Assembly: GCA_020433805.1 (NCBI GenBank)
Contig: JAGRBZ010000005.1
Location: 1-64,000 of the forward strand
Direction of reading: 5' to 3'
Length of the DNA stretch: 64,000 nucleotides
Source of the DNA: Anaerolineae bacterium
GTDB taxonomy: Bacteria; Chloroflexota; Anaerolineae; 4572-78; J111
The first letter of the stretch is position 1. The number at the start of each line of letters is the position of its first letter. The position numbers were made by a program, and so were the translations under genes. Below the pieces are notes generated by a model. It did no database searches. It had not been told where the DNA came from and saw only the letters and a list, made by a program, of their open reading frames with translations. This document shows, piece after piece, positions 1 to 64,000 of this stretch.

Positions 1-433
1 ATAATCTTGTCAATTCTGTCGATTATTTTGTCTAGCTTCCATCATTTCCCGTTTCCACGGTTTAATGTTGTGATACCGAGTTTGGTAGCTCTGCACACAA
101 TCGTGGTAGCCTTAGAACCCAGGTTTTTCTTGAACATGAGACCGGCAAAGGCTTATATTTGGGCAACATGCTTACAATTTAGGCAAAAACCTGGGTTCTT
201 TGCCACGCTCCACCGTTTAATGTTGTGCTACCCTTGCTCCGGTGAGCCTGCCAATCGGTGTTCTGCACAATGGCGAAAATTTAGAGACATCCACGAATGT
301 CTAAGGGATTTCTCCGCCTCCGGCTACGAAATGACATATGGGCCTTTAATTATCGAACGCAAGTTATCAACTCTTCAACTCCACAAACTCTACAAACTCT
401 AAGAACTCTACAAACTCCACAAACTCTACAAAC
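1..433. repeat. Gene-free left edge with composite repeats
   Basis: I see no convincing gene here. Three structures are visible. First, the word GGTTTAATGTTGTG followed by A/C and TACC occurs at 59-77 and again near 213-232 in the same orientation, and between these copies lies a perfect 15-bp inverted repeat (114-128 with 185-199, core ACCCAGGTTTTT). Second, 304-337 (GGGATTTCTC ... CGAAATGACAT) resembles 54912-54947, which suggests a dispersed repeat. Third, 360-433 is made of the words AACTCTAC and AACTCCAC and belongs to the same class as 36210-36440. A long open frame at 7-402 runs through all of these repeats and is probably not a gene. Confidence 0.55.
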
Positions 434-1162
434 TTACTCAAACAGCAAAAACAGCGCGGTGAACGCCAGCAGGCCGATGATGATGCGGTCGAACAAGACT
501 TTGTTGACCTTGGTGGTTAACAGTTTGCCCAACCACACGCTCAGCGGCAGAAGGGGCAGCAGCCAGGCGATTTGCCACAGCAGGTTGAAATCAAAGAGGC
601 CGAGGTAGTAATAAGACGGCACTTTGATCCAGTTAAGAATGGCAAAAAAGAGGGCGGAGGTGGCGACAAAAACGCGCGGCGAAATATTTTGCATCAACAG
701 GTAGATGGCTATCGGCGGGCCGCCGGTGTGGGCCAGGGTAGATGTAATACCGCCGACTATACCGGCCACCAATCCGTGCCAGCCGCGCGGCTTATAGTAG
801 GCGCTTAAAATGCGCTTCTCCAGCAGTTTATAGAGTACAAAGAGCAGCACAATCACGCCGATGCCCCGGCGCAGCATCTCCGGCGAGATACCGGCAATAA
901 AGAAAGACGCCATCAGCATCCCTATCACCGCTCCGGGGATGAGCAGCAGAACCAGCTTTTTATCCCAGTGCAGCCAGTGTGAGTAGACGGCAAAAATATC
1001 GGCAATAATTAAAATAGGCAAGAGCAGGCCGATGACTTGATCGGCGGGCATAACCAACGTCATCAGGGGTGTCGCTAACACGCCTAACGTGCCGCCCAGC
1101 CCGCCTTTGCCCAATCCGATGATGAAGATGACTATGGCGGTCATAATAAAGTAGGTGGTCAA
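434..1162 (-). CDS. TauE/SafE (TSUP) family membrane permease
   Basis: This is a polytopic inner-membrane protein of 242 residues, close to the usual 240-270 of the TauE/SafE family, which exports or imports small anions such as sulfite, sulfoacetate or organosulfonates. The two glycine-rich family signatures are visible: GKGGLGGTLGVLATPL near residues 18-33 and the matching half-repeat AHTGGPPIAIYLL near 144-156. About seven hydrophobic helices alternate with short loops. The start is a TTG one base after the stop of the M20 hydrolase gene, and an ATG six codons further in (1144) is possible. It is the last gene of a probable peptide-utilisation operon. The substrate cannot be read from the sequence. 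Confidence 0.85.
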   Translation of the reverse strand: MTTYFIMTAIVIFIIGLGKGGLGGTLGVLATPLMTLVMPADQVIGLLLPILIIADIFAVYSHWLHWDKKLVLLLIPGAVIGMLMASFFIAGISPEMLRRGIGVIVLLFVLYKLLEKRILSAYYKPRGWHGLVAGIVGGITSTLAHTGGPPIAIYLLMQNISPRVFVATSALFFAILNWIKVPSYYYLGLFDFNLLWQIAWLLPLLPLSVWLGKLLTTKVNKVLFDRIIIGLLAFTALFLLFE

Positions 1163-1163
1163 G

Positions 1164-2363
1164 TTAGTTCGTTCCCGTCAGTTTTAAGTCACCTTGTAAG
1201 AAACGGCGAGCGGTTTCGGCTAGAACAGCCGCGCCAAGCGGCAGCACGTTCTCGTCGATGTCAAAGATGTTGGTGTGGTGGGCGCGTTCGATGCCGTCGG
1301 GCAGGGCCGCGCCGAGTAAAAACATCGCGCCGGGTGCTTTTTGGCACATGTAGGCGAAATCTTCTGCGCCCATGCCCATTTTATCGTCGATAACATTGTG
1401 GGTACCGACCATTTCACCGGCTACGCTTTGCAGCCAGCCGGTAACTTGCGGATCATTCCAGCCGGCGGGATAGCCGTGCCACACCTCAAGCCGGTAATCG
1501 CCGCCGAGCGGGCGCACAATCGACAAAGCCCGCTCAACCTCAGCCAGCAGTGTTTGGCGAACTTCGGGATCGAAACTGCGCAGCGTGCCCTGGATGTACA
1601 CTTCCGGGGGGATGACGTTGCTGGTTGTGCCGCCATGAATCTGGCCCAAACTTAATACAGCCGGCTTCATCGGGTTAATCCGCCGGGCAACAATACCGTG
1701 CAGCGCTGACATGATCGGGCCGAGCAGCCACAGCGGATCAATGGCCTCGTGGGGATATGCGCCGTGGCCGCCGGTGCCGGTGATCCAGGCTTCAAAGCTG
1801 TCGACTGCCGCCGAACTCCAGCCGCCGGTGATGCACACTTGTCCACTGGGGCGCGTTGCTTCAACATGGAGCGCGATGACGGCATCAACCCCCTCCATCG
1901 CGCCATCCTCAATCATACGAGGTGCGCCGCTAAGGCCCTCGCTGTCGCAGTTTTCCTCGGACGGCTGAAAGAGAAAGCGCACGGTGCCTTTCAGGCCATC
2001 GTGCGCGAAACTGTCTTTCAGCAGGTGGGCCACGCCCAATAATATCGCGGTGTGGGCATCGTGGCCGCAAGCGTGCATGACGCCGTTGTTAATTGAGGTG
2101 TATTGGGTTCCGGTTTTCTCGATAATCGGCAGGGCATCCATGTCGGCCCGAATGGCGATGGTGGGACCGTCGCCATTGCTGAGTTCGCCGATGACGCCGG
2201 TTTTGCCGATGCCGGTTTTAATGCGGATGCCGCCGATTTCGTGCAGCGTGTCGGCCACCAGTTTGGCGGTGCGCACTTCTTGAAAACTCAGTTCGGGGTG
2301 GCGGTGGATGTCGCGGCGCAGGCGAATGAGTTCGGGGGATAGGGATTTGGCTTTGTCGAGCAT
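1164..2363 (-). CDS. M20 family amidohydrolase (N-acyl-amino acid / peptide hydrolase)
   Basis: This is a predicted cytoplasmic dinuclear metal hydrolase of 399 residues, the usual size for the M20D aminoacylase/IAA-amino-acid hydrolase group, which splits N-acyl amino acids or small peptides. Metal-site motifs are present: RADMDALP at 72-79, MHACGHDAH at 96-104 (Cys99 and His101 are the typical ligands) and FQPSEE at 132-137 with the catalytic Glu. The ATG at 2363 is preceded by AAGGAG at normal spacing. The gene lies downstream of the peptide ABC permeases on the same strand, separated by a palindrome and a hairpin, and one base upstream of the TauE/SafE gene. This suggests hydrolysis of imported peptides or acylated amino acids; the exact substrate is unknown. 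Confidence 0.9.
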   Translation of the reverse strand: MLDKAKSLSPELIRLRRDIHRHPELSFQEVRTAKLVADTLHEIGGIRIKTGIGKTGVIGELSNGDGPTIAIRADMDALPIIEKTGTQYTSINNGVMHACGHDAHTAILLGVAHLLKDSFAHDGLKGTVRFLFQPSEENCDSEGLSGAPRMIEDGAMEGVDAVIALHVEATRPSGQVCITGGWSSAAVDSFEAWITGTGGHGAYPHEAIDPLWLLGPIMSALHGIVARRINPMKPAVLSLGQIHGGTTSNVIPPEVYIQGTLRSFDPEVRQTLLAEVERALSIVRPLGGDYRLEVWHGYPAGWNDPQVTGWLQSVAGEMVGTHNVIDDKMGMGAEDFAYMCQKAPGAMFLLGAALPDGIERAHHTNIFDIDENVLPLGAAVLAETARRFLQGDLKLTGTN

Positions 2364-2401
2364 GTGTTTGTATGTAACTCCTTGAAAATAACGATTTAAT
2401 T

Positions 2402-2472
2402 GAGGAGCGGAGCATCCTCAGATGCGAACGGCAGGAGCAGTACCACTCCGCATCTGAGGATGCTCACTCCTC
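2402..2472. repeat. Long palindromic repeat, copy A
   Basis: A 16-bp arm AGCATCCTCAGATGCG (2411-2426) faces its perfect complement CGCATCTGAGGATGCT (2449-2464) around a 22-base loop, with partly complementary outer flanks GAGGAG and CACTCCTC. The same arms recur at 13413-13483. The element lies upstream of the M20 gene, beyond its ribosome site. It resembles a REP-like dispersed palindrome. Confidence 0.8.
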
Positions 2473-2487
2473 CTGTAATTGACTTCA

Positions 2488-2555
2488 GGAGATAGAGAGA
2501 TGAGGAGATGGGGAGATTGTAAAAAATCTCCTTATCTCCCCATCTCCTTATCTCC
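2488..2555. repeat. Hairpin made of GGAGAT/ATCTCC words
   Basis: The left arm is a run of GGAGAT-type words (2488-2518) and the right arm is the complementary ATCTCC run (2525-2555), with an A-rich loop. It could form a long imperfect hairpin between the permease gene and the M20 gene. There is no clear U-tract, so I call it a repeat rather than a terminator. Confidence 0.6.
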
Positions 2556-2616
2556 AAACTTCTCTGGCGTTCATTCGATTTTGTTTATGATGATTGATGA
2601 GGCAATGTATTTACAC

Positions 2617-3537
2617 CTAATCGCGCAATTTTGGATCAAGCGCGTCGCGTAGGCCATCGCCCATAAAATTAATGCCGAGTACGGTGAAGGAGATAAATAG
2701 ACCGGGGAAAATGACAACCCAGGGGGTAAAGGTCATAAAATCTTTGCCGTCGTACAGCAGCCGGCCCCAGGTGGGTACATCGGAAGGAAAGCCGAGACCC
2801 AGAAACGAAAGGGCCGATTCGGTGATGATGGCGTTGGCGATACTGAGCGTAGCCGCCACAATAATCGGGCTGAGAACGTTGGGGAAGACATGCTTGAGCA
2901 GCACTGTGTTTTGATTGGTGCCGATGCTGATGGCTGCTTCCACAAACTCTTTCTCTTTAATCGACAGCACCGAGCCGCGCACGACGCGGGCGGTGGGCAT
3001 CCAGTTGAGAATGCCGATGACAAATACGATGAGCAGGAAAATACCGGTCTCCGGGCCAAACGTGGCTCGCAACGTGTCGCGGAAGAGCAGGATGATGACC
3101 AGCAGCAGCGGCAGCAGCGGCAGGGCCAGCATCATATCGGTAAAGCGCATCAGCGGCCCATCAAGTTTAGAATAGTAGCCCGATAGCGCTCCAATGAATG
3201 AGCCGACAAACATCGAGATGAGCATTGCCACAATACCGACGGCAATTGAGATGCGTCCGCCAAATAGATTGCGGGCCAGTCCATCGCGGCCCAGGTTGTC
3301 GGTGCCGAAGGGGAATTGCAGACTGGGAGCTTGGTTGGCAACGGTAAAATCAATATATTCCGGATCTCGGGTGTAAACCAACGGGCCAATCAAAACACTA
3401 ATCATGATGAAGGCAATTACAAATAGACCAAACATGGCCAGTTTGTGCTTGCGAAATTGAACCCAGACATCACCCCACAGAGAGCGTTGTTTTTTTGCGG
3501 CTGCGGGTAAGGCTATTGTTTCGGATTGGGCAGTCAT
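2617..3537 (-). CDS. Peptide ABC transporter permease, DppC/OppC type
   Basis: This is the second membrane subunit of a dipeptide/oligopeptide importer. The N-terminus has the DppC/OppC pattern: a cytoplasmic stretch ending in WVQFRKHKLAMFGLFVI, a first helix, and an extracytoplasmic domain containing FPFGTDNLGRDGLARNLFGG, which is diagnostic of this subfamily. The EAA loop (residues about 200-220, EAAISIGTNQN) that contacts the ATPase is present. Length is 306 residues, as usual. I chose the third Met (3537), because AAAGGGG lies about six bases before it but directly abuts the first ATG at 3543. The gene is 36 bases after the DppB-type gene. No ATPase gene accompanies it in this window. Confidence 0.93.
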   Translation of the reverse strand: MTAQSETIALPAAAKKQRSLWGDVWVQFRKHKLAMFGLFVIAFIMISVLIGPLVYTRDPEYIDFTVANQAPSLQFPFGTDNLGRDGLARNLFGGRISIAVGIVAMLISMFVGSFIGALSGYYSKLDGPLMRFTDMMLALPLLPLLLVIILLFRDTLRATFGPETGIFLLIVFVIGILNWMPTARVVRGSVLSIKEKEFVEAAISIGTNQNTVLLKHVFPNVLSPIIVAATLSIANAIITESALSFLGLGFPSDVPTWGRLLYDGKDFMTFTPWVVIFPGLFISFTVLGINFMGDGLRDALDPKLRD

Positions 3538-3573
3538 AAACATCCCCTTTTGTGTGTGGTTGACAGGTTCATA

Positions 3574-4587
3574 TTAACTATAATGGATGCGCGGATCAAG
3601 AAAACCGTAGATGACATCGGCAACCAGGTTGAATAGTACGATCAAAATTGCAAAGATAAAGGTTAGGCTTTGGACCACCGGAATATCGCTGCCCTGGATG
3701 GCGATAATGAGCAGCGCGCCCAGTCCGTTGATGCGGAAAATTTGCTCGGTGATGATGGCTCCGCCGAAGATAGTCGGAATACCGAGCGCTACCAGCGTCA
3801 CCACGGGGATGAGGCTGTTGCGCAGCACGTGGGTCATAATCACGTAATATTCGCGAAACCCCTTGGCCCGAACGGTGCGTACATAATCTTGGGGTAAGTT
3901 ATCGAGCACAGACGAGCGGGTGAAGCGGTTGAGGGTGGCCGTTTGAAACAGGGCCAGCACGCTAACCGGCAAGATAATTTGTTTAATTTGGAAGACAAAG
4001 CTCTCCCAATCGGTCACCTGGTGGGTGGTATCGTAAAATGAGGGGAACCAACCCAAATGCACGCTAAAGATGATGATGGCCAGCAGGCCGGTGAAAAAGG
4101 TGGGCACCGAAAAGCCGATCATTGAAAAAATTGTGGCAACCTGGTCGATCCAAGAATATTGCTTGACAGCCGAGATAACGCCCAAAGGAATAGCAATGAC
4201 GATGGAAACCAGATACGCCAGACCAACCACCCACAAGGTTTGCGGCAGCCGTTCCAGCACTAAATCGATAACGGGGCCGCGGGTTTGCCACGAACGCAGC
4301 CGAAAACGGCCTTCAGAGTCACCGATGGCGATGCCGGTGGTTTCTTCCAAAATGTTGAGCGGCTCGGTGATGAAGAACTGTTGCATCCATTTCAAATAAC
4401 GAACATGAAAAGGCTGCCCCAAGCCAAGCGACTCGCGGATTTGCTCTTTGACCTCAGGGGGGATGGTCAACGGCAGGTTGCCGGTCGGGTCGCTGGGAGC
4501 CAGATCGAGAATAGCGAAAATAACAAAGCTGATGGCTATCAGTGTTGGGATAGCGGTTAAGAGACGGCGTATTAAATATCTACCCAT
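3574..4587 (-). CDS. Peptide ABC transporter permease, DppB/OppB type
   Basis: This is the first membrane subunit of a peptide importer, 337 residues. The canonical start MGRYLIRRLLTAIPTLIAI, an extracytoplasmic domain with the pattern DPTGNLP and LGLGQPFHVRYLKWM, and the later EAA-type loop (DYVRTVRAKGFREYYV, near 240-255) are all visible. The family pattern at 274-295 (LGIPTIFGGAIITEQIFRINGL) is intact. It lies between the binding lipoprotein gene and the DppC-type gene on the same strand. The 241-base gap upstream contains a terminator and a long inverted repeat, so the binding protein is probably made in excess over the permeases. Confidence 0.93.
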   Translation of the reverse strand: MGRYLIRRLLTAIPTLIAISFVIFAILDLAPSDPTGNLPLTIPPEVKEQIRESLGLGQPFHVRYLKWMQQFFITEPLNILEETTGIAIGDSEGRFRLRSWQTRGPVIDLVLERLPQTLWVVGLAYLVSIVIAIPLGVISAVKQYSWIDQVATIFSMIGFSVPTFFTGLLAIIIFSVHLGWFPSFYDTTHQVTDWESFVFQIKQIILPVSVLALFQTATLNRFTRSSVLDNLPQDYVRTVRAKGFREYYVIMTHVLRNSLIPVVTLVALGIPTIFGGAIITEQIFRINGLGALLIIAIQGSDIPVVQSLTFIFAILIVLFNLVADVIYGFLDPRIHYS

Positions 4588-4642
4588 AGGCTCACTTTAG
4601 AAGAATTCGTTAGAAAAAAAAGGTGACAGCGCTTAACCTATC

Positions 4643-4758
4643 AGACCTGACAGGTTTTATACGACATATCCAACATAAATAGAGATGCGGTTGCCCCTTA
4701 TTTTACGCCAAAAAAAACCTTTGAAAACCTGTCAGGTCTTGTTCACGGAAAGGGGCAA
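4643..4758. repeat. Nested inverted repeat around ACCTGACAGGT
   Basis: AGACCTGACAGGTTTT (4643-4658) pairs perfectly with AAAACCTGTCAGGTCT (4724-4739). A second short pair, TTGCCCCTT (4691-4699) with AAGGGGCAA (4750-4758), interlocks with it. Each arm is itself near-palindromic (ACCTGACAGGT). It sits between the peptide-binding protein and permease genes and looks like a dispersed repeat. Confidence 0.7.
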
Positions 4759-4773
4759 CTTAGGTTACTTTAT

Positions 4774-4807
4774 AAAATGGACTGTGACCTAAGCCACAGT
4801 CCATTTT
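4774..4807 (-). terminator. Rho-independent terminator after the peptide-binding protein gene
   Basis: A perfect 13-bp stem (4774-4786 with 4795-4807, sequence AAAATGGACTGTG) lies 21 bases past the stop of the minus-strand binding-protein gene. Read on the minus strand it ends in TTTTATAAAG, a short U-rich tail. Confidence 0.75.
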
Positions 4808-4828
4808 TACATTTAGTTTATCGTGCCG

Positions 4829-6694
4829 TTATTCGCTGGCGCGGGTCCAGTCGGCAATGTTCCACAATTCTGAGTCCCACGTGTTCATGCGGACGCCTTC
4901 CAGCGTGTTGCTGTGGGCGGATACATCACCACGGTGAACCAGAGGGATCATAACGTAGTCTTGCATCAGCATGTCGTTCATCTGCTTCGCTAACTCAGCG
5001 CGATCTTCCAAAGCTGCCGTTTCCGACATTTGGGCTACGAGCGCGTCGTAATCGGCGTTACAGTAGCGCGGCATGTTGTTGCCAATCCACTGGTTGTCGG
5101 GGTTTGGAATTTCTTTACAGAGCCAGTTGCCCATGTATGATTCGGGGTCGGTGCCGTCGAAGTTGTTGGTGTACATTTCGATGTCGGCAAAGAATTTTTG
5201 GAAGGTATCGGGGCTGGCCGGGTCGCCGCCGAAGAAAACGCCGGCGTCGATGTTGCGCAGTTCGCTGCCCACACCAATTTGCTCCCACCACTGCTTAACC
5301 AGGGCCTGGGTGCTCTGGCGAACGGAGTTGGTGGAGGTTTGGTACAAAATTTGCAGCGGCACGCCATCTTTTTCGCGAATGCCGTCGCCGTCGGTGTCAA
5401 CAATACCGGCTTCATCTAAGAGCGCATTAGCACCTTCGATGTCTTGCTCAAGGCAGCCGTCGTTAGCGGTTGAGACGTAAATTTCCGGAGCGGGCAGTAC
5501 GTTACAGGTTGGTTTACCACCGGCACCGTACAACTGGGTGGCAATGGCTTCGCGGTCGATAGCCATCGACAGGGCTTGGGTCACAACCGGATCGGTCAGG
5601 AAGGGATGGGGGTTGGGGTCGTCTTCGGTCCAGACCGCACGCAAGTCACCTAAAGCCGGATCAGGATTGGTAAAGTTAACCATCAAACGCTCGACAGAGG
5701 TACCGTAAGCGGTAACAACGGTGCCTTTGCCGGCTGCGGCCATGCTGTCGAGAATTTGCGGCTCAACTTGCAGGTTCCAGGCGTAGTCCACTTCGCCGGT
5801 TTCCAGAACCGAGCGTGCGGCGGCGGCGGCATCACCACCACCCTTGAAGATAACCTGGCTAAAGTAGGGCTTGTCGGGATCGCGGTAGTTTTCGTTGATG
5901 TCGTAAACAACCACGTCATTGGCTTTGAAATCGGTAACTTTGTAGGGGCCGGTACCGATAGGCGCGAAGTTCTGATCGGTACATTCTTGTGCTTTGACAC
6001 CCATGCAGTCTTCAAACTGTGCTTTTTGCAGAACCGGGATGGTGGCACCCACAAACGGGCCGTAGGGGAAAGGCTTCGGTACGCCGAAGTTGATTTGTAC
6101 GGTCAAGTCATCAACAGCTTCGACGCTTTCAACGTCGCCCAGGTAAGAGAGCGCGTTGCAGCCCATTTCTTCGTTAAGGCAGTATTCGGCGGTAAACTTC
6201 ACATCTTCGGCGGTAAAGGGGGTGCCGTCAGACCAGAGAATACCCTCTTTAATTTTCCAGGTGATGCTGGTCAGGTCTTCGGCAACGCCACCGTTTTCAA
6301 CGGTTGGAATTTCTTCAACCAGCCAGGGAACCATATTGCCGTTTTCATCGTAGCGAGCCAGCGGCTCCAGCACAACCGATGCGGCTTCAATATCTTTGGT
6401 ACCGCCGGACAGGAAGGGGTTCATGGTTGAGGCAGCTTGCCAATAGAGAATATTCAGGGTATCGCCTGTGCCGCGCATAGTTTCGGCGCTTTCGGCCGCT
6501 TCTTCAGCCGTTTCTTCTTCGGCTACTTCTTCAGCCGGTTCTTCAGCCGCTTCTTCTTCGGCCACTTCTTCAGCCGGTTCTGCCTCAGCCGACTCCGGTT
6601 CTTCCGGGGCTGCGGGTTGTGGTTGAGCACCACAGGCAGCCATCAACATGAGGGCGATGGCGGCGCACAGGAATAAAAATAAATTTCGTTTCAT
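4829..6694 (-). CDS. Peptide-binding lipoprotein of ABC transporter (SBP family 5)
   Basis: This is an extracellular solute-binding protein for a dipeptide/oligopeptide importer, 621 residues. It has a lipoprotein signal peptide (MKRNLFLFLC...LMAAC, lipobox Leu-Met-Ala-Ala-Cys near residue 21), then an acidic Ala/Glu/Pro-rich linker with repeated AEEVAEEE words (about 25-72), then the family-5 fold (LNILYWQAASTMNPFLSGG, WKIKEGILWSDGTPFTAEDV, FAPIGTGPYKVTDF). I chose the ATG at 6694 because GGAGGAG lies 10 bases upstream and the lipobox then sits at the right distance; an upstream TTG at 6727 adds 11 unlikely residues. The linker probably lifts the binding domain off the membrane through the cell wall. 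Substrate specificity is inferred only from the family and the neighbouring M20 hydrolase. Confidence 0.93.
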   Translation of the reverse strand: MKRNLFLFLCAAIALMLMAACGAQPQPAAPEEPESAEAEPAEEVAEEEAAEEPAEEVAEEETAEEAAESAETMRGTGDTLNILYWQAASTMNPFLSGGTKDIEAASVVLEPLARYDENGNMVPWLVEEIPTVENGGVAEDLTSITWKIKEGILWSDGTPFTAEDVKFTAEYCLNEEMGCNALSYLGDVESVEAVDDLTVQINFGVPKPFPYGPFVGATIPVLQKAQFEDCMGVKAQECTDQNFAPIGTGPYKVTDFKANDVVVYDINENYRDPDKPYFSQVIFKGGGDAAAAARSVLETGEVDYAWNLQVEPQILDSMAAAGKGTVVTAYGTSVERLMVNFTNPDPALGDLRAVWTEDDPNPHPFLTDPVVTQALSMAIDREAIATQLYGAGGKPTCNVLPAPEIYVSTANDGCLEQDIEGANALLDEAGIVDTDGDGIREKDGVPLQILYQTSTNSVRQSTQALVKQWWEQIGVGSELRNIDAGVFFGGDPASPDTFQKFFADIEMYTNNFDGTDPESYMGNWLCKEIPNPDNQWIGNNMPRYCNADYDALVAQMSETAALEDRAELAKQMNDMLMQDYVMIPLVHRGDVSAHSNTLEGVRMNTWDSELWNIADWTRASE

Positions 6695-7173
6695 CGTAAA
6701 AATACTCCTCCTTAGGTAAGTGAACACAAAAAAAATTACGGGAACAGATATGGAAGTAAAGTTTTTAACTCCACCGGGAGTTTTGTATGAGTCTCACCTC
6801 CTCTTTATGATGTTGATAAATCGAGAGCATCACTATGAGTTTAAAAAGGATAATTTTAGCGCAACCTCTTTGTTGCTCGGTTTAGTCCTCATTTCATTAT
6901 TGGGTGTATGGGTAATGCTCTACGGGAGACCATCCTATCGGATGTGGATGATGTACTCATATATGAGATAGGTGTTACAACGCTGCAGAATTTATCGTGA
7001 TCTTGAGATTATTATCAAAGTGACATGGGCTTGGCGAAAATCCGGTCATGACAAGTCATGTTGAAGCGTAGGGTCGAATGATTATGTAGCTATACACTGA
7101 AGTACGATCAGGCTGTCGAGAATAGCATGATTTTGAGGGCTGGTCAAATTATTTCTTGTTCGGACAAACATCA
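6695..7173. other. Intergenic region upstream of the peptide-binding protein gene
   Basis: This holds the ribosome site of the minus-strand lipoprotein gene (GGAGGAG, 6705-6711) and presumably its promoter, which I cannot place. A plus-strand open frame at 6720-6971 encodes a peptide with one hydrophobic stretch but lacks a ribosome site and family resemblance; I do not call it. I see nothing else. Confidence 0.5.
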
Positions 7174-7842
7174 TTAATAGGGTTGTTGATGGTGCAACAA
7201 GGCGTTTTTCGATGCCGGAGCGTAGAGCGTTCCATCGCTGGCTTGATAGGTAAGTGGTGCTTCGGCCTTGATCATATTAAGGCGAAGTTCGGAATTGATA
7301 GGGATGAACAAAGGGCGCGCTTCGGCAGAGTCAGACGATGGTGCGGTGATGGAATAACGCAACATGGTTATAGCCGCGAAACAGACAAGGCTCATCCATA
7401 TAACCGCATACAGCGAAACGAGAGGGCGTCGGAAAATGAGAGTTGTTGGAGGAGGCCAGAACGTTTCTAGCCATTGTTCTAATAAAGATTGGCGTGAGAG
7501 TTGTTTTGTGGGGTGAGAGTCCAAGAGGAGATTGAAATCATCAACATCTTCCTCTAAAACGCGGGCTAAACGCTTGAGCCAGTGGGGCTGAATAGCGTCA
7601 GTAGAAAAAAGTCCTTGCTCCAGGCCAAGCAGGGTAGCGGTCGATAATTTTGTCTGCCGGCTTAACGCTTCGATAGATAAATCGGCGCATTTCCGAGACG
7701 CATACAAATAGCGTCCCAGAGCCACTGAGCCGGGGGACGACTGTTGGGCTTCGTGCTTGGTACGCTGCATATGGTGTTTTGCAATGATGTGACCGAACGT
7801 TTCCAGCTCTTTTTTTCGCTGGTCAAGTTCATGGTCAGCCAT
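7174..7842 (-). CDS. XRE-type HTH protein with a single membrane helix
   Basis: The protein has 222 residues: a cytoplasmic N-terminus, an XRE/Cro-like helix-turn-helix (about 40-95, with GRYLYASRKCADLSIEALSRQ and LSTATLLGLEQG), a single hydrophobic helix (VSLYAVIWMSLVCFAAITML, about 142-161) and a short outside tail. This resembles RodZ-like HTH-plus-membrane architecture. I chose the ATG at 7842: it overlaps the 3' end of the sigma gene by eight bases, indicating translational coupling, while the TTG at 7860 overlaps more deeply. Because it is coupled to an ECF sigma factor, it may act as a membrane-bound modulator or anti-sigma-like partner. I do not see a ZAS/zinc-finger anti-sigma motif. 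Function is inferred from context only. Confidence 0.75.
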   Translation of the reverse strand: MADHELDQRKKELETFGHIIAKHHMQRTKHEAQQSSPGSVALGRYLYASRKCADLSIEALSRQTKLSTATLLGLEQGLFSTDAIQPHWLKRLARVLEEDVDDFNLLLDSHPTKQLSRQSLLEQWLETFWPPPTTLIFRRPLVSLYAVIWMSLVCFAAITMLRYSITAPSSDSAEARPLFIPINSELRLNMIKAEAPLTYQASDGTLYAPASKNALLHHQQPY

Positions 7843-8560
7843 AATCAGGGGGCCTTTCAAATAAAATTTTTAGTTCGGGAAAGCTGCGTAGCTTGTCTCG
7901 CGCGCGTTTGTGGTAGACGCGCACGGTGTTGCTATTCATGTCTAACCGTTGCGCAACTTCCGTGGCATTTTCAACGGATTCGAAATAAATCAACATAATA
8001 ATACGCCGCTCAATTTTAGAGAGACGGCGGATCATGGTATGCAGCAGTTCGTCGGCCTCTTTTTTGACCGTTGTTGGGACGGGTGGTACCGGTTCGTGCT
8101 GTTCAAAAAGGTCAAGCTGGCTGGCAATAAAATGGAGAGCAGAGTCGTGATCTTCGCGCAGCTTTTCTAGCGAGAGGGTATGCGGCGTGTTGATGTGTTC
8201 CATCACTTTACGATGGGCAATACTCAACAGCCAGGATTTAACCGGAACGCCGGTCCAAATAAAATTGGCAATTTTTTCGAGAACCACCAGCCATACGGCC
8301 GCCGATACTTCATCGGCATCGGTGGCCGCCGAAACTTTGCTTCGTACAAAACGCCAAACATCTTTATAATAGCGTTTATAAAGGGTTGCCAGAGCGTTTT
8401 TACTATCAGATGGTGACCCCGTAGTGATGAGGGTGATTAAGCTTTCGTCGCTGATGTCAGAGGATTTTGTAGGCAGAGAAAGGGGAGCCGGCCAGGTATT
8501 GTTGGCCGGCGGCAGCGCTAGCACGGGTGAAGACGGATGCTCACTATCGAATGCTTGCAT
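7835..8560 (-). CDS. ECF-type RNA polymerase sigma factor
   Basis: This is an alternative sigma factor of 241 residues. After a disordered, Pro/Ser-rich N-terminus of about 40 residues it has region 2 (about 52-115, with ALATLYKRYYKDVWRFVRSK and WLVVLEKIANFIW) and region 4 (about 175-230, with the helix-turn-helix ATEVAQRLDMNSNTVRVYHK and RARDKL). The linker between the two regions is longer than in minimal ECF factors. It is followed, with an eight-base overlap, by a membrane-anchored HTH protein. Regulons and promoter motif cannot be deduced. Confidence 0.88.
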   Translation of the reverse strand: MQAFDSEHPSSPVLALPPANNTWPAPLSLPTKSSDISDESLITLITTGSPSDSKNALATLYKRYYKDVWRFVRSKVSAATDADEVSAAVWLVVLEKIANFIWTGVPVKSWLLSIAHRKVMEHINTPHTLSLEKLREDHDSALHFIASQLDLFEQHEPVPPVPTTVKKEADELLHTMIRRLSKIERRIIMLIYFESVENATEVAQRLDMNSNTVRVYHKRARDKLRSFPELKILFERPPDYG

Positions 8561-8827
8561 CTTAGCTCCCTACATTTCAGTAGCATACATGCTGCTGGTT
8601 TAGATGCTCAATTTATCGGGGTAAAACGTAGCTGCTCCAACTTCTTTTGAGCACAGTGCATGCTGCTGAGATTGGCAAGATTACTATGATTGGGAATATG
8701 ATAGGGTGGTCGGGTCGGGGCAAAATAGACGGTCAAAATCTGGTCGAGGTCTATTCTATGCAGGGTAGTGTATACCCACTAGGGATTGGGGTCAAGTTTT
8801 GGCAAAATGGCTTTTCTAGAAAGAAAA
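8561..8827. other. Intergenic region upstream of the sigma factor gene
   Basis: This presumably contains the sigma-gene promoter. A repeated word CATGCTGCT occurs near 8588 and 8659, the only structure I notice. No gene is seen. Confidence 0.4.
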
Positions 8828-8858
8828 AAATCCTCCCGGTGGCAGATCGGGAGGATTT
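8828..8858 (-). terminator. Rho-independent terminator after trxB
   Basis: The 11-bp stem AAATCCTCCCG/CGGGAGGATTT (8828-8838 with 8848-8858) is followed on the minus strand by TTTTTTTCTTTC. It lies 27 bases after the trxB stop and closes the ser/trxB transcription unit. Confidence 0.88.
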
Positions 8859-8885
8859 ATGTTATGAAGAAAGATGAGGAACGGT

Positions 8886-9863
8886 TTACGCAGCGACCGG
8901 TTCGCTCACATCTTCGACTTCAGGCAGGGATTCCAGATAGTGCTCGGCATCCAGAGCTGCAGAACAGCCGCTGCCGGCGGCGGTAATGGCTTGCCGATAG
9001 CGCTTGTCTTGCACATCGCCACAAGCAAACACGCCCGGAATGTTGGTAGCTGTGATATGCGATTTATCTGACGATGTGATGATATACCCTTTTTCATCCA
9101 TCGTAACTTGGTTTTTGAAAAGCTCGGTATTGGGCGTATGGCCGATAGCAACAAACAGACCGTCGATGGGAAGCTCTGCCTCCTCACCGGTTTGGGTGTT
9201 TTGCAGTTTGGCGGCGGTCACCGCATCTTCGCCTACTACGTCGGTAACAATCGTGTTGATAATAAATTCGATTTTGGGGTTGTTTTCAGCCTTTTCGAAC
9301 ATAATTTTCGAAGCGCGGAAACCTTCGCGCCGGTGAATAATATACACTTTTTTGGCAAAACGTGTCAGGAAGGTCGCTTCTTCCATTGCGCTATCGCCGC
9401 CGCCAACCACGGCGATGGTTTTGTCGCGGAAGAAAAAGCCGTCACATGTGGCACAAGTGCTTACGCCACGCCCCATGAGGCGGCTTTCGTTTTTTAAGCC
9501 CAACAGGTTGGCCGAAGCGCCGGTGGAGATGATAACGGTGTGGGCCAGGTAAAGATCATCGTCAACCCATACTTTTTTGATATCACCGTCAAGTTCAACT
9601 TTGGTGACGTTTTTGGTGATGAATTCTGCGCCGAAACGTTCGGCCTGGGCACGAAATTCCATCATCAATTCCGGTCCCATAATGCCGTCTTTAAAGCCCG
9701 GAAAGTTTTCAACTTCGGAGGTTAGCATGAGCTGCCCACCGGCTTGATAACCTTCAATAACCAGCGGATCGAGTCGACCCCGGGCTGTATAAATGGCGGC
9801 AGTGAGTCCGGCAGGGCCAGAGCCGACAATAATCGTATTGTGTACCATATTGTTTGATGACAT
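8886..9863 (-). CDS. trxB: Thioredoxin reductase
   Basis: This NADPH-dependent flavoprotein reduces thioredoxin; 325 residues. The FAD-binding GSGPAGLTAAIYTARG (14-29), the redox-active CATC (137-140), the NADPH-binding VGGGDSAMEEA (about 153-163) and the second FAD motif GVFACGDVQD (about 283-292) are all intact, so it should be active. The ATG at 9863 follows AAGGAT. It is the last gene of a minus-strand run that begins with serB and two serA genes, and is followed by a strong terminator. A 146-base gap with a hairpin separates it from serA, so an internal promoter is possible. I see no thioredoxin gene nearby. Confidence 0.96.
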   Translation of the reverse strand: MSSNNMVHNTIIVGSGPAGLTAAIYTARGRLDPLVIEGYQAGGQLMLTSEVENFPGFKDGIMGPELMMEFRAQAERFGAEFITKNVTKVELDGDIKKVWVDDDLYLAHTVIISTGASANLLGLKNESRLMGRGVSTCATCDGFFFRDKTIAVVGGGDSAMEEATFLTRFAKKVYIIHRREGFRASKIMFEKAENNPKIEFIINTIVTDVVGEDAVTAAKLQNTQTGEEAELPIDGLFVAIGHTPNTELFKNQVTMDEKGYIITSSDKSHITATNIPGVFACGDVQDKRYRQAITAAGSGCSAALDAEHYLESLPEVEDVSEPVAA

Positions 9864-9905
9864 GATTACTATCCTTATTGCAGTGTGCAGAGTGTTATCG
9901 TTTTG

Positions 9906-9932
9906 GGCACTCCCTGTGGCAGGGGCCGTGCC
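9906..9932. other. Hairpin in the serA-trxB gap
   Basis: GGCAC (9906-9910) and CCCTG (9912-9916) can pair with CAGGG (9920-9924) and GTGCC (9928-9932) around a TGG loop, with an asymmetric bulge. It could be a weak terminator or processing site. There is no U-tract. Confidence 0.35.
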
Positions 9933-10009
9933 ATTGTCTTATCAGGTTGATCTTCTTTCTCTAGACGCACCTCACGGTTCAAAACTTACTCCCTGTCGCC
10001 ACGTATCGA

Positions 10010-11623
10010 CTACAACTTCACTTTGCGGATGCGCATAATAAGCTCAAACTCTTGGATGAGATTCATGACGTTTTCAGGCACGTCGCGATCAACGCTTACA
10101 AATGAGAGGGCCATTCCGCCGGGAGCGGTGCGCCCGGTGCGCCAGGTAGCAATATTGATACCCAACTCGCCCAGCACGGTGCCCACCCGCCCGATAAAGC
10201 CGGGCCGGTCGTAACTTTGGAAAACCAGGATAATGCCTTCCGGTCGAACGTCGACGCGATAGCCGTCAATCTGAACAAGGCGAGGTTCGTCGTGGTTAAA
10301 TAGGGTAGCAGCTACCGTTCGACTGCCTCCGCCTTGCCATTCGATACGGCAGGAAATCAAGTTCGGATAATCAGGGGCCGGTAGTCCTCGGGTTTGCGAT
10401 ACCTTAATACCCCGGCGCTCAATAAGGTAGGGGGCGTTGATGTAGTTGATGGCTTTTTCCATATGGGGTTCCAAAAGACCCTTCAAAATGGCGACCGTAA
10501 TGGGCTTGATGTGGTCGCTAATTTCGGTGCCTTTTATCTCAACCTCAATGCGCTCGATGGTGTTATCGGCCAGTTGGGCCTGCAAGCTGCCGACCTTTTC
10601 GGCCAGGGCCAGATAGGGTTGCATCGTGCGCAGCAGTTTGGCATCACTAAAGGGCATATTGAGCGCATTACGGAAATCAAGTCCACGCAGCGCGTCGATA
10701 ATTTGCGAGACAATTTGTGTGCCAACATCGGCCTGAGCTTCGACGGTACTGGCGGCCAAATGCGGCGTCACGATAACGTTATCCATCGCCAGCAGCGGGC
10801 TGTCGGCCGGTACCGGTTCCTCGATAAACACATCAAGCGCCGCGCCCGCAATTTTGCCCGACTTTAGACCCTCAACCAACGCATCCTGGTCGATCAAGGC
10901 TCCCCGGGCGGTGTTGACAATGCGCACACCGTCTTTCATCTGGGCAATCGCTTCAGCATTAATGATTTGCTCTGTATTGGGCGTAAGCGCCGCATGAAGG
11001 GCAATAAAATCAGCCTGGGCCAACAGTTCCGGCAGGGTGACGCATTTAATGCGCAGTTCATGGGCCGCTTCATCACTTAAGTAAGGATCATAGGTGATAA
11101 CATCCATACCAAAACCCTGGCAGCGGGCCGCCACGCGCATTCCAATGCGTCCCATTCCAATGATGCCAATGGTTTTGCGATGGAGTTGCGTGCCGGTAAA
11201 ACTTTTTCGATCCCAACGGCCTTGCTTAAGGGTGACATACGCTTGCGGCGCGTGGCGGCAAAGGGCCAGCAGCAGCGTCATCGTATGTTCGGCGGTGGCG
11301 ATTGTGTTGGCACCCGGTGTGTTCATCACCACAATGCCGCGCATGCTGGCCGTATCAACATCGATGTTGTCTACGCCTACACCAGCCCGACCAATAACTT
11401 TTAGTTTATCGGCGGCTTCCAGGACCTCTTTCGTTACTTTTACGCTGCTGCGCACAACAAGGCCATCGTAGTCGGGAATACGTTCGGCTAGCGTTTCGGG
11501 TGTTAACCCTTTGATCAGATCAAATTCTATGTCGGCAGCTTCTTCTAACAGGCTCAATCCTTGAGCCGAAACATCATCGGTGATGAGGATCTTAAATGGT
11601 TGTTGATTTTGACTTTCGTCCAT
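10010..11623 (-). CDS. serA: D-3-phosphoglycerate dehydrogenase, long form (downstream copy)
   Basis: This enzyme oxidises 3-phosphoglycerate to 3-phosphohydroxypyruvate with NAD, the first step of serine synthesis. The 537 residues contain the D-isomer dehydrogenase fold with the Rossmann motif GIIGMGRIG (about 155), catalytic Arg in NTARGAL, Glu in EEPVP and His in TPHLAAS. An intervening domain (about 330-450) and a C-terminal ACT domain (LVFQSYDRPGFIGRVGTVLG, NIATWRTGR) that typically senses serine follow. Length matches the long Actinobacteria/Chloroflexota type. It lies 36 bases downstream of a second, divergent serA on the same strand, with serB further upstream. No serC-type aminotransferase is present in the window. 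Confidence 0.94.
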   Translation of the reverse strand: MDESQNQQPFKILITDDVSAQGLSLLEEAADIEFDLIKGLTPETLAERIPDYDGLVVRSSVKVTKEVLEAADKLKVIGRAGVGVDNIDVDTASMRGIVVMNTPGANTIATAEHTMTLLLALCRHAPQAYVTLKQGRWDRKSFTGTQLHRKTIGIIGMGRIGMRVAARCQGFGMDVITYDPYLSDEAAHELRIKCVTLPELLAQADFIALHAALTPNTEQIINAEAIAQMKDGVRIVNTARGALIDQDALVEGLKSGKIAGAALDVFIEEPVPADSPLLAMDNVIVTPHLAASTVEAQADVGTQIVSQIIDALRGLDFRNALNMPFSDAKLLRTMQPYLALAEKVGSLQAQLADNTIERIEVEIKGTEISDHIKPITVAILKGLLEPHMEKAINYINAPYLIERRGIKVSQTRGLPAPDYPNLISCRIEWQGGGSRTVAATLFNHDEPRLVQIDGYRVDVRPEGIILVFQSYDRPGFIGRVGTVLGELGINIATWRTGRTAPGGMALSFVSVDRDVPENVMNLIQEFELIMRIRKVKL

Positions 11624-11659
11624 AAAACTATTTCCCTTTTCTCCAAAATCTCGACCGGG

Positions 11660-13264
11660 TTAGAGCTTTATTTGGGTAACCTTAAGCACGCGATCGAGTT
11701 GTTTCAATTCTTCAAGCACCTCTGACGAGGCCAGTATATCGAGATTAATAAATGAAATATTGATGGAAGTGGGGGAGCCTTCCCAGGGGCCGCTTCGACC
11801 CATGCGCCACTCAGCAATGTTAATGGTGTGTTTGCCCAGCAGTGTAGCCACCTGACCAACAACGCCAGGTAGGTCTTGGCTTTCCATAACCAAGATAATG
11901 CCTTCTAATTGGGCATCGAGCTTGAAACTGTCGATCTGCACCACGCGCGGCGACTCGTGGCCCAGCAGTGAGCCGGAAATAAAGCGTTCGCCGCCGTCCC
12001 AGATAACGTGGCATTTAAGCAAGTTGGCGTAGTTAAGGTCGGGCAGTCCTTTCGTCTCGGTTACGCTAATACCCCGCTGCATAGCCAGATGTGGCGCACT
12101 GATATAGTTAACCGGGGTATCGGTAACGGGATCGAGCATTCCTTTCAGCAAGGCGACGGTCAACGGTTTGACGTGGTCGCTAACTTCATCGCCCTGAAAT
12201 TCGACCTCAACGCGCTTGACCGGCCCTTCAGCAAGCTGCATTTGGACATTGCCCAGCTTTTCAGCCAGATGCAAATAAGGAGCAAGTTCTCTGAATATGC
12301 TGGCATCGGCGACCGGCATATTCACCGCGCTGCGGAAATCATCGCCCCGCAAGGCGGCCAGTACCCGATCAACCACTTGGGTTCCGACGTCTTCTTGGGC
12401 TTCGACTGTGCTGGCGGCAATGTGGGGGGTTAAGACCACATTCGGCAGATCGCGCAGCGGACTGTTGTCGGTGAGAGGCTCTTTGTCGAAGACATCCAGG
12501 GCCGCCCCGGCGATTTGGCCGGATTGCAGCGCCTCAACCAGGGCTGCCTCATCCACTAAAACGCCACGTGCGCAGTTTACAAGGCGAACACCCGGCTTCA
12601 TGCGGGCGATGGTTTTTTTGTTGATGAGATTTTTAGTTTCGGCAGTTGAGGCCGCATTCAACGTAATAAAGTCAGCACGAGAAAGTAGCTCATCAAACTC
12701 TACCAACTCCACTTTCAACTCACGGGCAACTTCATCATTAATGAAGGGATCAAAGGCAATCACGTTCATACTAAACGATTGTGCCCGACGAGCAACCTGT
12801 GCGCCAATTCTTCCCAACCCAACAATGCCCAAGGTTTTGCGGTATAGCTGTACGCCCAAAAATTGGCTGCGTGCCCACTGGTGATCGCGCAACGAGCGGT
12901 CGGCCTGAGGAATATTGCGGCACAAGGCCAACAGCATCGACATGGTATGTTCGGCTGTGGCGATCGTGTTGGCTCCCGGCGTATTGAGCACAACAATACC
13001 GCGCAGAGAAGCGGCATTGATATCAACGTTATCCAAACCTACCCCACCGCGACCGATCACTTTGAGGTTGGTTGCATTGTCGATAATAGTTTTGTCGATT
13101 TTTACACTGCTGCGAATAATCACCGCGTCGTAGTTAGGAATTATTTCACGCAATTCCTCTTGCGAGGGGCGATGGACATTATCAAAGGTAGCATCCGACG
13201 CTGCTTCCAATAAATGTATAGCTTGGGGGGACAGGTCATCGGTAACAAGTATTTTATAAGCCAT
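11660..13264 (-). CDS. D-3-phosphoglycerate dehydrogenase-like protein, long form (upstream copy)
   Basis: This 534-residue paralogue of the downstream serA has the same domain order: catalytic and NAD domains (GIVGLGRIG near 155), an intervening domain and an ACT domain (LVMESQDLPGVVGQVATLLG, NIAEWRMGR). Catalytic Arg (NCARGVL), Glu (DKEPL) and His (TPHIAAS) are kept. It differs at a usually conserved point: where the other copy reads LHAALTPNTEQIIN, this copy has LNAASTAETKNLIN, with Asn for His. The ATG at 13264 follows AGGAG. It may be a redundant PGDH, a differently regulated one, or a dehydrogenase for another 2-hydroxyacid. Proximity to serB and serA favours a serine-pathway role. Confidence 0.88.
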   Translation of the reverse strand: MAYKILVTDDLSPQAIHLLEAASDATFDNVHRPSQEELREIIPNYDAVIIRSSVKIDKTIIDNATNLKVIGRGGVGLDNVDINAASLRGIVVLNTPGANTIATAEHTMSMLLALCRNIPQADRSLRDHQWARSQFLGVQLYRKTLGIVGLGRIGAQVARRAQSFSMNVIAFDPFINDEVARELKVELVEFDELLSRADFITLNAASTAETKNLINKKTIARMKPGVRLVNCARGVLVDEAALVEALQSGQIAGAALDVFDKEPLTDNSPLRDLPNVVLTPHIAASTVEAQEDVGTQVVDRVLAALRGDDFRSAVNMPVADASIFRELAPYLHLAEKLGNVQMQLAEGPVKRVEVEFQGDEVSDHVKPLTVALLKGMLDPVTDTPVNYISAPHLAMQRGISVTETKGLPDLNYANLLKCHVIWDGGERFISGSLLGHESPRVVQIDSFKLDAQLEGIILVMESQDLPGVVGQVATLLGKHTINIAEWRMGRSGPWEGSPTSINISFINLDILASSEVLEELKQLDRVLKVTQIKL

Positions 13265-13700
13265 GTTTTTCTCCTACAGTTATTGGGTATTAAACAGCGT
13301 AGTAATAAAGAATAAAGTGAATTTTGACAAATCTCATCCCCTCATTATAAGCGATCTGGTGCTTTTGTGCTTGATTCAAGCGCTTTTTAGCGCCTCAGTA
13401 GATCCAATTTTCGAGGAGCCAGCATCCTCAGATGCGGAGCGGCTTGGCCCACCCCGTTCGCATCTGAGGATGCTCACTCCGCGGCTTGATAACAAATTTT
13501 CATTGTCGCTGTGACTGTTCGACTCTCTATAAAATATTCGTAAAAATTTTCACGAACGAAACGAAAAAATAAACCGTTTGTACTTAATTTGATTTGAGAT
13601 CGAAACTGTAAAGCCTGATAGAATAACGTAAGGGCGAGGCAACTCGAACAGAGCTACTTTTGCACACAAATTTCTCGCCGGATTACCTTACGCCTGTCAG
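13265..13700. other. Intergenic region between serB and serA with palindromes
   Basis: No gene is seen. Besides the dispersed palindrome at 13413-13483 there is a 20-bp near-palindrome (TTCGTAAAAATTTTCACGAA, 13537-13556) about 275 bases upstream of the serA start, a possible operator. A stem CGTAAGG/CCTTACG with inner GCGAG/CTCGC (13627-13692) lies just downstream of serB and could be a terminator lacking a U-tract or an mRNA structure. Confidence 0.5.
13413..13483. repeat. Long palindromic repeat, copy B
   Basis: This has the same 16-bp arms as the element at 2402-2472: AGCATCCTCAGATGCG (13421-13436) and CGCATCTGAGGATGCT (13459-13474) around a 22-base loop. Outer flanks GAGGAG and CACTCC are in the same orientation as copy A. 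The loop (GAGCGG...CCGTT) matches the reverse complement of the copy A loop better than the forward sequence. Confidence 0.8.
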
Positions 13701-14552
13701 CTAATTATCGTCTCGAAATAATACCTCGCCGGTTTCGATTAAATTCCATCCTTTACGGAATAGTTCGTTATAGGGAGTATCCTGCTCTTGCTGGCATTGC
13801 TGTCCAGAGAGGGCAAGCGGCAAAAGAGGGGCTAATGTTGGGCATCGAACAAACACTTCAGCCTCGTTGAGTACATTTTGGCGCGTTATAACGCCGCCAA
13901 AGCCGACGACCAAATCCACGGCAGGTCGAGCAGCCAAATCACTCATCCCATCGCCGATGAGCAGTGAGCGTCCGGCACTGCTTTGCAGAAGATCGCGAGC
14001 AACGTCGGCTTTCCCTTGCGATTCGATAAGGGGTGTAGCTTCAGAGTCTAAATATTCCACGTCAGGACGTTGGCCCCACTGATCTTGTTGGTAGTCCCAC
14101 CATCGCCCGGAGAGGCGGTTGTAGCGAACGTCAACCGCTCGAATATTTTGCCGAGGGATGCCCAACCATTCGCCAAAAGGTCGAACGGCGGCTAATAAGC
14201 CGCCGCTAACGATAAAGAGTTCTTTACCGAAAAATTTTAAAGCTTTGATGATGTCAGGAGCATCGGGGACGACCGTAAGACGGTACTGTCGCTCGAGTGC
14301 CCGAATTTCGGCACGGGTGGGATTTAGCAATTCGAGCCGACGGTCGTAGACATTTTGCAGATGAATTTCACCTTCCATGGCCGCATCAGTCATTTTTTTG
14401 ACTTCATTAAATTTACCCTTTTGGCGGGCCAGTTCGTCGATGCCCTCAATCGTGCTAAGGGTGCTGTCGCAGTCAAAGATAATAAAATCAAAGCCGGGCC
14501 AGTCCGGTTGCAACAAATGCGTGCGCAAAGAAACCTGAACAGGGTGTGACAT
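13701..14552 (-). CDS. serB: Phosphoserine phosphatase-like HAD hydrolase
   Basis: This HAD-superfamily phosphatase probably releases serine from phosphoserine, the last step of serine synthesis; 283 residues. Motif I is DCDST (Asp27 nucleophile, Asp29 acid/base), motif II is SGG (116-118), motif III is Lys181 and motif IV is GDGMSD (200-205), with the intact cap region between motifs I and II. This layout matches SerB and related phosphoserine/homoserine phosphatases. The ATG at 14552 follows GGAGG. Two serA-type genes lie downstream on the same strand, which supports the serine assignment. It has about 50 extra C-terminal residues beyond the usual core. Confidence 0.88.
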   Translation of the reverse strand: MSHPVQVSLRTHLLQPDWPGFDFIIFDCDSTLSTIEGIDELARQKGKFNEVKKMTDAAMEGEIHLQNVYDRRLELLNPTRAEIRALERQYRLTVVPDAPDIIKALKFFGKELFIVSGGLLAAVRPFGEWLGIPRQNIRAVDVRYNRLSGRWWDYQQDQWGQRPDVEYLDSEATPLIESQGKADVARDLLQSSAGRSLLIGDGMSDLAARPAVDLVVGFGGVITRQNVLNEAEVFVRCPTLAPLLPLALSGQQCQQEQDTPYNELFRKGWNLIETGEVLFRDDN

Positions 14553-15072
14553 AGTTAGTATACCTCCAAATAAAAAGCGAATACAGGTGAAAGTGTCAGC
14601 TACCCTAATCCCTCACAATAAGTTTACATCAGTTAAGGAGGGTGGTCAATATAATGTTGGATAGAAGGGTAACAGAACAAAAGCCATAATCTCTATTCTA
14701 TTTTGTGTGAAAATAGTTTATGCAGTAGAATTTATGCTGCGTCAAACATGCCATATTCTTCCAACCTCAATATTTTGCTAATTGTCCCTTACAAAAGTGT
14801 AAATATCAAAATTATCGTTTTTGAGTTCGATTAAATAGACCTCGACTCTAAAGCCGTTTGGATGATCTTGTTGTGATTGGGGAGATATAGGACTTTATTC
14901 CTATACTCAACTTTCAAAATGAGATTTTATAATACACCTCCCCCAAATAAACGGTAAAAAATTGTCAAAACGCTTTTCTTTTGTAAATGCTCAAAATTAA
15001 TTTATTCAAGCTGGTGGCCAAGCGTTATTAAGTTCTGCTTACATTTAATCAGCTCAATGAGGAGAAGTTTGT
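14553..15072. other. Divergent intergenic region before the surface protein gene
   Basis: This is an AT-rich 520-base gap between divergent genes. For the plus-strand gene a weak promoter-like pair TTGTCA (14962-14967) and TAAATG (14984-14989), spaced 16 bases, can be drawn, and GAGGAG lies about 10 bases before its ATG. I see no gene or clear RNA structure. Confidence 0.4.
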
Positions 15073-18033
15073 ATGCTCAAGAGATACACCTCTCATCCCC
15101 AAAATCGCAGGTTGTTGAAGCCCTTTGTTGCCATCGTTTTGTGGCTTGTTTTGGGTTTCAGTTTAGCGTACGCTATCGAGCTACCAAATAGCGGTTCGGC
15201 GGCGTTTTTGCAAACAACCGGTCCCAATGCCGGTCTTAATATTGGTGATTTTTACACAAATGTTGGAGGAGAAAATTCTAGCCATCGCTTAGAAATTCAT
15301 GTGCCATGCAGTTGGCCCGGAGATCAGTCTATTACATTTGCCCTATTTGATCCGGAGTCGAGTAACGGAACATTTAACGGGCCGCCTTTTACTGTCGATG
15401 AAGCACGTGGCGCTGATGATGATACCACGTTTATCCTAACGGCTGCCGATGGTGCGGTTGTCGGACCGATGGTGTTTGCCCCAACCGATGGATCCGATGG
15501 TCTTTGGGTAGAACTTGCTACCATTACGCCCAATGATGGTGGCTTTGGGTGCGGCATCTATGTGTTGGAAACCACCACGTCAGATGATGATGATAACGGC
15601 TGGCGCTTAAGCGTAAACCACGACCCGGATTGTGATCCGGTAGGCAGTTGCTCGGGGATTTCTGCGGCCAATTCCACTTTGCTTTCTAATGGTAACGAAG
15701 ATGATAACCCGGACGGTTTTCCCGGCACCGGTGATGAGTTAGAAATTGGATTGGTTAAATCCAGTTTTCAGCACGTTGACAGTGATACGTGTCAAGACTT
15801 TTACTTTTTTGTTGGGTCTGCGTCGCCGCTTACGCTTAACAACTTCGATATGGACAACGCCGGTAGTATTACCTATTTCTTGCCCAATGGAACGGAGGTA
15901 GCTGGCGACGTTTCAGGTGCAACGGAATGGAATGGCCCCAACGGTACCGACACCGAGCGTGACGGGGATGTCTTTGATATCGATGAAACTTTAGTAGGGT
16001 GGTGGCGTGCAGAAGTCTGTATACCTGACGACAATCAGTACATCTTTGAAGCGCAGGAAGATGAACCGGTTTACTTTGTTCAACCGGGTACGCCTGTTAT
16101 GGAAATCAGCAAAGATGATGGCAAGACCATTGTTTTGCCGGGCGAAGCGATTACGCATACTATCGTCTTTACGAACGTTTCTGATGCAACCCCTACGCCC
16201 GGTACCGCTACCAATGTAACGCTTGTGGATAATTTGCCGGACGGAGTTACATTTCAGAGTTGTGATATAGCTGCTCTTAATAGCAGCTACCCTGGCAGCA
16301 CTTGCAATGAAACAGCACCTGGCATCGTAACGGTTACGCTTGGTGATAATGTTCTACCCGGTGGGGGCGGCTTCTTCAATATCGTTGTTACTGTGGATAA
16401 TGACGCCAGCGATACCCTAACCAATACGGTCACGCTTGATTTCCAAGATACGCTTGGTAATCAATTTGCTCCAGTAGAAGCCTCTGACGAAACAGTTATT
16501 CCCCCGGATTTAACCCTTGAAAAGACGGATGGCGGTGTTTCCACTGCTCCGGGAGGTACCGTTGTTTACACCCTCAGTTACGCTAATGTTAGTAATACCG
16601 GTGCCACGGGGGTAACGATTACCGATACAATTCCGGCCAATACCACCTTCAATGCAACAGCCAGTACGCCGGGATGGAGTTGTGGCGCTACAAGCTGTAC
16701 TTTTGCGATAGGAAATGTTGACGGTAACACGGGTGGGACGGTAGATTTTGCTGTTGATGTGGATGATCCGATACCGGCCGGTGTCACTGCTATCAACAAC
16801 AGTGCCTCCATCGCTGATGATGGCAGCAAAGGCCCGGATCCTACTCCTGCTAATAATGTGGCTGCCGATAATACGCCGCTCAGCCTTGCTCCTGATATGA
16901 CCTTATCGAAAACGGATGGTGGTATCACCACAACTCCCGGCGGAACCGTAGTTTATACGTTAGCCTATACCAATATTGGCGTAATCGATGCCAATAACGT
17001 GACGATTACAGAAACGGTTCCGGCTAACACCACCTTTAATGCAGCGGCTAGCGCTCCGACGGCTTGGAGTTGTGCCGACGGCAGTGGTCCGGGTACGACT
17101 TGTATCGTGAACGTCGGTACGGTTGCTGCCAATGGTGGATCTGGATCGGCTGCGTTTGGTCTTGTGGTCGATAGTCCCCTATCGCCACCCCCCGCAGCTA
17201 TCGCCAACACGGCTGTTATTGGTGATGATAGTGGTTCCGATCCTACCCCCAGCAACAACATAGCCAACGATAATACCCCCCTCGAAGTGGTTGATCCGCA
17301 GATTACCAAAGCTGTTGATCCCTCTCAGGCCGCTATCGGTGATGCTGTCAATTTCTCTATAACCGTCTCCAATCCCAGCTTAAACTCCAATTCACCGGCC
17401 CAAAATGTTGTGCTCACCGACCCGTTGCCCATGGAGTATAATCTCGTATCCTTTAATGTCGCATCATCACCCGGCGGCCTTGTTCTCACGCCAACGTTAA
17501 TTACCGATGTCGTCTCGACGGCCGGACATTCCTCGGGCGTAACCCAAACGGTTGTATCGACCATTACGGTTGATATTCCTACACTTGGTGTTGATGAGTC
17601 GGTAACGTTGTCGGTTGCGGCTACGGTTAACCGATTAGCAAACCCCCGTCCGACAACGATTGTTAACCAAGCTACACTTGACTTTGATGGTGGGCCTCGA
17701 AAAGTAGCCAATGCCCGGGTATTGGTTCCCGCCCCCAGTAGCTCACCGTCGACTGATGATGATGACGATGACGACGATGACAGCCCCGTTACTGCTTCAT
17801 CACCCCCTTCTACGTCTTCAAACTTCAGCTCACCTTCTACGACAGTTAGCCCTCAAACAACGCCTTTAGAACCGCCCCTACCGGTGCTGCTGCTGCCGGA
17901 AACCGGCCTTAACGACCACGAAGCGGTTACGTATCCTTTCGCTTTGGTGGTAGGGAGTTTCATTCTGGTAGGTCTTTGTTTGCTTGGATGGCACGGTCTT
18001 CAAAAGATAAAGATGCGAACTGTCAAAAAGTAA
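15073..18033 (+). CDS. Secreted DUF11-repeat surface protein with LPETG sorting signal
   Basis: This is a large cell-surface protein of 986 residues. A signal peptide (hydrophobic stretch about 18-35, cleavage likely after AYA) is followed by a Cys-containing Asp-rich N-terminal region (36-335). Four beta-sandwich repeats of the DUF11/conserved-repeat type start near residues 341, 478, 607 and 741, each opening with a pattern like PDLTLEKTDGG or GGTVVYTL and holding DTIPANTTF-type motifs. An Asp9 run and a Ser/Pro/Thr-rich spacer follow (about 895-935). The C-terminus has LPETG at 941-945, a hydrophobic helix and a basic tail, a complete sortase signal. The repeats probably form a stalk. The ligand and role (adhesion, sheath) are unknown. 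It is monocistronic, with its own terminator. Confidence 0.85.
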   Translation: MLKRYTSHPQNRRLLKPFVAIVLWLVLGFSLAYAIELPNSGSAAFLQTTGPNAGLNIGDFYTNVGGENSSHRLEIHVPCSWPGDQSITFALFDPESSNGTFNGPPFTVDEARGADDDTTFILTAADGAVVGPMVFAPTDGSDGLWVELATITPNDGGFGCGIYVLETTTSDDDDNGWRLSVNHDPDCDPVGSCSGISAANSTLLSNGNEDDNPDGFPGTGDELEIGLVKSSFQHVDSDTCQDFYFFVGSASPLTLNNFDMDNAGSITYFLPNGTEVAGDVSGATEWNGPNGTDTERDGDVFDIDETLVGWWRAEVCIPDDNQYIFEAQEDEPVYFVQPGTPVMEISKDDGKTIVLPGEAITHTIVFTNVSDATPTPGTATNVTLVDNLPDGVTFQSCDIAALNSSYPGSTCNETAPGIVTVTLGDNVLPGGGGFFNIVVTVDNDASDTLTNTVTLDFQDTLGNQFAPVEASDETVIPPDLTLEKTDGGVSTAPGGTVVYTLSYANVSNTGATGVTITDTIPANTTFNATASTPGWSCGATSCTFAIGNVDGNTGGTVDFAVDVDDPIPAGVTAINNSASIADDGSKGPDPTPANNVAADNTPLSLAPDMTLSKTDGGITTTPGGTVVYTLAYTNIGVIDANNVTITETVPANTTFNAAASAPTAWSCADGSGPGTTCIVNVGTVAANGGSGSAAFGLVVDSPLSPPPAAIANTAVIGDDSGSDPTPSNNIANDNTPLEVVDPQITKAVDPSQAAIGDAVNFSITVSNPSLNSNSPAQNVVLTDPLPMEYNLVSFNVASSPGGLVLTPTLITDVVSTAGHSSGVTQTVVSTITVDIPTLGVDESVTLSVAATVNRLANPRPTTIVNQATLDFDGGPRKVANARVLVPAPSSSPSTDDDDDDDDDSPVTASSPPSTSSNFSSPSTTVSPQTTPLEPPLPVLLLPETGLNDHEAVTYPFALVVGSFILVGLCLLGWHGLQKIKMRTVKK

Positions 18034-18067
18034 TCCACAAGCCTTATCACGGCCCTACTAATACATA

Positions 18068-18103
18068 AAACAAACCACCGTCAATCTTGGCGGTGGTTTG
18101 TTT
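18068..18103 (+). terminator. Strong terminator after the surface protein gene
   Basis: A perfect 13-bp stem AAACAAACCACCG/CGGTGGTTTGTTT (18068-18080 with 18091-18103), a 10-base loop and a T-rich tail lie 35 bases after the stop. Confidence 0.9.
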
Positions 18104-18450
18104 TTGTTATTTTAGGCGCTTTGTATCAAAATCCTCAATTAGGCCCATAGTACAAATTGACAGTTTTAGAATAAGCCTACGTCGGTTAAAATTAATGGAA
18201 ATTAACATTCGATTTCCAAATATTCCAACTTCTTAATAAAGTTGACTCTGATAGGCCCTCCTATTAATAATTTTACGACGCATGAAGCTTCGATGAAAGA
18301 TCAGACTTCGGGTTGAGGGCTAAAACCTTAAACGTTGAAATCGTGGAGCGTAGTTCCAACTCTAAGATAAACGTAAGGATGTCTTGTTTTTTGAATTAAT
18401 CCGGAAAACTTTGCTATGAACCTCGAACCACTATAGACATAGGACAAGGT
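18104..18450. other. Intergenic region before the membrane cyclase gene
   Basis: This AT-rich gap has no recognisable gene. It presumably carries the promoter of the plus-strand cyclase gene; I could not pick a convincing -35/-10 pair. Confidence 0.35.
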
Positions 18451-20937
18451 ATGCTGTTTAACTCTATGATATTACCCAGTCAGGCTATCGTTCCTGTGAG
18501 CGTGGCTTTGGCCCATTTTATCTTGATGATTTACGTTTTTTCTAGAAGCGAGATAAAGCGCGATAAACTGTACAGTTTATTCTTAGCTTACTTATGGGCA
18601 ACTATTCTTTGGAATATAAATTTAGTTGTTGTTTTTTTTACGGACGTCGAAAACGCTTCTGGTGGCTTTAATTGGGCAAAACTGGCCCCTTACGGTTTGG
18701 TCGGTTTATCGGTTTTGTATTGGGCATTTATTCGGATGTTCTTTCAACGGTTGTGGCCAGAGCCATGGGTTTGGGCCATTCCTGGCTCGGTCTTGCTTTT
18801 AGCCGCCGGCCTCGACACGAAATGGCTTATTCTGCCTCCTCAAATTTATGCCTGGAGTAACGGCTGGCTGTTTCCGTCTAATGTTGGATTTGTCTTATGT
18901 GTTATTTGTGCTGCCTCGTTTATCATATTCTCATTTCTGACCGTTCAAATTCAGATGTTACAAACGCGCAGTCCAGCGCATAGAAACAGAATTCAATTTT
19001 TGTTGATAGCCACTTTGGCGCTTATGGGTGGCTATGGCATGTACCTATCTCTTATCGAGCCGTTTTGGACAATCGGGTTACTCATTACCGCCCTGGGAAG
19101 TACTCTGGCAACATATGTCGTTGCTGTTGAGGAACTTATTGATCTTAGCTCGGCATTTCGCTATGCGCTTAGCCGGCTTGTAACCGTGTTGGTTACCATC
19201 GGTGTTTATATTTCAGGAATATATTTAGTTCAAATCTTTGTAGGCGATCTACTGGCTTTGATGCTGCCGGTAGGATTTGTCGATCCGGTTCTGGTTGTAG
19301 CCGTTGTCGCTGCTGTCCTGCTAACGATAGTCTATATTCCGATTCAACGTCTCAGTAGGCGATTGACAGATCGCATTGTTTTTGGTCAACCTTATGATTA
19401 TCAAAAGGTTATTCAAAGTTATACCCAGTCGATTAGCAATATTCTGTATCCAAATGAGTTAGCTACGGTTGCTTTAAGTCATATAGGACAGACATTTGGG
19501 GTTACGATTGGGGTGCTATTTATGCTAGAGGCCGAAACCCCAGAAACGTTCAGTTTTCGAACATTCCCTTTCGCCGTGACCAATCAATTCCCTACCAAAT
19601 TGGTTTTAACCCACAATAGCTCAATCTCGCACCGGCTTGTCGATCAAGCCCAGCCCCTTTCCCAGTACAGTGTCGATATCTCGGCTCAGTTTCGTGATGC
19701 ACCTGAAGAGGATAGACATATGCTTCGCTCGCTCAATTTAGAGTGGTTCATCCCCATTCTAAAGAAGGATCAGCTCATAGGTATATTCGGTTTAGGCTCG
19801 AAAGTATCACAGCAGCGTTATACCGCCCAGGATCTGCGGTTGCTAAAAACATTGGCCGATCAAACTGCGCTAGCCTTAGAAAACGCTAGTTTGGTCGATC
19901 GATTACAGCGCAACTTGGAAGAAACCACGCATATGAAAAATTTAATGGACAGTGTGTTTGATAGTATGCAGACCGGCGTTCTCACCATCGACAAATGGAA
20001 TAAAATTACGCTTTTTAATAAATCTGCTGCCTCTATTTTAAGTTTGTCGCCTAAAAATAGTATTGGCGCACCCTACAATAAGATTATTCCGGAGCTGGCA
20101 AATACTATTTTTTCTAACTTGATGAAGAATGTGGTGGATCGAGACGAACGCTACACCAATTATGAAATTATTTCAGAACTGCCGGCCCGGGGACAAGTCA
20201 ATCTAACCGTCAACATGTCACCGTTGAAAGACGCCCAATTTCAAACCAATGGTGTCACCGTGGTTTTGGAAGACATGACGGAAACCAAACGCTTAAAGGC
20301 TGTACAGGATATGTTCCGCCGTTATGTATCTCCGGCAGTGGTTGATCGACTGCCGGCAGACCCTTCGGGCCTGGAATTAGGTGGGCATCGCCAATTGATT
20401 ACTGTGCTTTTTGCCGATATTCGAGGATTTACCCGATTTAGCGAGCATCTTGAGCCTGAAAAATTGGTGGATGCGCTCAACGAGTATCTATCAATGGCTG
20501 CCTCTTCAATTTTGATGTATGAAGGCACTTTGGATAAGTTTGTAGGAGACGCGGTGATGGGTATTTTTAATGCGCCGCTCGACCAGCCCGATCATACGCT
20601 TAGGGCGGTTAGAGCCGCCACAGCAATGCAGCGTGCTATCCACGATTACCATAAAAATATTGGTCAAGAGCGCCACTTGAGTTTTGGTATCGGTATCCAC
20701 GTCGGTGAGGCGGTTGTGGGTAACGTAGGCATGTCTGATCGAATGGATTATACAGCTATCGGTGATACCGTTAATTTAGCCAAACGTATTCAAGAGAATA
20801 CACCGGGTGATAAAATACTCATTAGCAAAGCTGTCTACGATAGCGTGCAAGACTCAGTGAAAGCCGTTTTCTATAAAGAGATGAAAGTGAAAAACCGCGA
20901 ACAACCGGTAAAAACCTATGAAATTCAAATTATCTGA
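18451..20937 (+). CDS. Membrane adenylate cyclase with 7TM-like, GAF and PAS domains
   Basis: The predicted product makes cAMP in response to input signals; 828 residues. The first 290 residues form about eight hydrophobic helices, like the 7TM sensor region of some histidine kinases. A GAF domain (about 325-480), a linker helix, a PAS domain (about 505-620) and a class III cyclase domain (about 625-828) follow. The cyclase keeps both metal Asp residues (FADIRGF and FVGDAVMGIF), the purine-contact Lys (LDKF) and Asp (TAIGDTVN), and the Asn/Arg pair (VNLAKRIQ), so it should work as a homodimer and prefer ATP. It starts with an ATG after AGGACAAGG. It is followed after 24 bases by a PAP2-VanZ fusion gene. 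Confidence 0.9.
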   Translation: MLFNSMILPSQAIVPVSVALAHFILMIYVFSRSEIKRDKLYSLFLAYLWATILWNINLVVVFFTDVENASGGFNWAKLAPYGLVGLSVLYWAFIRMFFQRLWPEPWVWAIPGSVLLLAAGLDTKWLILPPQIYAWSNGWLFPSNVGFVLCVICAASFIIFSFLTVQIQMLQTRSPAHRNRIQFLLIATLALMGGYGMYLSLIEPFWTIGLLITALGSTLATYVVAVEELIDLSSAFRYALSRLVTVLVTIGVYISGIYLVQIFVGDLLALMLPVGFVDPVLVVAVVAAVLLTIVYIPIQRLSRRLTDRIVFGQPYDYQKVIQSYTQSISNILYPNELATVALSHIGQTFGVTIGVLFMLEAETPETFSFRTFPFAVTNQFPTKLVLTHNSSISHRLVDQAQPLSQYSVDISAQFRDAPEEDRHMLRSLNLEWFIPILKKDQLIGIFGLGSKVSQQRYTAQDLRLLKTLADQTALALENASLVDRLQRNLEETTHMKNLMDSVFDSMQTGVLTIDKWNKITLFNKSAASILSLSPKNSIGAPYNKIIPELANTIFSNLMKNVVDRDERYTNYEIISELPARGQVNLTVNMSPLKDAQFQTNGVTVVLEDMTETKRLKAVQDMFRRYVSPAVVDRLPADPSGLELGGHRQLITVLFADIRGFTRFSEHLEPEKLVDALNEYLSMAASSILMYEGTLDKFVGDAVMGIFNAPLDQPDHTLRAVRAATAMQRAIHDYHKNIGQERHLSFGIGIHVGEAVVGNVGMSDRMDYTAIGDTVNLAKRIQENTPGDKILISKAVYDSVQDSVKAVFYKEMKVKNREQPVKTYEIQII

Positions 20938-20961
20938 TCGCGTCTAGAACAGGAGCTTTCT

Positions 20962-21846
20962 ATGGAATCGTTTTTTCTCACATTAATTAATCAAAATCTG
21001 AGTCATCCTATTTTGGATCAGGTTGTACTTGGTGTTACTCTGGCAGGATTAATTTTCTTACCGACTCTGGGCTTAGGGTTGTGGATTACGGATAAACAGG
21101 AACGCGTTGGCAAAGCTATTTTAACAGCTTGTGTCTCGAGTGTAGTGTTCGCCATTGCTTTTCAATTTCTGTCATTACGAACCGGCCCTGAGGACGTTCG
21201 AATGGTACAAGGCGGCTTTAGTTTGTTGGCTTTTCCCAGTGGCTACACAGCCATGGCTTTTAGTGTTGCGATGATTGTTGTGTTGGCCTATCGTCGATGG
21301 CACTGGAGTTTGCTTGCCGTTGGGGGGGCTGTTTTTATTGCGTTTAGCCGAGTTTACCTGGGGCTTCATTACCCCTCCGATGTTTTTGGTGGGGCGGTTT
21401 TAGGTAGCGCTATCGGTGCGGCTAGTTACGCCATTATGGGAGAAGTACCGAACCGATGGGATTGGTTACTGTGGCCGCAAATCGCACTGGCCGCACTGGT
21501 TACAGAGATGGCTTATTTAGGGATTTTACCGCTTTACGTAGTGCAGTGGCCCTATGCGGATAAGGTGTTTCACTTTTTACTATTTGGGGCGATTGTTTTC
21601 TGGCTTAATCTTTGGTTTCGAGGACGTTACGTTGCAATTGGGAAATGGTCTATTCCCTTGGCGATTTTGTTGCCGTTAGCCATCGTCGCGATGGAAGAGG
21701 GTGCGCAAAGTTTCTCACCTTTAAGAACAGCCGATATAACCGATTTCGCGTTTGATTTGGCTGGAATGTTTTTCTTTTGGTGGCTGAGTAACAAAATCCT
21801 CAAAGCACGCTCACATCAAACTGCTTATAACTCGGGCTCGTTGTAA
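20962..21846 (+). CDS. PAP2-like domain fused to VanZ-like domain
   Basis: This is a polytopic membrane protein of 294 residues. Residues 1-155 resemble the PAP2 lipid-phosphatase family: AFPSGYTAMAF and SRVYLGLHYPSDVFGG match motifs 2 and 3. Residues about 175-285 resemble VanZ (DKVFHFLLFGAIVFW, MEEGAQSFSPLRTADITDFAFDLAG). Two catalytic features are altered: motif 2 reads PSGY instead of PSGH, and motif 1 has LRTGPED instead of the Lys...Arg-Pro pattern, so the phosphatase may be inactive or changed. An ATG with AGGAG seven bases upstream fixes the start. It sits 24 bases after a cyclase gene, probably in the same transcript. Family knowledge suggests lipid-phosphate or envelope functions. 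Confidence 0.82.
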   Translation: MESFFLTLINQNLSHPILDQVVLGVTLAGLIFLPTLGLGLWITDKQERVGKAILTACVSSVVFAIAFQFLSLRTGPEDVRMVQGGFSLLAFPSGYTAMAFSVAMIVVLAYRRWHWSLLAVGGAVFIAFSRVYLGLHYPSDVFGGAVLGSAIGAASYAIMGEVPNRWDWLLWPQIALAALVTEMAYLGILPLYVVQWPYADKVFHFLLFGAIVFWLNLWFRGRYVAIGKWSIPLAILLPLAIVAMEEGAQSFSPLRTADITDFAFDLAGMFFFWWLSNKILKARSHQTAYNSGSL

Positions 21847-21886
21847 AAATTTTGTACCCAACAAGCCAAAGCCTACTCTTTCTACT

Positions 21887-21918
21887 CTGTCAATTGCACA
21901 GTATTGACAGATTAGTTT
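21887..21918 (+). terminator. Terminator after the PAP2-VanZ gene
   Basis: An 8-bp stem CTGTCAAT/ATTGACAG (21887-21894 with 21903-21910) is followed by ATTAGTTTTT, in the short gap between convergent genes. Confidence 0.6.
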
Positions 21919-21922
21919 TTCG

Positions 21923-22465
21923 TTAACTGCGTTTTATACCATCCGGCATAATAGTCTCTTTGAGGCTGCTTATAATACTTAGCTGCTCCCGCGTAATATT
22001 GGCTTCGCTTAAATTGGCATAGCCAAAATCCGCACCACTGGTGTTGGCACCGATCATCATGGCTTCGGTGAGATCAGCATACGCAAAGTTGGCTCTAAAT
22101 AAGTTTGCTCCACGCAGATTGACGCGATGTAAGTAAGCGTAACTTAAATTGGCACCCCGTAAGTTGGTGCGACGTAGGTCAGCTTCATTAAGATGCGTTT
22201 TATACAGATTTCCCCGGAAAAGATTGGCACTATTCAAGTTTATTCTATCGAGCGTGGCTTCGCTGAGATCCGCTTCCCTTAGGTAAGCCCAGCCTAAATT
22301 TGCCCCTGTTAGATTAGCACCCCTTAAATTTGCACCACTTAAATAGGCGCGATGCAAATTAATTCCGCTTAAATCCATTCCCGCTAAGTTCGCTCCCGTT
22401 AAGTTAGGAAGCTGACTTTTTTGACGTGCCAACGTAATGATTTTTTCTACATCTTCGCGGTTCAT
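21923..22465 (-). CDS. Pentapeptide-repeat protein
   Basis: Of the 180 residues, about 21-155 are tandem A(N/D)LXX pentapeptides (for example GANLRGANLTGANLGWAYL), giving about 25 repeats of a right-handed quadrilateral beta-helix. There is no signal peptide or membrane helix, so it should be cytoplasmic. Such proteins often act as protein-protein or DNA-mimic modules, but the function is not predictable from the fold. The start ATG lies 20 bases after the stop of the large cyclase/ATPase gene on the same strand, so the two are probably co-transcribed. Confidence 0.88.
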   Translation of the reverse strand: MNREDVEKIITLARQKSQLPNLTGANLAGMDLSGINLHRAYLSGANLRGANLTGANLGWAYLREADLSEATLDRINLNSANLFRGNLYKTHLNEADLRRTNLRGANLSYAYLHRVNLRGANLFRANFAYADLTEAMMIGANTSGADFGYANLSEANITREQLSIISSLKETIMPDGIKRS

Positions 22466-22485
22466 GGCCAGTAACCAGTGATTGT

Positions 22486-25400
22486 TTATCCAGTTATCAA
22501 AGATGGCTCAAGTTCTTTCTCCCAGATGGTAACTATATCCTGATGCCACTGGACATTCTCTAAATAGTTACGTCTTTGTTTGCCGTTATGAAAATGATTG
22601 GCCTTCTGTTGAAGATTCCTATGTGCTTTCTCTAAAATACCCTGCGCGTTATGAACAAAACTAGGATTAATTTGCGATAACGTTGTAAATATATTGTAAA
22701 CCTTTAAGTGAACCCATGCCAAATTATTTGTGCCCGTAGTTTCCTGATTTTGCGATAACATTAGAATTTTATTCACATAGGCTAAGGCTTTTTCTCTTTG
22801 GCCTTGAGCAATAGCAATGTTGGCCATACCGACTAAAATATCGATGGTTAGATGTTGTTGGTTAAGCGTGTATCGTAACTGCAAGGCCTGTTCGTATGCC
22901 ATAAAAGCCTCTTCGAGATGACCTAATTCAGCTAATGCATGTCCCAAATAGGTTAAGCTATAACTCTCACCGATCCGGAACTTCAACTTTCGGACAATAG
23001 CTATGGCTAGCTCACAATACCGTTTGGTTGTTTGATAGTTGCCCAAATAATAGTATACAACACTCAATTTACTGAGCGAGTCAGCTTCGCCAAGTGGGGT
23101 CCCAATTTCTTCACGAATACCAAGCGATTGACCCAGATAACTGCGTGCCGGTAGATAGTCGCCTTGATAACAATAGGTTATTCCTAAGTTACAGAGAGCA
23201 TCGGCTACCAACTGCCGATCTTGTATTTCACGGCCAATGTCAAGGGCTTGTTCAAAATAGTCTCGGGCTACCTCGTAATCTTCTGTGTAGAGATAGAGCA
23301 AACCAATATTATGAAATGTTTTAGTTTCACTCCGTTTATGACCAACCCCATAATAGATGTGGATGGCCTGCTCAAAGTGTTCGCGGGCCGCTCCATAATT
23401 ACCCTGTTGATAGTTAATCAGGCCCAGTGTATTAAGAACGTCGGCTTCGACCAAAGGCTGCGACTTGCGCCGACAAAGCCAAAGAGCACGTTGACAACAA
23501 GATTTGGCCGCTACATAATTTCCTTGGGTGTAGTAGGTATCGGCCAAAGCTTGCAAACATTTGGCTTCGGAGAGTGTATTATTGTCCTGTTGGGCTTTTG
23601 CTAAGGCTTCCTCTAATAAATTATAGGCCAGGTCAAATGAGTTTTGGTAGGTCAAAGCCTGGCTCCAAACAATGTAGCTCTCAATAAAAAGGCTAAGATC
23701 CTGACTCTGCTGAGCATAAGTAGCTGCCTCTTGTGCTGCGGTAATGGCTTCTGGATAGTTGCTCATTGCTTCGGCATACCAAGCCCAGTGTAAGGCCACC
23801 ACGCCTAACTGATTAGGGTTATCTACGTGTTGAACCAATTCTGTCAGAGACATTAAGTCAGCTTTTTGGCGGGAGCGTTCTCCAAGGCGATGATAAACCG
23901 TTTCGCGTGCCAGCAGCAGATTATAGCGTTCGGTTTTATTGCTGTTAGGCGTTAAAAATAAAGCGCGATTAAGATAACCAACGGCTTCGGCATTAGCAAA
24001 CTCTCTAACGGCTTGTTGTCCGACCAAAGCGGAATAATAATGCTCTTGATTTTCATCTTCCGCTTGGTGCCAATGGTAGACCAGCAGTGCATAAAATGGT
24101 GATAAAGGTGTTTGGTTGAGGGGGACTGTAGGTTTGGATGAAAAACTTTGGGCAACTTTGACCTCAGGCGGAAGAAATAGTCTATCTGTATCGATTTTAA
24201 AAGTATCCTCATACCACTGCGCCACACTGCGATGGAGCTGCCGTCGTCGATCAAACAAAAGCGATTGATACGTCACTTCTCGAATAATGGTATGTTTAAA
24301 GGTATACGTTGTATCCGATATTGACGTTTCGATTTCGATCAAGCCCAGGTGGACTAAATCATCAAGATATACTTTAATAATATCGTCCTTGATTTCCAAA
24401 TGTTTTTTAAGCGTATCTCTTAAAATATTGTATGGAAATATTTGACCAATAACAGCGGCCACTCTCAAAATAAGTTGTTTTTCTGGGGCGAGTCGATCAA
24501 TTCTTGACAAGATGATGTTTTGAATTGTTGGTGGCAAAGTTTGGGCAGCTCGATTGAGATCACCACTAATTAAACAACGCACTTTGTCTTGCATGGCCTT
24601 AAAGGTAATAAAACCGTTATCACGCAATGCATAAAATATTTCTTCAGCAAAAAACGGATTACCCCCGGCCCGTTGGCGAATGAGTTCAGCTACAGCTTCC
24701 GGTAATTCATAACGGTTTAAACCCAATTTCATAGCAGCAATCGTTAGTGTATCATCCGGTTGCATCGCTTCAAGACGCAGGTACTCTGTTTCTTCCAATG
24801 CCGCTAAAAGAACGGCATTGGTGCGCATTGTAATACCTTCCATCAGTCGGGTAGCAACGATGAGAAAAATAGGTGTTTTATCCTTAATAGCCGAGACTGC
24901 CATCAAAACCGTAAATTTCCAGGAAAGCTCATCAAACCATTGTGCATCTTCTAAAACGATAACAAGTGGATTGTGTTTTGCTTTTGTTTTGAGTAATGTG
25001 ATTAAGAGCCAAATCAATTCATCTTGACGCTCTTCTGGTGAAAGGGTGCTTACATAGGCACTCTCCGGCAAATTGATATCAAATAAATCGTTCAGTAAAC
25101 AGGCTCGATCGATTAACGTTGGTGTAATTTCGGAGATTTGATCAATAATATATTGGTGCAATTTCAGCGAAAGATCATCGACTTGATTAAGCTCAAAGTA
25201 AGCACTGAATATATCTTGCCAGACATATAACGGTTTTTGTTGCTCTATACTCTTGCCCCGCCCTAGAAGCGTAGTTACCCCATAACTTCGCGCCCGCCGT
25301 ACCACAGCGTGAACCAACTGCGATTTTCCAATTCCGGCTTCCCCTTCAATAATTGAGACTCGGGGATTTCCGTTTTTAACATCTTGAAGTTTTTGAGTCA

Positions 25401-26751
25401 GCGTGGCTAACGCTTCCTGGCGTGCCACAAGTTGATTCGTTGATCCGGTTTGTTGAATATAACCCAGTTGCTCTAGCGGGTTATGTTCACCGGTAGGCCG
25501 GTAAATAGGTACTAAGCCGGCTTTGCCTTTGATTTGGGTTGGGGTCAAATATTCGAATTTTATTTGGTTATATGTGCTTCGATAGGTTTCGTAGTTGCAG
25601 CAAATTCGGCCCGGACCAGCTACCCCCATAAGGCGGGCTGCCAAATTGACGGTATCCCCCATAACGGTATATTCGCGTCGTGTATCGCCGCCGACCGGCC
25701 CGGCAAAAACCCGTCCCGTAGTGATACCAATAGCCAATTCTATTTGTTGTTTTTGAGCCAGTGTTTGTAATTCTAGTGCACATCGCACGGCCCGTTCGGG
25801 ATCATCTTCATGGGCATCAGGAGGCGCACCAAACAAAATGAGCAGAACCGTTCCTTTGTCATCTACCGTTATGCGTGGTAAACACCCTTGAAAGTGATAG
25901 ATGCTGTATTGCGCACTGCACATAAATGCGTGGAGACGTTCGATAGCGTGAGGTTGATCATAGTCAAAATTTTTGATACCGGCGAATAATACGCTCATGG
26001 GGCGTAGCGTTGCTAACCAGGCGTGTAGCTCCTGGTCAAGCCATGTACGGACGGGACGAGGAATATAACAACGTAGAAGATGTTCAGCGTTAACCTCATT
26101 GTGTATTGATGCCCAATCTAGGATATCAATAGGGCGAGCAGGCAGCATACCGGGATGGATAATGGCCTCAGCCTCCGGGCTGAGAACAATTTCGCCTTGT
26201 CGAGCACTGTTTTCAGCTTGAGCGGTTTGTCGCAGTGGGTCGCCGGCAATAATATATTCCCATCGATTTTCTACACCGCCAATGTGGGCCGAAATGAGTT
26301 CGCCGGCTCCAATTCCCATTTTCAGCTTGAGCGCGACTAAGCCGACACTACTTTCCAATACGCCAAATTCATCCATCGCCGACTGCATATTTTCTGCAGC
26401 TTGCTTAGCCCGGCGTGTAGCCATACCCAGAGATTCGTCATTGGCCGCAAAAACCACCATAAGCGAGTCGCCGCCAAATTTAACCACTTCACCGCCTTCC
26501 GCTTCGGCAAAAGCAATCATCCAACTAAAATAACGGTTTAGTAGCCGGGTTAACTCCTCAGGCCCTTCAGAACCACGTTGGCCCAAGGCTTCTGTGAGCG
26601 GTGTGAAGCCCGATACATCGGCAAACAGAACAGCCGCTTGAAATCGTTTTGTTTTAGGTTTGTTAGGGAGCGTTTTTAATGTGCCATTTAGAGCAGCTCT
26701 CGTTAAACTGAGCGGCACATAAGCAGCTGCAGTGCGTAATGGGTTTGACAT
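22486..26751 (-). CDS. Tandem cyclase / AAA-type ATPase / TPR signalling protein, soluble-AC-like
   Basis: This is a 1421-residue soluble protein. Two class III cyclase domains come first. C1 (about 35-200) has FADVSGF and KFGGDSLMVVF with both metal Asp residues but lacks the Asn/Arg pair. C2 (about 248-410) has lost the first metal Asp (FAGIKNF) but keeps YTVMGDTVNLAARLM. Together they could make one catalytic site, as in mammalian soluble adenylyl cyclase. A STAND/AAA-type ATPase follows (Walker A GEAGIGKS near 468-475; Walker B-like LVIVLEDAQW near 595-604). The C-terminal half has many TPR-like helical repeats (about 900-1350). It likely couples ligand or protein sensing to cAMP production. 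It is followed by a pentapeptide-repeat gene 20 bases downstream. Confidence 0.85.
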   Translation of the reverse strand: MSNPLRTAAAYVPLSLTRAALNGTLKTLPNKPKTKRFQAAVLFADVSGFTPLTEALGQRGSEGPEELTRLLNRYFSWMIAFAEAEGGEVVKFGGDSLMVVFAANDESLGMATRRAKQAAENMQSAMDEFGVLESSVGLVALKLKMGIGAGELISAHIGGVENRWEYIIAGDPLRQTAQAENSARQGEIVLSPEAEAIIHPGMLPARPIDILDWASIHNEVNAEHLLRCYIPRPVRTWLDQELHAWLATLRPMSVLFAGIKNFDYDQPHAIERLHAFMCSAQYSIYHFQGCLPRITVDDKGTVLLILFGAPPDAHEDDPERAVRCALELQTLAQKQQIELAIGITTGRVFAGPVGGDTRREYTVMGDTVNLAARLMGVAGPGRICCNYETYRSTYNQIKFEYLTPTQIKGKAGLVPIYRPTGEHNPLEQLGYIQQTGSTNQLVARQEALATLTQKLQDVKNGNPRVSIIEGEAGIGKSQLVHAVVRRARSYGVTTLLGRGKSIEQQKPLYVWQDIFSAYFELNQVDDLSLKLHQYIIDQISEITPTLIDRACLLNDLFDINLPESAYVSTLSPEERQDELIWLLITLLKTKAKHNPLVIVLEDAQWFDELSWKFTVLMAVSAIKDKTPIFLIVATRLMEGITMRTNAVLLAALEETEYLRLEAMQPDDTLTIAAMKLGLNRYELPEAVAELIRQRAGGNPFFAEEIFYALRDNGFITFKAMQDKVRCLISGDLNRAAQTLPPTIQNIILSRIDRLAPEKQLILRVAAVIGQIFPYNILRDTLKKHLEIKDDIIKVYLDDLVHLGLIEIETSISDTTYTFKHTIIREVTYQSLLFDRRRQLHRSVAQWYEDTFKIDTDRLFLPPEVKVAQSFSSKPTVPLNQTPLSPFYALLVYHWHQAEDENQEHYYSALVGQQAVREFANAEAVGYLNRALFLTPNSNKTERYNLLLARETVYHRLGERSRQKADLMSLTELVQHVDNPNQLGVVALHWAWYAEAMSNYPEAITAAQEAATYAQQSQDLSLFIESYIVWSQALTYQNSFDLAYNLLEEALAKAQQDNNTLSEAKCLQALADTYYTQGNYVAAKSCCQRALWLCRRKSQPLVEADVLNTLGLINYQQGNYGAAREHFEQAIHIYYGVGHKRSETKTFHNIGLLYLYTEDYEVARDYFEQALDIGREIQDRQLVADALCNLGITYCYQGDYLPARSYLGQSLGIREEIGTPLGEADSLSKLSVVYYYLGNYQTTKRYCELAIAIVRKLKFRIGESYSLTYLGHALAELGHLEEAFMAYEQALQLRYTLNQQHLTIDILVGMANIAIAQGQREKALAYVNKILMLSQNQETTGTNNLAWVHLKVYNIFTTLSQINPSFVHNAQGILEKAHRNLQQKANHFHNGKQRRNYLENVQWHQDIVTIWEKELEPSLITG

Positions 26752-26797
26752 ACTGATCCGAAGACGTGTTTATGGAAAATCGCTGGTTTTTTACAGT

Positions 26798-26814
26798 ATA
26801 ACATAGTCTGTTAT
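26798..26814. promoter_or_regulatory. Operator-like inverted repeat between divergent genes
   Basis: ATAACA (26798-26803) and TGTTAT (26809-26814) are separated by five bases, in the 152-base gap between the minus-strand cyclase gene and the plus-strand glycosyltransferase-like gene. It could bind a dimeric regulator of either gene. There is no family match. Confidence 0.35.
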
Positions 26815-26903
26815 GCCAGACTACCCTAATTAACAGTATCATTGTCCTGTTCTTAGGTCTAAAGATATTGCCGACTTATCTCGACCGGCTTATAATCGGC
26901 GCT

Positions 26904-28397
26904 ATGTCTATCACCAAAGTCATCCTATTTGGAACGATTTTTTGTATATATATCATCGCCGGCGTCCTATTTGCTACCCTAACGCCTCACTGGCAAGCGC
27001 CCGATGAACCAGCCCACTATAATTATATCCGCTATTTGGCTACAGAGAAGCGGTTTCCCGAATTAGTAGCCGGCTGCTACAATGAAGCTTACCTGGCTGA
27101 GTTAAAAAGCCGTAAATTTCCGGCGGATCTTTCGATTGGTGACATCTGTTACGAGTTTCACCAACCTCCGCTTTATTATCTTCTGGCGACACCAATCTAT
27201 TGGGCCGGCGATGGATCATTGGTGATCCTACGTTTATTATCGGTTGTTTTTGGGGCCGGGATTATGGTCTTTGCCTTTTTAATTGCTCAAACCATATTTC
27301 CCAATACGCTGAGTATTGCTTTGGGGACGATGGCTTTTGTAGCATTTGTACCCATGCACATCGCCATTCTTGCATCGGTTAACAATGACTCACTGGCCGA
27401 ATTGATTTTGGCAGCGTTACTCTTTTTGTTTGTTCGCACGCTGTTCGTCAAAGGGCAGCTATCGATAAAGTATAGCGTTTTGATGGGGGTTTTGCTGGGT
27501 CTGGGCTTGCTGACAAAAACGACGGTTTACATTGCGGTGCCGCTTGTAATCATTATGATGGGGCTGCGTGGCCTAATCGAGATGAAAATGTTAGGCAGCG
27601 TAGGCTTTCTCCGGCTGGTTACGGATCGATTGCTCCACCACGTGGGTATCATCTACATCGTCGCTTTGTTGATAGCCCTGCCCTGGTTTGGACGTAATGC
27701 CTTTTTATATGGCGACGCCGATATTTTGGGACTAAAGCGTCACGATGCCATCGTCGTCGGCCAGCTTCGTACCGCCGAAATGATCACTGAGGTTGGGTAT
27801 GGTGTTTACCTCAATAATTTTATCAACACCACCTTTCGCAGCTTCTGGGGCCAGTTCGGCTGGATGGCTGTGCCCATGGACAATCGCGTTTACCTCTTTT
27901 TGACGGTTCTCACGTGTATCGCGCTTGGAGGGGGGATAGCCTACGCCTGGAAAGTCTTTTCCTCGCAAACGCCGCTTGAACAGCGCTCGGCGGTTATGCT
28001 GATGGCCTCGGTCATCGTGTTGATGTTTATGGCCTATAGTTGGTACAATCTTACTTTTGTTCAGTTTCAAGGCCGCTATCTATTTCCCAGCCTTATTCCA
28101 CTGGGCTTCTTTTTTGCGTTGGGATTGCATGAAGTGTTTCGACAACAGTGGGGCTGGGGGCTTGCCGCTGCATTGGCAATTGTGCTGTTGTGGATCATCA
28201 TCTCTACCGGTTTCCAGGGCGGTATAGATAAATGGGCCGCGTTGATATTAGGGCTGGCATTTCTCTTAGTCGTCAGCCGTCAGGTACTGTCTCGATATTG
28301 GACTGTACTAACGGTGTTGCTGTTGGTTCTCTGCTATGCAGGATTAGGATTTTTAACCCTCATCGCCCCATTTTGGTTTGTTATTCCATATCTGTAG
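26904..28397 (+). CDS. Polytopic membrane protein, DUF2142 / glycosyltransferase-C-like
   Basis: This integral membrane protein of 497 residues has about 11-13 hydrophobic helices. Near the N-terminus, the loop after the first helix has TPHWQAPDEPAHYNYIRYL, with the acidic-plus-aromatic pattern seen in lipid-linked sugar glycosyltransferases (GT-C, DUF2142-like), and later HQPPLYYLLATP. Such proteins use polyprenyl-phosphate sugars to decorate lipids, glycans or proteins at the outer face of the membrane. I chose the ATG at 26904; a TTG at 26868 would add 12 residues, and neither has a good ribosome site. It is convergent with the next gene, two bases apart. Donor and acceptor are not known. 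Confidence 0.75.
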   Translation: MSITKVILFGTIFCIYIIAGVLFATLTPHWQAPDEPAHYNYIRYLATEKRFPELVAGCYNEAYLAELKSRKFPADLSIGDICYEFHQPPLYYLLATPIYWAGDGSLVILRLLSVVFGAGIMVFAFLIAQTIFPNTLSIALGTMAFVAFVPMHIAILASVNNDSLAELILAALLFLFVRTLFVKGQLSIKYSVLMGVLLGLGLLTKTTVYIAVPLVIIMMGLRGLIEMKMLGSVGFLRLVTDRLLHHVGIIYIVALLIALPWFGRNAFLYGDADILGLKRHDAIVVGQLRTAEMITEVGYGVYLNNFINTTFRSFWGQFGWMAVPMDNRVYLFLTVLTCIALGGGIAYAWKVFSSQTPLEQRSAVMLMASVIVLMFMAYSWYNLTFVQFQGRYLFPSLIPLGFFFALGLHEVFRQQWGWGLAAALAIVLLWIIISTGFQGGIDKWAALILGLAFLLVVSRQVLSRYWTVLTVLLLVLCYAGLGFLTLIAPFWFVIPYL

Positions 28398-28399
28398 TC

Positions 28400-28936
28400 T
28401 CAATTGGGAAGCCGCCCCGTTTTCAGCAGGTGCAGCAATCGCTCAATACGATAAAGTCGGTGTCGGGCCACAAACCACAGCCCGGCCACCAGGCCTCCCA
28501 ACTCCCAGCCCCACAGCTCCGGGCGACGCGTAAATGCGTACCAGTAAGCCAGTTTGATGTCTTGCTGCTCGCTGCCGATCTTTTGCCACACATGAAACCG
28601 CCAGCCGCGAAACGGCCAATACCAGGTATCATAGAAATACCACAGCCGGTCGAGTACAGCATGGCCGTTAAAAGCCAATAAATAGGGCCAATACGATGGC
28701 CGTCGCCACACGGCCCAGATAAACACCGCAGCGTGAACCAACAGCGTATGGGCAAACAACACCGCTGCCTTATACCGTCGATAAAAATAGATGGCCGCCA
28801 GCGGTTTATCGATCAAATCCGGCCCCATTGCGGCCAGCGCCAACAGCCGGTAATCGATATTTTTCAGCGCGGGGATTTTTTCGGCAAGCCCATCAACAGC
28901 GGCCAGGGTGTAGGTAACGTGACTTTGGGGGAGCAT
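28400..28936 (-). CDS. YdjM/DUF457-like membrane-bound putative metal hydrolase
   Basis: The protein has 178 residues and several hydrophobic stretches. It resembles the YdjM/DUF457 group: an N-terminal His (MLPQSHVTYTLAA), a Gly-Pro-Asp motif (AAMGPDLIDKPLAAIYF), His residues in LFAHTLLVHAAVF and GHAVLDRLWYF. Spaced His and Asp residues suggest a bound metal. I chose the ATG at 28936 because GGAG lies at good spacing before it; an upstream frame to 29008 has no support. Its function is not known. The 426-base gap upstream separates it from the divergent RND gene. Confidence 0.7.
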   Translation of the reverse strand: MLPQSHVTYTLAAVDGLAEKIPALKNIDYRLLALAAMGPDLIDKPLAAIYFYRRYKAAVLFAHTLLVHAAVFIWAVWRRPSYWPYLLAFNGHAVLDRLWYFYDTWYWPFRGWRFHVWQKIGSEQQDIKLAYWYAFTRRPELWGWELGGLVAGLWFVARHRLYRIERLLHLLKTGRLPN

Positions 28937-29362
28937 AGTTCTCCTGTCGATCATGTAATTTTTGGCAAAACAGCGCAGAGTATACACCAGCTTGATGAAG
29001 CCAGCCAACCTTTCGTTTTTAAGATGGTTATGTTCTGCGAAATTGATTTGTCAATACTATCGAGTTGCAGTTACAATAATGATGGTAATATCCAAATGGG
29101 ATAAGCAATTCCAAATCGACCAATCAATTCTATAGAGACCGTAATATCTTCAGCATCTGTTTTCATAGCGTTGTCTTACAAATCATGCGCATATTCGCAC
29201 TTATTTCACAGATTTTTAGCGCCATTCTGATAATCTTTGTGATAATCTGTGGCTGTCTATGGAATTGTAAACGTTTACAAAAGGGTTTCTGAATAGGTAA
29301 CGCCACACCGAAATACGTATTACGGTTTACAAATTCTCAGATTCTACCCTACGGATCAACCC
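28937..29362. other. Intergenic region upstream of the RND transporter gene
   Basis: No gene is seen. An inverted pair CACAGATT (29207-29214) and AATCTGTG (29244-29251) sits in a stretch of GATAATCTTTGTG-type words, and a 10-bp palindrome AATACGTATT lies at 29312-29321. The strongest element is the cre-like palindrome described separately. Confidence 0.45.
29265..29280. promoter_or_regulatory. cre/LacI-type operator palindrome
   Basis: TTGTAAACGTTTACAA is a perfect 16-bp palindrome, and its inner 14 bases fit the cre consensus TGWAANCGNTNWCA of LacI/CcpA-family regulators at every position. It lies 82 bases before the ATG of the RND transporter gene. Confidence 0.6.
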
Positions 29363-32300
29363 ATGAACCTGAATTTTGCCGGCAAAATTGCTCGCTTTTT
29401 TGTGGAAAACTCTGCGCTTAGTATTCTGCTCCTTATCGGTATCATTGCTTTCGGTACCTTTACCTATATATTCACACCCAAACAATATAACCCCACGGTT
29501 GTCATGCCCGTCTTTCGAGTTCAGGTGGAATATCGGGGCGCGACAGCAGCCGAGGTGGAACAGTATATTACGCTGGAGCTTGAAGAACGATTGGCCGATA
29601 TTCCCGGCGTTGACGCTATCTACTCACGCTCATTTGACGGTGGGATGTCCATTGTTACCGTCGAATTTAAGATGGGCGAAGATTTGGAAACGGCCAAAAC
29701 GCGGGTGCAATCGAAAATTTCTGCTTCGCTGAACGAAATGCAGCCCGGTATGGAGAATCCGCTGATTCAGCCGGTTAGCCCCGATGATGTGCCGATTGTA
29801 ACCATCGGCTTTGCCTCCTCAACGCTGTCTCAAAATGAAGTACGCAACCAAATCATCCCCATCATGGATAAACTTCGCGAGATTGCCGGGGTAGCAAATC
29901 TTGAAGTTCATGGGGGTGAAAGGCGAGCGTTGCGCGTTATCCTCGACCCGACCCGGATGCAAGACCGCGGCATTAGCCCTCTGGAAATCGAGCAAGCTAT
30001 TGACGCCAACAACATTCACTACACGGTTGGCACTATTCGCGATGACGAAGCCATCCAAGAAGTGCGCGTTGATGGTTCGCTCAACCTCGACACGCTGCAA
30101 AATCTTTACCTGAAACCGGATGTTAGGCTGCAAGACGTTGCCACCGTAATTGATGGATACACGGAAAAAACCTCTTACGTGCGGGTCAGCCGGCGTGAGC
30201 AACAAGGTGAGCCGGTGGTGTTTCTCTCCATTGCCAAACGCAAAGGCGAAAGTACCGTCGCCATCGCCGACATCGTTTTGACCGAGTTGGCGAATATTAT
30301 GCAACACCCCGAGTACAATAACATTGAATATCAGGTGTATCGCAACGACGGCGAAGTGGCTGAGGAAGCCGTTTTAGGGTTGGGCACGAGTCTTTTGCAA
30401 AGTATCGGCATCGTCTCATTGGTCTTGCTGCTCTTTTTGGGTCTGCGGTCGGCAATTTTGGTTGCATTTGCCATCCCGCTTTCATTGGCTTTAGTATTTG
30501 TGGTCGGCTACTTTGCCGGACAAACCATCAATCGCATTACGCTGTTTGCCTTGATTCTGTCGTTGGGGCTGCTTGTCGATTCAGCTACGGTCGTCATCGA
30601 TAACCTTAGCCGTTATGTCAAAAAACCGCTGCCCCTAACCGACTCCATTTCGTTAGCCGTCAACGAAGTCGGAATTGGCCTGCTTTTATCAACCGTAACA
30701 TCGGTGATTGTCTTCCTGCCGACCTCTCAAATTAGCGGACTGATGGGCGCTTATATGGGGCCGCTCTCCTTTTTTGTGCCGATGGCGCTGCTGATGTCGT
30801 TGGTGGTCGCCTACACCATGACTCCCTTTTTGGCTTCGCTCGCCTTTCGATCCGGTCAGACCGATGCGGAGGCGGATGCTCACCCGGCGCGTAATCCCAT
30901 TGCCAAACTGTTCCACTGGCTGACCGCTCCATTTCGAGCTATTGCCAAAACGTTTGATCTTTTGACCAGCATCTATCAATCAAATTTGCGCTGGCTTTTG
31001 AAAGCAAAATGGCGGCAGTACGCTTTCTTGGCAATTACGTTTCTTTTATTCTTGGCCGTGTTAAGCTTTCCCGTGTTGAAGTTGGTCCATTTTCGGATGC
31101 TGCCGGGCGCGGATAAGCGCCAATACTACGTTTATATCGACGGCCCGGAAGGTACGGATCTGGGCAAAAGCCTGGATGTCGCCGACATGGCGGTTGCCCT
31201 GCTGCTGCGCGATCCCTACACCCAGTCGGTCCAGGAATTCATCGGCACAGCTCCGGTCATCGATTTTAATGGCCTCTACAAAGGCGCGGAACAGCGCACC
31301 GGGCGGCACTTTATTACTTTGCGAGTCAACATCACGCCGCCCAAACAGCGAACCATGCAGTCGGGCGCGATTGTATCGCGTATGCGGGATTACTTCGCCC
31401 AAAGCCCGGCGATGCGAGTTTACGAGTCCTCCGGTTTTACGGCCCAATTTGTCGAAGATCCGCCCGGCCCGCCGGTTCAAGCCACTTTGGTGGCTAAAAT
31501 CAAAGGCCCGGATCCGGCCGTGCGGCGTGCCGTTGCCCAAGATATTATGGCCAAAATGCGAGCCACAGACCGAGTCGTCGATGTGCAAAGCTCCATCGAA
31601 ACACCTTATCCTCAGACGACCTTTGTCATCGATTACGGCAAAGCCAATCGCACCGGCATTGCCACCGCAAATGTGGTCGATGTCCTGCAAACGGCTACCG
31701 ATGGCCGAAATATCGGGCAGTACCATTTACCGGAGCATAACGAGTTTTCCTTCATCACGTTAGAATATCCACCCGAAGCACGCAATCAACTGCAAGATTT
31801 GAGCCGTATCTACGTTAAATCACAACTGGGACACAACATCCCCTTAAGCGAACTCGTCACCCCGGTCAGCGGTCGCCAGACGGCGACGTTAATTCGAGAC
31901 GAACGGGGATCGACGACCTATGTCACGGCTGAAATGGATAATCGTAGTGTCGTCTACGCCGTCATCGACCTGATGTTTGACATCATTGGTAATGGCTATC
32001 AGTTTCCGAACGAGGGTACTCTGGAGCGGTGGAACCTGTTTGGCATGCATTACCAGGATAATCAGCAAAATGCTTATTCAATTTTATGGGGCGGTGAGTG
32101 GGAGATGACGCTGGAGAACTTCCGCGATTTGGGGCTGGCGATGATTGTGGCCTTTATTCTGATTTACGCAGTTCTCATTGCTCAGTTCCGTTCTTTTTTG
32201 GCTCCAGCCCTAATTATGACGACCATCCCACTGGGATTCATCGGTATCCTGCCCGGTTTTGCCCTTCTCGACGCCACGTGGGGTACTTTTTTGACAGCTA

Positions 32301-32611
32301 CGTCACTCATTGGTTTTATTGCCCTCATGGGGATCGTGGTCAACAACGCCATCCTCTACCTTGAGTATTACGGGCAAAGCCTGGCCGAAGGTAATACCGT
32401 GCATGAAGCCTTATTGGGTGCCGGCGAGGCCCGTTTGCGCCCCATTTTACTTACATCGGCGACGACCGTGTTAGGCAGTTTGACCATTGCTAATGACCCA
32501 GTCTGGTCCGGGTTGGCGTGGGCCATTGTGTTTGGCTTGTCGCTTTCGGCATTGTTTACGCTAGGGGTTTTCCCGCTGCTGTTGAATATTTTCCGGCCTA
32601 AGTTGGTTTAG
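29363..32611 (+). CDS. RND-family efflux transporter (AcrB/HAE-like)
   Basis: This is a large proton-driven inner-membrane exporter of 1082 residues, the usual RND length. It has an N-terminal helix, a large porter domain (about 35-330, PAEVEQYITLELEERL-like AAEVEQYITLELEERLADI), a first bundle of helices with GLLVDSATVVIDN (about 402-414) carrying the proton-relay Asp, a second large domain (about 580-870) and a second bundle ending with LMGIVVNNAILYLEYYG. Both halves of the duplicated fold are complete. No periplasmic adaptor or outer-membrane channel gene accompanies it. The start lacks a strong ribosome site; the cre-like palindrome upstream suggests control by a LacI-family regulator. 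Substrates are unknown. Confidence 0.88.
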   Translation: MNLNFAGKIARFFVENSALSILLLIGIIAFGTFTYIFTPKQYNPTVVMPVFRVQVEYRGATAAEVEQYITLELEERLADIPGVDAIYSRSFDGGMSIVTVEFKMGEDLETAKTRVQSKISASLNEMQPGMENPLIQPVSPDDVPIVTIGFASSTLSQNEVRNQIIPIMDKLREIAGVANLEVHGGERRALRVILDPTRMQDRGISPLEIEQAIDANNIHYTVGTIRDDEAIQEVRVDGSLNLDTLQNLYLKPDVRLQDVATVIDGYTEKTSYVRVSRREQQGEPVVFLSIAKRKGESTVAIADIVLTELANIMQHPEYNNIEYQVYRNDGEVAEEAVLGLGTSLLQSIGIVSLVLLLFLGLRSAILVAFAIPLSLALVFVVGYFAGQTINRITLFALILSLGLLVDSATVVIDNLSRYVKKPLPLTDSISLAVNEVGIGLLLSTVTSVIVFLPTSQISGLMGAYMGPLSFFVPMALLMSLVVAYTMTPFLASLAFRSGQTDAEADAHPARNPIAKLFHWLTAPFRAIAKTFDLLTSIYQSNLRWLLKAKWRQYAFLAITFLLFLAVLSFPVLKLVHFRMLPGADKRQYYVYIDGPEGTDLGKSLDVADMAVALLLRDPYTQSVQEFIGTAPVIDFNGLYKGAEQRTGRHFITLRVNITPPKQRTMQSGAIVSRMRDYFAQSPAMRVYESSGFTAQFVEDPPGPPVQATLVAKIKGPDPAVRRAVAQDIMAKMRATDRVVDVQSSIETPYPQTTFVIDYGKANRTGIATANVVDVLQTATDGRNIGQYHLPEHNEFSFITLEYPPEARNQLQDLSRIYVKSQLGHNIPLSELVTPVSGRQTATLIRDERGSTTYVTAEMDNRSVVYAVIDLMFDIIGNGYQFPNEGTLERWNLFGMHYQDNQQNAYSILWGGEWEMTLENFRDLGLAMIVAFILIYAVLIAQFRSFLAPALIMTTIPLGFIGILPGFALLDATWGTFLTATSLIGFIALMGIVVNNAILYLEYYGQSLAEGNTVHEALLGAGEARLRPILLTSATTVLGSLTIANDPVWSGLAWAIVFGLSLSALFTLGVFPLLLNIFRPKLV

Positions 32612-32617
32612 CTAACT

Positions 32618-33397
32618 TTACGACTGTACCCGCTGCCGATAATGGCCCGGCGTCTCGCTCGTAAAACGGGTAAAAGCGCGAATAAAAGCGCTTAAACTGT
32701 TGTAGCCCACTGCCAGCGCCGTTTCGGTGACTTGAGCCTCGGGCGTGGCGAGTATTTCCATCGCCCGCATCATGCGAGCCGTGTGTAGAAACTTCTGCCA
32801 GGAAATGCCGGTCTCTTGCTGCATGCGCCGCCGCAGCGTGCGGGCCGACAGATTAGAGGCGGTGGTTACCTCATCGATGGTGATCTCTTGCAAATTCTCC
32901 AAAGTGTATTCGATGGCCTGGGCTAATTCCGGCGTTTTGGCGCGGGGTAGTCGGAATGCGGGTTCTTCGGCCATCCACTCCTCACACAAGATTGCCAACG
33001 TCTGAAAAAAGAGATTGGCTTTGGCATCGTCGGGATCGCGATCGGTACCCCAGCGCATACCGTATACAATCATCTCCCTGGCCAGAGGCGTCACCGAAAA
33101 AACGCGCGTATCGGCCTGTGGCACATCAGGAAAAGTAGGATCGAAACAGATCGACCGCAGCGACACCGGCGTGAGATAGCGGGTCAGATGCTGCTTGTCG
33201 GCGGCAACCCAGGCAGCGCGCTGGGGCGGTAACAGCCACTGCCCGGCCTCGGCCTCTAATTGCAGTACGCCACTGACTGCATATACCAGTTGATGCCGAT
33301 TGTGGGCGTGCCAGCCATGCGTGCCCGGCTCAAAGTCCATAGCGTAACAAAAAGCAAGGGCTGGAGCGTTGTCGATACTCGGGTCGGGTAACCTCAT
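32618..33397 (-). CDS. AraC-family transcriptional regulator
   Basis: This DNA-binding regulator has 259 residues. The N-terminal half is a cupin-like sensor domain (GTHGWHAHNRHQLVYAVSG, about 28-46) and the C-terminal half has the two-helix-turn-helix AraC domain (about 160-256, SARTLRRRMQQETGISWQKF and ALAVGYNSLSAFIRAFTR). It diverges from an MFS exporter gene, and a 14-bp palindrome lies between them. By the usual arrangement, it probably controls that exporter and itself. The gene stops six bases after the convergent RND gene, with no terminator visible in the gap. The ligand is not known. Confidence 0.9.
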   Translation of the reverse strand: MRLPDPSIDNAPALAFCYAMDFEPGTHGWHAHNRHQLVYAVSGVLQLEAEAGQWLLPPQRAAWVAADKQHLTRYLTPVSLRSICFDPTFPDVPQADTRVFSVTPLAREMIVYGMRWGTDRDPDDAKANLFFQTLAILCEEWMAEEPAFRLPRAKTPELAQAIEYTLENLQEITIDEVTTASNLSARTLRRRMQQETGISWQKFLHTARMMRAMEILATPEAQVTETALAVGYNSLSAFIRAFTRFTSETPGHYRQRVQS

Positions 33398-33516
33398 AAT
33401 TGTCTCATTGGTAACGGTTTTTCGTTAAATTTTGGGAAGGTCTCGTTTAAAGATAAACCCAATTGGCCGATTAGAACAAATTTTTGGCCGCATCCGGCAA
33501 GATCAGGATCACAAAT

Positions 33517-33530
33517 AGGAGTATACTCCT
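33517..33530. promoter_or_regulatory. Palindrome in the AraC-MFS divergent promoter region
   Basis: AGGAGTATACTCCT is a perfect 14-bp palindrome 34 bases before the MFS start and 120 bases before the AraC start. It is a candidate binding site, although AraC-type regulators more often bind direct repeats. Confidence 0.4.
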
Positions 33531-33563
33531 GAAATGGTTTCGTCAATGGTAAAGGAGACTTCT

Positions 33564-34745
33564 ATGACCACTTATCTATCTCGATTTGTATTTCTCACGG
33601 CTCTGGCCCATTTCATATTGGAACTGTCCGCCGGATTTTTGCCGATTGTTTACCCCTTGCTGATTACGGCATTTGACCTCAGTTACAGCCAGATTGGTTT
33701 AATTGCGATGATCGTTTCGCTCTTTGGGGCATTGACTATGCCCTTATTTGGCTATTTAAGCGACCGCTTTGGAGCCAAACGCATGATGGTGTTTAGCATC
33801 GCCTGGATCGGTTTGCTCATGGGATCAATCGGACTGGCCGGCAGTTATTGGGCTGTTTTAGTGTTAGTTGCCCTTGGTGTTTTAGGCTCGGCGGCGTTTC
33901 ATCCGGCGGGGGCCGTATTGGCTGCCGCCAGCGCCAAAGAGAATCGGGGCACAGCGATGTCCTTCTTCTCGGTTGGGGGCAATTTGGGCGGCGCGATGAG
34001 TCCGCTGTGGGTGGCGCTGGGTATAGGTTGGTTAGGTTTACCCGGTACGGTGATTGTTATCCCCGTGGCTTTGCTCACGGCTTTACTTTTATACCAGCAG
34101 CTCAACAATTTCGATCTTAATCATCAAGAAATCTCCCATTCACACGCAGCTTCCGCCTCGTCGGCCAAAATGCCGCCAACCGTTATGCTCAGTCTGGCGC
34201 TGGTAACCTTTGTCGTCATGACTCGCTCCTGGTTTCAGGTCTCGATGATAACCTATCTGCCGGAATGGATTCAAAGCCAGGGGCAGTCGATTGCCTTCGG
34301 CGGCCAGGTGCTATCTATCTTTCTGGTTGCCGTTGGCGTAGGTAGCATGACCGGCGGTCCGCTGTCGGACTGGTTGGGACGTTGGCGCGTTGTTGCCGTA
34401 AGCCTGGCTGCTTTGGCGCTGGCCCAGTGGGGTTTCCTTAACGTCTCTGTCTTATGGCAGGTGGTGCTTATCGCGCTGATGGGATTAATGATTGGGGCTA
34501 GCTTTCCGGTCACCATTGTAATGGCTCAAGAAGCCTGGCCCAGCGGCGTCGGTCTGGCTTCGTCGTTGGTGATGGGTCTTGGCTGGGCACCGGGCGGGCT
34601 GGGAGCCTGGGTCACCGGCTGGCTGGCCGACCAATCCACGTTGGGAGCCGGTTTGCAATCGCTGATTATGGTGCCTCTACTCGGTGTGATCGGGGTATTA
34701 GCCTATGCTGCGCTTCAGCGACATCAGGAGGTTCAAGCGGAGTAG
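33564..34745 (+). CDS. MFS exporter, fosmidomycin-resistance-like
   Basis: This is a drug/metabolite:proton antiporter of the major facilitator superfamily, 393 residues with about 12 helices. The Fsr-like signature FHPAGAVLAA (about 112-121), the loop LSDRFGAKRMM between helices 2 and 3 (motif A) and the second-half GGPLSDWLGRWRVV repeat are present. I chose the ATG at 33564, since AAAGGAG lies six bases before it; the earlier TTG/ATG frame would add ten residues without a site. It is divergent from an AraC regulator. The substrate cannot be predicted beyond the family: export of small drugs or metabolites. Confidence 0.88.
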   Translation: MTTYLSRFVFLTALAHFILELSAGFLPIVYPLLITAFDLSYSQIGLIAMIVSLFGALTMPLFGYLSDRFGAKRMMVFSIAWIGLLMGSIGLAGSYWAVLVLVALGVLGSAAFHPAGAVLAAASAKENRGTAMSFFSVGGNLGGAMSPLWVALGIGWLGLPGTVIVIPVALLTALLLYQQLNNFDLNHQEISHSHAASASSAKMPPTVMLSLALVTFVVMTRSWFQVSMITYLPEWIQSQGQSIAFGGQVLSIFLVAVGVGSMTGGPLSDWLGRWRVVAVSLAALALAQWGFLNVSVLWQVVLIALMGLMIGASFPVTIVMAQEAWPSGVGLASSLVMGLGWAPGGLGAWVTGWLADQSTLGAGLQSLIMVPLLGVIGVLAYAALQRHQEVQAE

Positions 34746-34746
34746 T

Positions 34747-35193
34747 TTAAGATACAATCTGACTCGGATGCACGATTGTGATCATCGGATACCGTTCAAA
34801 ATCAGCACCGTTAAATGTTAATAAATGACTCAGTCCATATGATTGCATTACCGCCACGAGACGCGCGTCATGAACCTGTTTGCCTTTTACCTGATACTGT
34901 TTGACCAATTGCAACCACGCATTGAAGATGTGGGGATGCTCATCAAGTAACGGAAATTGCTGCTGCCACTGTTTAACTTCAGATTCTGCAAGCGATAATG
35001 ACCAGCCAAATCCATTTACTTCTATGGGGCGAGTAGCTACAGCCCAAAATTCTATCAAATTTTGAGAAGTGAGTAGGACGTTATCACCTTTTTCCAAAAT
35101 ATGGGTAACGGCTGCTACAGCCAGTTTGTGTGTTGGCGCGTGTGGCTGAACCACACGCAGAAGAATATTGGTATCCAGCAGATAGTCGGGCAT
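34747..35193 (-). CDS. PIN-domain toxin, VapC-like ribonuclease
   Basis: This is a likely toxin of 148 residues with the PIN ribonuclease fold. Conserved acidic residues are visible: Asp7 in YLLDTNILLR, Glu47-region in NLIEFWAVATRP, Asp in VHDARLVAVM and Asp in TFNGADF. These bind the metal and cut RNA. The start codon overlaps the antitoxin stop by one base (TGATG), the usual translational coupling. It faces the MFS gene, one base apart. Its targets are unknown. Confidence 0.9.
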   Translation of the reverse strand: MPDYLLDTNILLRVVQPHAPTHKLAVAAVTHILEKGDNVLLTSQNLIEFWAVATRPIEVNGFGWSLSLAESEVKQWQQQFPLLDEHPHIFNAWLQLVKQYQVKGKQVHDARLVAVMQSYGLSHLLTFNGADFERYPMITIVHPSQIVS

Positions 35194-35459
35194 CAGTCGT
35201 AAATGGTCTCACGCGATAATGCATCATCCGTAAGAGCGGGTGCCTCTGGTCGTTCAGTCTGAGTAGCCCAATCTTTAAATCGGGCTACTCGCTGAGATGG
35301 GGTAGCTGTTGCCCAGAAGGCTTGTTCTTTATGAGGCCGCAAAATTAATGTTTCACCTTGAATTTCCAATTGATACTGGGTATGAGGCTTAAGCTGCGGT
35401 AAGACTTCTGAGGGAATTTGTAGGTTGCCTTGCTGATTGATTTCTAAAATATAAATCAT
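35193..35459 (-). CDS. AbrB-like antitoxin of the PIN toxin
   Basis: This small protein of 88 residues lies directly upstream of, and coupled to, the PIN toxin. The N-terminal half (IYILEINQQGNLQIPSEVLP, QYQLEIQGETLILRP) fits the SpoVT/AbrB swapped-hairpin DNA-binding fold. The C-terminal half, poor in structure, probably wraps the toxin. I chose the second of two adjacent ATG codons because of the spacing to GAGAGG. Such antitoxins repress their own operon. The assignment rests mainly on the N-terminal pattern and context. Confidence 0.75.
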   Translation of the reverse strand: MIYILEINQQGNLQIPSEVLPQLKPHTQYQLEIQGETLILRPHKEQAFWATATPSQRVARFKDWATQTERPEAPALTDDALSRETIYD

Positions 35460-35593
35460 CATTTGCCTCTCTAATGTTACTCATAGCGACTTGTATGAAA
35501 TTATACCATATTCCAATCTGATGCGTTAACAAAAATTGTAAGGATTCTTTATTCCCGTTTGTTATGGTCTTAAGCTCGTGGTAAAATTCTTTT

Positions 35594-36205
35594 ATGCCCA
35601 AACAAAAATACTACGTCGTCTGGGTTGGCCGGCAGCCCGGCATCTACACCACGTGGGCCGAGACCCAGACCCAAGTTAACGGTTACAGCGACGCGAAATA
35701 CAAATCATTCACGAGCCAAACTCAGGCTGAAGAAGCTTTCCAAACCGGGTGGGCAGCTTTCTACGGCAAAAAGGTGGCCTTAACGACCCTGCCGCCGGAG
35801 GTTATTGCCGATAGTATCTCGGTCGATGCCGCCTGCGACGGCAGCCCCGGCAATTTGGAATACCGGGGTGTCGACACCAACTCCGGCACAGAACTCTTCC
35901 ACAAAGGCCCCATCTACAACGGAACCAACAACCTGGGCGAATTCATCGCGATTGTGCATGCGCTGTCGATGCTCAAAAAACAGGGCAAAACCATCCCCGT
36001 CTACTCCGACTCGCGCACGGCTCTGTCTTGGGTCAGAAATAAACGTGTCGGCTCGCGATTGCCGCGTAACCTCGGCACCAACGAAGTCTGGTCGCTGGCC
36101 GACCGTGCTCTCCAGTGGCTCGAGAATAATGACTTCCCTAATCCCTTACTCAAATGGGAAACTGAAAACTGGGGCGAGATTAGAGCCGATTTCGGTAGAA
36201 AATAA
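35594..36205 (+). CDS. rnhA: Ribonuclease HI with N-terminal hybrid-binding domain
   Basis: This enzyme degrades the RNA of RNA-DNA hybrids; 203 residues. Residues 3-48 form the viroplasmin/hybrid-binding domain (YYVVWVGRQPGIYTTW, QAEEAF) and 75-203 the RNase H fold. The catalytic acids are Asp78 (VDAACDGSPG), Glu116 (GEF), Asp139 (YSDS) and Asp199 (RADF). All four are present, so it should be active. No good ribosome site precedes the ATG (only an AT-rich GTAAAATTC). It diverges from the toxin-antitoxin operon and is followed by word repeats. Confidence 0.92.
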   Translation: MPKQKYYVVWVGRQPGIYTTWAETQTQVNGYSDAKYKSFTSQTQAEEAFQTGWAAFYGKKVALTTLPPEVIADSISVDAACDGSPGNLEYRGVDTNSGTELFHKGPIYNGTNNLGEFIAIVHALSMLKKQGKTIPVYSDSRTALSWVRNKRVGSRLPRNLGTNEVWSLADRALQWLENNDFPNPLLKWETENWGEIRADFGRK

Positions 36206-36209
36206 AACA

Positions 36210-36440
36210 GTTCGTCGAGTTCGTTGAGTTCATTGAGTTTTTTGAGTTGATAGAGTTAGGGAGTTAATAGAGATATAAAGAGGATGAGCGTTAGGGGCTG
36301 ATGATACAACTTTTCAACCCTACTGCTTCCCACACTACCAACTTTTCAACTCCATAAACTCTATAAACTCCATTAACTCCACAAACTCTATATAACTCCA
36401 CAAACTCTATAAACTCCATTAACTCCACAAACTCTACAAC
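36210..36440. repeat. Word-repeat region GAGTTCGTT / AACTCTATAAACTCC
   Basis: The left part (36210-36262) is made of GAGTT-type words, and the right part (36338-36438) of the near-complementary AACTCTATA/AACTCCAC words, repeated about ten times. The two arms can pair imperfectly. The right arm matches 360-433. No gene is seen inside. Confidence 0.65.
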
Positions 36441-36458
36441 CTTTATTTGGAGGTTTGC

Positions 36459-38564
36459 ATGTCGATCCAAAAGATTTACGGAGCCTGCCCGCACGATTGT
36501 CCCGATACCTGCGGTTTTGTTACCGAGGTCGAGAACGACCGTGCTGTTAACTTCTATGCCGACCCCGACCATCCGATTACCGAAGGCTGGTTGTGTGCCA
36601 AGGTGCGCCCCTACCTCAATCACGTCTACCACCCGGATCGACTCAAACACCCGCTGCGACGGGTTGGCCCGAAAGGCAGCGGCCAATGGGCGCAGATCAC
36701 GTGGGACGAAGCGCTAGCAGAAATCGGCGAGCGCTGGCGGAGCATCATCGACCAATACGGTGCGGCGGCGATTTTGCCCTACAGCTACAGCGGCACGCTG
36801 GGGTTGGTGCAAATGTTGGTCTCCAGCGGCCGCTTTTGGCAGCGTTTAGGTGCCAGCCAGCTCGAACGTTCCATTTGCGGGGCAGCGGCAGAGTATGCGG
36901 TCAATATGACGCTGGGTGTCCGTCACAGCCCCCCTTACGACCATGTCGAAGATAGCCAAATGGTGATTATCTGGGGCCACAACCCGGTCTCAACCGCGCC
37001 GCATTTTATGCCACGCCTCAAAGCAGCCCAGCGTAACGGCTGTCGCGTTGTGGTTATCGACCCTCGCCGCACCCGCACCGCACGCGGTGCCGATCTCCAT
37101 TTGGCTCCCCTGCCCGGCACCGATGGCGCGCTGGCTTTGGGCATGGCGCACATCATCGTTGCGGAGGGATTGCATGATGAGTCTTGGCTGGAGGTCAATA
37201 CCGTCGGCTGGCCGCAATTGCGCGAACGGTTGGATGATTATCCGCCGGAGCGAGTAGCAGCGATTACCGGCCTCCCCGTAGATGATATTATCGATCTGGC
37301 CCGTAGCTACGCCACCAGCCGCCCGGCGATGATTAAGATTGCCGACGGTTTGCAGCGTAATCGAACCGGCGGGCAAAATGTGCGGGCGATCTGCACCTTA
37401 CCGGCCTTGACCGGTCAATACGGCCTGCGCGGTGGTGGATTGGCCTATTCCGTTAGCGGTTACGTCTTGTGGGACGGTCAAGCTTCGCTTCATTGGGATG
37501 AATGTCCTCCCGCCGCCCGCAGTGTCAATATGAATCGTTTGGGTGCGGCCTTGACGGGCGAGGTCACCGATCCGCCGATTATGTCGCTGTTTGTGTTCGC
37601 TTCTAATCCAGCCGCGATTTCGCCCAACGCTGGTAAAATCGTTGAAGGTTTGAAACGCGACGATCTTTTTACGGTTGTCCACGAGCTGTTCATGACCGAT
37701 ACTGCTGATGTTGCCGATATTGTTCTCCCGGCGACCTCGCAGCTTGAGCAGGTCGATCTGCACAAACCTTACGGTCACACTTGGCTCACTTACAACGCTC
37801 CGGCTATTCCACCGCTGGGCGAGAGCAAAAGCAACTGGGAGGTGATGACCCTGCTGGCTAAGACAATGGGCTTCACTGAACCGTGGCTGCACCACAGCGC
37901 CGATGAGGTTATCGACGAAATCTTAACCGCTACCGCCAGGCGCAATCCCCTTTTGCAAGAGATTACGCTGGAGAGATTAAAGAGCGAGCATACCCTACCG
38001 CTTGCCATCGATAACCCTGTTCCCTTTGCTGATTTGAAATTCCGCACGCCAAGCGGCAAAGTCGAGCTTTACTCAGCCAATATGGCCAAGCAGGGGCTTG
38101 ATCCGCTGCCCGGCTGGAGTGATCTCAACGATGATGCCGCTCCACCTGCCGAGCGTCCACAGCCCGACATGCAGCCGTTAAATTTAATCACCGCTGCCCC
38201 CCATCACTTTGTCACCAGCAGTATGGCCAATCAAGACCATTTACTTCAGCGCGAAGGCACGCCCTTTGTTGAGATTCACCCTACTGATGCCGCCGCTCGA
38301 AACATTGGCGATGGCGATGTCGTCGTCGTGGAAAACGAGCGCGGCTGGTGCAAGCTCCAGGCTGTTGTCACCGACGCCATTCGGCCCGGCGTGCTGGCCT
38401 CACCCAAAGGCCGCTGGGCCAAGTTCGATCCCTTCCAAAATGGCGATGGTGGGCGCAACGTCAACTGGACCACGCCCGATACGTTGGGCGATATGGCCGG
38501 CCAGAGTACGTTTCACAGCAATCGGGTCTGGGTGCGGAAAAATGATACCCTTAAAGACTTATAG
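36459..38564 (+). CDS. Molybdopterin oxidoreductase with a [4Fe-4S] site
   Basis: This is a DMSO-reductase-superfamily catalytic subunit, 701 residues. The N-terminal domain binds a [4Fe-4S] cluster through Cys10, Cys14, Cys18 and Cys46 (CPHDCPDTC and GWLCAKV). Cys140 (ERSICGAA) lies where the Mo-ligating residue is expected. The cofactor-binding C-terminal domain (about 560-701, NLITAAPHHFVTSSMANQD; IHPTDAAARNIGDGDVVVVEN) is present. There is no Tat signal, so it is probably cytoplasmic. The ATG at 36459 follows GGAGG by five bases. No partner electron-transfer or membrane subunit is adjacent, so the substrate is open; formate dehydrogenase-like and thiosulfate/polysulfide-type roles are possible. 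Confidence 0.88.
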   Translation: MSIQKIYGACPHDCPDTCGFVTEVENDRAVNFYADPDHPITEGWLCAKVRPYLNHVYHPDRLKHPLRRVGPKGSGQWAQITWDEALAEIGERWRSIIDQYGAAAILPYSYSGTLGLVQMLVSSGRFWQRLGASQLERSICGAAAEYAVNMTLGVRHSPPYDHVEDSQMVIIWGHNPVSTAPHFMPRLKAAQRNGCRVVVIDPRRTRTARGADLHLAPLPGTDGALALGMAHIIVAEGLHDESWLEVNTVGWPQLRERLDDYPPERVAAITGLPVDDIIDLARSYATSRPAMIKIADGLQRNRTGGQNVRAICTLPALTGQYGLRGGGLAYSVSGYVLWDGQASLHWDECPPAARSVNMNRLGAALTGEVTDPPIMSLFVFASNPAAISPNAGKIVEGLKRDDLFTVVHELFMTDTADVADIVLPATSQLEQVDLHKPYGHTWLTYNAPAIPPLGESKSNWEVMTLLAKTMGFTEPWLHHSADEVIDEILTATARRNPLLQEITLERLKSEHTLPLAIDNPVPFADLKFRTPSGKVELYSANMAKQGLDPLPGWSDLNDDAAPPAERPQPDMQPLNLITAAPHHFVTSSMANQDHLLQREGTPFVEIHPTDAAARNIGDGDVVVVENERGWCKLQAVVTDAIRPGVLASPKGRWAKFDPFQNGDGGRNVNWTTPDTLGDMAGQSTFHSNRVWVRKNDTLKDL

Positions 38565-38612
38565 AGAGTACCCCGTTTTGTAATCGTATCAAACCAGAGA
38601 AGATTTATAGGT

Positions 38613-38809
38613 ATGGGCAACCGCAATATTCGCAAAGCAATACGGAGTCTACAAGGCCGTATAGAAGAGCTAAAATAGCTAGCGAATCTCCAACTTCACC
38701 TGTGGTAGCCTATTGGCAGCATGAAATTAAAGCCTGGGAAGAAAGAATTCAGCGTTTAGAAGATCGAATGGCCCGTCGGGTACGTAGAGAATCGAAACGC
38801 AGGAGATGA
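38613..38809 (+). pseudogene. Small gene with an apparent -1 frameshift
   Basis: An ATG at 38613 opens a frame that stops after 21 codons (MGNRNIRKAIRSLQGRIEEL, then K and TAG at 38676). If one A is added in the AAAA run at 38672-38675, the frame continues for 43 more codons (starting IASESPTSPVVAYWQHEIKA) to a TGA at 38807-38809. The joined 65-residue product is a charged helical protein rich in Arg and Glu. The stop is three bases before the ATG of the next gene, which is typical of an operon. It may be a recent pseudogene, a sequencing or assembly error, or programmed frameshifting. I do not recognise the family. Confidence 0.6.
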
Positions 38810-38812
38810 CAC

Positions 38813-39106
38813 ATGGCGTTAAAAATTGAATATCAAGTAAGGGAACAGCTTCAAGAACTCTTAAATCATGCAGGCTTTAATTCTCAAGTTGAACTTACTT
38901 CAGCCCATTTAACCGAAATCGAACAAGAAGTTGTAAACTTTTTAGATCAGTTGACTGCATTTCGCTCCCATGCTCGTCATCAAGATACGGCAGCGGCGCA
39001 AGAGTGTTTGGTGGAGATTTCTCTGGCTTTACAACACATGGCCGACCACATTCAGGCGGTTGTTCCTATTTTGGATGAAGGGCTTGATATTGCTGATGAT
39101 GCGTAA
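38813..39106 (+). CDS. Hypothetical helical protein
   Basis: I do not recognise this 97-residue protein. It is mostly alpha-helical and acidic, with no signal peptide, Cys motif or membrane helix. Its ATG lies three bases after the TGA of the frameshifted small gene, with AGGAGA at normal spacing. The Ub-Mut7C gene begins eight bases downstream. The tight spacing suggests a three-gene unit. No function can be assigned. Confidence 0.7.
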   Translation: MALKIEYQVREQLQELLNHAGFNSQVELTSAHLTEIEQEVVNFLDQLTAFRSHARHQDTAAAQECLVEISLALQHMADHIQAVVPILDEGLDIADDA

Positions 39107-39114
39107 CTTGCTTA

Positions 39115-39921
39115 TTGGTACTACAGGTTAATACCTTCGGTCGGTTAGATGTGATTCGATCCGCTACATTTCGCTTTTATGCCGATCTAAACGATTTTTT
39201 GCCGACACACAATCGCCAAAATCCGTTTGTTCACACGTTTGTGCTTAACGCCTCGGTCAAAGATATGATCGAGGCCCTTGGCGTTCCCCATCCTGAAATC
39301 GATTTGATATTAGCCAATGGCCAGCCGGTTGATTTTTCCTACCTCGTTCAGGATGGCGACCGTATCACCGTTTATCCCTTTTTTACTTCCCTAACCCCTG
39401 AATACGCTCAGCGTGTTCGACCCCCGGCTCTTGATCGGCCTCGCTTTGTGCTGGATGTTCATTTAGGGCAACTTGCTCGTTACCTACGTATGCTCGGCTT
39501 CGATACCCTCTACCAAAACGATTTTGATGATGTAGAACTGGCTCGTATCTCTGAGCTTGAAAAGAGAATTCTCCTAACACGCGATCGAGGTTTGCTTAAG
39601 CGCAGTTGCGTTAGCTACGGCTACTGCTTACGCACGACTGACCCCCGCCGACAGCTCTTGGATGTCCTCCACCGTTTTGATTTGGAAAGTTCTGTGCAGC
39701 CATTTCAGCGGTGTATTACCTGTAACGGCCGGCTGAAACCCATCGCCAAAATGTCCCTACGCGATCAACTGCCGCTCCAAGTATGGGAAAACTTTGATAC
39801 GTTTCATCAGTGTCAAGCCTGTCATCAACTTTACTGGAAGGGTTCTCACTTTACGCGAATGGAAAAGTTTATAGAGCAAGTTATGGTCATAATTTTACAC
39901 AAGGATAAACACGTGTTATAA
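39115..39921 (+). CDS. Ub-Mut7C protein: ubiquitin-like plus Mut7-C RNase domain
   Basis: This 268-residue protein combines a beta-grasp (ThiS/ubiquitin-like) domain at about 18-95 (SATFRFYADLNDFLP; DGDRITVYPFF) with a Mut7-C domain, a PIN-like nuclease fold (FVLDVHLGQLARYLRMLGFDT, RILLTRDRGLLKR) followed by a zinc ribbon with two Cys pairs (CITCNGRL and CQACHQLYW). Conserved Asp residues in VLDVH and LTRDR are compatible with metal-dependent nuclease activity. The start is uncertain: TTG at 39115 or GTG at 39151, neither with a strong site. It is the last gene of a tight cluster with two small genes. The family is known only from genome analysis; biochemical function is unproven. Confidence 0.8.
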   Translation: MVLQVNTFGRLDVIRSATFRFYADLNDFLPTHNRQNPFVHTFVLNASVKDMIEALGVPHPEIDLILANGQPVDFSYLVQDGDRITVYPFFTSLTPEYAQRVRPPALDRPRFVLDVHLGQLARYLRMLGFDTLYQNDFDDVELARISELEKRILLTRDRGLLKRSCVSYGYCLRTTDPRRQLLDVLHRFDLESSVQPFQRCITCNGRLKPIAKMSLRDQLPLQVWENFDTFHQCQACHQLYWKGSHFTRMEKFIEQVMVIILHKDKHVL

Positions 39922-40099
39922 CCATGTAAAAATGATATGGAGATTAAAATATGCTTGCAATTTATGTTATGATGAGGTAAACTAATCTATCAGAATAAAT
40001 TGACATAGCTATAATAGGGTATTGTTTATTATCGTAGGGTACTTTTACGCAGGTAAAACTGCGGTATTGACAGCCCTACTTAGGGAGTTTGGCTTTTTT

Positions 40100-41143
40100 A
40101 TGTCAAAAAATGGTCAAGAAAAGGCGCTAGAAACCACACTTGCCAGCTTAAAAAAGCGATTTGGCGACGGCGCGATTATGAAGTTGGGCGAAGCCCAACA
40201 TTTGCAAGTTGACTCTATTCCAACAGGCTCTTTAGCCTTGGATATCGCTTTAGGTATTGGTGGTCTGCCTAAAGGCCGTATTGTTGAAATTTACGGTCCG
40301 GAAAGTTCCGGTAAAACCACATTATGCCAGCATATTATTGCTGAAGCTCAAAAAGAGGGTGGTATCGCTGCCTTTGTTGATGTTGAGCACGCACTCGATC
40401 CCATCTATGCCCAACGCTGCGGTGTTGATATTGAGGAACTCTACGTTTCGCAGCCCGATACCGGTGAGCAAGCGTTAGAGATTACCGAGGCGCTCGTTCG
40501 CTCTGGCGTGATGTCTGTGGTTGTGGTCGACTCTGTGGCGGCTCTTGTCCCCCGTGCGGAAATCGAAGGGGAAATGGGCGACTCCCACGTGGGGTTGCAA
40601 GCTCGTCTTATGAGCCAGGCTCTGCGGAAACTGACCGGTGCTATCAAAACAACCAACACCATTGTGATCTTCACCAACCAGCTTCGCCAAAAAATCGGCG
40701 TTATGTTTGGTAATCCCGAAACCACGACGGGAGGGATGGCCCTGCGCTTCTATTCCTCCGTACGCTTAGACATTCGGCGCATCCAGGCCATAAAAACCGG
40801 TGGTGATGTAACGGGCAACCGAACGCGCGTTACGGTTAAAAAGAATAAAGTGGCTCCCCCCTTCAAAGTCGTTGAATTTGATATTATGTATAACGAGGGT
40901 ATCTCCAAAGTTGGAGATATTTTAGATATTGCCGTTGAGGAAGATATTGTCGACAAGCGCGGCTCTTTTTATTCCTATGGCGATACGCGTCTCGCACAAG
41001 GCCGTGAGAATTCGAAACAGTTTTTACAAGAAAACCCGGCTATGGCACTTGAGATAGAAAACAAAGTAAGAGAAAAATTCGGTCTGTCTCTTTTGGAAGC
41101 TTCTGCTGTTCAACAAGACTCAGCCGCGCCAGAGAAAGCTTAA
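40100..41143 (+). CDS. recA: RecA recombinase
   Basis: This ATP-dependent strand-exchange protein promotes homologous recombination and LexA cleavage; 347 residues, the usual length. Walker A is GPESSGKTT (66-74), Walker B is around [10 protein letters not shown], the L2/coupling region [21 protein letters not shown] is intact, and the C-terminal acidic tail is short. I chose the ATG at 40100: an upstream frame from 40022 ([10 protein letters not shown]...) is atypical and GGGAG lies before this ATG. The 178 bases upstream contain TTGACA (40000-40005) but no well-spaced -10, and no LexA box that I recognise. No recX lies downstream. Confidence 0.96.
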
Positions 41144-41760
41144 TCGGACTTATAGAGTATTATTTATAAGCAAACTTTTGTAGGTCATAGCACAAGAATT
41201 TGAGGAATCAACCAAGCATTAAAACCTTGGTCAAAAGCTTAGAATTAGCTGTGGAAATTACACAGATGCTATTAAGAATCCAGTAGCTTACCGTTGTCTT
41301 TTTTGTAGCAGACCGTCTCAATCATTATCATTTATTAATTTAGATCGGGTTCTGCTAGCATAGTCATATATTGCGACGTTAGATAGACTTTAATTAATGG
41401 TATTAAGGATGACAATATCTAGCGACTGCCTTTGTATATTTGGCTACGTGTTTTTAGAGGAGTGGGACCTATTTATTAGGCAAAAAATTTATACCTGTTA
41501 CCCATGAATAATTTTAACTCACTCAAACTTAATTGGATGACTCTCTGCCTTTCTCATACCCGTTGGAGATGATCCTCGATATTTAGTTTTGGCTATTGGT
41601 ATCCATAAGCGATTGACAGACTGATACTATCTGTTGATCTGTTTTATCTGAGCTTACCTTGAATTTGCGAGCTGTGACGTTCTGCGTTACAGCTTTTTTG
41701 TTGCCAAAACGCAGCCAAACAATGACGTGACATCTTGATAACGAACGAAAAGGAAAGTAT
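41144..41760. other. Gene-free region between recA and rny
   Basis: This 617-base gap is AT-rich and has stop codons in all frames. A weak hairpin CTGTG/CACAG near 41250-41270 could end the recA transcript. The rny promoter presumably lies here. I see no ncRNA or repeat. Confidence 0.4.
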
Positions 41761-43293
41761 ATGGCAGATATTCTATTTTTAATGGTAAGTCTTGTAATCG
41801 GTCTCGGGGTGGGTGCGGCGGCTGGATTTTTCTATCATCGCAACGTTACCGAGAAAACGCTAAAATCTGCTGATGAACGTGCTACTGATATTGTTGAAAA
41901 AGCAGAAAACCAAGCTAAAGAAATAGCAGTTCAAGCCAAAGAAGAAGCTTTAAAGTTACGAAATGAGGCCGAAAGCGAGATAACGCGTAAGCGACGGGAA
42001 GTAGAAAAAGTTGAAGAAAGAGTCCAAAATCGACAGGAAAATCTCGACAAACGGGTCGATGTTTTAGAGAAAAAGGAGCGTATTCTTAATAAACGACAGG
42101 GCCAAATTGATAGAAAAGCCAACCAAATAGACAAGCTGAATGAGCAGAGATTGGCCGAACTGGAGCGTATTGCTGCGATGACTCGCGACGAAGCCAAGGT
42201 TGAACTGCTTAATATGGTAGAGAGCGACTCCCGGCAAGATATGGCGCGTATTGTGCGCCAAGTTGAGGCCGACATCAAGCAAGACGCCGACCGCAAAGCC
42301 CGCGAAATTATTGTCATGGCTATGCAGCGCGTCGCCTCCGACCAAGTTTCAGAGACCGTGGTTTCGGCGGTGCCTCTCCCCAGTGATGATATGAAAGGCC
42401 GGATTATTGGTCGCCAAGGCCGCAATATTCGCGCCTTTGAGAACGCCACCGGCGTTGATGTCATTGTTGATGACACGCCCGAAGCGATCATCTTGAGCGG
42501 TTTCGATCCGGTTCGCCGTGAAGTAGCGCGTTTGGCGATGAGTCGTCTTATCACCGATGGCCGAATTCACCCCGCACGCATCGAGAAGTTGGTTAGCAAG
42601 GCCCGCGAAGAGGTCGATCAATCCATTCGAGAGGCGGGTGAGCAAGCCATTTATGATGCAGGTGTACGTCGGCTCCATCCGGAAATTATCAAGCTGCTGG
42701 GGCGGCTCCAGTATAGAACCAGCTACGGCCAAAACCAGCGCGAACACGCGGTTGAGGCTTCCCGGTTGGCGGTTATCATCGCCAATGAAGTGGGAGCTGA
42801 CATCGAAATTTGTCGAGAGGGTGCGCTTCTGCACGACATCGGCAAATCCGTCGACCACGAAGTGGAAGGCCCGCATGCGATCATTGGGGCCGATATCGCC
42901 AAACGCTACGGCGTAAGCGCCATGGTCGTCAACTGTATCGCCTCGCACCACCACGAAGTTGAGCAGGAATGTCTCGAAGCGGTTATCGTTGAGGTAGCCG
43001 ATGCTATTTCCGGGGCTCGACCTGGGGCGCGGCGTGAAAGCTTAGAAAACTATGTTAAACGCATTAAGGCTCTGGAAGAAGTGGCCCACTCCTTTAAAGG
43101 CGTAGAAGAAGCCTTTGCTATCCAGGCCGGGCGCGAAGTACGTATCATTGTCCGACCCGAAGAGGTCGACGATTACGAAGCCATCAAAATGTCGAAAGAT
43201 ATTGCCCGGCAGGTTGAAGAAAATCTTCAATATCCCGGCCAAATTAAAGTCACGGTTATCCGCGAAACGCGGGCGGTTGATTACGCCAAGTAA
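41761..43293 (+). CDS. rny: Ribonuclease Y
   Basis: This membrane-anchored endoribonuclease starts mRNA decay in many Gram-positive-type bacteria; 510 residues. It has an N-terminal membrane helix (about 4-25), a long coiled coil (about 30-165), a KH domain (GRIIGRQGRNIRAFE near 211-225) and an HD domain (LLHDIGKSVDHE near 356-367, with further metal ligands in ASHHHEVEQE). All core parts are intact. The ATG follows AAAGGAAA. It is monocistronic, with a strong bidirectional terminator after it. Confidence 0.96.
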   Translation: MADILFLMVSLVIGLGVGAAAGFFYHRNVTEKTLKSADERATDIVEKAENQAKEIAVQAKEEALKLRNEAESEITRKRREVEKVEERVQNRQENLDKRVDVLEKKERILNKRQGQIDRKANQIDKLNEQRLAELERIAAMTRDEAKVELLNMVESDSRQDMARIVRQVEADIKQDADRKAREIIVMAMQRVASDQVSETVVSAVPLPSDDMKGRIIGRQGRNIRAFENATGVDVIVDDTPEAIILSGFDPVRREVARLAMSRLITDGRIHPARIEKLVSKAREEVDQSIREAGEQAIYDAGVRRLHPEIIKLLGRLQYRTSYGQNQREHAVEASRLAVIIANEVGADIEICREGALLHDIGKSVDHEVEGPHAIIGADIAKRYGVSAMVVNCIASHHHEVEQECLEAVIVEVADAISGARPGARRESLENYVKRIKALEEVAHSFKGVEEAFAIQAGREVRIIVRPEEVDDYEAIKMSKDIARQVEENLQYPGQIKVTVIRETRAVDYAK

Positions 43294-43317
43294 GATAGGC
43301 GCAATTGAATAGAAACT

Positions 43318-43370
43318 AAAAATAAAACGTAAAACGTAAGTGATTTCATTACGTTTTACGTTTTATTTTT
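43318..43370. terminator. Bidirectional terminator of rny and folD, AAACGT words
   Basis: The left arm AAATAAAACGTAAAACGTAA pairs with TTACGTTTTACGTTTTATTT around a nine-base loop; A- and T-runs on both sides can act in both directions. The repeated word AAAACGTAA recurs at 55906-55951 and near 54999-55022. Confidence 0.8.
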
Positions 43371-43433
43371 TACCCATGTTGAGCGTGACGAATAGGTGTC
43401 CGTTACCCGTAGTTTTCGGATTTTAATCCGGCC

Positions 43434-44312
43434 TTACGCTAACCCTTGCTTTGCTCCATCGAGCGTGTTACGCAGCAGCATGGCGATGGTCATCGGACCG
43501 ACGCCGCCGGGAACGGGCGTAATAGCCGATGCCACTTCCTTGGCCTCTGCAAAGTCGACATCCCCCACCAGGCGATACCCCTTTTTGGCAGATGCATCTT
43601 CAACTGCATTAACCCCTACATCGATAACCACTGCGCCCGGTTTAATCCAATCACCCTTGACCATTTCCGGTCGGCCTACCGCCGCAATTAAGATGTCGGC
43701 TTCATGGACTACCTGGGGCAGATTTTGGGTGCGCGAGTGGCAAATGGTGAGGGTGGCGTTGCGGTGCAGCAGTAACATCGCCACCGGCAAACCCACAATA
43801 TTGCTGCGGCCCAGCACGACCGCCCGTTTACCTTCAATAGTGACTCCGGTACGGTTCAACAGCTCGATACAGCCTTTTGGCGTGCAGGGCACAAAGAGCG
43901 GGTCTCGTCGCTTCATCGATAGGCGACCAATGTTGATGGGGTGAAAACCATCGACATCTTTTTCTAAGCTGATGGCGCTTAAAATTTCTTCTTCATCGAT
44001 ATGATCCGGTAGCGGTAGCTGTACTAAAATACCGTGGACATCCGGATTAGCATTGAGGTCTTGAACAACTTTAAGCAGGTCGGCTTGGCTAATATCGGCC
44101 GGTAGATCGTGGCTGAAAGAGGCAATGCCCACTTCGGCGCAGGCCTTCTTTTTCATGCGGACATACGTTTGCGAGTCTTTTCGCTCGCCAACCAAAACGG
44201 TAGCCAATCCCGGCACTTTGTCGTGTTGGGCTTGCATCGCTTCAACTTCGGTTTTGATTTCGCCACGAATAGTGGCAGCAATGGCTTTGCCATCGATAAT
44301 TTGGGCTGTCAT
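43434..44312 (-). CDS. folD: Bifunctional methylene-THF dehydrogenase / methenyl-THF cyclohydrolase
   Basis: This enzyme interconverts methylene-, methenyl- and formyl-tetrahydrofolate for purine and formyl-Met synthesis; 292 residues. It has catalytic Lys56 in YVRMKKKAC (50-58), the folate-binding QLPLPDH (about 98-104), the NADP-binding GRSNIVGLP (about 165-173) and the end pattern [21 protein letters not shown] precedes the ATG. It is convergent with rny, and the 121-base gap between rny and its stop holds a terminator. In C1 metabolism it could link with serine synthesis, but it is not clustered with the ser genes. Confidence 0.96.
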
Positions 44313-44396
44313 GGCTGAAACTCCTTGGTAGATATGGTGTGCGTCCTAAAATTGCGAGACAAAAATGTGGCTATTTTGAAAGCCAGTAGAGTATAA

Positions 44397-44420
44397 CATT
44401 GCTCTCCGTTCCGAGCAATG
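44397..44420 (-). terminator. Putative terminator after the receiver-kinase gene
   Basis: An 8-bp stem CATTGCTC/GAGCAATG (44397-44404 with 44413-44420) lies seven bases past the minus-strand stop, followed by TTATACTC. The U-tract is weak. Confidence 0.45.
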
Positions 44421-44426
44421 CCTGTT

Positions 44427-45578
44427 TTAGCGGGTTGGCAGTGTAAAATAGAAGGTGCTGCCCTGGCCGAGGGTGCTCTCTACGCCAACATCGCCATTAA
44501 GTTTCTCGATAATGCGCCGAACGGTAGCCAGGCCCAGACCGTGGCCCTGGACCCCCGATTCATCAAGACGGGTAAATTCGGTAAAAATGACGCGCTGGTG
44601 TTCTTTCGATAAACCAGGTCCGTTATCTTTAATCCAAAAACGAATAAATTTGTGGGGAGTTGGGGTGTAACCTAATGTCAAAATAGGGGGAGAGCCTCCA
44701 TATTTTAGCGCGTTGGTAATGTAGTTCATCCACACAACTTCTAGCCAGGGGGCGTAACCAAGCGGTGTTGGCCAGGTATCCGGAATAGTGATTTGGGCTT
44801 CTGTTTGCTTAATACTAAGATCCAAATCGTACAAGACCTGTCCTATCAAAGTGCCCATATCAATCGGCACAATCTTGACGCTGGTTTTATCGATACCCGC
44901 CAAAAGGAGAAGTTCATCAACAATTTTGATCCCTTTTTGACCCGATGCTTTAATTTTATCAAGAACAAGCTGCATTTCTTCAGGAGCCAGATCAGAAAAA
45001 TATTCGTTTAAAAAATCTACATAGCCGATTACGTTGCCTAACGGTGCTTTTAGATCGTGGGCAGCGGTTTGGGCAAAGGCATCGAGTTCGGCAGTGCGTT
45101 CTTTTATGCGCATCTCTAGCTCCTCGTTGGCCTGTCGCAAGGTTTCTTGAGCCAAGTTATATTTGGCAATGCTTTCTTTTATACGCCGCGATTGCGCTAC
45201 CGCTTTGGTGATGGTAATGCGTATGTCGTCGATGTTAACCGGCTTGGTTAAAAAATCAAACGCCATCGCGTTCATCGCTTTTCGAATATTTTTGAGGTCG
45301 TCATACGCAGAAATGACAACAGAGGTAAGTGCCGGGCTTGTGTTGAAATGGGGTTCTTGCAACATATCCAGCAGAGACAAACCGTCAATTTTGGGCATAA
45401 AAATATCGACGAGAAAAACATCAATATCCGGATCGGCTTGCAGCTTGTCTAAAGCCTCTTGCCCATCCAGCGCAAAAATGAATTCAAATTCGCCTGCCTC
45501 GATCTGATGATGAAAAACGCTTGAGATTAAGTCGTGAAAATCTTTAACATCATCAGCAACGAGAATCTTTATCGTCAT
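44427..45578 (-). CDS. Receiver-histidine kinase hybrid
   Basis: This cytoplasmic signalling protein has 383 residues. An N-terminal receiver domain (1-120) carries the acidic pair Asp9/Asp10, phosphoacceptor Asp58 (FLVDIFMPKIDG) and Lys112 (TKP). A coiled linker (about 130-165) leads to HisKA with His174 (AAHDLKAPLGN) and an HATPase domain (NYITNALKYGG, DNGPGLS, GHGLGLATVRRI). So a phosphorylated input receiver probably controls the kinase. The ATG at 45578 is preferred to a TTG at 45602. It follows the giant kinase-phosphatase gene by about 50 bases on the same strand, so the two probably act in one pathway. Confidence 0.9.
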   Translation of the reverse strand: MTIKILVADDVKDFHDLISSVFHHQIEAGEFEFIFALDGQEALDKLQADPDIDVFLVDIFMPKIDGLSLLDMLQEPHFNTSPALTSVVISAYDDLKNIRKAMNAMAFDFLTKPVNIDDIRITITKAVAQSRRIKESIAKYNLAQETLRQANEELEMRIKERTAELDAFAQTAAHDLKAPLGNVIGYVDFLNEYFSDLAPEEMQLVLDKIKASGQKGIKIVDELLLLAGIDKTSVKIVPIDMGTLIGQVLYDLDLSIKQTEAQITIPDTWPTPLGYAPWLEVVWMNYITNALKYGGSPPILTLGYTPTPHKFIRFWIKDNGPGLSKEHQRVIFTEFTRLDESGVQGHGLGLATVRRIIEKLNGDVGVESTLGQGSTFYFTLPTR

Positions 45579-45628
45579 TATGTTGCTCGCGAAGTATAAC
45601 AATATGACGCTTTGACCATAAGTATAGC

Positions 45629-48600
45629 CTACACCTGGATAATAACAATGGTCAAATCATCATGCGGTTCTGTATTCCCTACAAATTGACTTACAGCCTC
45701 CAAAAGATGATCGAGCATTGCCTGAGCATGCGTTTGTGGCCCGTGTGTAACGGCTTCTTCCAGACGATCAAAGCCAAACATTTCGCCACCTGCATCTTGT
45801 GCCTCAACAACGCCATCGCTGGTTAAAATAATGAGATCGCGGCTCTCTAGTGCCACAATCTCTTCCTCATACCCTAAAATGCTGCCCATTCCCGCGCCAA
45901 GCGGCATCCCTCGGGCTTCAACCCACGCTACAGTGTTACTGCTTCGCCGTATGATGGGCGAAATACATCCGGCGTTGGCCGCTTTCAATACAACGCCAGG
46001 TTTAGGATCTTCGTTCTGCGAAATGAGGCTGATTTCTACATAGATCATGGCACAGTTTTGCCGGGTGCCGCCGGTGTAGCCCTCAACTGTTTGATCAAGC
46101 CGGCTAAGGAGTGACCCCGGCGATAAATTTTGGCTGATGCTCGATTGAAACGAGGCCAGTGTAACCGCCATCAGTAGCGCGGCCGGCATGCCTTTACCCG
46201 ATACGTCACCCACGGCTACACCAAATTTTTCGATGCCGTCGCCCTGCTCTGCTGCGGAAACTGACTCGGCAGAAAAGTTGTAGTAGGCGTACAGGTCGCC
46301 GCCCATCTCGCGGGCGGGCGTACTGTAGCAAATAATGTCGATGGGCCAGGCCGGGCGACATGGTGGGAGCAGGCTTTGCTGAATTTCCTTAGCCAGAGCC
46401 AAATCGCGCTGGATGGTCATCAGTTCGGCTCGCTCTCGTTCCGCTTGTTTGCGTTCGGTAATGTCACGAGCATTGACCACTATCCCGCCGACGTTGGGAT
46501 TATCGAGTTGATTGTTGCCGATAGCTTCTACGTAACGCCATTGCCCCAGACCATCTCTGGCCCGAAACTCAATTGGAACCGGATCCTGTTCGGCTTTCAT
46601 AAGGCCCGACAGCGATGTGAGAATCGCCTCGTGATCATCGGGATGAACAAATTCAAGCATATTTCGACCGACGATGTCTGACGGTTTGTATCCCAAAATC
46701 GGCTCAATAGCCGGACTTTGATAGATAACGGTACCATCCTTATTCAGCAACGTAATCACGTCGGATGCATTTTCAATCATCGCCCGGAAATACTCTTCGC
46801 TGCGCCGTACCTCGGCCTCGGCCTTTTTGAGATCATCGTAGAGGACCGCGTTTTCGATAGAGATAGCGATTTGGGTTGATAAAAATTGCAGTACCTCCAA
46901 GCGATCCGGGGTAAACGCTTCGGTGGTGAGATCGTTTTCTAAATACAAAATGCCGTTAAGCTGGCCCTGATGCAGCAGCGGCGCACATAAAATCGACTTC
47001 GGCTGGTTGGTGCGAATATAGCTGTCTTGCGTAAATTGTCCCTGGTGAAAGGCATCATCAAGCACCACGTTTTCCCGGGTGCGAGCCACGTAATTCACAA
47101 TAGAAACCGCCAGGCGATCCGACTCTTCAAGCAGCGGGCTGGCTTGCAAAACTTTGATTTCAGAAATGTCGGTGTCGCTTTCGGCTTCAATGACGAGATG
47201 ACCGTTTTTCTCTAAAATCAAAAAACCACGTTGCGCCCCGGCATTTTCAATAACAATTTCCATCAACCGTTTCAGCAGCTGCCCAAGCACAATCTCGCCG
47301 GAGATAGCCTGCGAGGATTTGATAACGGTATTCAAATCTAACAGGCTGGTGTGGTGCCCATCTGAGGCAGTAGGGGTTACGCCCTTCATTTGCGTGGTGT
47401 CAATATTGAACGTGGAGGCGACAGGCTTATGCGTGAGTAAATTAGGATAGCGCGTCTCTAAATCTTTGACCTTAGCCTTTGCGCCCCACCGCAAATAGGC
47501 ATGGCGGGCATCGAGCATATAGCTTTGGGCAATTTTTGTTTTGCTTTGAGCCAGGTAAAACTTTGCCGCAAGCTCGTAGGCTACGGCCAGATCGTTGGTG
47601 TATTGATGCTCTCTGGCTCCATCGATAGCTTGATCGTACAGTTCCAGCGCCCTGGCCATATCGCCGTTTACCCGCGCCTGTTCTGCCGCCACAAGATCAT
47701 ATTTGTGTTGATAATTCATTGGCGCATATTTGGCCCATTTTCGCATACTGCGTTGATTGAGGCGTACGGTACGCAGATAGCGGGGTCGAGCCGCGCCTTT
47801 GGCCTTGGCGTAATGGGCCAGCAATGCTAGCGATTCATAATAGTTATGTTCGGCCACATTAATCGAGCCTAACATGGCCTGTCCGTGCGGTCGGGCGAGT
47901 TTGGCATTTTCAATCGCCTGAGCCGCATCACCAAAAAGAAACGCCAGCATCGACTTGGCGAGGTAGGTACAGAACAGAGCCGTCTGGTTGTTGGTTTTAA
48001 TCAGCTCCGGCATCATCTCCGTTTCATCAAACGCCTCACCGCAAAGTTGCAGGGCATCATCGGCCTGATCGAGCAAATTGAGGGCAAGTTGGTGCCAAAT
48101 TTGGATGTACGTCAGGTGAAATTTTTGCTTGAACTTTTTGATTACGGCCAAATATTGGGCCTGCTTCGGCGCTACCTCGGCCAGCGGTTCGCCAACGGCG
48201 AACAGATAGTTGGCGTAATACATGGCGTTGTGGCAGGCATATTCAATATCGCCGGTATCGAGACCGCTTTGATACCCTTCCTGAAAAGGTTGCAGCGTTT
48301 CGCGCGTATGGGCTTTCCAATGCTTAATCGTCACGTAAAACGAGACAATCATCTTGGCCTTGAGATCTTTGGCCTCAAATTTGTCCATCAGCCTCAGGGC
48401 AAATTCGCCCAGCTTGTAGCCATAGTTGATGAAGCCCAGTCCGGCGCATAAAATGATGCCGTAGGTCATATACCCAAACGCCGACAGCGCCGAGTTGCCG
48501 TGCTGCACCGACAGCTTAACCATGTTGAGCACAATAAAGGGAAATAGATCCGGAGCGGCAATGTATGCCGCCGAAATCGTATTCATCAATATGCGCATGG

Positions 48601-51376
48601 TTGCCAGCGTGTGCGGATCGGTCATTTCCGGCAAATTGTAGAGATCGTCGGTGCTCTTGCGGAAGTGACTGAGCCAGGTGGCGGCCAGTTCGCGGGCCAC
48701 GTAGAGTTGGCCTGTCTTCTCCGGCAGCGATACACCCAGCTCTTCTAAAACCTGACGGGCCACTATCACGGCCTTGAGCGGTTCGTTTTGGGCCGTATGG
48801 TAAAGAATTTGTATCTCGTAGATGCCCACCTTATCCAGCAGTCTTCGCGCCCGCTCCATAACGATTTCGGCATACTGTTCCATTCGCTTATAGTTGCCAC
48901 TGAAATAGGCACTTTCAACCGCTGCGCCATACAGGCCAAGCATAAGCTCGTAATCGGTGCGCCAGCTTTCTTTATCGAGCAAATCAATACCATGCCTTAA
49001 ATAAGACAATGCCGATTCGTAGGCGGTTGCGGCTTTCGCTTTGCGGCCTGCCAGCAAATTGAGTTCGGCCAACCGCTTTTTCTCTTGCGGCTGGGTAATG
49101 AGCGAGGCCCCCAAATTAAGCTGGTTGGCAATATCAAATACGTGCTCTTCGATCTCTGCGGCGGGCGTATTTTGCAACAGCAGTTGACCAATTTGGCGAT
49201 GGAGTGCCTGTTTGTCGGTCTCAGGAATAAGCGAGTAGGCGGCTTGCTGTACCCTATCGTGTAAAAATTTATAGGGAATTGTGGCCGTTAAACGTAAATC
49301 GCTGAAAATATCGCTGCTTTCAAGGCCGGCTCTATCGCCAAAACCCAGCATCATATAGCTGTCATCAAGCGGCAGAATAAGCCCCTCTTGAATGGCTTGC
49401 CACAGATCGAGCGCCGTATCGAGCATCGATTTTTGATGCACCGTGGCCAAAGTCCCCATCTCAAATGTGTTGCCGATACAGGCCGCCCGTTTCAGAATAT
49501 CCTGCGCAGCTTCAGGTAGTTTTTGAATTTTGGCCGCCATCAGTTCAACGACATTATCGGTAATACTTAGCTGCTGGAGTTGAGCCATATCCCACTGCCA
49601 GCCACCTGTCTCGTTTGACGCTCCCGGCGGAATAAAATTCAGCCATTTGTCTTCATACAAAGAGACTAAAAACTCGTTGACAAAAAAGGGATTGCCGTTC
49701 GTCTTGTTAAGCGTCAGTTCAGCCAGCGGTTGGGCTTTATCAGGCAAACAGTTGAGGGTATCGCTAATCAACCGGGTTATATCCGCCAGGGTGAGCGGCG
49801 TCAGCGAAATTTGGGTGGTTCGCGCCTCATTTTGCTGCAAGGCGTTGAGCGTTAGCAGCAGCGGATGACCGGCATCGACCTCGTTGCTGCGATACGCGCC
49901 AATTAAAAGCAGATGGCGCGTGTCGGGATCGCTCACCAAAAGCTCGATCATGCTGATGGTTGTGGCATCGGCCCACTGCAAATCATCAAGAAAAACAGCC
50001 AGAGGATGCTCGCGTTGAGCAAAAACCCGCACAAAATTTTGGAAAACAAGGTTAAAACGGTTCTGCGCCTCGGAGGTCGGCAGCTCCGGCACAGGGGGTT
50101 GGGGGCCAATAATTAGTTCGACTTCGGGAATGACATCGATAATAACCTGGCCGTTGGGGCCTAACGCGGCCAGCAGCAGATCTTTCCAGCGGGCTAACTG
50201 CGTTTCATTTTCAGTCAAAAGCTGCTGCATCAGCGATTGAAATGCCTGAATAACGGCGTGGTAAGGCAGGTTGCGCTGGAGTTGATCGAACTTCCCGCTG
50301 ATAAAATAACCGCGCTGTCGTACCAGCGGCTTTTGCAGCTCTTGAATAAGCGCCGTTTTCCCCATACCGGAGTAACCGGAAACCAACAGTAGTTCCGTTG
50401 CGCCCTCGCTAACACGCTCGAAGGCGGCCATAATCAACGCTGCTTCTTCATCGCGGCCATACAGTTTCTGCGGAATTTGAAATTTGTCGCTAATATCATA
50501 CCGACCCAGCGGGAAGGGTTCGATGACGCCCTGCGTTTGAAACTGCGTTAGGCATTGCTCTAAATCTCTTTTGAGGCCATAAGCGCTCTGATACCGATCT
50601 TCGGCAGTTTTCGCCAGCAGTTTCATGACGATGTCAGAAAGTACAACCGGTACCCCCGATTCTATTTCGTGGGGAGGGACGGGCCGCCGGGCAATGTGGC
50701 TGTGTACCATTTCCAGTGCATCATGGCTTTGAAACGGCAGTTGCCCGGTGAGTAGCTCGTAAAACGTAACGCCCAGCGAGTAAAAATCGGTGCGATAATC
50801 GATGGCCCGATTCATACGCCCCGTCTGCTCCGGCGACATATAAGCCAGCGTGCCTTCTAAAATATTGGGATTACGAATGCTGGGCGTTTCGCGCGACAGT
50901 ACTGTCGCCAGGCCAAAATCGATGATTTTGATATCCCAGGAGTGACTGTTATCACCGTTGACCGGACGCGCCACAATGTTCGAGGAATTGATATCTTTGT
51001 GCATCACATGATGCTGATGAATCTGCGCCAGAATCTCAGCAATTTCGATGGCCGCCTCTAGAAATTGAGGCAGCGACAGCGGCCCGGAACGAATGATGGT
51101 GCTCAGCGACTCGGCGGCTAAGTCTTCCATAATCATAACCAGTCCGTTACGATAATGCTCCAGCCCATAAAGCCGGACAACACCCGTTGTATTTAAGGTG
51201 TTGATAATATCATATTCCAACCTGAAACGAGCAATCTCCTCTGGCGAGGGATACTCTTTCTTTTGCGCTTTAAGGATAACCGGCAGATTATCAAGCGTTC
51301 GTCGTCCGCGATAGATGAGGGAGTTGGAGCTTTCGTGGATCTTTGTGTCGATTTGGTAACCGGAAATAGTAATCAT
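45629..51376 (-). CDS. Giant Ser/Thr kinase - AAA ATPase - GAF - PAS - SpoIIE phosphatase
   Basis: This is a 1915-residue signalling protein. An N-terminal eukaryotic-type Ser/Thr kinase (1-270; HKDINSSNI, IIDFGLATVL, AYMSPEQTG) is followed by a STAND/AAA-type ATPase (about 300-700; GYSGMGKTALI near 330) and a long helical, TPR-like region (about 720-1310). The C-terminal part has GAF (about 1340-1500), PAS (about 1525-1640; SEEYFRAMIENASDVITLL) and a SpoIIE/PP2C phosphatase (about 1660-1915; EIQQSLLPP, GGDLYAYYNF, GDVSGKGMPAALLM, HDDLTIVI). The kinase differs from the norm by HKD in place of HRD. All catalytic motifs are present. It likely senses several inputs and acts on STAS-type or other partners, none of which are nearby. 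The ATG start and length are consistent with fusion proteins of this class in Chloroflexota and Cyanobacteria. Confidence 0.9.
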   Translation of the reverse strand: MITISGYQIDTKIHESSNSLIYRGRRTLDNLPVILKAQKKEYPSPEEIARFRLEYDIINTLNTTGVVRLYGLEHYRNGLVMIMEDLAAESLSTIIRSGPLSLPQFLEAAIEIAEILAQIHQHHVMHKDINSSNIVARPVNGDNSHSWDIKIIDFGLATVLSRETPSIRNPNILEGTLAYMSPEQTGRMNRAIDYRTDFYSLGVTFYELLTGQLPFQSHDALEMVHSHIARRPVPPHEIESGVPVVLSDIVMKLLAKTAEDRYQSAYGLKRDLEQCLTQFQTQGVIEPFPLGRYDISDKFQIPQKLYGRDEEAALIMAAFERVSEGATELLLVSGYSGMGKTALIQELQKPLVRQRGYFISGKFDQLQRNLPYHAVIQAFQSLMQQLLTENETQLARWKDLLLAALGPNGQVIIDVIPEVELIIGPQPPVPELPTSEAQNRFNLVFQNFVRVFAQREHPLAVFLDDLQWADATTISMIELLVSDPDTRHLLLIGAYRSNEVDAGHPLLLTLNALQQNEARTTQISLTPLTLADITRLISDTLNCLPDKAQPLAELTLNKTNGNPFFVNEFLVSLYEDKWLNFIPPGASNETGGWQWDMAQLQQLSITDNVVELMAAKIQKLPEAAQDILKRAACIGNTFEMGTLATVHQKSMLDTALDLWQAIQEGLILPLDDSYMMLGFGDRAGLESSDIFSDLRLTATIPYKFLHDRVQQAAYSLIPETDKQALHRQIGQLLLQNTPAAEIEEHVFDIANQLNLGASLITQPQEKKRLAELNLLAGRKAKAATAYESALSYLRHGIDLLDKESWRTDYELMLGLYGAAVESAYFSGNYKRMEQYAEIVMERARRLLDKVGIYEIQILYHTAQNEPLKAVIVARQVLEELGVSLPEKTGQLYVARELAATWLSHFRKSTDDLYNLPEMTDPHTLATMRILMNTISAAYIAAPDLFPFIVLNMVKLSVQHGNSALSAFGYMTYGIILCAGLGFINYGYKLGEFALRLMDKFEAKDLKAKMIVSFYVTIKHWKAHTRETLQPFQEGYQSGLDTGDIEYACHNAMYYANYLFAVGEPLAEVAPKQAQYLAVIKKFKQKFHLTYIQIWHQLALNLLDQADDALQLCGEAFDETEMMPELIKTNNQTALFCTYLAKSMLAFLFGDAAQAIENAKLARPHGQAMLGSINVAEHNYYESLALLAHYAKAKGAARPRYLRTVRLNQRSMRKWAKYAPMNYQHKYDLVAAEQARVNGDMARALELYDQAIDGAREHQYTNDLAVAYELAAKFYLAQSKTKIAQSYMLDARHAYLRWGAKAKVKDLETRYPNLLTHKPVASTFNIDTTQMKGVTPTASDGHHTSLLDLNTVIKSSQAISGEIVLGQLLKRLMEIVIENAGAQRGFLILEKNGHLVIEAESDTDISEIKVLQASPLLEESDRLAVSIVNYVARTRENVVLDDAFHQGQFTQDSYIRTNQPKSILCAPLLHQGQLNGILYLENDLTTEAFTPDRLEVLQFLSTQIAISIENAVLYDDLKKAEAEVRRSEEYFRAMIENASDVITLLNKDGTVIYQSPAIEPILGYKPSDIVGRNMLEFVHPDDHEAILTSLSGLMKAEQDPVPIEFRARDGLGQWRYVEAIGNNQLDNPNVGGIVVNARDITERKQAERERAELMTIQRDLALAKEIQQSLLPPCRPAWPIDIICYSTPAREMGGDLYAYYNFSAESVSAAEQGDGIEKFGVAVGDVSGKGMPAALLMAVTLASFQSSISQNLSPGSLLSRLDQTVEGYTGGTRQNCAMIYVEISLISQNEDPKPGVVLKAANAGCISPIIRRSSNTVAWVEARGMPLGAGMGSILGYEEEIVALESRDLIILTSDGVVEAQDAGGEMFGFDRLEEAVTHGPQTHAQAMLDHLLEAVSQFVGNTEPHDDLTIVIIQV

Positions 51377-51397
51377 AAATGATGGTGCTTTCAGGAA

Positions 51398-52408
51398 TTA
51401 CAATCCAAAAAAAGCGTCTCTGAGCGACCGATCCATATGGAGATAGATGCGTATGACTTCGAAAATCATCACGACGCCCCAACCGGCCACAAACCATAGA
51501 AGTACGGCTTCAATAGGTAGGTGCGACCAGGCCCCAATGAAAATGCCCAGCATTTGTTCGGGATGGTATTTCCACCAGCCATACGGCACACCCAGCGTTG
51601 CTTCCCACAGCAAACTAACTGACAGTAGTGAGTATAATGTTAAACTATAAGCCCGCCAATTGACAAATGTCTTAACAGTTCTGAAAAAAACAAAGGTGGC
51701 GGCCACAAATGTCATGACCAATACCGAGAAATAAGCGGGAAAACCCTCATGATACGGATGCGATCCGTACTTTTTATAAATGTATCCGGCGATGACCAGT
51801 ATCAGCCCGATAACAACCGAATGCCACTGCGGTTTAACAATCTTGTCGATACCGTTCGTCATCTCTTCATAATTATCAAGATTGTACGCTCCAAACCAGT
51901 ACAAGTCGCCCCACAAATACACCAGCAGCATAAACAAGCTGCCCAAAAAGTAAAAGAGAAACTCTTCAATGGGGATGTCGAGCACCCACCCATGCCCAAA
52001 CTCATAGCCGGGTAGACGAATACCAATGACCGCGCCCTCATTAGGAAAATAAAAAAAGGTGTTGCCCAACAGCATATCCAGCGCCGCTCCGGCTATCGAG
52101 AAAAAAATAATCGTCAACCAAAACGCCTTGCGCTCAATTTTATACTCCGGGTGGTGAAAAAACCACCACACAATAGCCATAACCGGCAGTAAAAAAATGA
52201 GCAAACTCCACGTATAGCCCAATGGTGTCGGATTACAGGTGGGAGGTACCGCTGCATCGGGGTCCACTGCATAGGCTGTAGGGCCACACGATGGAATTAT
52301 GAGCATGCCGGGGTGCTCAACCGTTCGCAGCGTAAAAATTGCCGGAATAACCAACAGGGCAATCATGCCCATAACGACCAAAAAATCCTGGTTTGGTGTG
52401 TTTTTCAC
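51398..52408 (-). CDS. Lycopene-cyclase-like membrane protein (CrtYc/d-type fusion)
   Basis: This 336-residue membrane protein has about eight helices. The motif PIEEFLFY (146-153), a hallmark of the CrtYc/CrtYd/lycopene beta-cyclase domain, occurs in the first half, and the related HLPIEAVLLWF (about 298-308) in the second, so two halves appear to be fused. In the family the acidic motif takes part in protonation and cyclisation of lycopene ends. In the second half one acidic residue is replaced (PIEA). The gene overlaps the upstream flavoprotein gene by four bases (ATGA), which strongly implies shared function. The cyclised substrate is not known. Confidence 0.8.
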   Translation of the reverse strand: MKNTPNQDFLVVMGMIALLVIPAIFTLRTVEHPGMLIIPSCGPTAYAVDPDAAVPPTCNPTPLGYTWSLLIFLLPVMAIVWWFFHHPEYKIERKAFWLTIIFFSIAGAALDMLLGNTFFYFPNEGAVIGIRLPGYEFGHGWVLDIPIEEFLFYFLGSLFMLLVYLWGDLYWFGAYNLDNYEEMTNGIDKIVKPQWHSVVIGLILVIAGYIYKKYGSHPYHEGFPAYFSVLVMTFVAATFVFFRTVKTFVNWRAYSLTLYSLLSVSLLWEATLGVPYGWWKYHPEQMLGIFIGAWSHLPIEAVLLWFVAGWGVVMIFEVIRIYLHMDRSLRDAFFGL

Positions 52409-54651
52409 GTCGACAACCCCCGCCCGAAGTTCCAGCCGACAATCTTGTCCCGTTCCGGATAGCCGCTGATCGAATTCGAGGCCAACAGCCCCGAAATGGT
52501 GGCCGCTTCCACATTACCGGCGTTAAATGCGTTGAGCGTCCAATCGCCCGCCAAATACAAATTGTCGAACTTTGAGTCACCGGGGTCAAGCCGATGGCGG
52601 GTGCTGCCCGGCAGCGACAGCACGTAACGCTCTGTCGGCTGTACGTTGGCCCGAATATATTGGGCTTCCAATCGTTCTAAGCCCTGATGCTCACCGGGTC
52701 GGTCATCAACCAGTAAATCCCACATAAATCCTTTGCCGTCAGGGCCAACCGCGTTCGGCAAAATGTGGCCGACATCGTTGTTCAGCATATCGAGCACTTC
52801 TGCTCGAACCATTGCATGACCGGCCTCTTGCGACAGTTCCGCGCACGTTTGCTCCGGGCCACACGCGCCGGGGTTTATCGGTGGGGCGTCGGCCATCGGC
52901 CCACAAAAGTAGGCGATGTTTAACGGAAAGTGATCGCCCTCGGCCGGCCAGCCTTCGCGCTTCAGCAGATGGGTCATATCGGCCCACGAGTCGATAGGAT
53001 TGATGTCATAGGTACTCAGCAGCGGCTCTTGCATCAGCGTCCAGCCTAACTCGTAGGCGGTTGGCTTAAGCCAGAGCTGAAGCGCCTGTGTGCGCACCGT
53101 GCGCACCTGGTCAACCATCGCTTTCCAGTCGCCGTTCTGTTCGATCAAATCGCAGCAGATATAAGGAAACATGCCGATGGAAATGCCCAGCACAACTTTG
53201 TCGAAATCGACACCGGCCTTGAGCTGTATCTCCTCGATATCGTCCGTACACCAATCTTCAAAGTTAACCGCTTTCAGCGCATCGCCATCGACCAGTTGAT
53301 CGTAAAACGGCGTGCTGGGCCAACATTCAAGCCCTTTAACCGTGATGAGCGGCTGGTATTCCTGGCCGGGGTTTTTGAGCTTGGCCTGCACACCGACCGT
53401 AATCGCGTCAATCGATCTTTTATCATCGGCCACGTGCAGCTTTTTAACGCGATGAAAAAACTTGAACTTCACGCCTCGCTTCTGCAAAACGCGATAGAGC
53501 GGCGTGAAAACGGTATCGCCCATCCCGGCCTGCATCTTCCAGATAAGTGCCCCCTTCCAAGTAAAGGCCATCCGAATAATCGTATAAAGCGTCACCCCGG
53601 CTGAAATGCGCGGCTTGCTAAAATCGCCATCCTCATAAGCAAAATCGGCATCGTACACAAAAAAGGCCAGCGGCGAATTGAGCGTCAGGCCATCGTCATC
53701 GCGGATGTACTTCCCTAACCAGGCCCGGTAATCCTGGTCATCGACCTTATAAAAGCCGTTGGTAATCAGATCATCGTCAACAATGCCGCGAATATTGCCA
53801 TAGGCAAAGTTGATAAATATCCAGGCCTGCCGGATAACCAGGCTATCAAGCTTATCCTGAACGTCATCCCAGACCCAATCGACAAAATGGGTGAGAATGC
53901 TAAGAAATATTCGTTCGAGCGACTCTTCAACGCCGCTGCCCAACCAGCGCAGGATATCGCCCAAATCAAAATTGTCGTCCGCCTCATCCGCTTCGGCCAG
54001 GCGGCGGGCCAACTGCTGCGCGGCGTAGAGCATAATATCACCGGCCGTCATCGTTGCCGTTTCGATGTTGTTAACCAGCCGGTTGATAAGCCGTCTCAGT
54101 CGGCCATCCATTTTTGGCGGCGGTGGAGCGGCATCATCTTTGGCCTCCAGATGTTGGGCCAAAAAATGGCGCATCAAATCAATCGCCTCTTCGATGTAGC
54201 TCCAAATCGACAGAAACAAACGGGCATCCGGCTCACCGGGCAATTGACCGTTGGTTGGCAAAGTGAAGGGCCAATGATACCACTGCTCCTTATACTTTTC
54301 CTCAACCACCACAAAATTCTGTGGCTTAAAGGCTTCTTGCCAGGTTCCCAGCGGCGCGTCCGGTGCGCGGTCTAGCTCGGCATAACATTTGCGAATAACG
54401 CCAAACGCATTGTCGTACAGTCCGGCCCACACGTGCAGACCATGCTCTTCAATACGATAGTGATAAGCCGGGTCCAAATTACGCCCGCTGGCCCCTTTCC
54501 CACCCAGTCGCCAGCCCATCTGATAAACCGTAATATCATAATCCTTGCCCGATTCGGTCAGGCCAAACGCCGTCACCAATGCACCGACCCCACCACCTAA
54601 AATAGCAACTTTCTCTTTGATAGGTTCGGCCGATGATGCTGAAACAGTCAT
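52405..54651 (-). CDS. Phytoene-desaturase-like FAD oxidoreductase, extended
   Basis: This 748-residue flavin protein has the N-terminal dinucleotide fold (AILGGGVGALVTAFGL, 16-31; YQMGWRLGGKGASG, about 43-57) and the C-terminal FAD-binding pattern (NLYLAGDWTLNAFNAGNVEAA). It resembles amine oxidase/phytoene-desaturase proteins but is about 240 residues longer; a Pro-rich linker (PPPPKMDG) and helical insertion (about 155-330) account for it. Its stop overlaps the start of the lycopene-cyclase-like gene by four bases, and an acetoacetate-decarboxylase-like gene lies upstream. It is likely to desaturate, isomerise or oxidise a polyprenoid; the precise reaction is not known. Confidence 0.82.
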   Translation of the reverse strand: MTVSASSAEPIKEKVAILGGGVGALVTAFGLTESGKDYDITVYQMGWRLGGKGASGRNLDPAYHYRIEEHGLHVWAGLYDNAFGVIRKCYAELDRAPDAPLGTWQEAFKPQNFVVVEEKYKEQWYHWPFTLPTNGQLPGEPDARLFLSIWSYIEEAIDLMRHFLAQHLEAKDDAAPPPPKMDGRLRRLINRLVNNIETATMTAGDIMLYAAQQLARRLAEADEADDNFDLGDILRWLGSGVEESLERIFLSILTHFVDWVWDDVQDKLDSLVIRQAWIFINFAYGNIRGIVDDDLITNGFYKVDDQDYRAWLGKYIRDDDGLTLNSPLAFFVYDADFAYEDGDFSKPRISAGVTLYTIIRMAFTWKGALIWKMQAGMGDTVFTPLYRVLQKRGVKFKFFHRVKKLHVADDKRSIDAITVGVQAKLKNPGQEYQPLITVKGLECWPSTPFYDQLVDGDALKAVNFEDWCTDDIEEIQLKAGVDFDKVVLGISIGMFPYICCDLIEQNGDWKAMVDQVRTVRTQALQLWLKPTAYELGWTLMQEPLLSTYDINPIDSWADMTHLLKREGWPAEGDHFPLNIAYFCGPMADAPPINPGACGPEQTCAELSQEAGHAMVRAEVLDMLNNDVGHILPNAVGPDGKGFMWDLLVDDRPGEHQGLERLEAQYIRANVQPTERYVLSLPGSTRHRLDPGDSKFDNLYLAGDWTLNAFNAGNVEAATISGLLASNSISGYPERDKIVGWNFGRGLST

Positions 54652-55115
54652 GAAATTTCCTCTCCTATAATTTAACCTCAGTTTCTGTCATGTTCGAAAA
54701 ATAGAGAAAAACCGATGTTTTTGTACAAACAACGTGGGGAGTAAGAAGTAAGGAGTAGGGAGTAAGGCATGTACGATCCTTGAAACATAGAATTACGCCA
54801 TCGCTAATGAACAAGCAGCCTGAGTAGCGGAGCGTATCGAAGAGTGCTTGTTCATTAGCAGCGACAAAGGAGCGAGAAATCCCCCATACCTTCGTTTGCT
54901 ACAACCATCTTGGGGATTTCTCGGCAAAAAACGCCTCGAAATGACATGCCTGAATAGTAACAAACGCGAAACATAAAGCTTGGTTCTCGCCCAAATCCTT
55001 ACGTTTTACGCCTTACGTTTTATTGGCCACCTAATAGTTGGCTGATTATTTTCTTGGAACTGCCTAACTGCCCTTACCCTTTACTCCCTACTCCCTACTC
55101 CCTACTACCTACCCC
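54652..55115. repeat. Repeat-rich gap between the ADC-like and desaturase-like genes
   Basis: I see no gene. Nested structures fill the gap: GAGTAGGGAGTAAGG words at 54735-54770 face CTACTCCC words at 55075-55115; a perfect 14-bp pair GCTAATGAACAAGC (54803-54816) / GCTTGTTCATTAGC (54846-54859); and a perfect 12-bp pair CGAGAAATCCCC (54873-54884) / GGGGATTTCTCG (54912-54923). AAACGT-type words occur at 54999-55022. Sequence around 54912-54947 resembles 304-337. Confidence 0.6.
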
Positions 55116-55844
55116 TTACCCCCCGTCTTTCAGCCATCCACACGGCATCGGCATCGTCAACGTCCAAACCGTATCGAGAAAATACGCCGCACCCTGGCTA
55201 AAATCAAACCCACCGACCGCCTGCTTCAATTCCGGCTGGTTTGGCAGCAGCCCGGCCACAATATCGATATCCGCCTGGCGCGCCGTAATCTTGGCCGGCG
55301 TTAATTTCCAATCGAACACGGCACACACAAACGGCCCAAAAAGGGACTGGCTAATATCGGGCTGTTGCAGCAAGCTGTTGAGCGTGTTGAACTCAGCCTC
55401 GGTCGGATGCTGCGCCGTCGTCTCGAAATCGCCGCTAATAATCAAGTTGCCCTCTTCCACCACCCGATAATGGCCATCCACCGACGTCATCACCGCTTTA
55501 CGTTTGGGATAACCGTATAAAATCTTCCCGGCCAAAATCGGCAGCTCCTTATTGAGAAACAGCAGCGGCGTAAACAAAAACGGCCCGCGATACGCATTCT
55601 TAGGCTGCTTCCACTGCACAAACGGAATAACAAAAGCAAACTCCATATAATCAATGTGGAAAAACGGAAAAATATTAATATGAACGTTCCGCTCATCACC
55701 GAACAAAATATTGACCGGATGCGTTCCCGGCGGCGTAATCGACTGCGGGGCCAGCTCCAACTCATCCGGCAGCCACGACTGAACCAACCCCGCATCAAGC
55801 GGCAGAACAATAATTGTACATAAATAATGGCCTACGCCATGCAT
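55116..55844 (-). CDS. Acetoacetate-decarboxylase-like protein
   Basis: This 242-residue protein has the ADC-family fold. The active Lys lies in GYPKRK (Lys114, matching the Schiff-base Lys of ADC; the next residue is Arg rather than Lys). It lacks a signal peptide. The ATG at 55844 has AAGGAG nine bases upstream; a TTG at 55880 adds residues without support. Family members act as decarboxylases, aldolases or cyclases on keto compounds. It precedes the desaturase-like and lycopene-cyclase-like genes on the same strand, suggesting a role in the same polyprenoid or keto-compound pathway. A 464-base gap separates them, so co-transcription is uncertain. Confidence 0.82.
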   Translation of the reverse strand: MHGVGHYLCTIIVLPLDAGLVQSWLPDELELAPQSITPPGTHPVNILFGDERNVHINIFPFFHIDYMEFAFVIPFVQWKQPKNAYRGPFLFTPLLFLNKELPILAGKILYGYPKRKAVMTSVDGHYRVVEEGNLIISGDFETTAQHPTEAEFNTLNSLLQQPDISQSLFGPFVCAVFDWKLTPAKITARQADIDIVAGLLPNQPELKQAVGGFDFSQGAAYFLDTVWTLTMPMPCGWLKDGG

Positions 55845-55905
55845 CGAAGAATGCTCCTTATTGAAAATATTTGGCTTCAATAGGATTTCGAGGAGGTGAC
55901 ATCAT

Positions 55906-55951
55906 AAAACGTAAAACGTAATTTCTTTTTACGCATTACGTTTTACATTTT
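55906..55951. repeat. AAAACGTAAAACGTAAT hairpin
   Basis: The left arm (55906-55922) and right arm (55935-55951) match with one mismatch. It is the same word as in the rny-folD terminator. Located upstream of the ADC-like gene, it may end a transcript on the plus side or be a repeat. Confidence 0.6.
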
Positions 55952-56564
55952 ATAAGATTGCAACCCCTTGAGTTCCAAACGAGCCAATTGTTTTTCTTCA
56001 CATGAGACACGATGATGCGCTATCGATGTGGGGTCGGGGTAAACTGTGGCGAAGCAGTGGGAAGCTGGATGATGTTTGTCATCACAAAGTACCGCTTTGA
56101 TTGTACCATAAAAGGATGGGTTTCACATTTGAGAGAGGGGAGAAATGAGGCTATTGAACCCGATGAACGCACCGAAGTTACCTTACCCCGAATTTCGACC
56201 TGTGCTGTTTGTGACACGGTTGAATTTAGGTTTTGTTTGTGTAATAATAGGTTTATCGAGCTGATGGAGCAATTCGGTTTGATGGCTAATCAAATCGATA
56301 TGGTATTATATATATGCACGATTGCTGCTAATAAGATAGACACAGATACTCTCAAAGGTTAGATAACAATCAGTGAATACACCTGCACTGCACGCAGGTG
56401 CAAGTGTCTGTGTAAATTTGTGGACAAATCTGTAAACGCTGACTTTTCAAACAGATTCTAGGGTAATGGACTGGCTAGGGGTGGGCAAAATCTGTGATTT
56501 AGGCAAAACAAGGTATAATTGAGTAGCTGCTGATCAGACTTTATAGTTGTACAAGGAGATTATG
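55952..56564. other. Gap upstream of the RelE toxin-antitoxin operon
   Basis: A 116-residue plus-strand open frame (56012-56362) has no ribosome site, odd composition and no family resemblance; I do not call it. A hairpin CACCTGC/GCAGGTG (56380-56386 with 56394-56400) is seen. The promoter of the toxin-antitoxin operon should lie near 56500-56550. Confidence 0.4.
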
Positions 56565-56816
56565 ATGACTACCCAAACAATTAGCGAAGAAAAGTCTCTA
56601 TTAATAGAAAAAGCCCAAGAGCTACTGCCCTTGCTTTCTCCTGAACGTTTGCAAAGCGTTGTCGATTTTATGAGCTATCTTTATGAGCGTGAATGTTGGG
56701 AAGCTACGGAAGAATTAGAAGCTATTCCTGGTTTTGTAGAAGGATTTGAGCGAGCCAAACAACAAGCTAAAGATAATGACGTCGTTCGGTTTGAGGATAT
56801 CCGACTCGATGTATGA
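56565..56816 (+). CDS. Putative antitoxin of the RelE-type toxin
   Basis: This acidic 83-residue protein has a leading helix (SEEKSLLIEKAQELLPLL), a middle helix LSPERLQSVVDFMSYLYERE and an acidic C-terminal tail rich in Asp/Glu, resembling DUF2281/RelB-like antitoxins. I chose the second of two ATG codons, with AAGGAG six bases upstream. The toxin start overlaps its end by eight bases. Such antitoxins bind and inhibit the cognate toxin and repress the operon; this is inferred from context. Confidence 0.75.
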   Translation: MTTQTISEEKSLLIEKAQELLPLLSPERLQSVVDFMSYLYERECWEATEELEAIPGFVEGFERAKQQAKDNDVVRFEDIRLDV

Positions 56817-57069
56817 CATTGTTTTAACCAGAGAAGCCCAAAAGGATTACCAGAAACTTGCGAAAAGCGTCGCAAAGAGAATAAATCAATGTTTGGATAA
56901 TCTACGCGAGTACCCGTTGCAGTACCCCCAAGCTATCCCCTTAAAAGGCAGACTGGCCGGTTATTATCGTTGGCGTGTAGGAGATTGGCGAGTTGTTTAC
57001 GAAGTAAATGCGGACGAGCAAATTGTGGTCGTCCTACAAATCACTCACAGAAGCAGAGTTTATAAATAG
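56809..57069 (+). CDS. RelE/ParE-family toxin
   Basis: This 86-residue toxin-fold protein has the RelE pattern (MYDIVLTREAQKDYQKLAKS, LREYPLQYPQAIPLKGRLAG, YYRWRVGDWRVVYEV, THRSRVYK), with the basic Arg/Lys residues used to bind ribosome or gyrase targets. Its ATG overlaps the antitoxin by eight bases, showing translational coupling. RelE members cut mRNA on the ribosome, ParE members poison gyrase; the subtype cannot be told. Confidence 0.88.
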   Translation: MYDIVLTREAQKDYQKLAKSVAKRINQCLDNLREYPLQYPQAIPLKGRLAGYYRWRVGDWRVVYEVNADEQIVVVLQITHRSRVYK

Positions 57070-57204
57070 GGATAAATTTACTCGTTGATTTTCCCACATC
57101 GCGCTTTTAAGTAGATTACGATTAAGAAGCCGATGTACTTTATATGTGTTTTCAACGTCCCCAAAAGGCCACCGATACCGAAATGACCGATGAAGGTATA
57201 TAGT

Positions 57205-57339
57205 ATGTCTGATGAAGACATCGATACCTCTGATATTCCTCCTCTAGATGAAACCTTCTTTGCTCATGCCCAAATCCGTTTATCGGATCATAAAGCATTT
57301 AACCCTAAACCCACTAAATCCGCTGGAGACACAAAATAA
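57205..57339 (+). CDS. Orphan BrnA-like antitoxin fragment
   Basis: This short 44-residue frame reads MSDEDIDTSDIPPLDETFF and continues AHAQIRLSDHKAFNPKP. Its DIPPLDETFFAHA-type segment resembles the CopG/BrnA-type antitoxin N-terminus. AAGG lies about eight bases upstream of the ATG. No BrnT toxin accompanies it, and the CopG helix-turn-helix end is missing. It is probably a remnant, or a short stand-alone gene. Confidence 0.4.
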   Translation: MSDEDIDTSDIPPLDETFFAHAQIRLSDHKAFNPKPTKSAGDTK

Positions 57340-57490
57340 AAATGATAAAAACAGTTGCGACTTTTGCGCCTCTGGCGTTAAAATTCTTACCTCAATCTCG
57401 AAGATCCCTCACCGTTTAATACTGCGCATAGCCAAATATTTATTTCCTCAAATAAAAATCTCTTTACATTTCCAGAAACAAGCATAATTT

Positions 57491-57813
57491 GCCGAAACAT
57501 ATCTGTACAGACCTAAACATGTCCGTACAAATCGGAACATGTTCCTGCCCATCGGAATCATTGCGTAAATGTAGAGAACAATAAAGTACACGTTGGAACA
57601 TGTTTGTAAACGTTGGAACATTTGAGTGCGCGTTGGAACATGTTGCTACAGATATGGATCAATTGTGTAAATGTAGAGAACAATAAAGTGCGCGTTGGAA
57701 CATGTTTGTAAATGTTGGAACAATTAAGTACGCGTTGGAACATGTTGCTACAGAAGAGAATCATTGCGTAAATATAGCGAACAATAAAGTACAGGTTGGA
57801 ACATTTCAGTTAC
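57491..57813. repeat. Array of about 16 tandem units, 20-bp phased, core GGAACAT
   Basis: Sixteen consecutive units of 20-21 bp carry the core GGAACAT (variants GAAACAT, TAAACAT, GGAATCA, AGAACAA, GGATCAA, GCGAACA) at a mean step of 20.3 bp; the most conserved copies read CGTTGGAACATGTT. The first three units diverge, and the remainder form a super-repeat of about 101 bp (five units each) seen two and a half times: 57551-57650, 57651-57752, 57753-57813. It lies between the RelE/BrnA-like plus-strand genes and the end of the minus-strand AttH-like gene, not at a promoter. An open frame on the minus strand through it is repeat-derived. Confidence 0.85.
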
Positions 57814-57986
57814 GCGTGGATTCTAATCTCTCAGGAGTTGGAAAGCCATCATAAACTTCAAATGGAAAAAATATGGAGAAGTTCTTCTTAAAAGGGCGTA
57901 AAAAAACAACTCTGCGAACTCTGTGCCTTCTCCGCGTTCTCTGTGGTAAAAACCTCCGGCGGTCATCAGGCAATACACGCCTGCTC
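57814..57986. other. Gap before the AttH-like gene end
   Basis: This short stretch contains CTCTGCGAACTCTGTG-type word repeats (about 57910-57947). No gene is seen. Confidence 0.4.
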
Positions 57987-59132
57987 CTACATCCGGCCCT
58001 GCATACTCCCCGCATAACCGGTTAGCTCGATATACCCATAACCGCTCTGGCTGCCTTCCAGCTTAACCGCACCCTCCCAATAATTAAAAGAAACATTCAG
58101 CTCCTGGTCGTGCAACAGCGGCGTAATATGTAGATTAATACCGGCCTTCGGAATAGCAAACTGCCACTCGGCCGGATAGGTAGCGTCAGTATGAGGGCTG
58201 GTCCAGGTATCCAACACCGTCATCTCGACATCCTCCAGACGCAAATAGTCCGTGCTGCCATCGGGATTGACAATGATTCCGGCTGAGGCCGGTTCGAAAC
58301 GACCGTCTTGGAGGCGTATAACAAAAAACATCACCTCCCTATTATCATCAAGCTGCAAAGAGAACCAATCCCACCCTTCGGCGGCATCACCCAAAATCGA
58401 GGTACTCCACTCACGGTCCATCCAAGAATTGCCGGTCACCGCAAATGTACCGCGCGGCGTTGTGATTGTGCCGCTGGTGGTATTATTCGTCATCGAATAG
58501 TAATAACTGGCGCTTTCCACCGCGTTACTCTTTACACTTAAGCCATCATCTCCTTGTAACACTATTGGTTTCGTCTGCTCCAAAATAAAGTCGATGCCGA
58601 TGTCGCCATCGCTCGCTTTCACCCGCACCTTGCCCGGCTCGATTTCGCGCGCTTCCCAATCATCGATCCAAACGTGATAGGTCGGCAATCCCTGCGCCCC
58701 GGCCAATCCCGCTCCAGCCCGGCTGTACCGCTCGTGAGCCTCAAACGTTTCGCCGGTCACGTCGGTCACTGTGAAATGAGCAAAATAAATCTGGCGCGTG
58801 CCCCACTCCGAGGCTCGCTCCGGTTCGCCGGGGGCAATACCGCGCCGGAAGATGGTAAATTGATAGCCATAACGATTACCGTCGGCATCGCTGAGGTTGC
58901 CGGTGTAGTACCACCACTCCACCTGATAATCGGGATGGGGGCCGTGATCGGCAGGAAATTCAAAGTCAAACACCCTATCGGCTTTGGCAAAGCCTTCGGT
59001 ACCGTACGCTTCAACGTTTGCTTCCTGCACGTTGGCCGCTATTTCGTTCGATCCGCCATCGACCTGATTGTACTGTACCAACACCAGGCCGGACAGGACA
59101 ACAAGCGCGAAAATTATTAATACAAGACGCAT
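57987..59132 (-). CDS. CrtC/AttH-like lipocalin-fold protein
   Basis: This exported or membrane-anchored protein has 381 residues. It has an N-terminal hydrophobic helix (about 1-20), then a large domain with the family signatures WWYYTGNL (about 72-79), QFTIFRRG, NSWMDREWSTS (about 230-240, WMDREW) and a C-terminal end resembling the lipocalin-like domain of CrtC (carotenoid 1,2-hydratase) and AttH proteins. AttH is found with ABC transporters of the MacB/LolCDE type, here represented upstream. It may bind or modify a lipid or carotenoid exported by that transporter. The gene between them on the same strand is a DNA methyltransferase. The exact reaction is unknown. Confidence 0.85.
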   Translation of the reverse strand: MRLVLIIFALVVLSGLVLVQYNQVDGGSNEIAANVQEANVEAYGTEGFAKADRVFDFEFPADHGPHPDYQVEWWYYTGNLSDADGNRYGYQFTIFRRGIAPGEPERASEWGTRQIYFAHFTVTDVTGETFEAHERYSRAGAGLAGAQGLPTYHVWIDDWEAREIEPGKVRVKASDGDIGIDFILEQTKPIVLQGDDGLSVKSNAVESASYYYSMTNNTTSGTITTPRGTFAVTGNSWMDREWSTSILGDAAEGWDWFSLQLDDNREVMFFVIRLQDGRFEPASAGIIVNPDGSTDYLRLEDVEMTVLDTWTSPHTDATYPAEWQFAIPKAGINLHITPLLHDQELNVSFNYWEGAVKLEGSQSGYGYIELTGYAGSMQGRM

Positions 59133-59150
59133 GTGATCTAACCTTTTCTG

Positions 59151-59220
59151 TTGGGTAATTGATAATTAGTAAATAGGGACTGAACAGCCAATTACCACTT
59201 ACTATTTACCAATTACTCAA
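59151..59220. repeat. GTAATTG/CAATTAC hairpin
   Basis: The left arm GGTAATTGATAATTAGTAAAT (59154 on) pairs imperfectly with the right arm ATTTACCAATTAC (59204-59216). It is a word-repeat hairpin in the gap between the methyltransferase and AttH-like genes. Confidence 0.5.
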
Positions 59221-59252
59221 ACTCAAATGTGGAAGTTATTTAATTCACGATC

Positions 59253-60332
59253 CTAAGAGGCGATAAACAAAAGCTCCTTAGTTTTATCATTACTTAAAAC
59301 ATATTGATAATTTGTTGCGTTCACAAAATCTACTTTTCCTTTATATTTTTTGAGCAGCGCAACAATCTCACTACTTGTAGGGATACCGCCATCCCGATAA
59401 GAAACAACCAATATACTGTCCTGAAACTGGGCGAACAGTTGGTCAAAGGCGTTATGAATAAGCTTTTTGTTAGCCCAAATCGATTTTTCGTGTTGTAGCT
59501 TGCGGTGTTTGGTTTTGTAATTAATTTTACCGCCCCAATTTTTATAGTCGGTCAAACCCTCTAAAAAATGGTAGAATTCTAAATAATCAACGCCTACGCC
59601 TTTGGCGGAAATGTAGGGAGTATCAATATAAACCAAATCATAATCATCCACTATTTCGAAAGCATCTTGATTCAAGGCGCTATTCCGGCGGTGGTTGCAA
59701 AAAATACTTTGGTTGGCTTCAGCTACAAAATCTCTAAAACAAGCGTCAAACGGTTTTTCCCAGGTCGTTTTATTGCCAAAACTTCGCTCTACATCAGCGG
59801 TTCGAATATACAAATTTTTTCGATGAAATAAGTTGAAAGGTCGTTTGATAATGGCGGATTGGAAGAGAGCAAAAAAGGCTATCGCTTTTTTATATTTGTC
59901 TTCGCCGTCGTCACTAAACTGTTCGATGTTTGTAACCACATAATCCAGCCAGTCATTTTCTTCGTCAGTAAAGTAAGTGTCGTGAAACGTATCTTGTATA
60001 AACGAGGGATAGGCTATATGCGCATGTTTCTCCAGCAGGAAATCAACATCGTTATCTGTCAATATAACGTGGGCGTTCTCTATCAAAGCAAGACCGATGT
60101 AATAATTAAACGTGAGTAAGTCATTATACGTAACCCGCTTCCCCATTTTCTTAAAAAGAAAACTTACGGAACCGGACCCCCCGAAAGCATCAAGCACCGT
60201 GTCAAATTCTAAATTTTCTACGGCGTCTCGGATCCAATCGGATAATTTTAGTTTACTCCCTTGATACCGTGTTTGAGGAAACGCTATATCAGGCATCGAA
60301 AATGGGATTGTTAATTGTTGAGCGGTCGACAT
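59253..60332 (-). CDS. Adenine-specific DNA methyltransferase, D12/Dam-like class
   Basis: This N6-adenine DNA methyltransferase has 359 residues. It has the AdoMet-binding motif DAFGGSGS (48-55) and the catalytic motif IV as DTPY (about 237-240) in place of the common DPPY; the initial RYQGSKLKL (about 22-30) fits D12-class enzymes. It is of typical length for a full enzyme. No restriction endonuclease gene is adjacent, so it looks like an orphan methyltransferase. It lies between the ABC permease gene and the AttH-like gene on the same strand. The recognition site cannot be predicted. Confidence 0.86.
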   Translation of the reverse strand: MSTAQQLTIPFSMPDIAFPQTRYQGSKLKLSDWIRDAVENLEFDTVLDAFGGSGSVSFLFKKMGKRVTYNDLLTFNYYIGLALIENAHVILTDNDVDFLLEKHAHIAYPSFIQDTFHDTYFTDEENDWLDYVVTNIEQFSDDGEDKYKKAIAFFALFQSAIIKRPFNLFHRKNLYIRTADVERSFGNKTTWEKPFDACFRDFVAEANQSIFCNHRRNSALNQDAFEIVDDYDLVYIDTPYISAKGVGVDYLEFYHFLEGLTDYKNWGGKINYKTKHRKLQHEKSIWANKKLIHNAFDQLFAQFQDSILVVSYRDGGIPTSSEIVALLKKYKGKVDFVNATNYQYVLSNDKTKELLFIAS

Positions 60333-60378
60333 TTTTTCTCTATTCTTAAGAAACTGTCCACGAATAAATTTTCAGTTT

Positions 60379-60446
60379 GGGAGATTAGAGACTCGAGATT
60401 GGAGATTGGTAATTAGAGATTAAACAATCTCCAATCTCCTAATACC
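60379..60446. repeat. GAGATTGG/CCAATCTC hairpin
   Basis: Words GAGATTAGAG and GAGATTGGAGATTGG (60379-60420) face CAATCTCCAATCTCCTAATACC (60425-60446). It sits between the permease and methyltransferase genes. Confidence 0.55.
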
Positions 60447-60479
60447 GTAAAGTTATTGATGGACGAGTCCTAATTATTC

Positions 60480-63053
60480 TCACTCTTCCCGAATTGCCGT
60501 CGCAATTTCCAACTTGTTCAATCGCAGCAGTGGATAAATGCCCGCCAGCAGCGCCGCCACAAGGGCCACCATAAGCGCGACGCCGAAAATAGCCGGGTCG
60601 GTGCGCATTTGCAGCGACCAGCCAAACGAGCGCAGGTTGATAAAATGGACCAAAATATAAGCCAGCGCCCAACCAAACGGAATCGCCATCAGTCCGGCAG
60701 TTAAGCCCATTAGGCCGGTTTCGAGCATCGTTTTACTCCACAACTGTCTGATGCTCATGCCGTTGGCGCGCAGTGTACCCAACTCACGGGTGCGCTCCAA
60801 TTGCAGCGACATCAACGCGCTCAGCACGCCGATGAAAGCTACAATGGTTGCCAGTAGCCGCAGCGCCGCCGTAATCGTAAACGTGCGGTCGAAAACCTCC
60901 AGCGCGTTTTCTTTTAAACTGCGGTTGGATGATAGCGACAGCCGGTAATCGGCTGCGTATTGATCGGTTAGTTGGCGCGTGAGCGAGTCGGTTTGGGGTA
61001 GCGCCTCCGGGCTAAGAAAGAGCGATACGTTCGATACGCCGGTATCGCTCGGCCAGAAGGTGCGATAGGTATCGAGCCGTATATAAACGTACCCTACCTC
61101 CGGCAGGGCGTAATCGTAAAAGATGCCCACCACATCAAACGTCTCCGGCCCGTTCTCAGTGCGCAGCGTAACGGTCGATGGCCCGTTCAGCGGCAAACCA
61201 AAGCGGCGGGCAAACACTTCTGAGATGGCAACAGCTCCATTGTCGATAGCTTCGATCACCGTATCGGTTGGCCCAATACCCCAAATCAGCGAGTCCAAAC
61301 GCTGCTGCTCATCGGGATAAGCACTGAAAGCGCGGATTTCGATCCGTTCGTAATTTTCATCGAGCACCACCGTTCCACGCAATAGGTTTACATAGTCAAC
61401 GTCATCATGCTGCTGGATGGCGTCAATAAACTCAGGGTCGATATCCCCTTCAACGCGTGCGCTCTGCCCGGCCGGACTGACATAAATATCGGCAGAGAGA
61501 ATGCTATCGAGCCAGGTCACCACCGTGCCGCGAAATGAATCGATCATAATACTGACGCCGATAATGACCGTCACGGCCATCATCAAGGCGGCAATCGTCA
61601 CCGACGTGCGGCTGAGCGAGCGCATAATGTCGCGCGGTGCCATCGTGCCGATGATGCCCAGCGCTCGCCGGGTGATAGGATGCACCAATCGCATTAAATA
61701 TTGGGTGACCAGCGGTGTCAAAAATGCCGTACCGATCAACACGATAAAAATACCGGCAAAACTGATCGCCAGCGAGTTAGACGCCAGGTTAAGCACGACC
61801 CAGCCGGCTCCAATAATGACGATGCCGATCACGGTGAGCCACGGAATAAGCTTCTGTATCCGTGCTTCCTCAACCGAGCGTTTGAGGGCGCTGTTCGGCG
61901 GCACGGAAGTCGCTTCCAGAGCCGGAACAAATGCCGCGAACAGCCCTGCTCCCAATCCGGCCAAAACTCCTTTAATCAAAGTGAAAGGCGTTACAGCCAC
62001 ACTTTGCACCGTTAGCGTGAAGAAAATATCGTTGATGGTCTGCGTCACCAGCGCTACAAGCGCGCGGCCCATTAGCACGCCCAAACCCAATCCAATCATC
62101 GCCCCGACGGCGCTTAAGGCCAACGCCTCAAATAGCACGATGCCGAAAATTTCGTGGCGGGTGACGCCCAAGCAGCGCAGCGTTCCCAGCACGGGGCGGC
62201 GCTGCACCACCGAAAAGTTGATGGTGTTGTAAATCAAAAACATACCGACGACCAGCGCCAGCAAACTCAGGGCCGATAGATTCAGCTCAAAGGCAGCGGT
62301 CATTTGGTTAAGCGTTTGGCTGCGTAGTTCGGCCGGTTGCAGTTGGGCGTTGTTCGGCAGCAAATCGACAATGGGTTGCGTATCGGCGTTGTCCGGTAAA
62401 ATCAAATCGATAGTGGTGATCGAACCGGTCATATCGAGAATTTCTTGCGCCGTGCTGATGTCGCTGAGAATCATTCCGTCAAGAGCGCTGCGGCTCATAT
62501 CATCGCTGGGAGCCAGTAATCCCATCAGTTCGACGGTTTTCGGGTCATCGCCGGCTACAATCGTAAGGCGGTCGCCGGGAGTAAGGTTGTACCGTTCGGC
62601 CAAACTTTGCGAGAGAAGAATAGTGTTCGGTTCGATGAGCAAACTCAACAGCGCATCGGATGAGATGCCGCCGCTGCCATCGCCTAAATAATTTCTGAAC
62701 GGCCCCTCGGCAAAGGGATCGACCCCAAGCAGGTTAAGCGGCAGATCGTCAGCCTCTTGCAGCAGAACCAATCCGTTAACGGTCGGCGCGATATCATCCA
62801 GTCCGACATCAACCCGCAGTTGGCGGTAGAGCGATGTCGGCAGGTCGCCGGGCTGGGCCGTAATCTGGTGCGTAGCTTTGCCCACAATGCTGTCGGTCGA
62901 CAGCGAGAAAGCTCGGCCTGCGCTGCTGTTGGCGATGTCGATAGCCACAATCATCGCTACCCCCAGTGCTACACCAAGCACCAAGAGAAGACTTTGCACC
63001 GGATGTTTGGTGCTGTGCCGCACCGCTATCAAGCTCAGTGAGGACACTTTCAT
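60480..63053 (-). CDS. ABC transporter permease, FtsX/MacB-like fused (AttFG-like)
   Basis: This is a large inner-membrane permease of 857 residues. A first helix (about 18-40) and an extracytoplasmic domain (about 45-245) lead to a helix bundle (about 255-410), then a second half with its own extracytoplasmic domain (about 530-720) and a terminal bundle (about 735-850). FtsX-type motifs are seen near LGTLRCLGVTRHEIFGIVL and LGTLRANGMSIRQLWSKTM, which contact the ATPase. The duplicated plan matches the fused AttFG or LolCE-type permease. Its start overlaps the ATPase gene stop by four bases (ATGA). The substrate is probably a lipid or hydrophobic compound. Confidence 0.9.
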   Translation of the reverse strand: MKVSSLSLIAVRHSTKHPVQSLLLVLGVALGVAMIVAIDIANSSAGRAFSLSTDSIVGKATHQITAQPGDLPTSLYRQLRVDVGLDDIAPTVNGLVLLQEADDLPLNLLGVDPFAEGPFRNYLGDGSGGISSDALLSLLIEPNTILLSQSLAERYNLTPGDRLTIVAGDDPKTVELMGLLAPSDDMSRSALDGMILSDISTAQEILDMTGSITTIDLILPDNADTQPIVDLLPNNAQLQPAELRSQTLNQMTAAFELNLSALSLLALVVGMFLIYNTINFSVVQRRPVLGTLRCLGVTRHEIFGIVLFEALALSAVGAMIGLGLGVLMGRALVALVTQTINDIFFTLTVQSVAVTPFTLIKGVLAGLGAGLFAAFVPALEATSVPPNSALKRSVEEARIQKLIPWLTVIGIVIIGAGWVVLNLASNSLAISFAGIFIVLIGTAFLTPLVTQYLMRLVHPITRRALGIIGTMAPRDIMRSLSRTSVTIAALMMAVTVIIGVSIMIDSFRGTVVTWLDSILSADIYVSPAGQSARVEGDIDPEFIDAIQQHDDVDYVNLLRGTVVLDENYERIEIRAFSAYPDEQQRLDSLIWGIGPTDTVIEAIDNGAVAISEVFARRFGLPLNGPSTVTLRTENGPETFDVVGIFYDYALPEVGYVYIRLDTYRTFWPSDTGVSNVSLFLSPEALPQTDSLTRQLTDQYAADYRLSLSSNRSLKENALEVFDRTFTITAALRLLATIVAFIGVLSALMSLQLERTRELGTLRANGMSIRQLWSKTMLETGLMGLTAGLMAIPFGWALAYILVHFINLRSFGWSLQMRTDPAIFGVALMVALVAALLAGIYPLLRLNKLEIATAIREE

Positions 63054-63757
63054 GCTATCTGAGCTTCCTTGGGTTGGTACGGCTGTAGTGCGCCGTGCGT
63101 GACGCGGTAGGTTTTATCGGCCAGCATCACATATTCCGGATTGTGGCTGGCCATAATCAGCGTTTTGTTGGCATTGCGCGTCAACTCGAGCAGCAGTTCG
63201 ATGATGGTTTGGCCGGTTTCCTCGTCGAGGTTGCCGGTCGGTTCATCGGCTAACAGTACGGTTGGGTTGTGCAGCACTGCGCGTAAAATCGCCACGCGCT
63301 GCTGCTCGCCGCCGGAAAGGCGATCAGGAAAAGCATCCTGGCGGTGGCTCAAGCCTACCCGCTCGATCATTGCTTTGACTTCTTTTTCTCTGGCGGCGCT
63401 AACTCCGCCGTTGAGCTGCATGGGCAGGGTGATGTTTTCGGTCATGGTTAAAGTCGGGATGAGGTTGAAAAATTGAAAGATAAAGCCGATGTGCTCGCGC
63501 CGGAAAAGGGTGCGCTGACGCTCGCTGAGTTGGTTGATAGCCGTGCCGTTGATGAGAATATCGCCGCTGTCGGGCGCGTCGATGCCGCTGATCAGATTGA
63601 GCAGCGTACTCTTGCCCGAGCCGCTCTGGCCAAGCAGCAAAATGAATTCACCGGGATTAAAGGACAACGTGACGTTGTCAAGAATAACACGGCTCTGTTT
63701 GCCTTCAGTATAACTTTTTGTGAGATTTTTGAGTTCAACTATGGGTGTTTGGTTCAT
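63050..63757 (-). CDS. ABC transporter ATP-binding protein, LolD/MacB type
   Basis: This cytoplasmic ATPase of a MacB/LolCDE-like transporter has 235 residues. Walker A is GQSGSGKST (43-51), the signature is LSGGEQQR (about 142-149), Walker B is VLLADEPTG (about 162-170), and the switch His is in IMASHNPEYV. All are intact. It has the length of LolD-type subunits and precedes the fused permease with a four-base overlap. It energises the AttEFGH-like exporter in this cluster. Confidence 0.95.
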   Translation of the reverse strand: MNQTPIVELKNLTKSYTEGKQSRVILDNVTLSFNPGEFILLLGQSGSGKSTLLNLISGIDAPDSGDILINGTAINQLSERQRTLFRREHIGFIFQFFNLIPTLTMTENITLPMQLNGGVSAAREKEVKAMIERVGLSHRQDAFPDRLSGGEQQRVAILRAVLHNPTVLLADEPTGNLDEETGQTIIELLLELTRNANKTLIMASHNPEYVMLADKTYRVTHGALQPYQPKEAQIA

Positions 63758-64000
63758 GGATCGTTTTCTATGGATACTCGATACAGAAATTTAAGCCGAG
63801 AGTGACGATGAGGCAATTTGTGTGCATTTTACGCCTCTGGACTACGTACAATTTTATTGTAGACGGGTAAAATGAAATGTCGATTAATTGTCTGGATATT
63901 GTCTAGAATATAAGAACTGTTTTTCTCTTCCCGTGATAGTTTTCACAAATGTATGAATAAATGTAGCAACAGATCGGCTTAACGTCAATGTGTGTTTCTT
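63758..64000. other. Right edge of the window
   Basis: No complete gene or repeat is seen. This short stretch should contain the ATPase gene promoter; I cannot place it with confidence. Confidence 0.3.

Follow-up and report, generated by a model that had tools for sequence, protein, structure and literature searches.

Two convergent genes in the 64,000-nucleotide stretch of Anaerolineae DNA analysed here (the window) are separated by a spacer that carries a run of short direct repeats. Is this array a docking site for several proteins, as the first-pass annotation proposed from the sequence alone, or the outcome of tandem repeat growth? To avoid circularity, a unit weight matrix was built exclusively from arrays elsewhere in this genome, those of contigs C1203 and C1070, and then run over the window. 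This profile recovered a single chain of 16 units occupying exactly 57491-57814, with a score of 218.9, compared to 17.4 for the runner-up and 13.5 for the best of five mononucleotide-shuffled windows, thereby confirming the 16 units at about 20 bp that had been annotated.

The array is tiled by units of 20 or 21 bp with a mean step of 20.27 bp. These units fall into five types that follow each other in the order B-C-D-E-A, and this order recurs as blocks of 102 and 101 bp that share 88% identity. TRF returned periods of 20 and 102, and autocorrelation peaked at lags 10, 20, 40, 61, 81, 101 and 102, in agreement with the five-unit, 101-bp super-repeat described earlier. The annotated GGAACAT core was recovered as GGAACA(T/A), with several units deviating from it (GAATC, GGATC, AAACA). 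Furthermore, each 20-bp unit consists of two related 10-bp halves (4.6 matches out of 10 vs 2.6 by column permutation, p=0.003; p=0.004 when 45 units were pooled), and the repeat is therefore hierarchical (10, 20 and 101 bp). Neither this half-unit structure nor the recurrence of the pattern at other loci was part of the first-pass annotation.

The array is non-coding, as stop codons occur in all six frames, and a coding repeat was rejected on this basis. CRISPR arrays are made of identical repeats with unique spacers between them; no such spacers were found in the window array, where the units abut. Collapse of repeats during assembly is an unlikely origin, given the differences among most units and the position of the array inside a 66.6-kb contig. 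Its location at the 3' ends of convergent genes was verified, with stops at 57069 for the gene of a ParE-like toxin and at 57987 for the CrtC/lipocalin gene. A D12 methyltransferase is also found among the neighbours. Downstream of the array, a motif CTCTGCGAACTCTGTGCC...GCGTTCTCTGTGG (window 57909-57958) recurs near another array of this genome, on contig C388, with 90% identity over 49 bp.

Coordinates of the arrays and of the features surrounding the window array. G000 is the present genome.
Feature	Sequence	Coordinates	Strand	Evidence or context
Array of 16 units (degenerate, 20-21 bp), approximate consensus GTTGGAACAWNTNNGTACRC	Window (C804)	57491..57814	+	Profile chain score 218.9, profile from independent loci
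Four leading units, more diverged, last one A-type	Window	57491..57571	+	Weak model match, E=0.014
Complete super-repeat 1, B-C-D-E-A, 102 bp	Window	57572..57673	+	Model match, E=5.9e-26
Complete super-repeat 2, B-C-D-E-A, 101 bp	Window	57674..57774	+	Model match, E=1.5e-27
Partial third super-repeat, two units	Window	57775..57814	+	Model match, E=0.00125 for 57777-57820
Convergent intergenic spacer with array, 917 bp	Window	57070..57986	.	Flanking-gene ends; terminator scan
Flanking gene, ParE-family toxin	Window	56821..57069	+	Pfam PF05016, E=8.6e-16
Convergent gene on the other side, CrtC N-terminal / lipocalin-like protein	Window	57987..59132	-	Pfam PF07143, E=4.5e-60; PF17186, E=6.5e-46
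Putative 44-aa ORF between flanking genes	Window	57205-57339	+	
Array, 19 units	G000, C1203	12055-12440		Between GlpX phosphatase gene and convergent Peptidase_Mx gene
Array, at least 10 units	G000, C1070	24956-25165		Extends off contig end
Mesobacillus harenae array	L275	3957-4108		
Mesobacillus harenae arrays	L276, L277, L278, L279, L280			
Mesobacillus harenae array	L160	2313-2404		
Mesobacillus harenae array	L113	2738-2829		
Mesobacillus harenae array	L166	3388-3499		
Mesobacillus harenae array	L186	6995-7066		

We searched the genome for further arrays using BLAST, patterns and a sequence model; 150 of 485 candidates were scored, and more arrays are possible. The B-C-D-E-A order was observed at three loci at least, namely the window array (C804), C1203 and C1070, and the similarity among them is confined to the array, as their flanks have no common sequence. 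These loci, all in one genome, differ in their number of units (16 in the window array, 19 at C1203, 10 or more at C1070). At C1203, the first block is complete, whereas unit C is missing from the later ones; the second and third blocks share 99% identity and represent a recent in-register duplication of 82 bp. Together with the 88% identity of the window super-repeats, this pair bears out the recent tandem duplication suggested by the first-pass annotation. The B unit GAGAACAATAAAGT is strongly conserved across the seven aligned super-repeats, and C804 and C1203, the two super-repeat loci that are assembled in full, both lie between convergent genes.

A model built without them also matched the 20-bp arrays of contigs C720 and C774, which are more diverged (E about 1e-3). 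The C388 array, with unit AATTGGAAGATTTCGAGTAA, is also of a diverged 20-bp type; its match is not independently significant (E=0.5). Both the C388 and C720 arrays are located between tandem genes. The C720 and C774 arrays (L059 2150-2420, L058 4330-4620) are 86% identical and have about 60 bp of 5' flank in common, so that the block which spread extended beyond the array itself.

Outside this genome, no related array was detected in 24 other genomes of the order (11 of the family and 13 further ones), in 60 broader relatives searched by BLAST, or in the plasmids, phages and viral contigs searched. The exact two-unit pattern had zero matches across 84,980 species genomes, and the unit pattern gave isolated 3-mismatch matches only, with no array, in family f29. 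Weak model matches in relatives (best E=0.003, in G021) corresponded to no array at the nine inspected. In these searches, the genus is represented by a single genome, the present one. A search of titles and abstracts in the literature retrieved no description of this element. The first-pass annotation had held that absence of the unit from related genomes would weaken a functional role; the absence of the array from the relatives searched thus weakens the case for a conserved function.

Altogether, we consider it probable (roughly 0.6) that the window array belongs to a small family of satellite-like repeats (minisatellites), dispersed in the genome and specific to this lineage. As the five-unit pattern was found at two further sites of this genome but in no relative searched, a repeat of this kind is the most likely reading, ahead of a conserved regulatory element. 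The hierarchy, the in-register block duplication, the unit order common to unlinked loci and the lineage restriction all fit this interpretation. The 20-bp unit would have arisen by doubling of an ancestor of about 10 bp, the 101-bp higher-order unit would have formed from five such units after their divergence, and this higher-order unit may have multiplied in register via slipped-strand replication or unequal recombination, engines that we infer. Spacers between convergent genes would tolerate such growth, as added DNA would do little harm there, and the array would have little or no sequence-specific function.

Minisatellites and VNTRs are tandem repeats grown by slippage. The window array resembles the bacterial intergenic ones in its non-coding, head-to-tail units of tens of bases, in-register duplication and super-repeat composition that varies between loci, but its units are degenerate and nested, and one higher-order unit occurs at three unlinked loci. 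Diverged monomers in a fixed order, with the higher-order unit multiplied as a block, also recall eukaryotic alpha satellite; the present arrays, however, are tiny (about 0.2-0.4 kb) and reside in bacterial gene spacers, hence the analogy is one of organisation and implies no kinship. If satellite-like, the family is a compact bacterial case in which repeats have grown hierarchically (10, 20 and 101 bp) and unlinked loci have one higher-order unit in common; such patterns are usually discussed in connection with eukaryotic satellites. A report on archaeal Borg elements describes fast-evolving, lineage-specific tandem direct repeats that are virtually absent from hosts and a pervasive feature of these extrachromosomal elements (PMC9879509). 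Compared with the repeats described there, the present arrays are likewise lineage-specific tandem direct repeats, but they amount to a handful of degenerate arrays.

Several observations speak against a satellite-like origin. Although the unit types have diverged from one another by about 40%, the step is held at 20-21 bp; within unit types, the divergence between loci is 13% at core positions vs 29% elsewhere. Selection on the step or on core positions is possible and could account for both. Moreover, the two fully assembled super-repeat loci share the convergent setting, and dispersal to unlinked loci requires a mechanism beyond slippage alone.

The constant step, the lower divergence of core positions and the convergent setting of C804 and C1203 would fit a protein that recognises GGAACA and GTAC in each unit and, by covering the array cooperatively, turns the convergent spacer into a roadblock, nucleoid or anchoring site. 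The conserved B unit also fits such an array, which would be of a type so far undescribed, chromosomal and situated between convergent genes. We regard it as a possible but rather unlikely alternative, whose specific support is limited to the constant step and the mildly conserved cores. The 20.27-bp step is about 0.7 bp under two helical turns of 10.5 bp each; by arithmetic, the cores drift by about 25 degrees per unit, roughly one full turn across the array, so that only neighbouring units lie on the same face of the DNA. The same-face phasing claimed in the first-pass annotation thus stands for neighbours and is lost across the array. In addition, conservation within and between unit types is not significantly correlated (rho 0.24, p=0.16), the C388 and C720 arrays depart from the convergent setting, and we know of no candidate binding protein. 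This drift, the weak core conservation, the lack of excess curvature (see below), the absence of Rep or Par genes among the flanking genes examined and the absence of the array from the relatives searched leave the multi-protein nucleoprotein array proposed initially unsupported. The iteron-like site proposed alongside it fared no better. Plasmid iterons have a replication-initiation gene adjacent to them, and the window array shares with them direct repeats of about 20 bp near helical phase; however, no such gene was found among the examined neighbours of the window array or C1203, the units are degenerate, and the arrays are spread over several loci whose setting resembles that of a chromosome. 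Still more doubtful is a broader proposal, a new class of chromosomal docking arrays made of dispersed, degenerate 20-21 bp units with a preference for convergent spacers, higher-order duplication and analogues of separate origin in other phyla (for example Mesobacillus harenae).

The convergent location and a 10-bp subperiod, present in A and in T taken separately, would also suit a topological site that, like E. coli BIMEs, draws gyrase or another DNA-wrapping protein and relieves positive supercoils between convergent genes. Such a role is improbable given that a gyrase-like G+C periodicity of 10 bp was detected in none of the three arrays (p=0.20, 0.95 and 0.85). Curved DNA was likewise rejected, as predicted curvature was no greater than in shuffles under a wedge model checked on phased A-tracts. 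REP and BIME units are palindromic, hairpin-forming and present in high genomic copy number. The present arrays likewise consist of short units scattered among intergenic regions, as REP and BIME elements frequently are at 3' ends, but they have no REP-type palindromic stem (the sole inverted arms are 10 nt long and at least 49 nt apart), all units of an array share one orientation, and the candidates scored yielded three loci of the super-repeat and a small number of diverged arrays.

Dispersal of the copies, along with the flank common to C720 and C774, might instead reflect a mobile-element remnant, either a transposase-binding end with multiple sites or a non-autonomous element responsible for the spread of the array. 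This is slightly less probable still, since C804 and C1203 share no flank beyond the array, no transposase was found among their examined neighbours, and transposon ends usually carry far fewer units than the window array. Finally, a transcribed structured RNA or a Rho or intrinsic terminator region is the least credible explanation and was rejected: the array lies downstream of both genes and no terminator-like site was found by scanning the spacer, but folding of the array is no better than that of shuffles on either strand (z -0.47 and -1.15) and it has no Rfam covariance-model match.

A cross-phylum family was also considered. A three-unit TTGGAA pattern with 20-bp spacing occurs in 85 stretches in the 84,980 genomes; these are mostly unrelated minisatellites picked out by the pattern itself, with mixed gene contexts, and were not taken as evidence of kinship. 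At least 10 dispersed arrays with a 20-bp step (TTTTTTGGAATATATTCGAT) were observed in Mesobacillus harenae, most of them preceded by a similar leader (about TTTAGAATNATTATCGT) and about half between convergent genes according to rough ORF calls; seven of them were compared with Rfam and gave no match. Siminovitchia terrae carries two 20-bp arrays (L114 4142-4430 and L146 6680-7330), both between convergent genes, with units GTTGGAACGTTTATACGTGA and GTTGGAAGCTTTATTAGAGA, the latter in more than 30 near-identical copies.

The present genome is abundant in other short tandem repeats. An inverted repeat with TGTCATTTCG...GGAGAAATCCC adjoins two arrays (L006 3855-4010, L061 4350-4480) and is likely a separate dispersed palindromic element. 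Arrays of a 9-bp repeat arranged as inverted pairs were also observed at two genomic places (window 36209-36272 and 36348-36436; L224 18045-18110 and 18133-18243), where they form long hairpins on folding (z -5.5 and -5.7).
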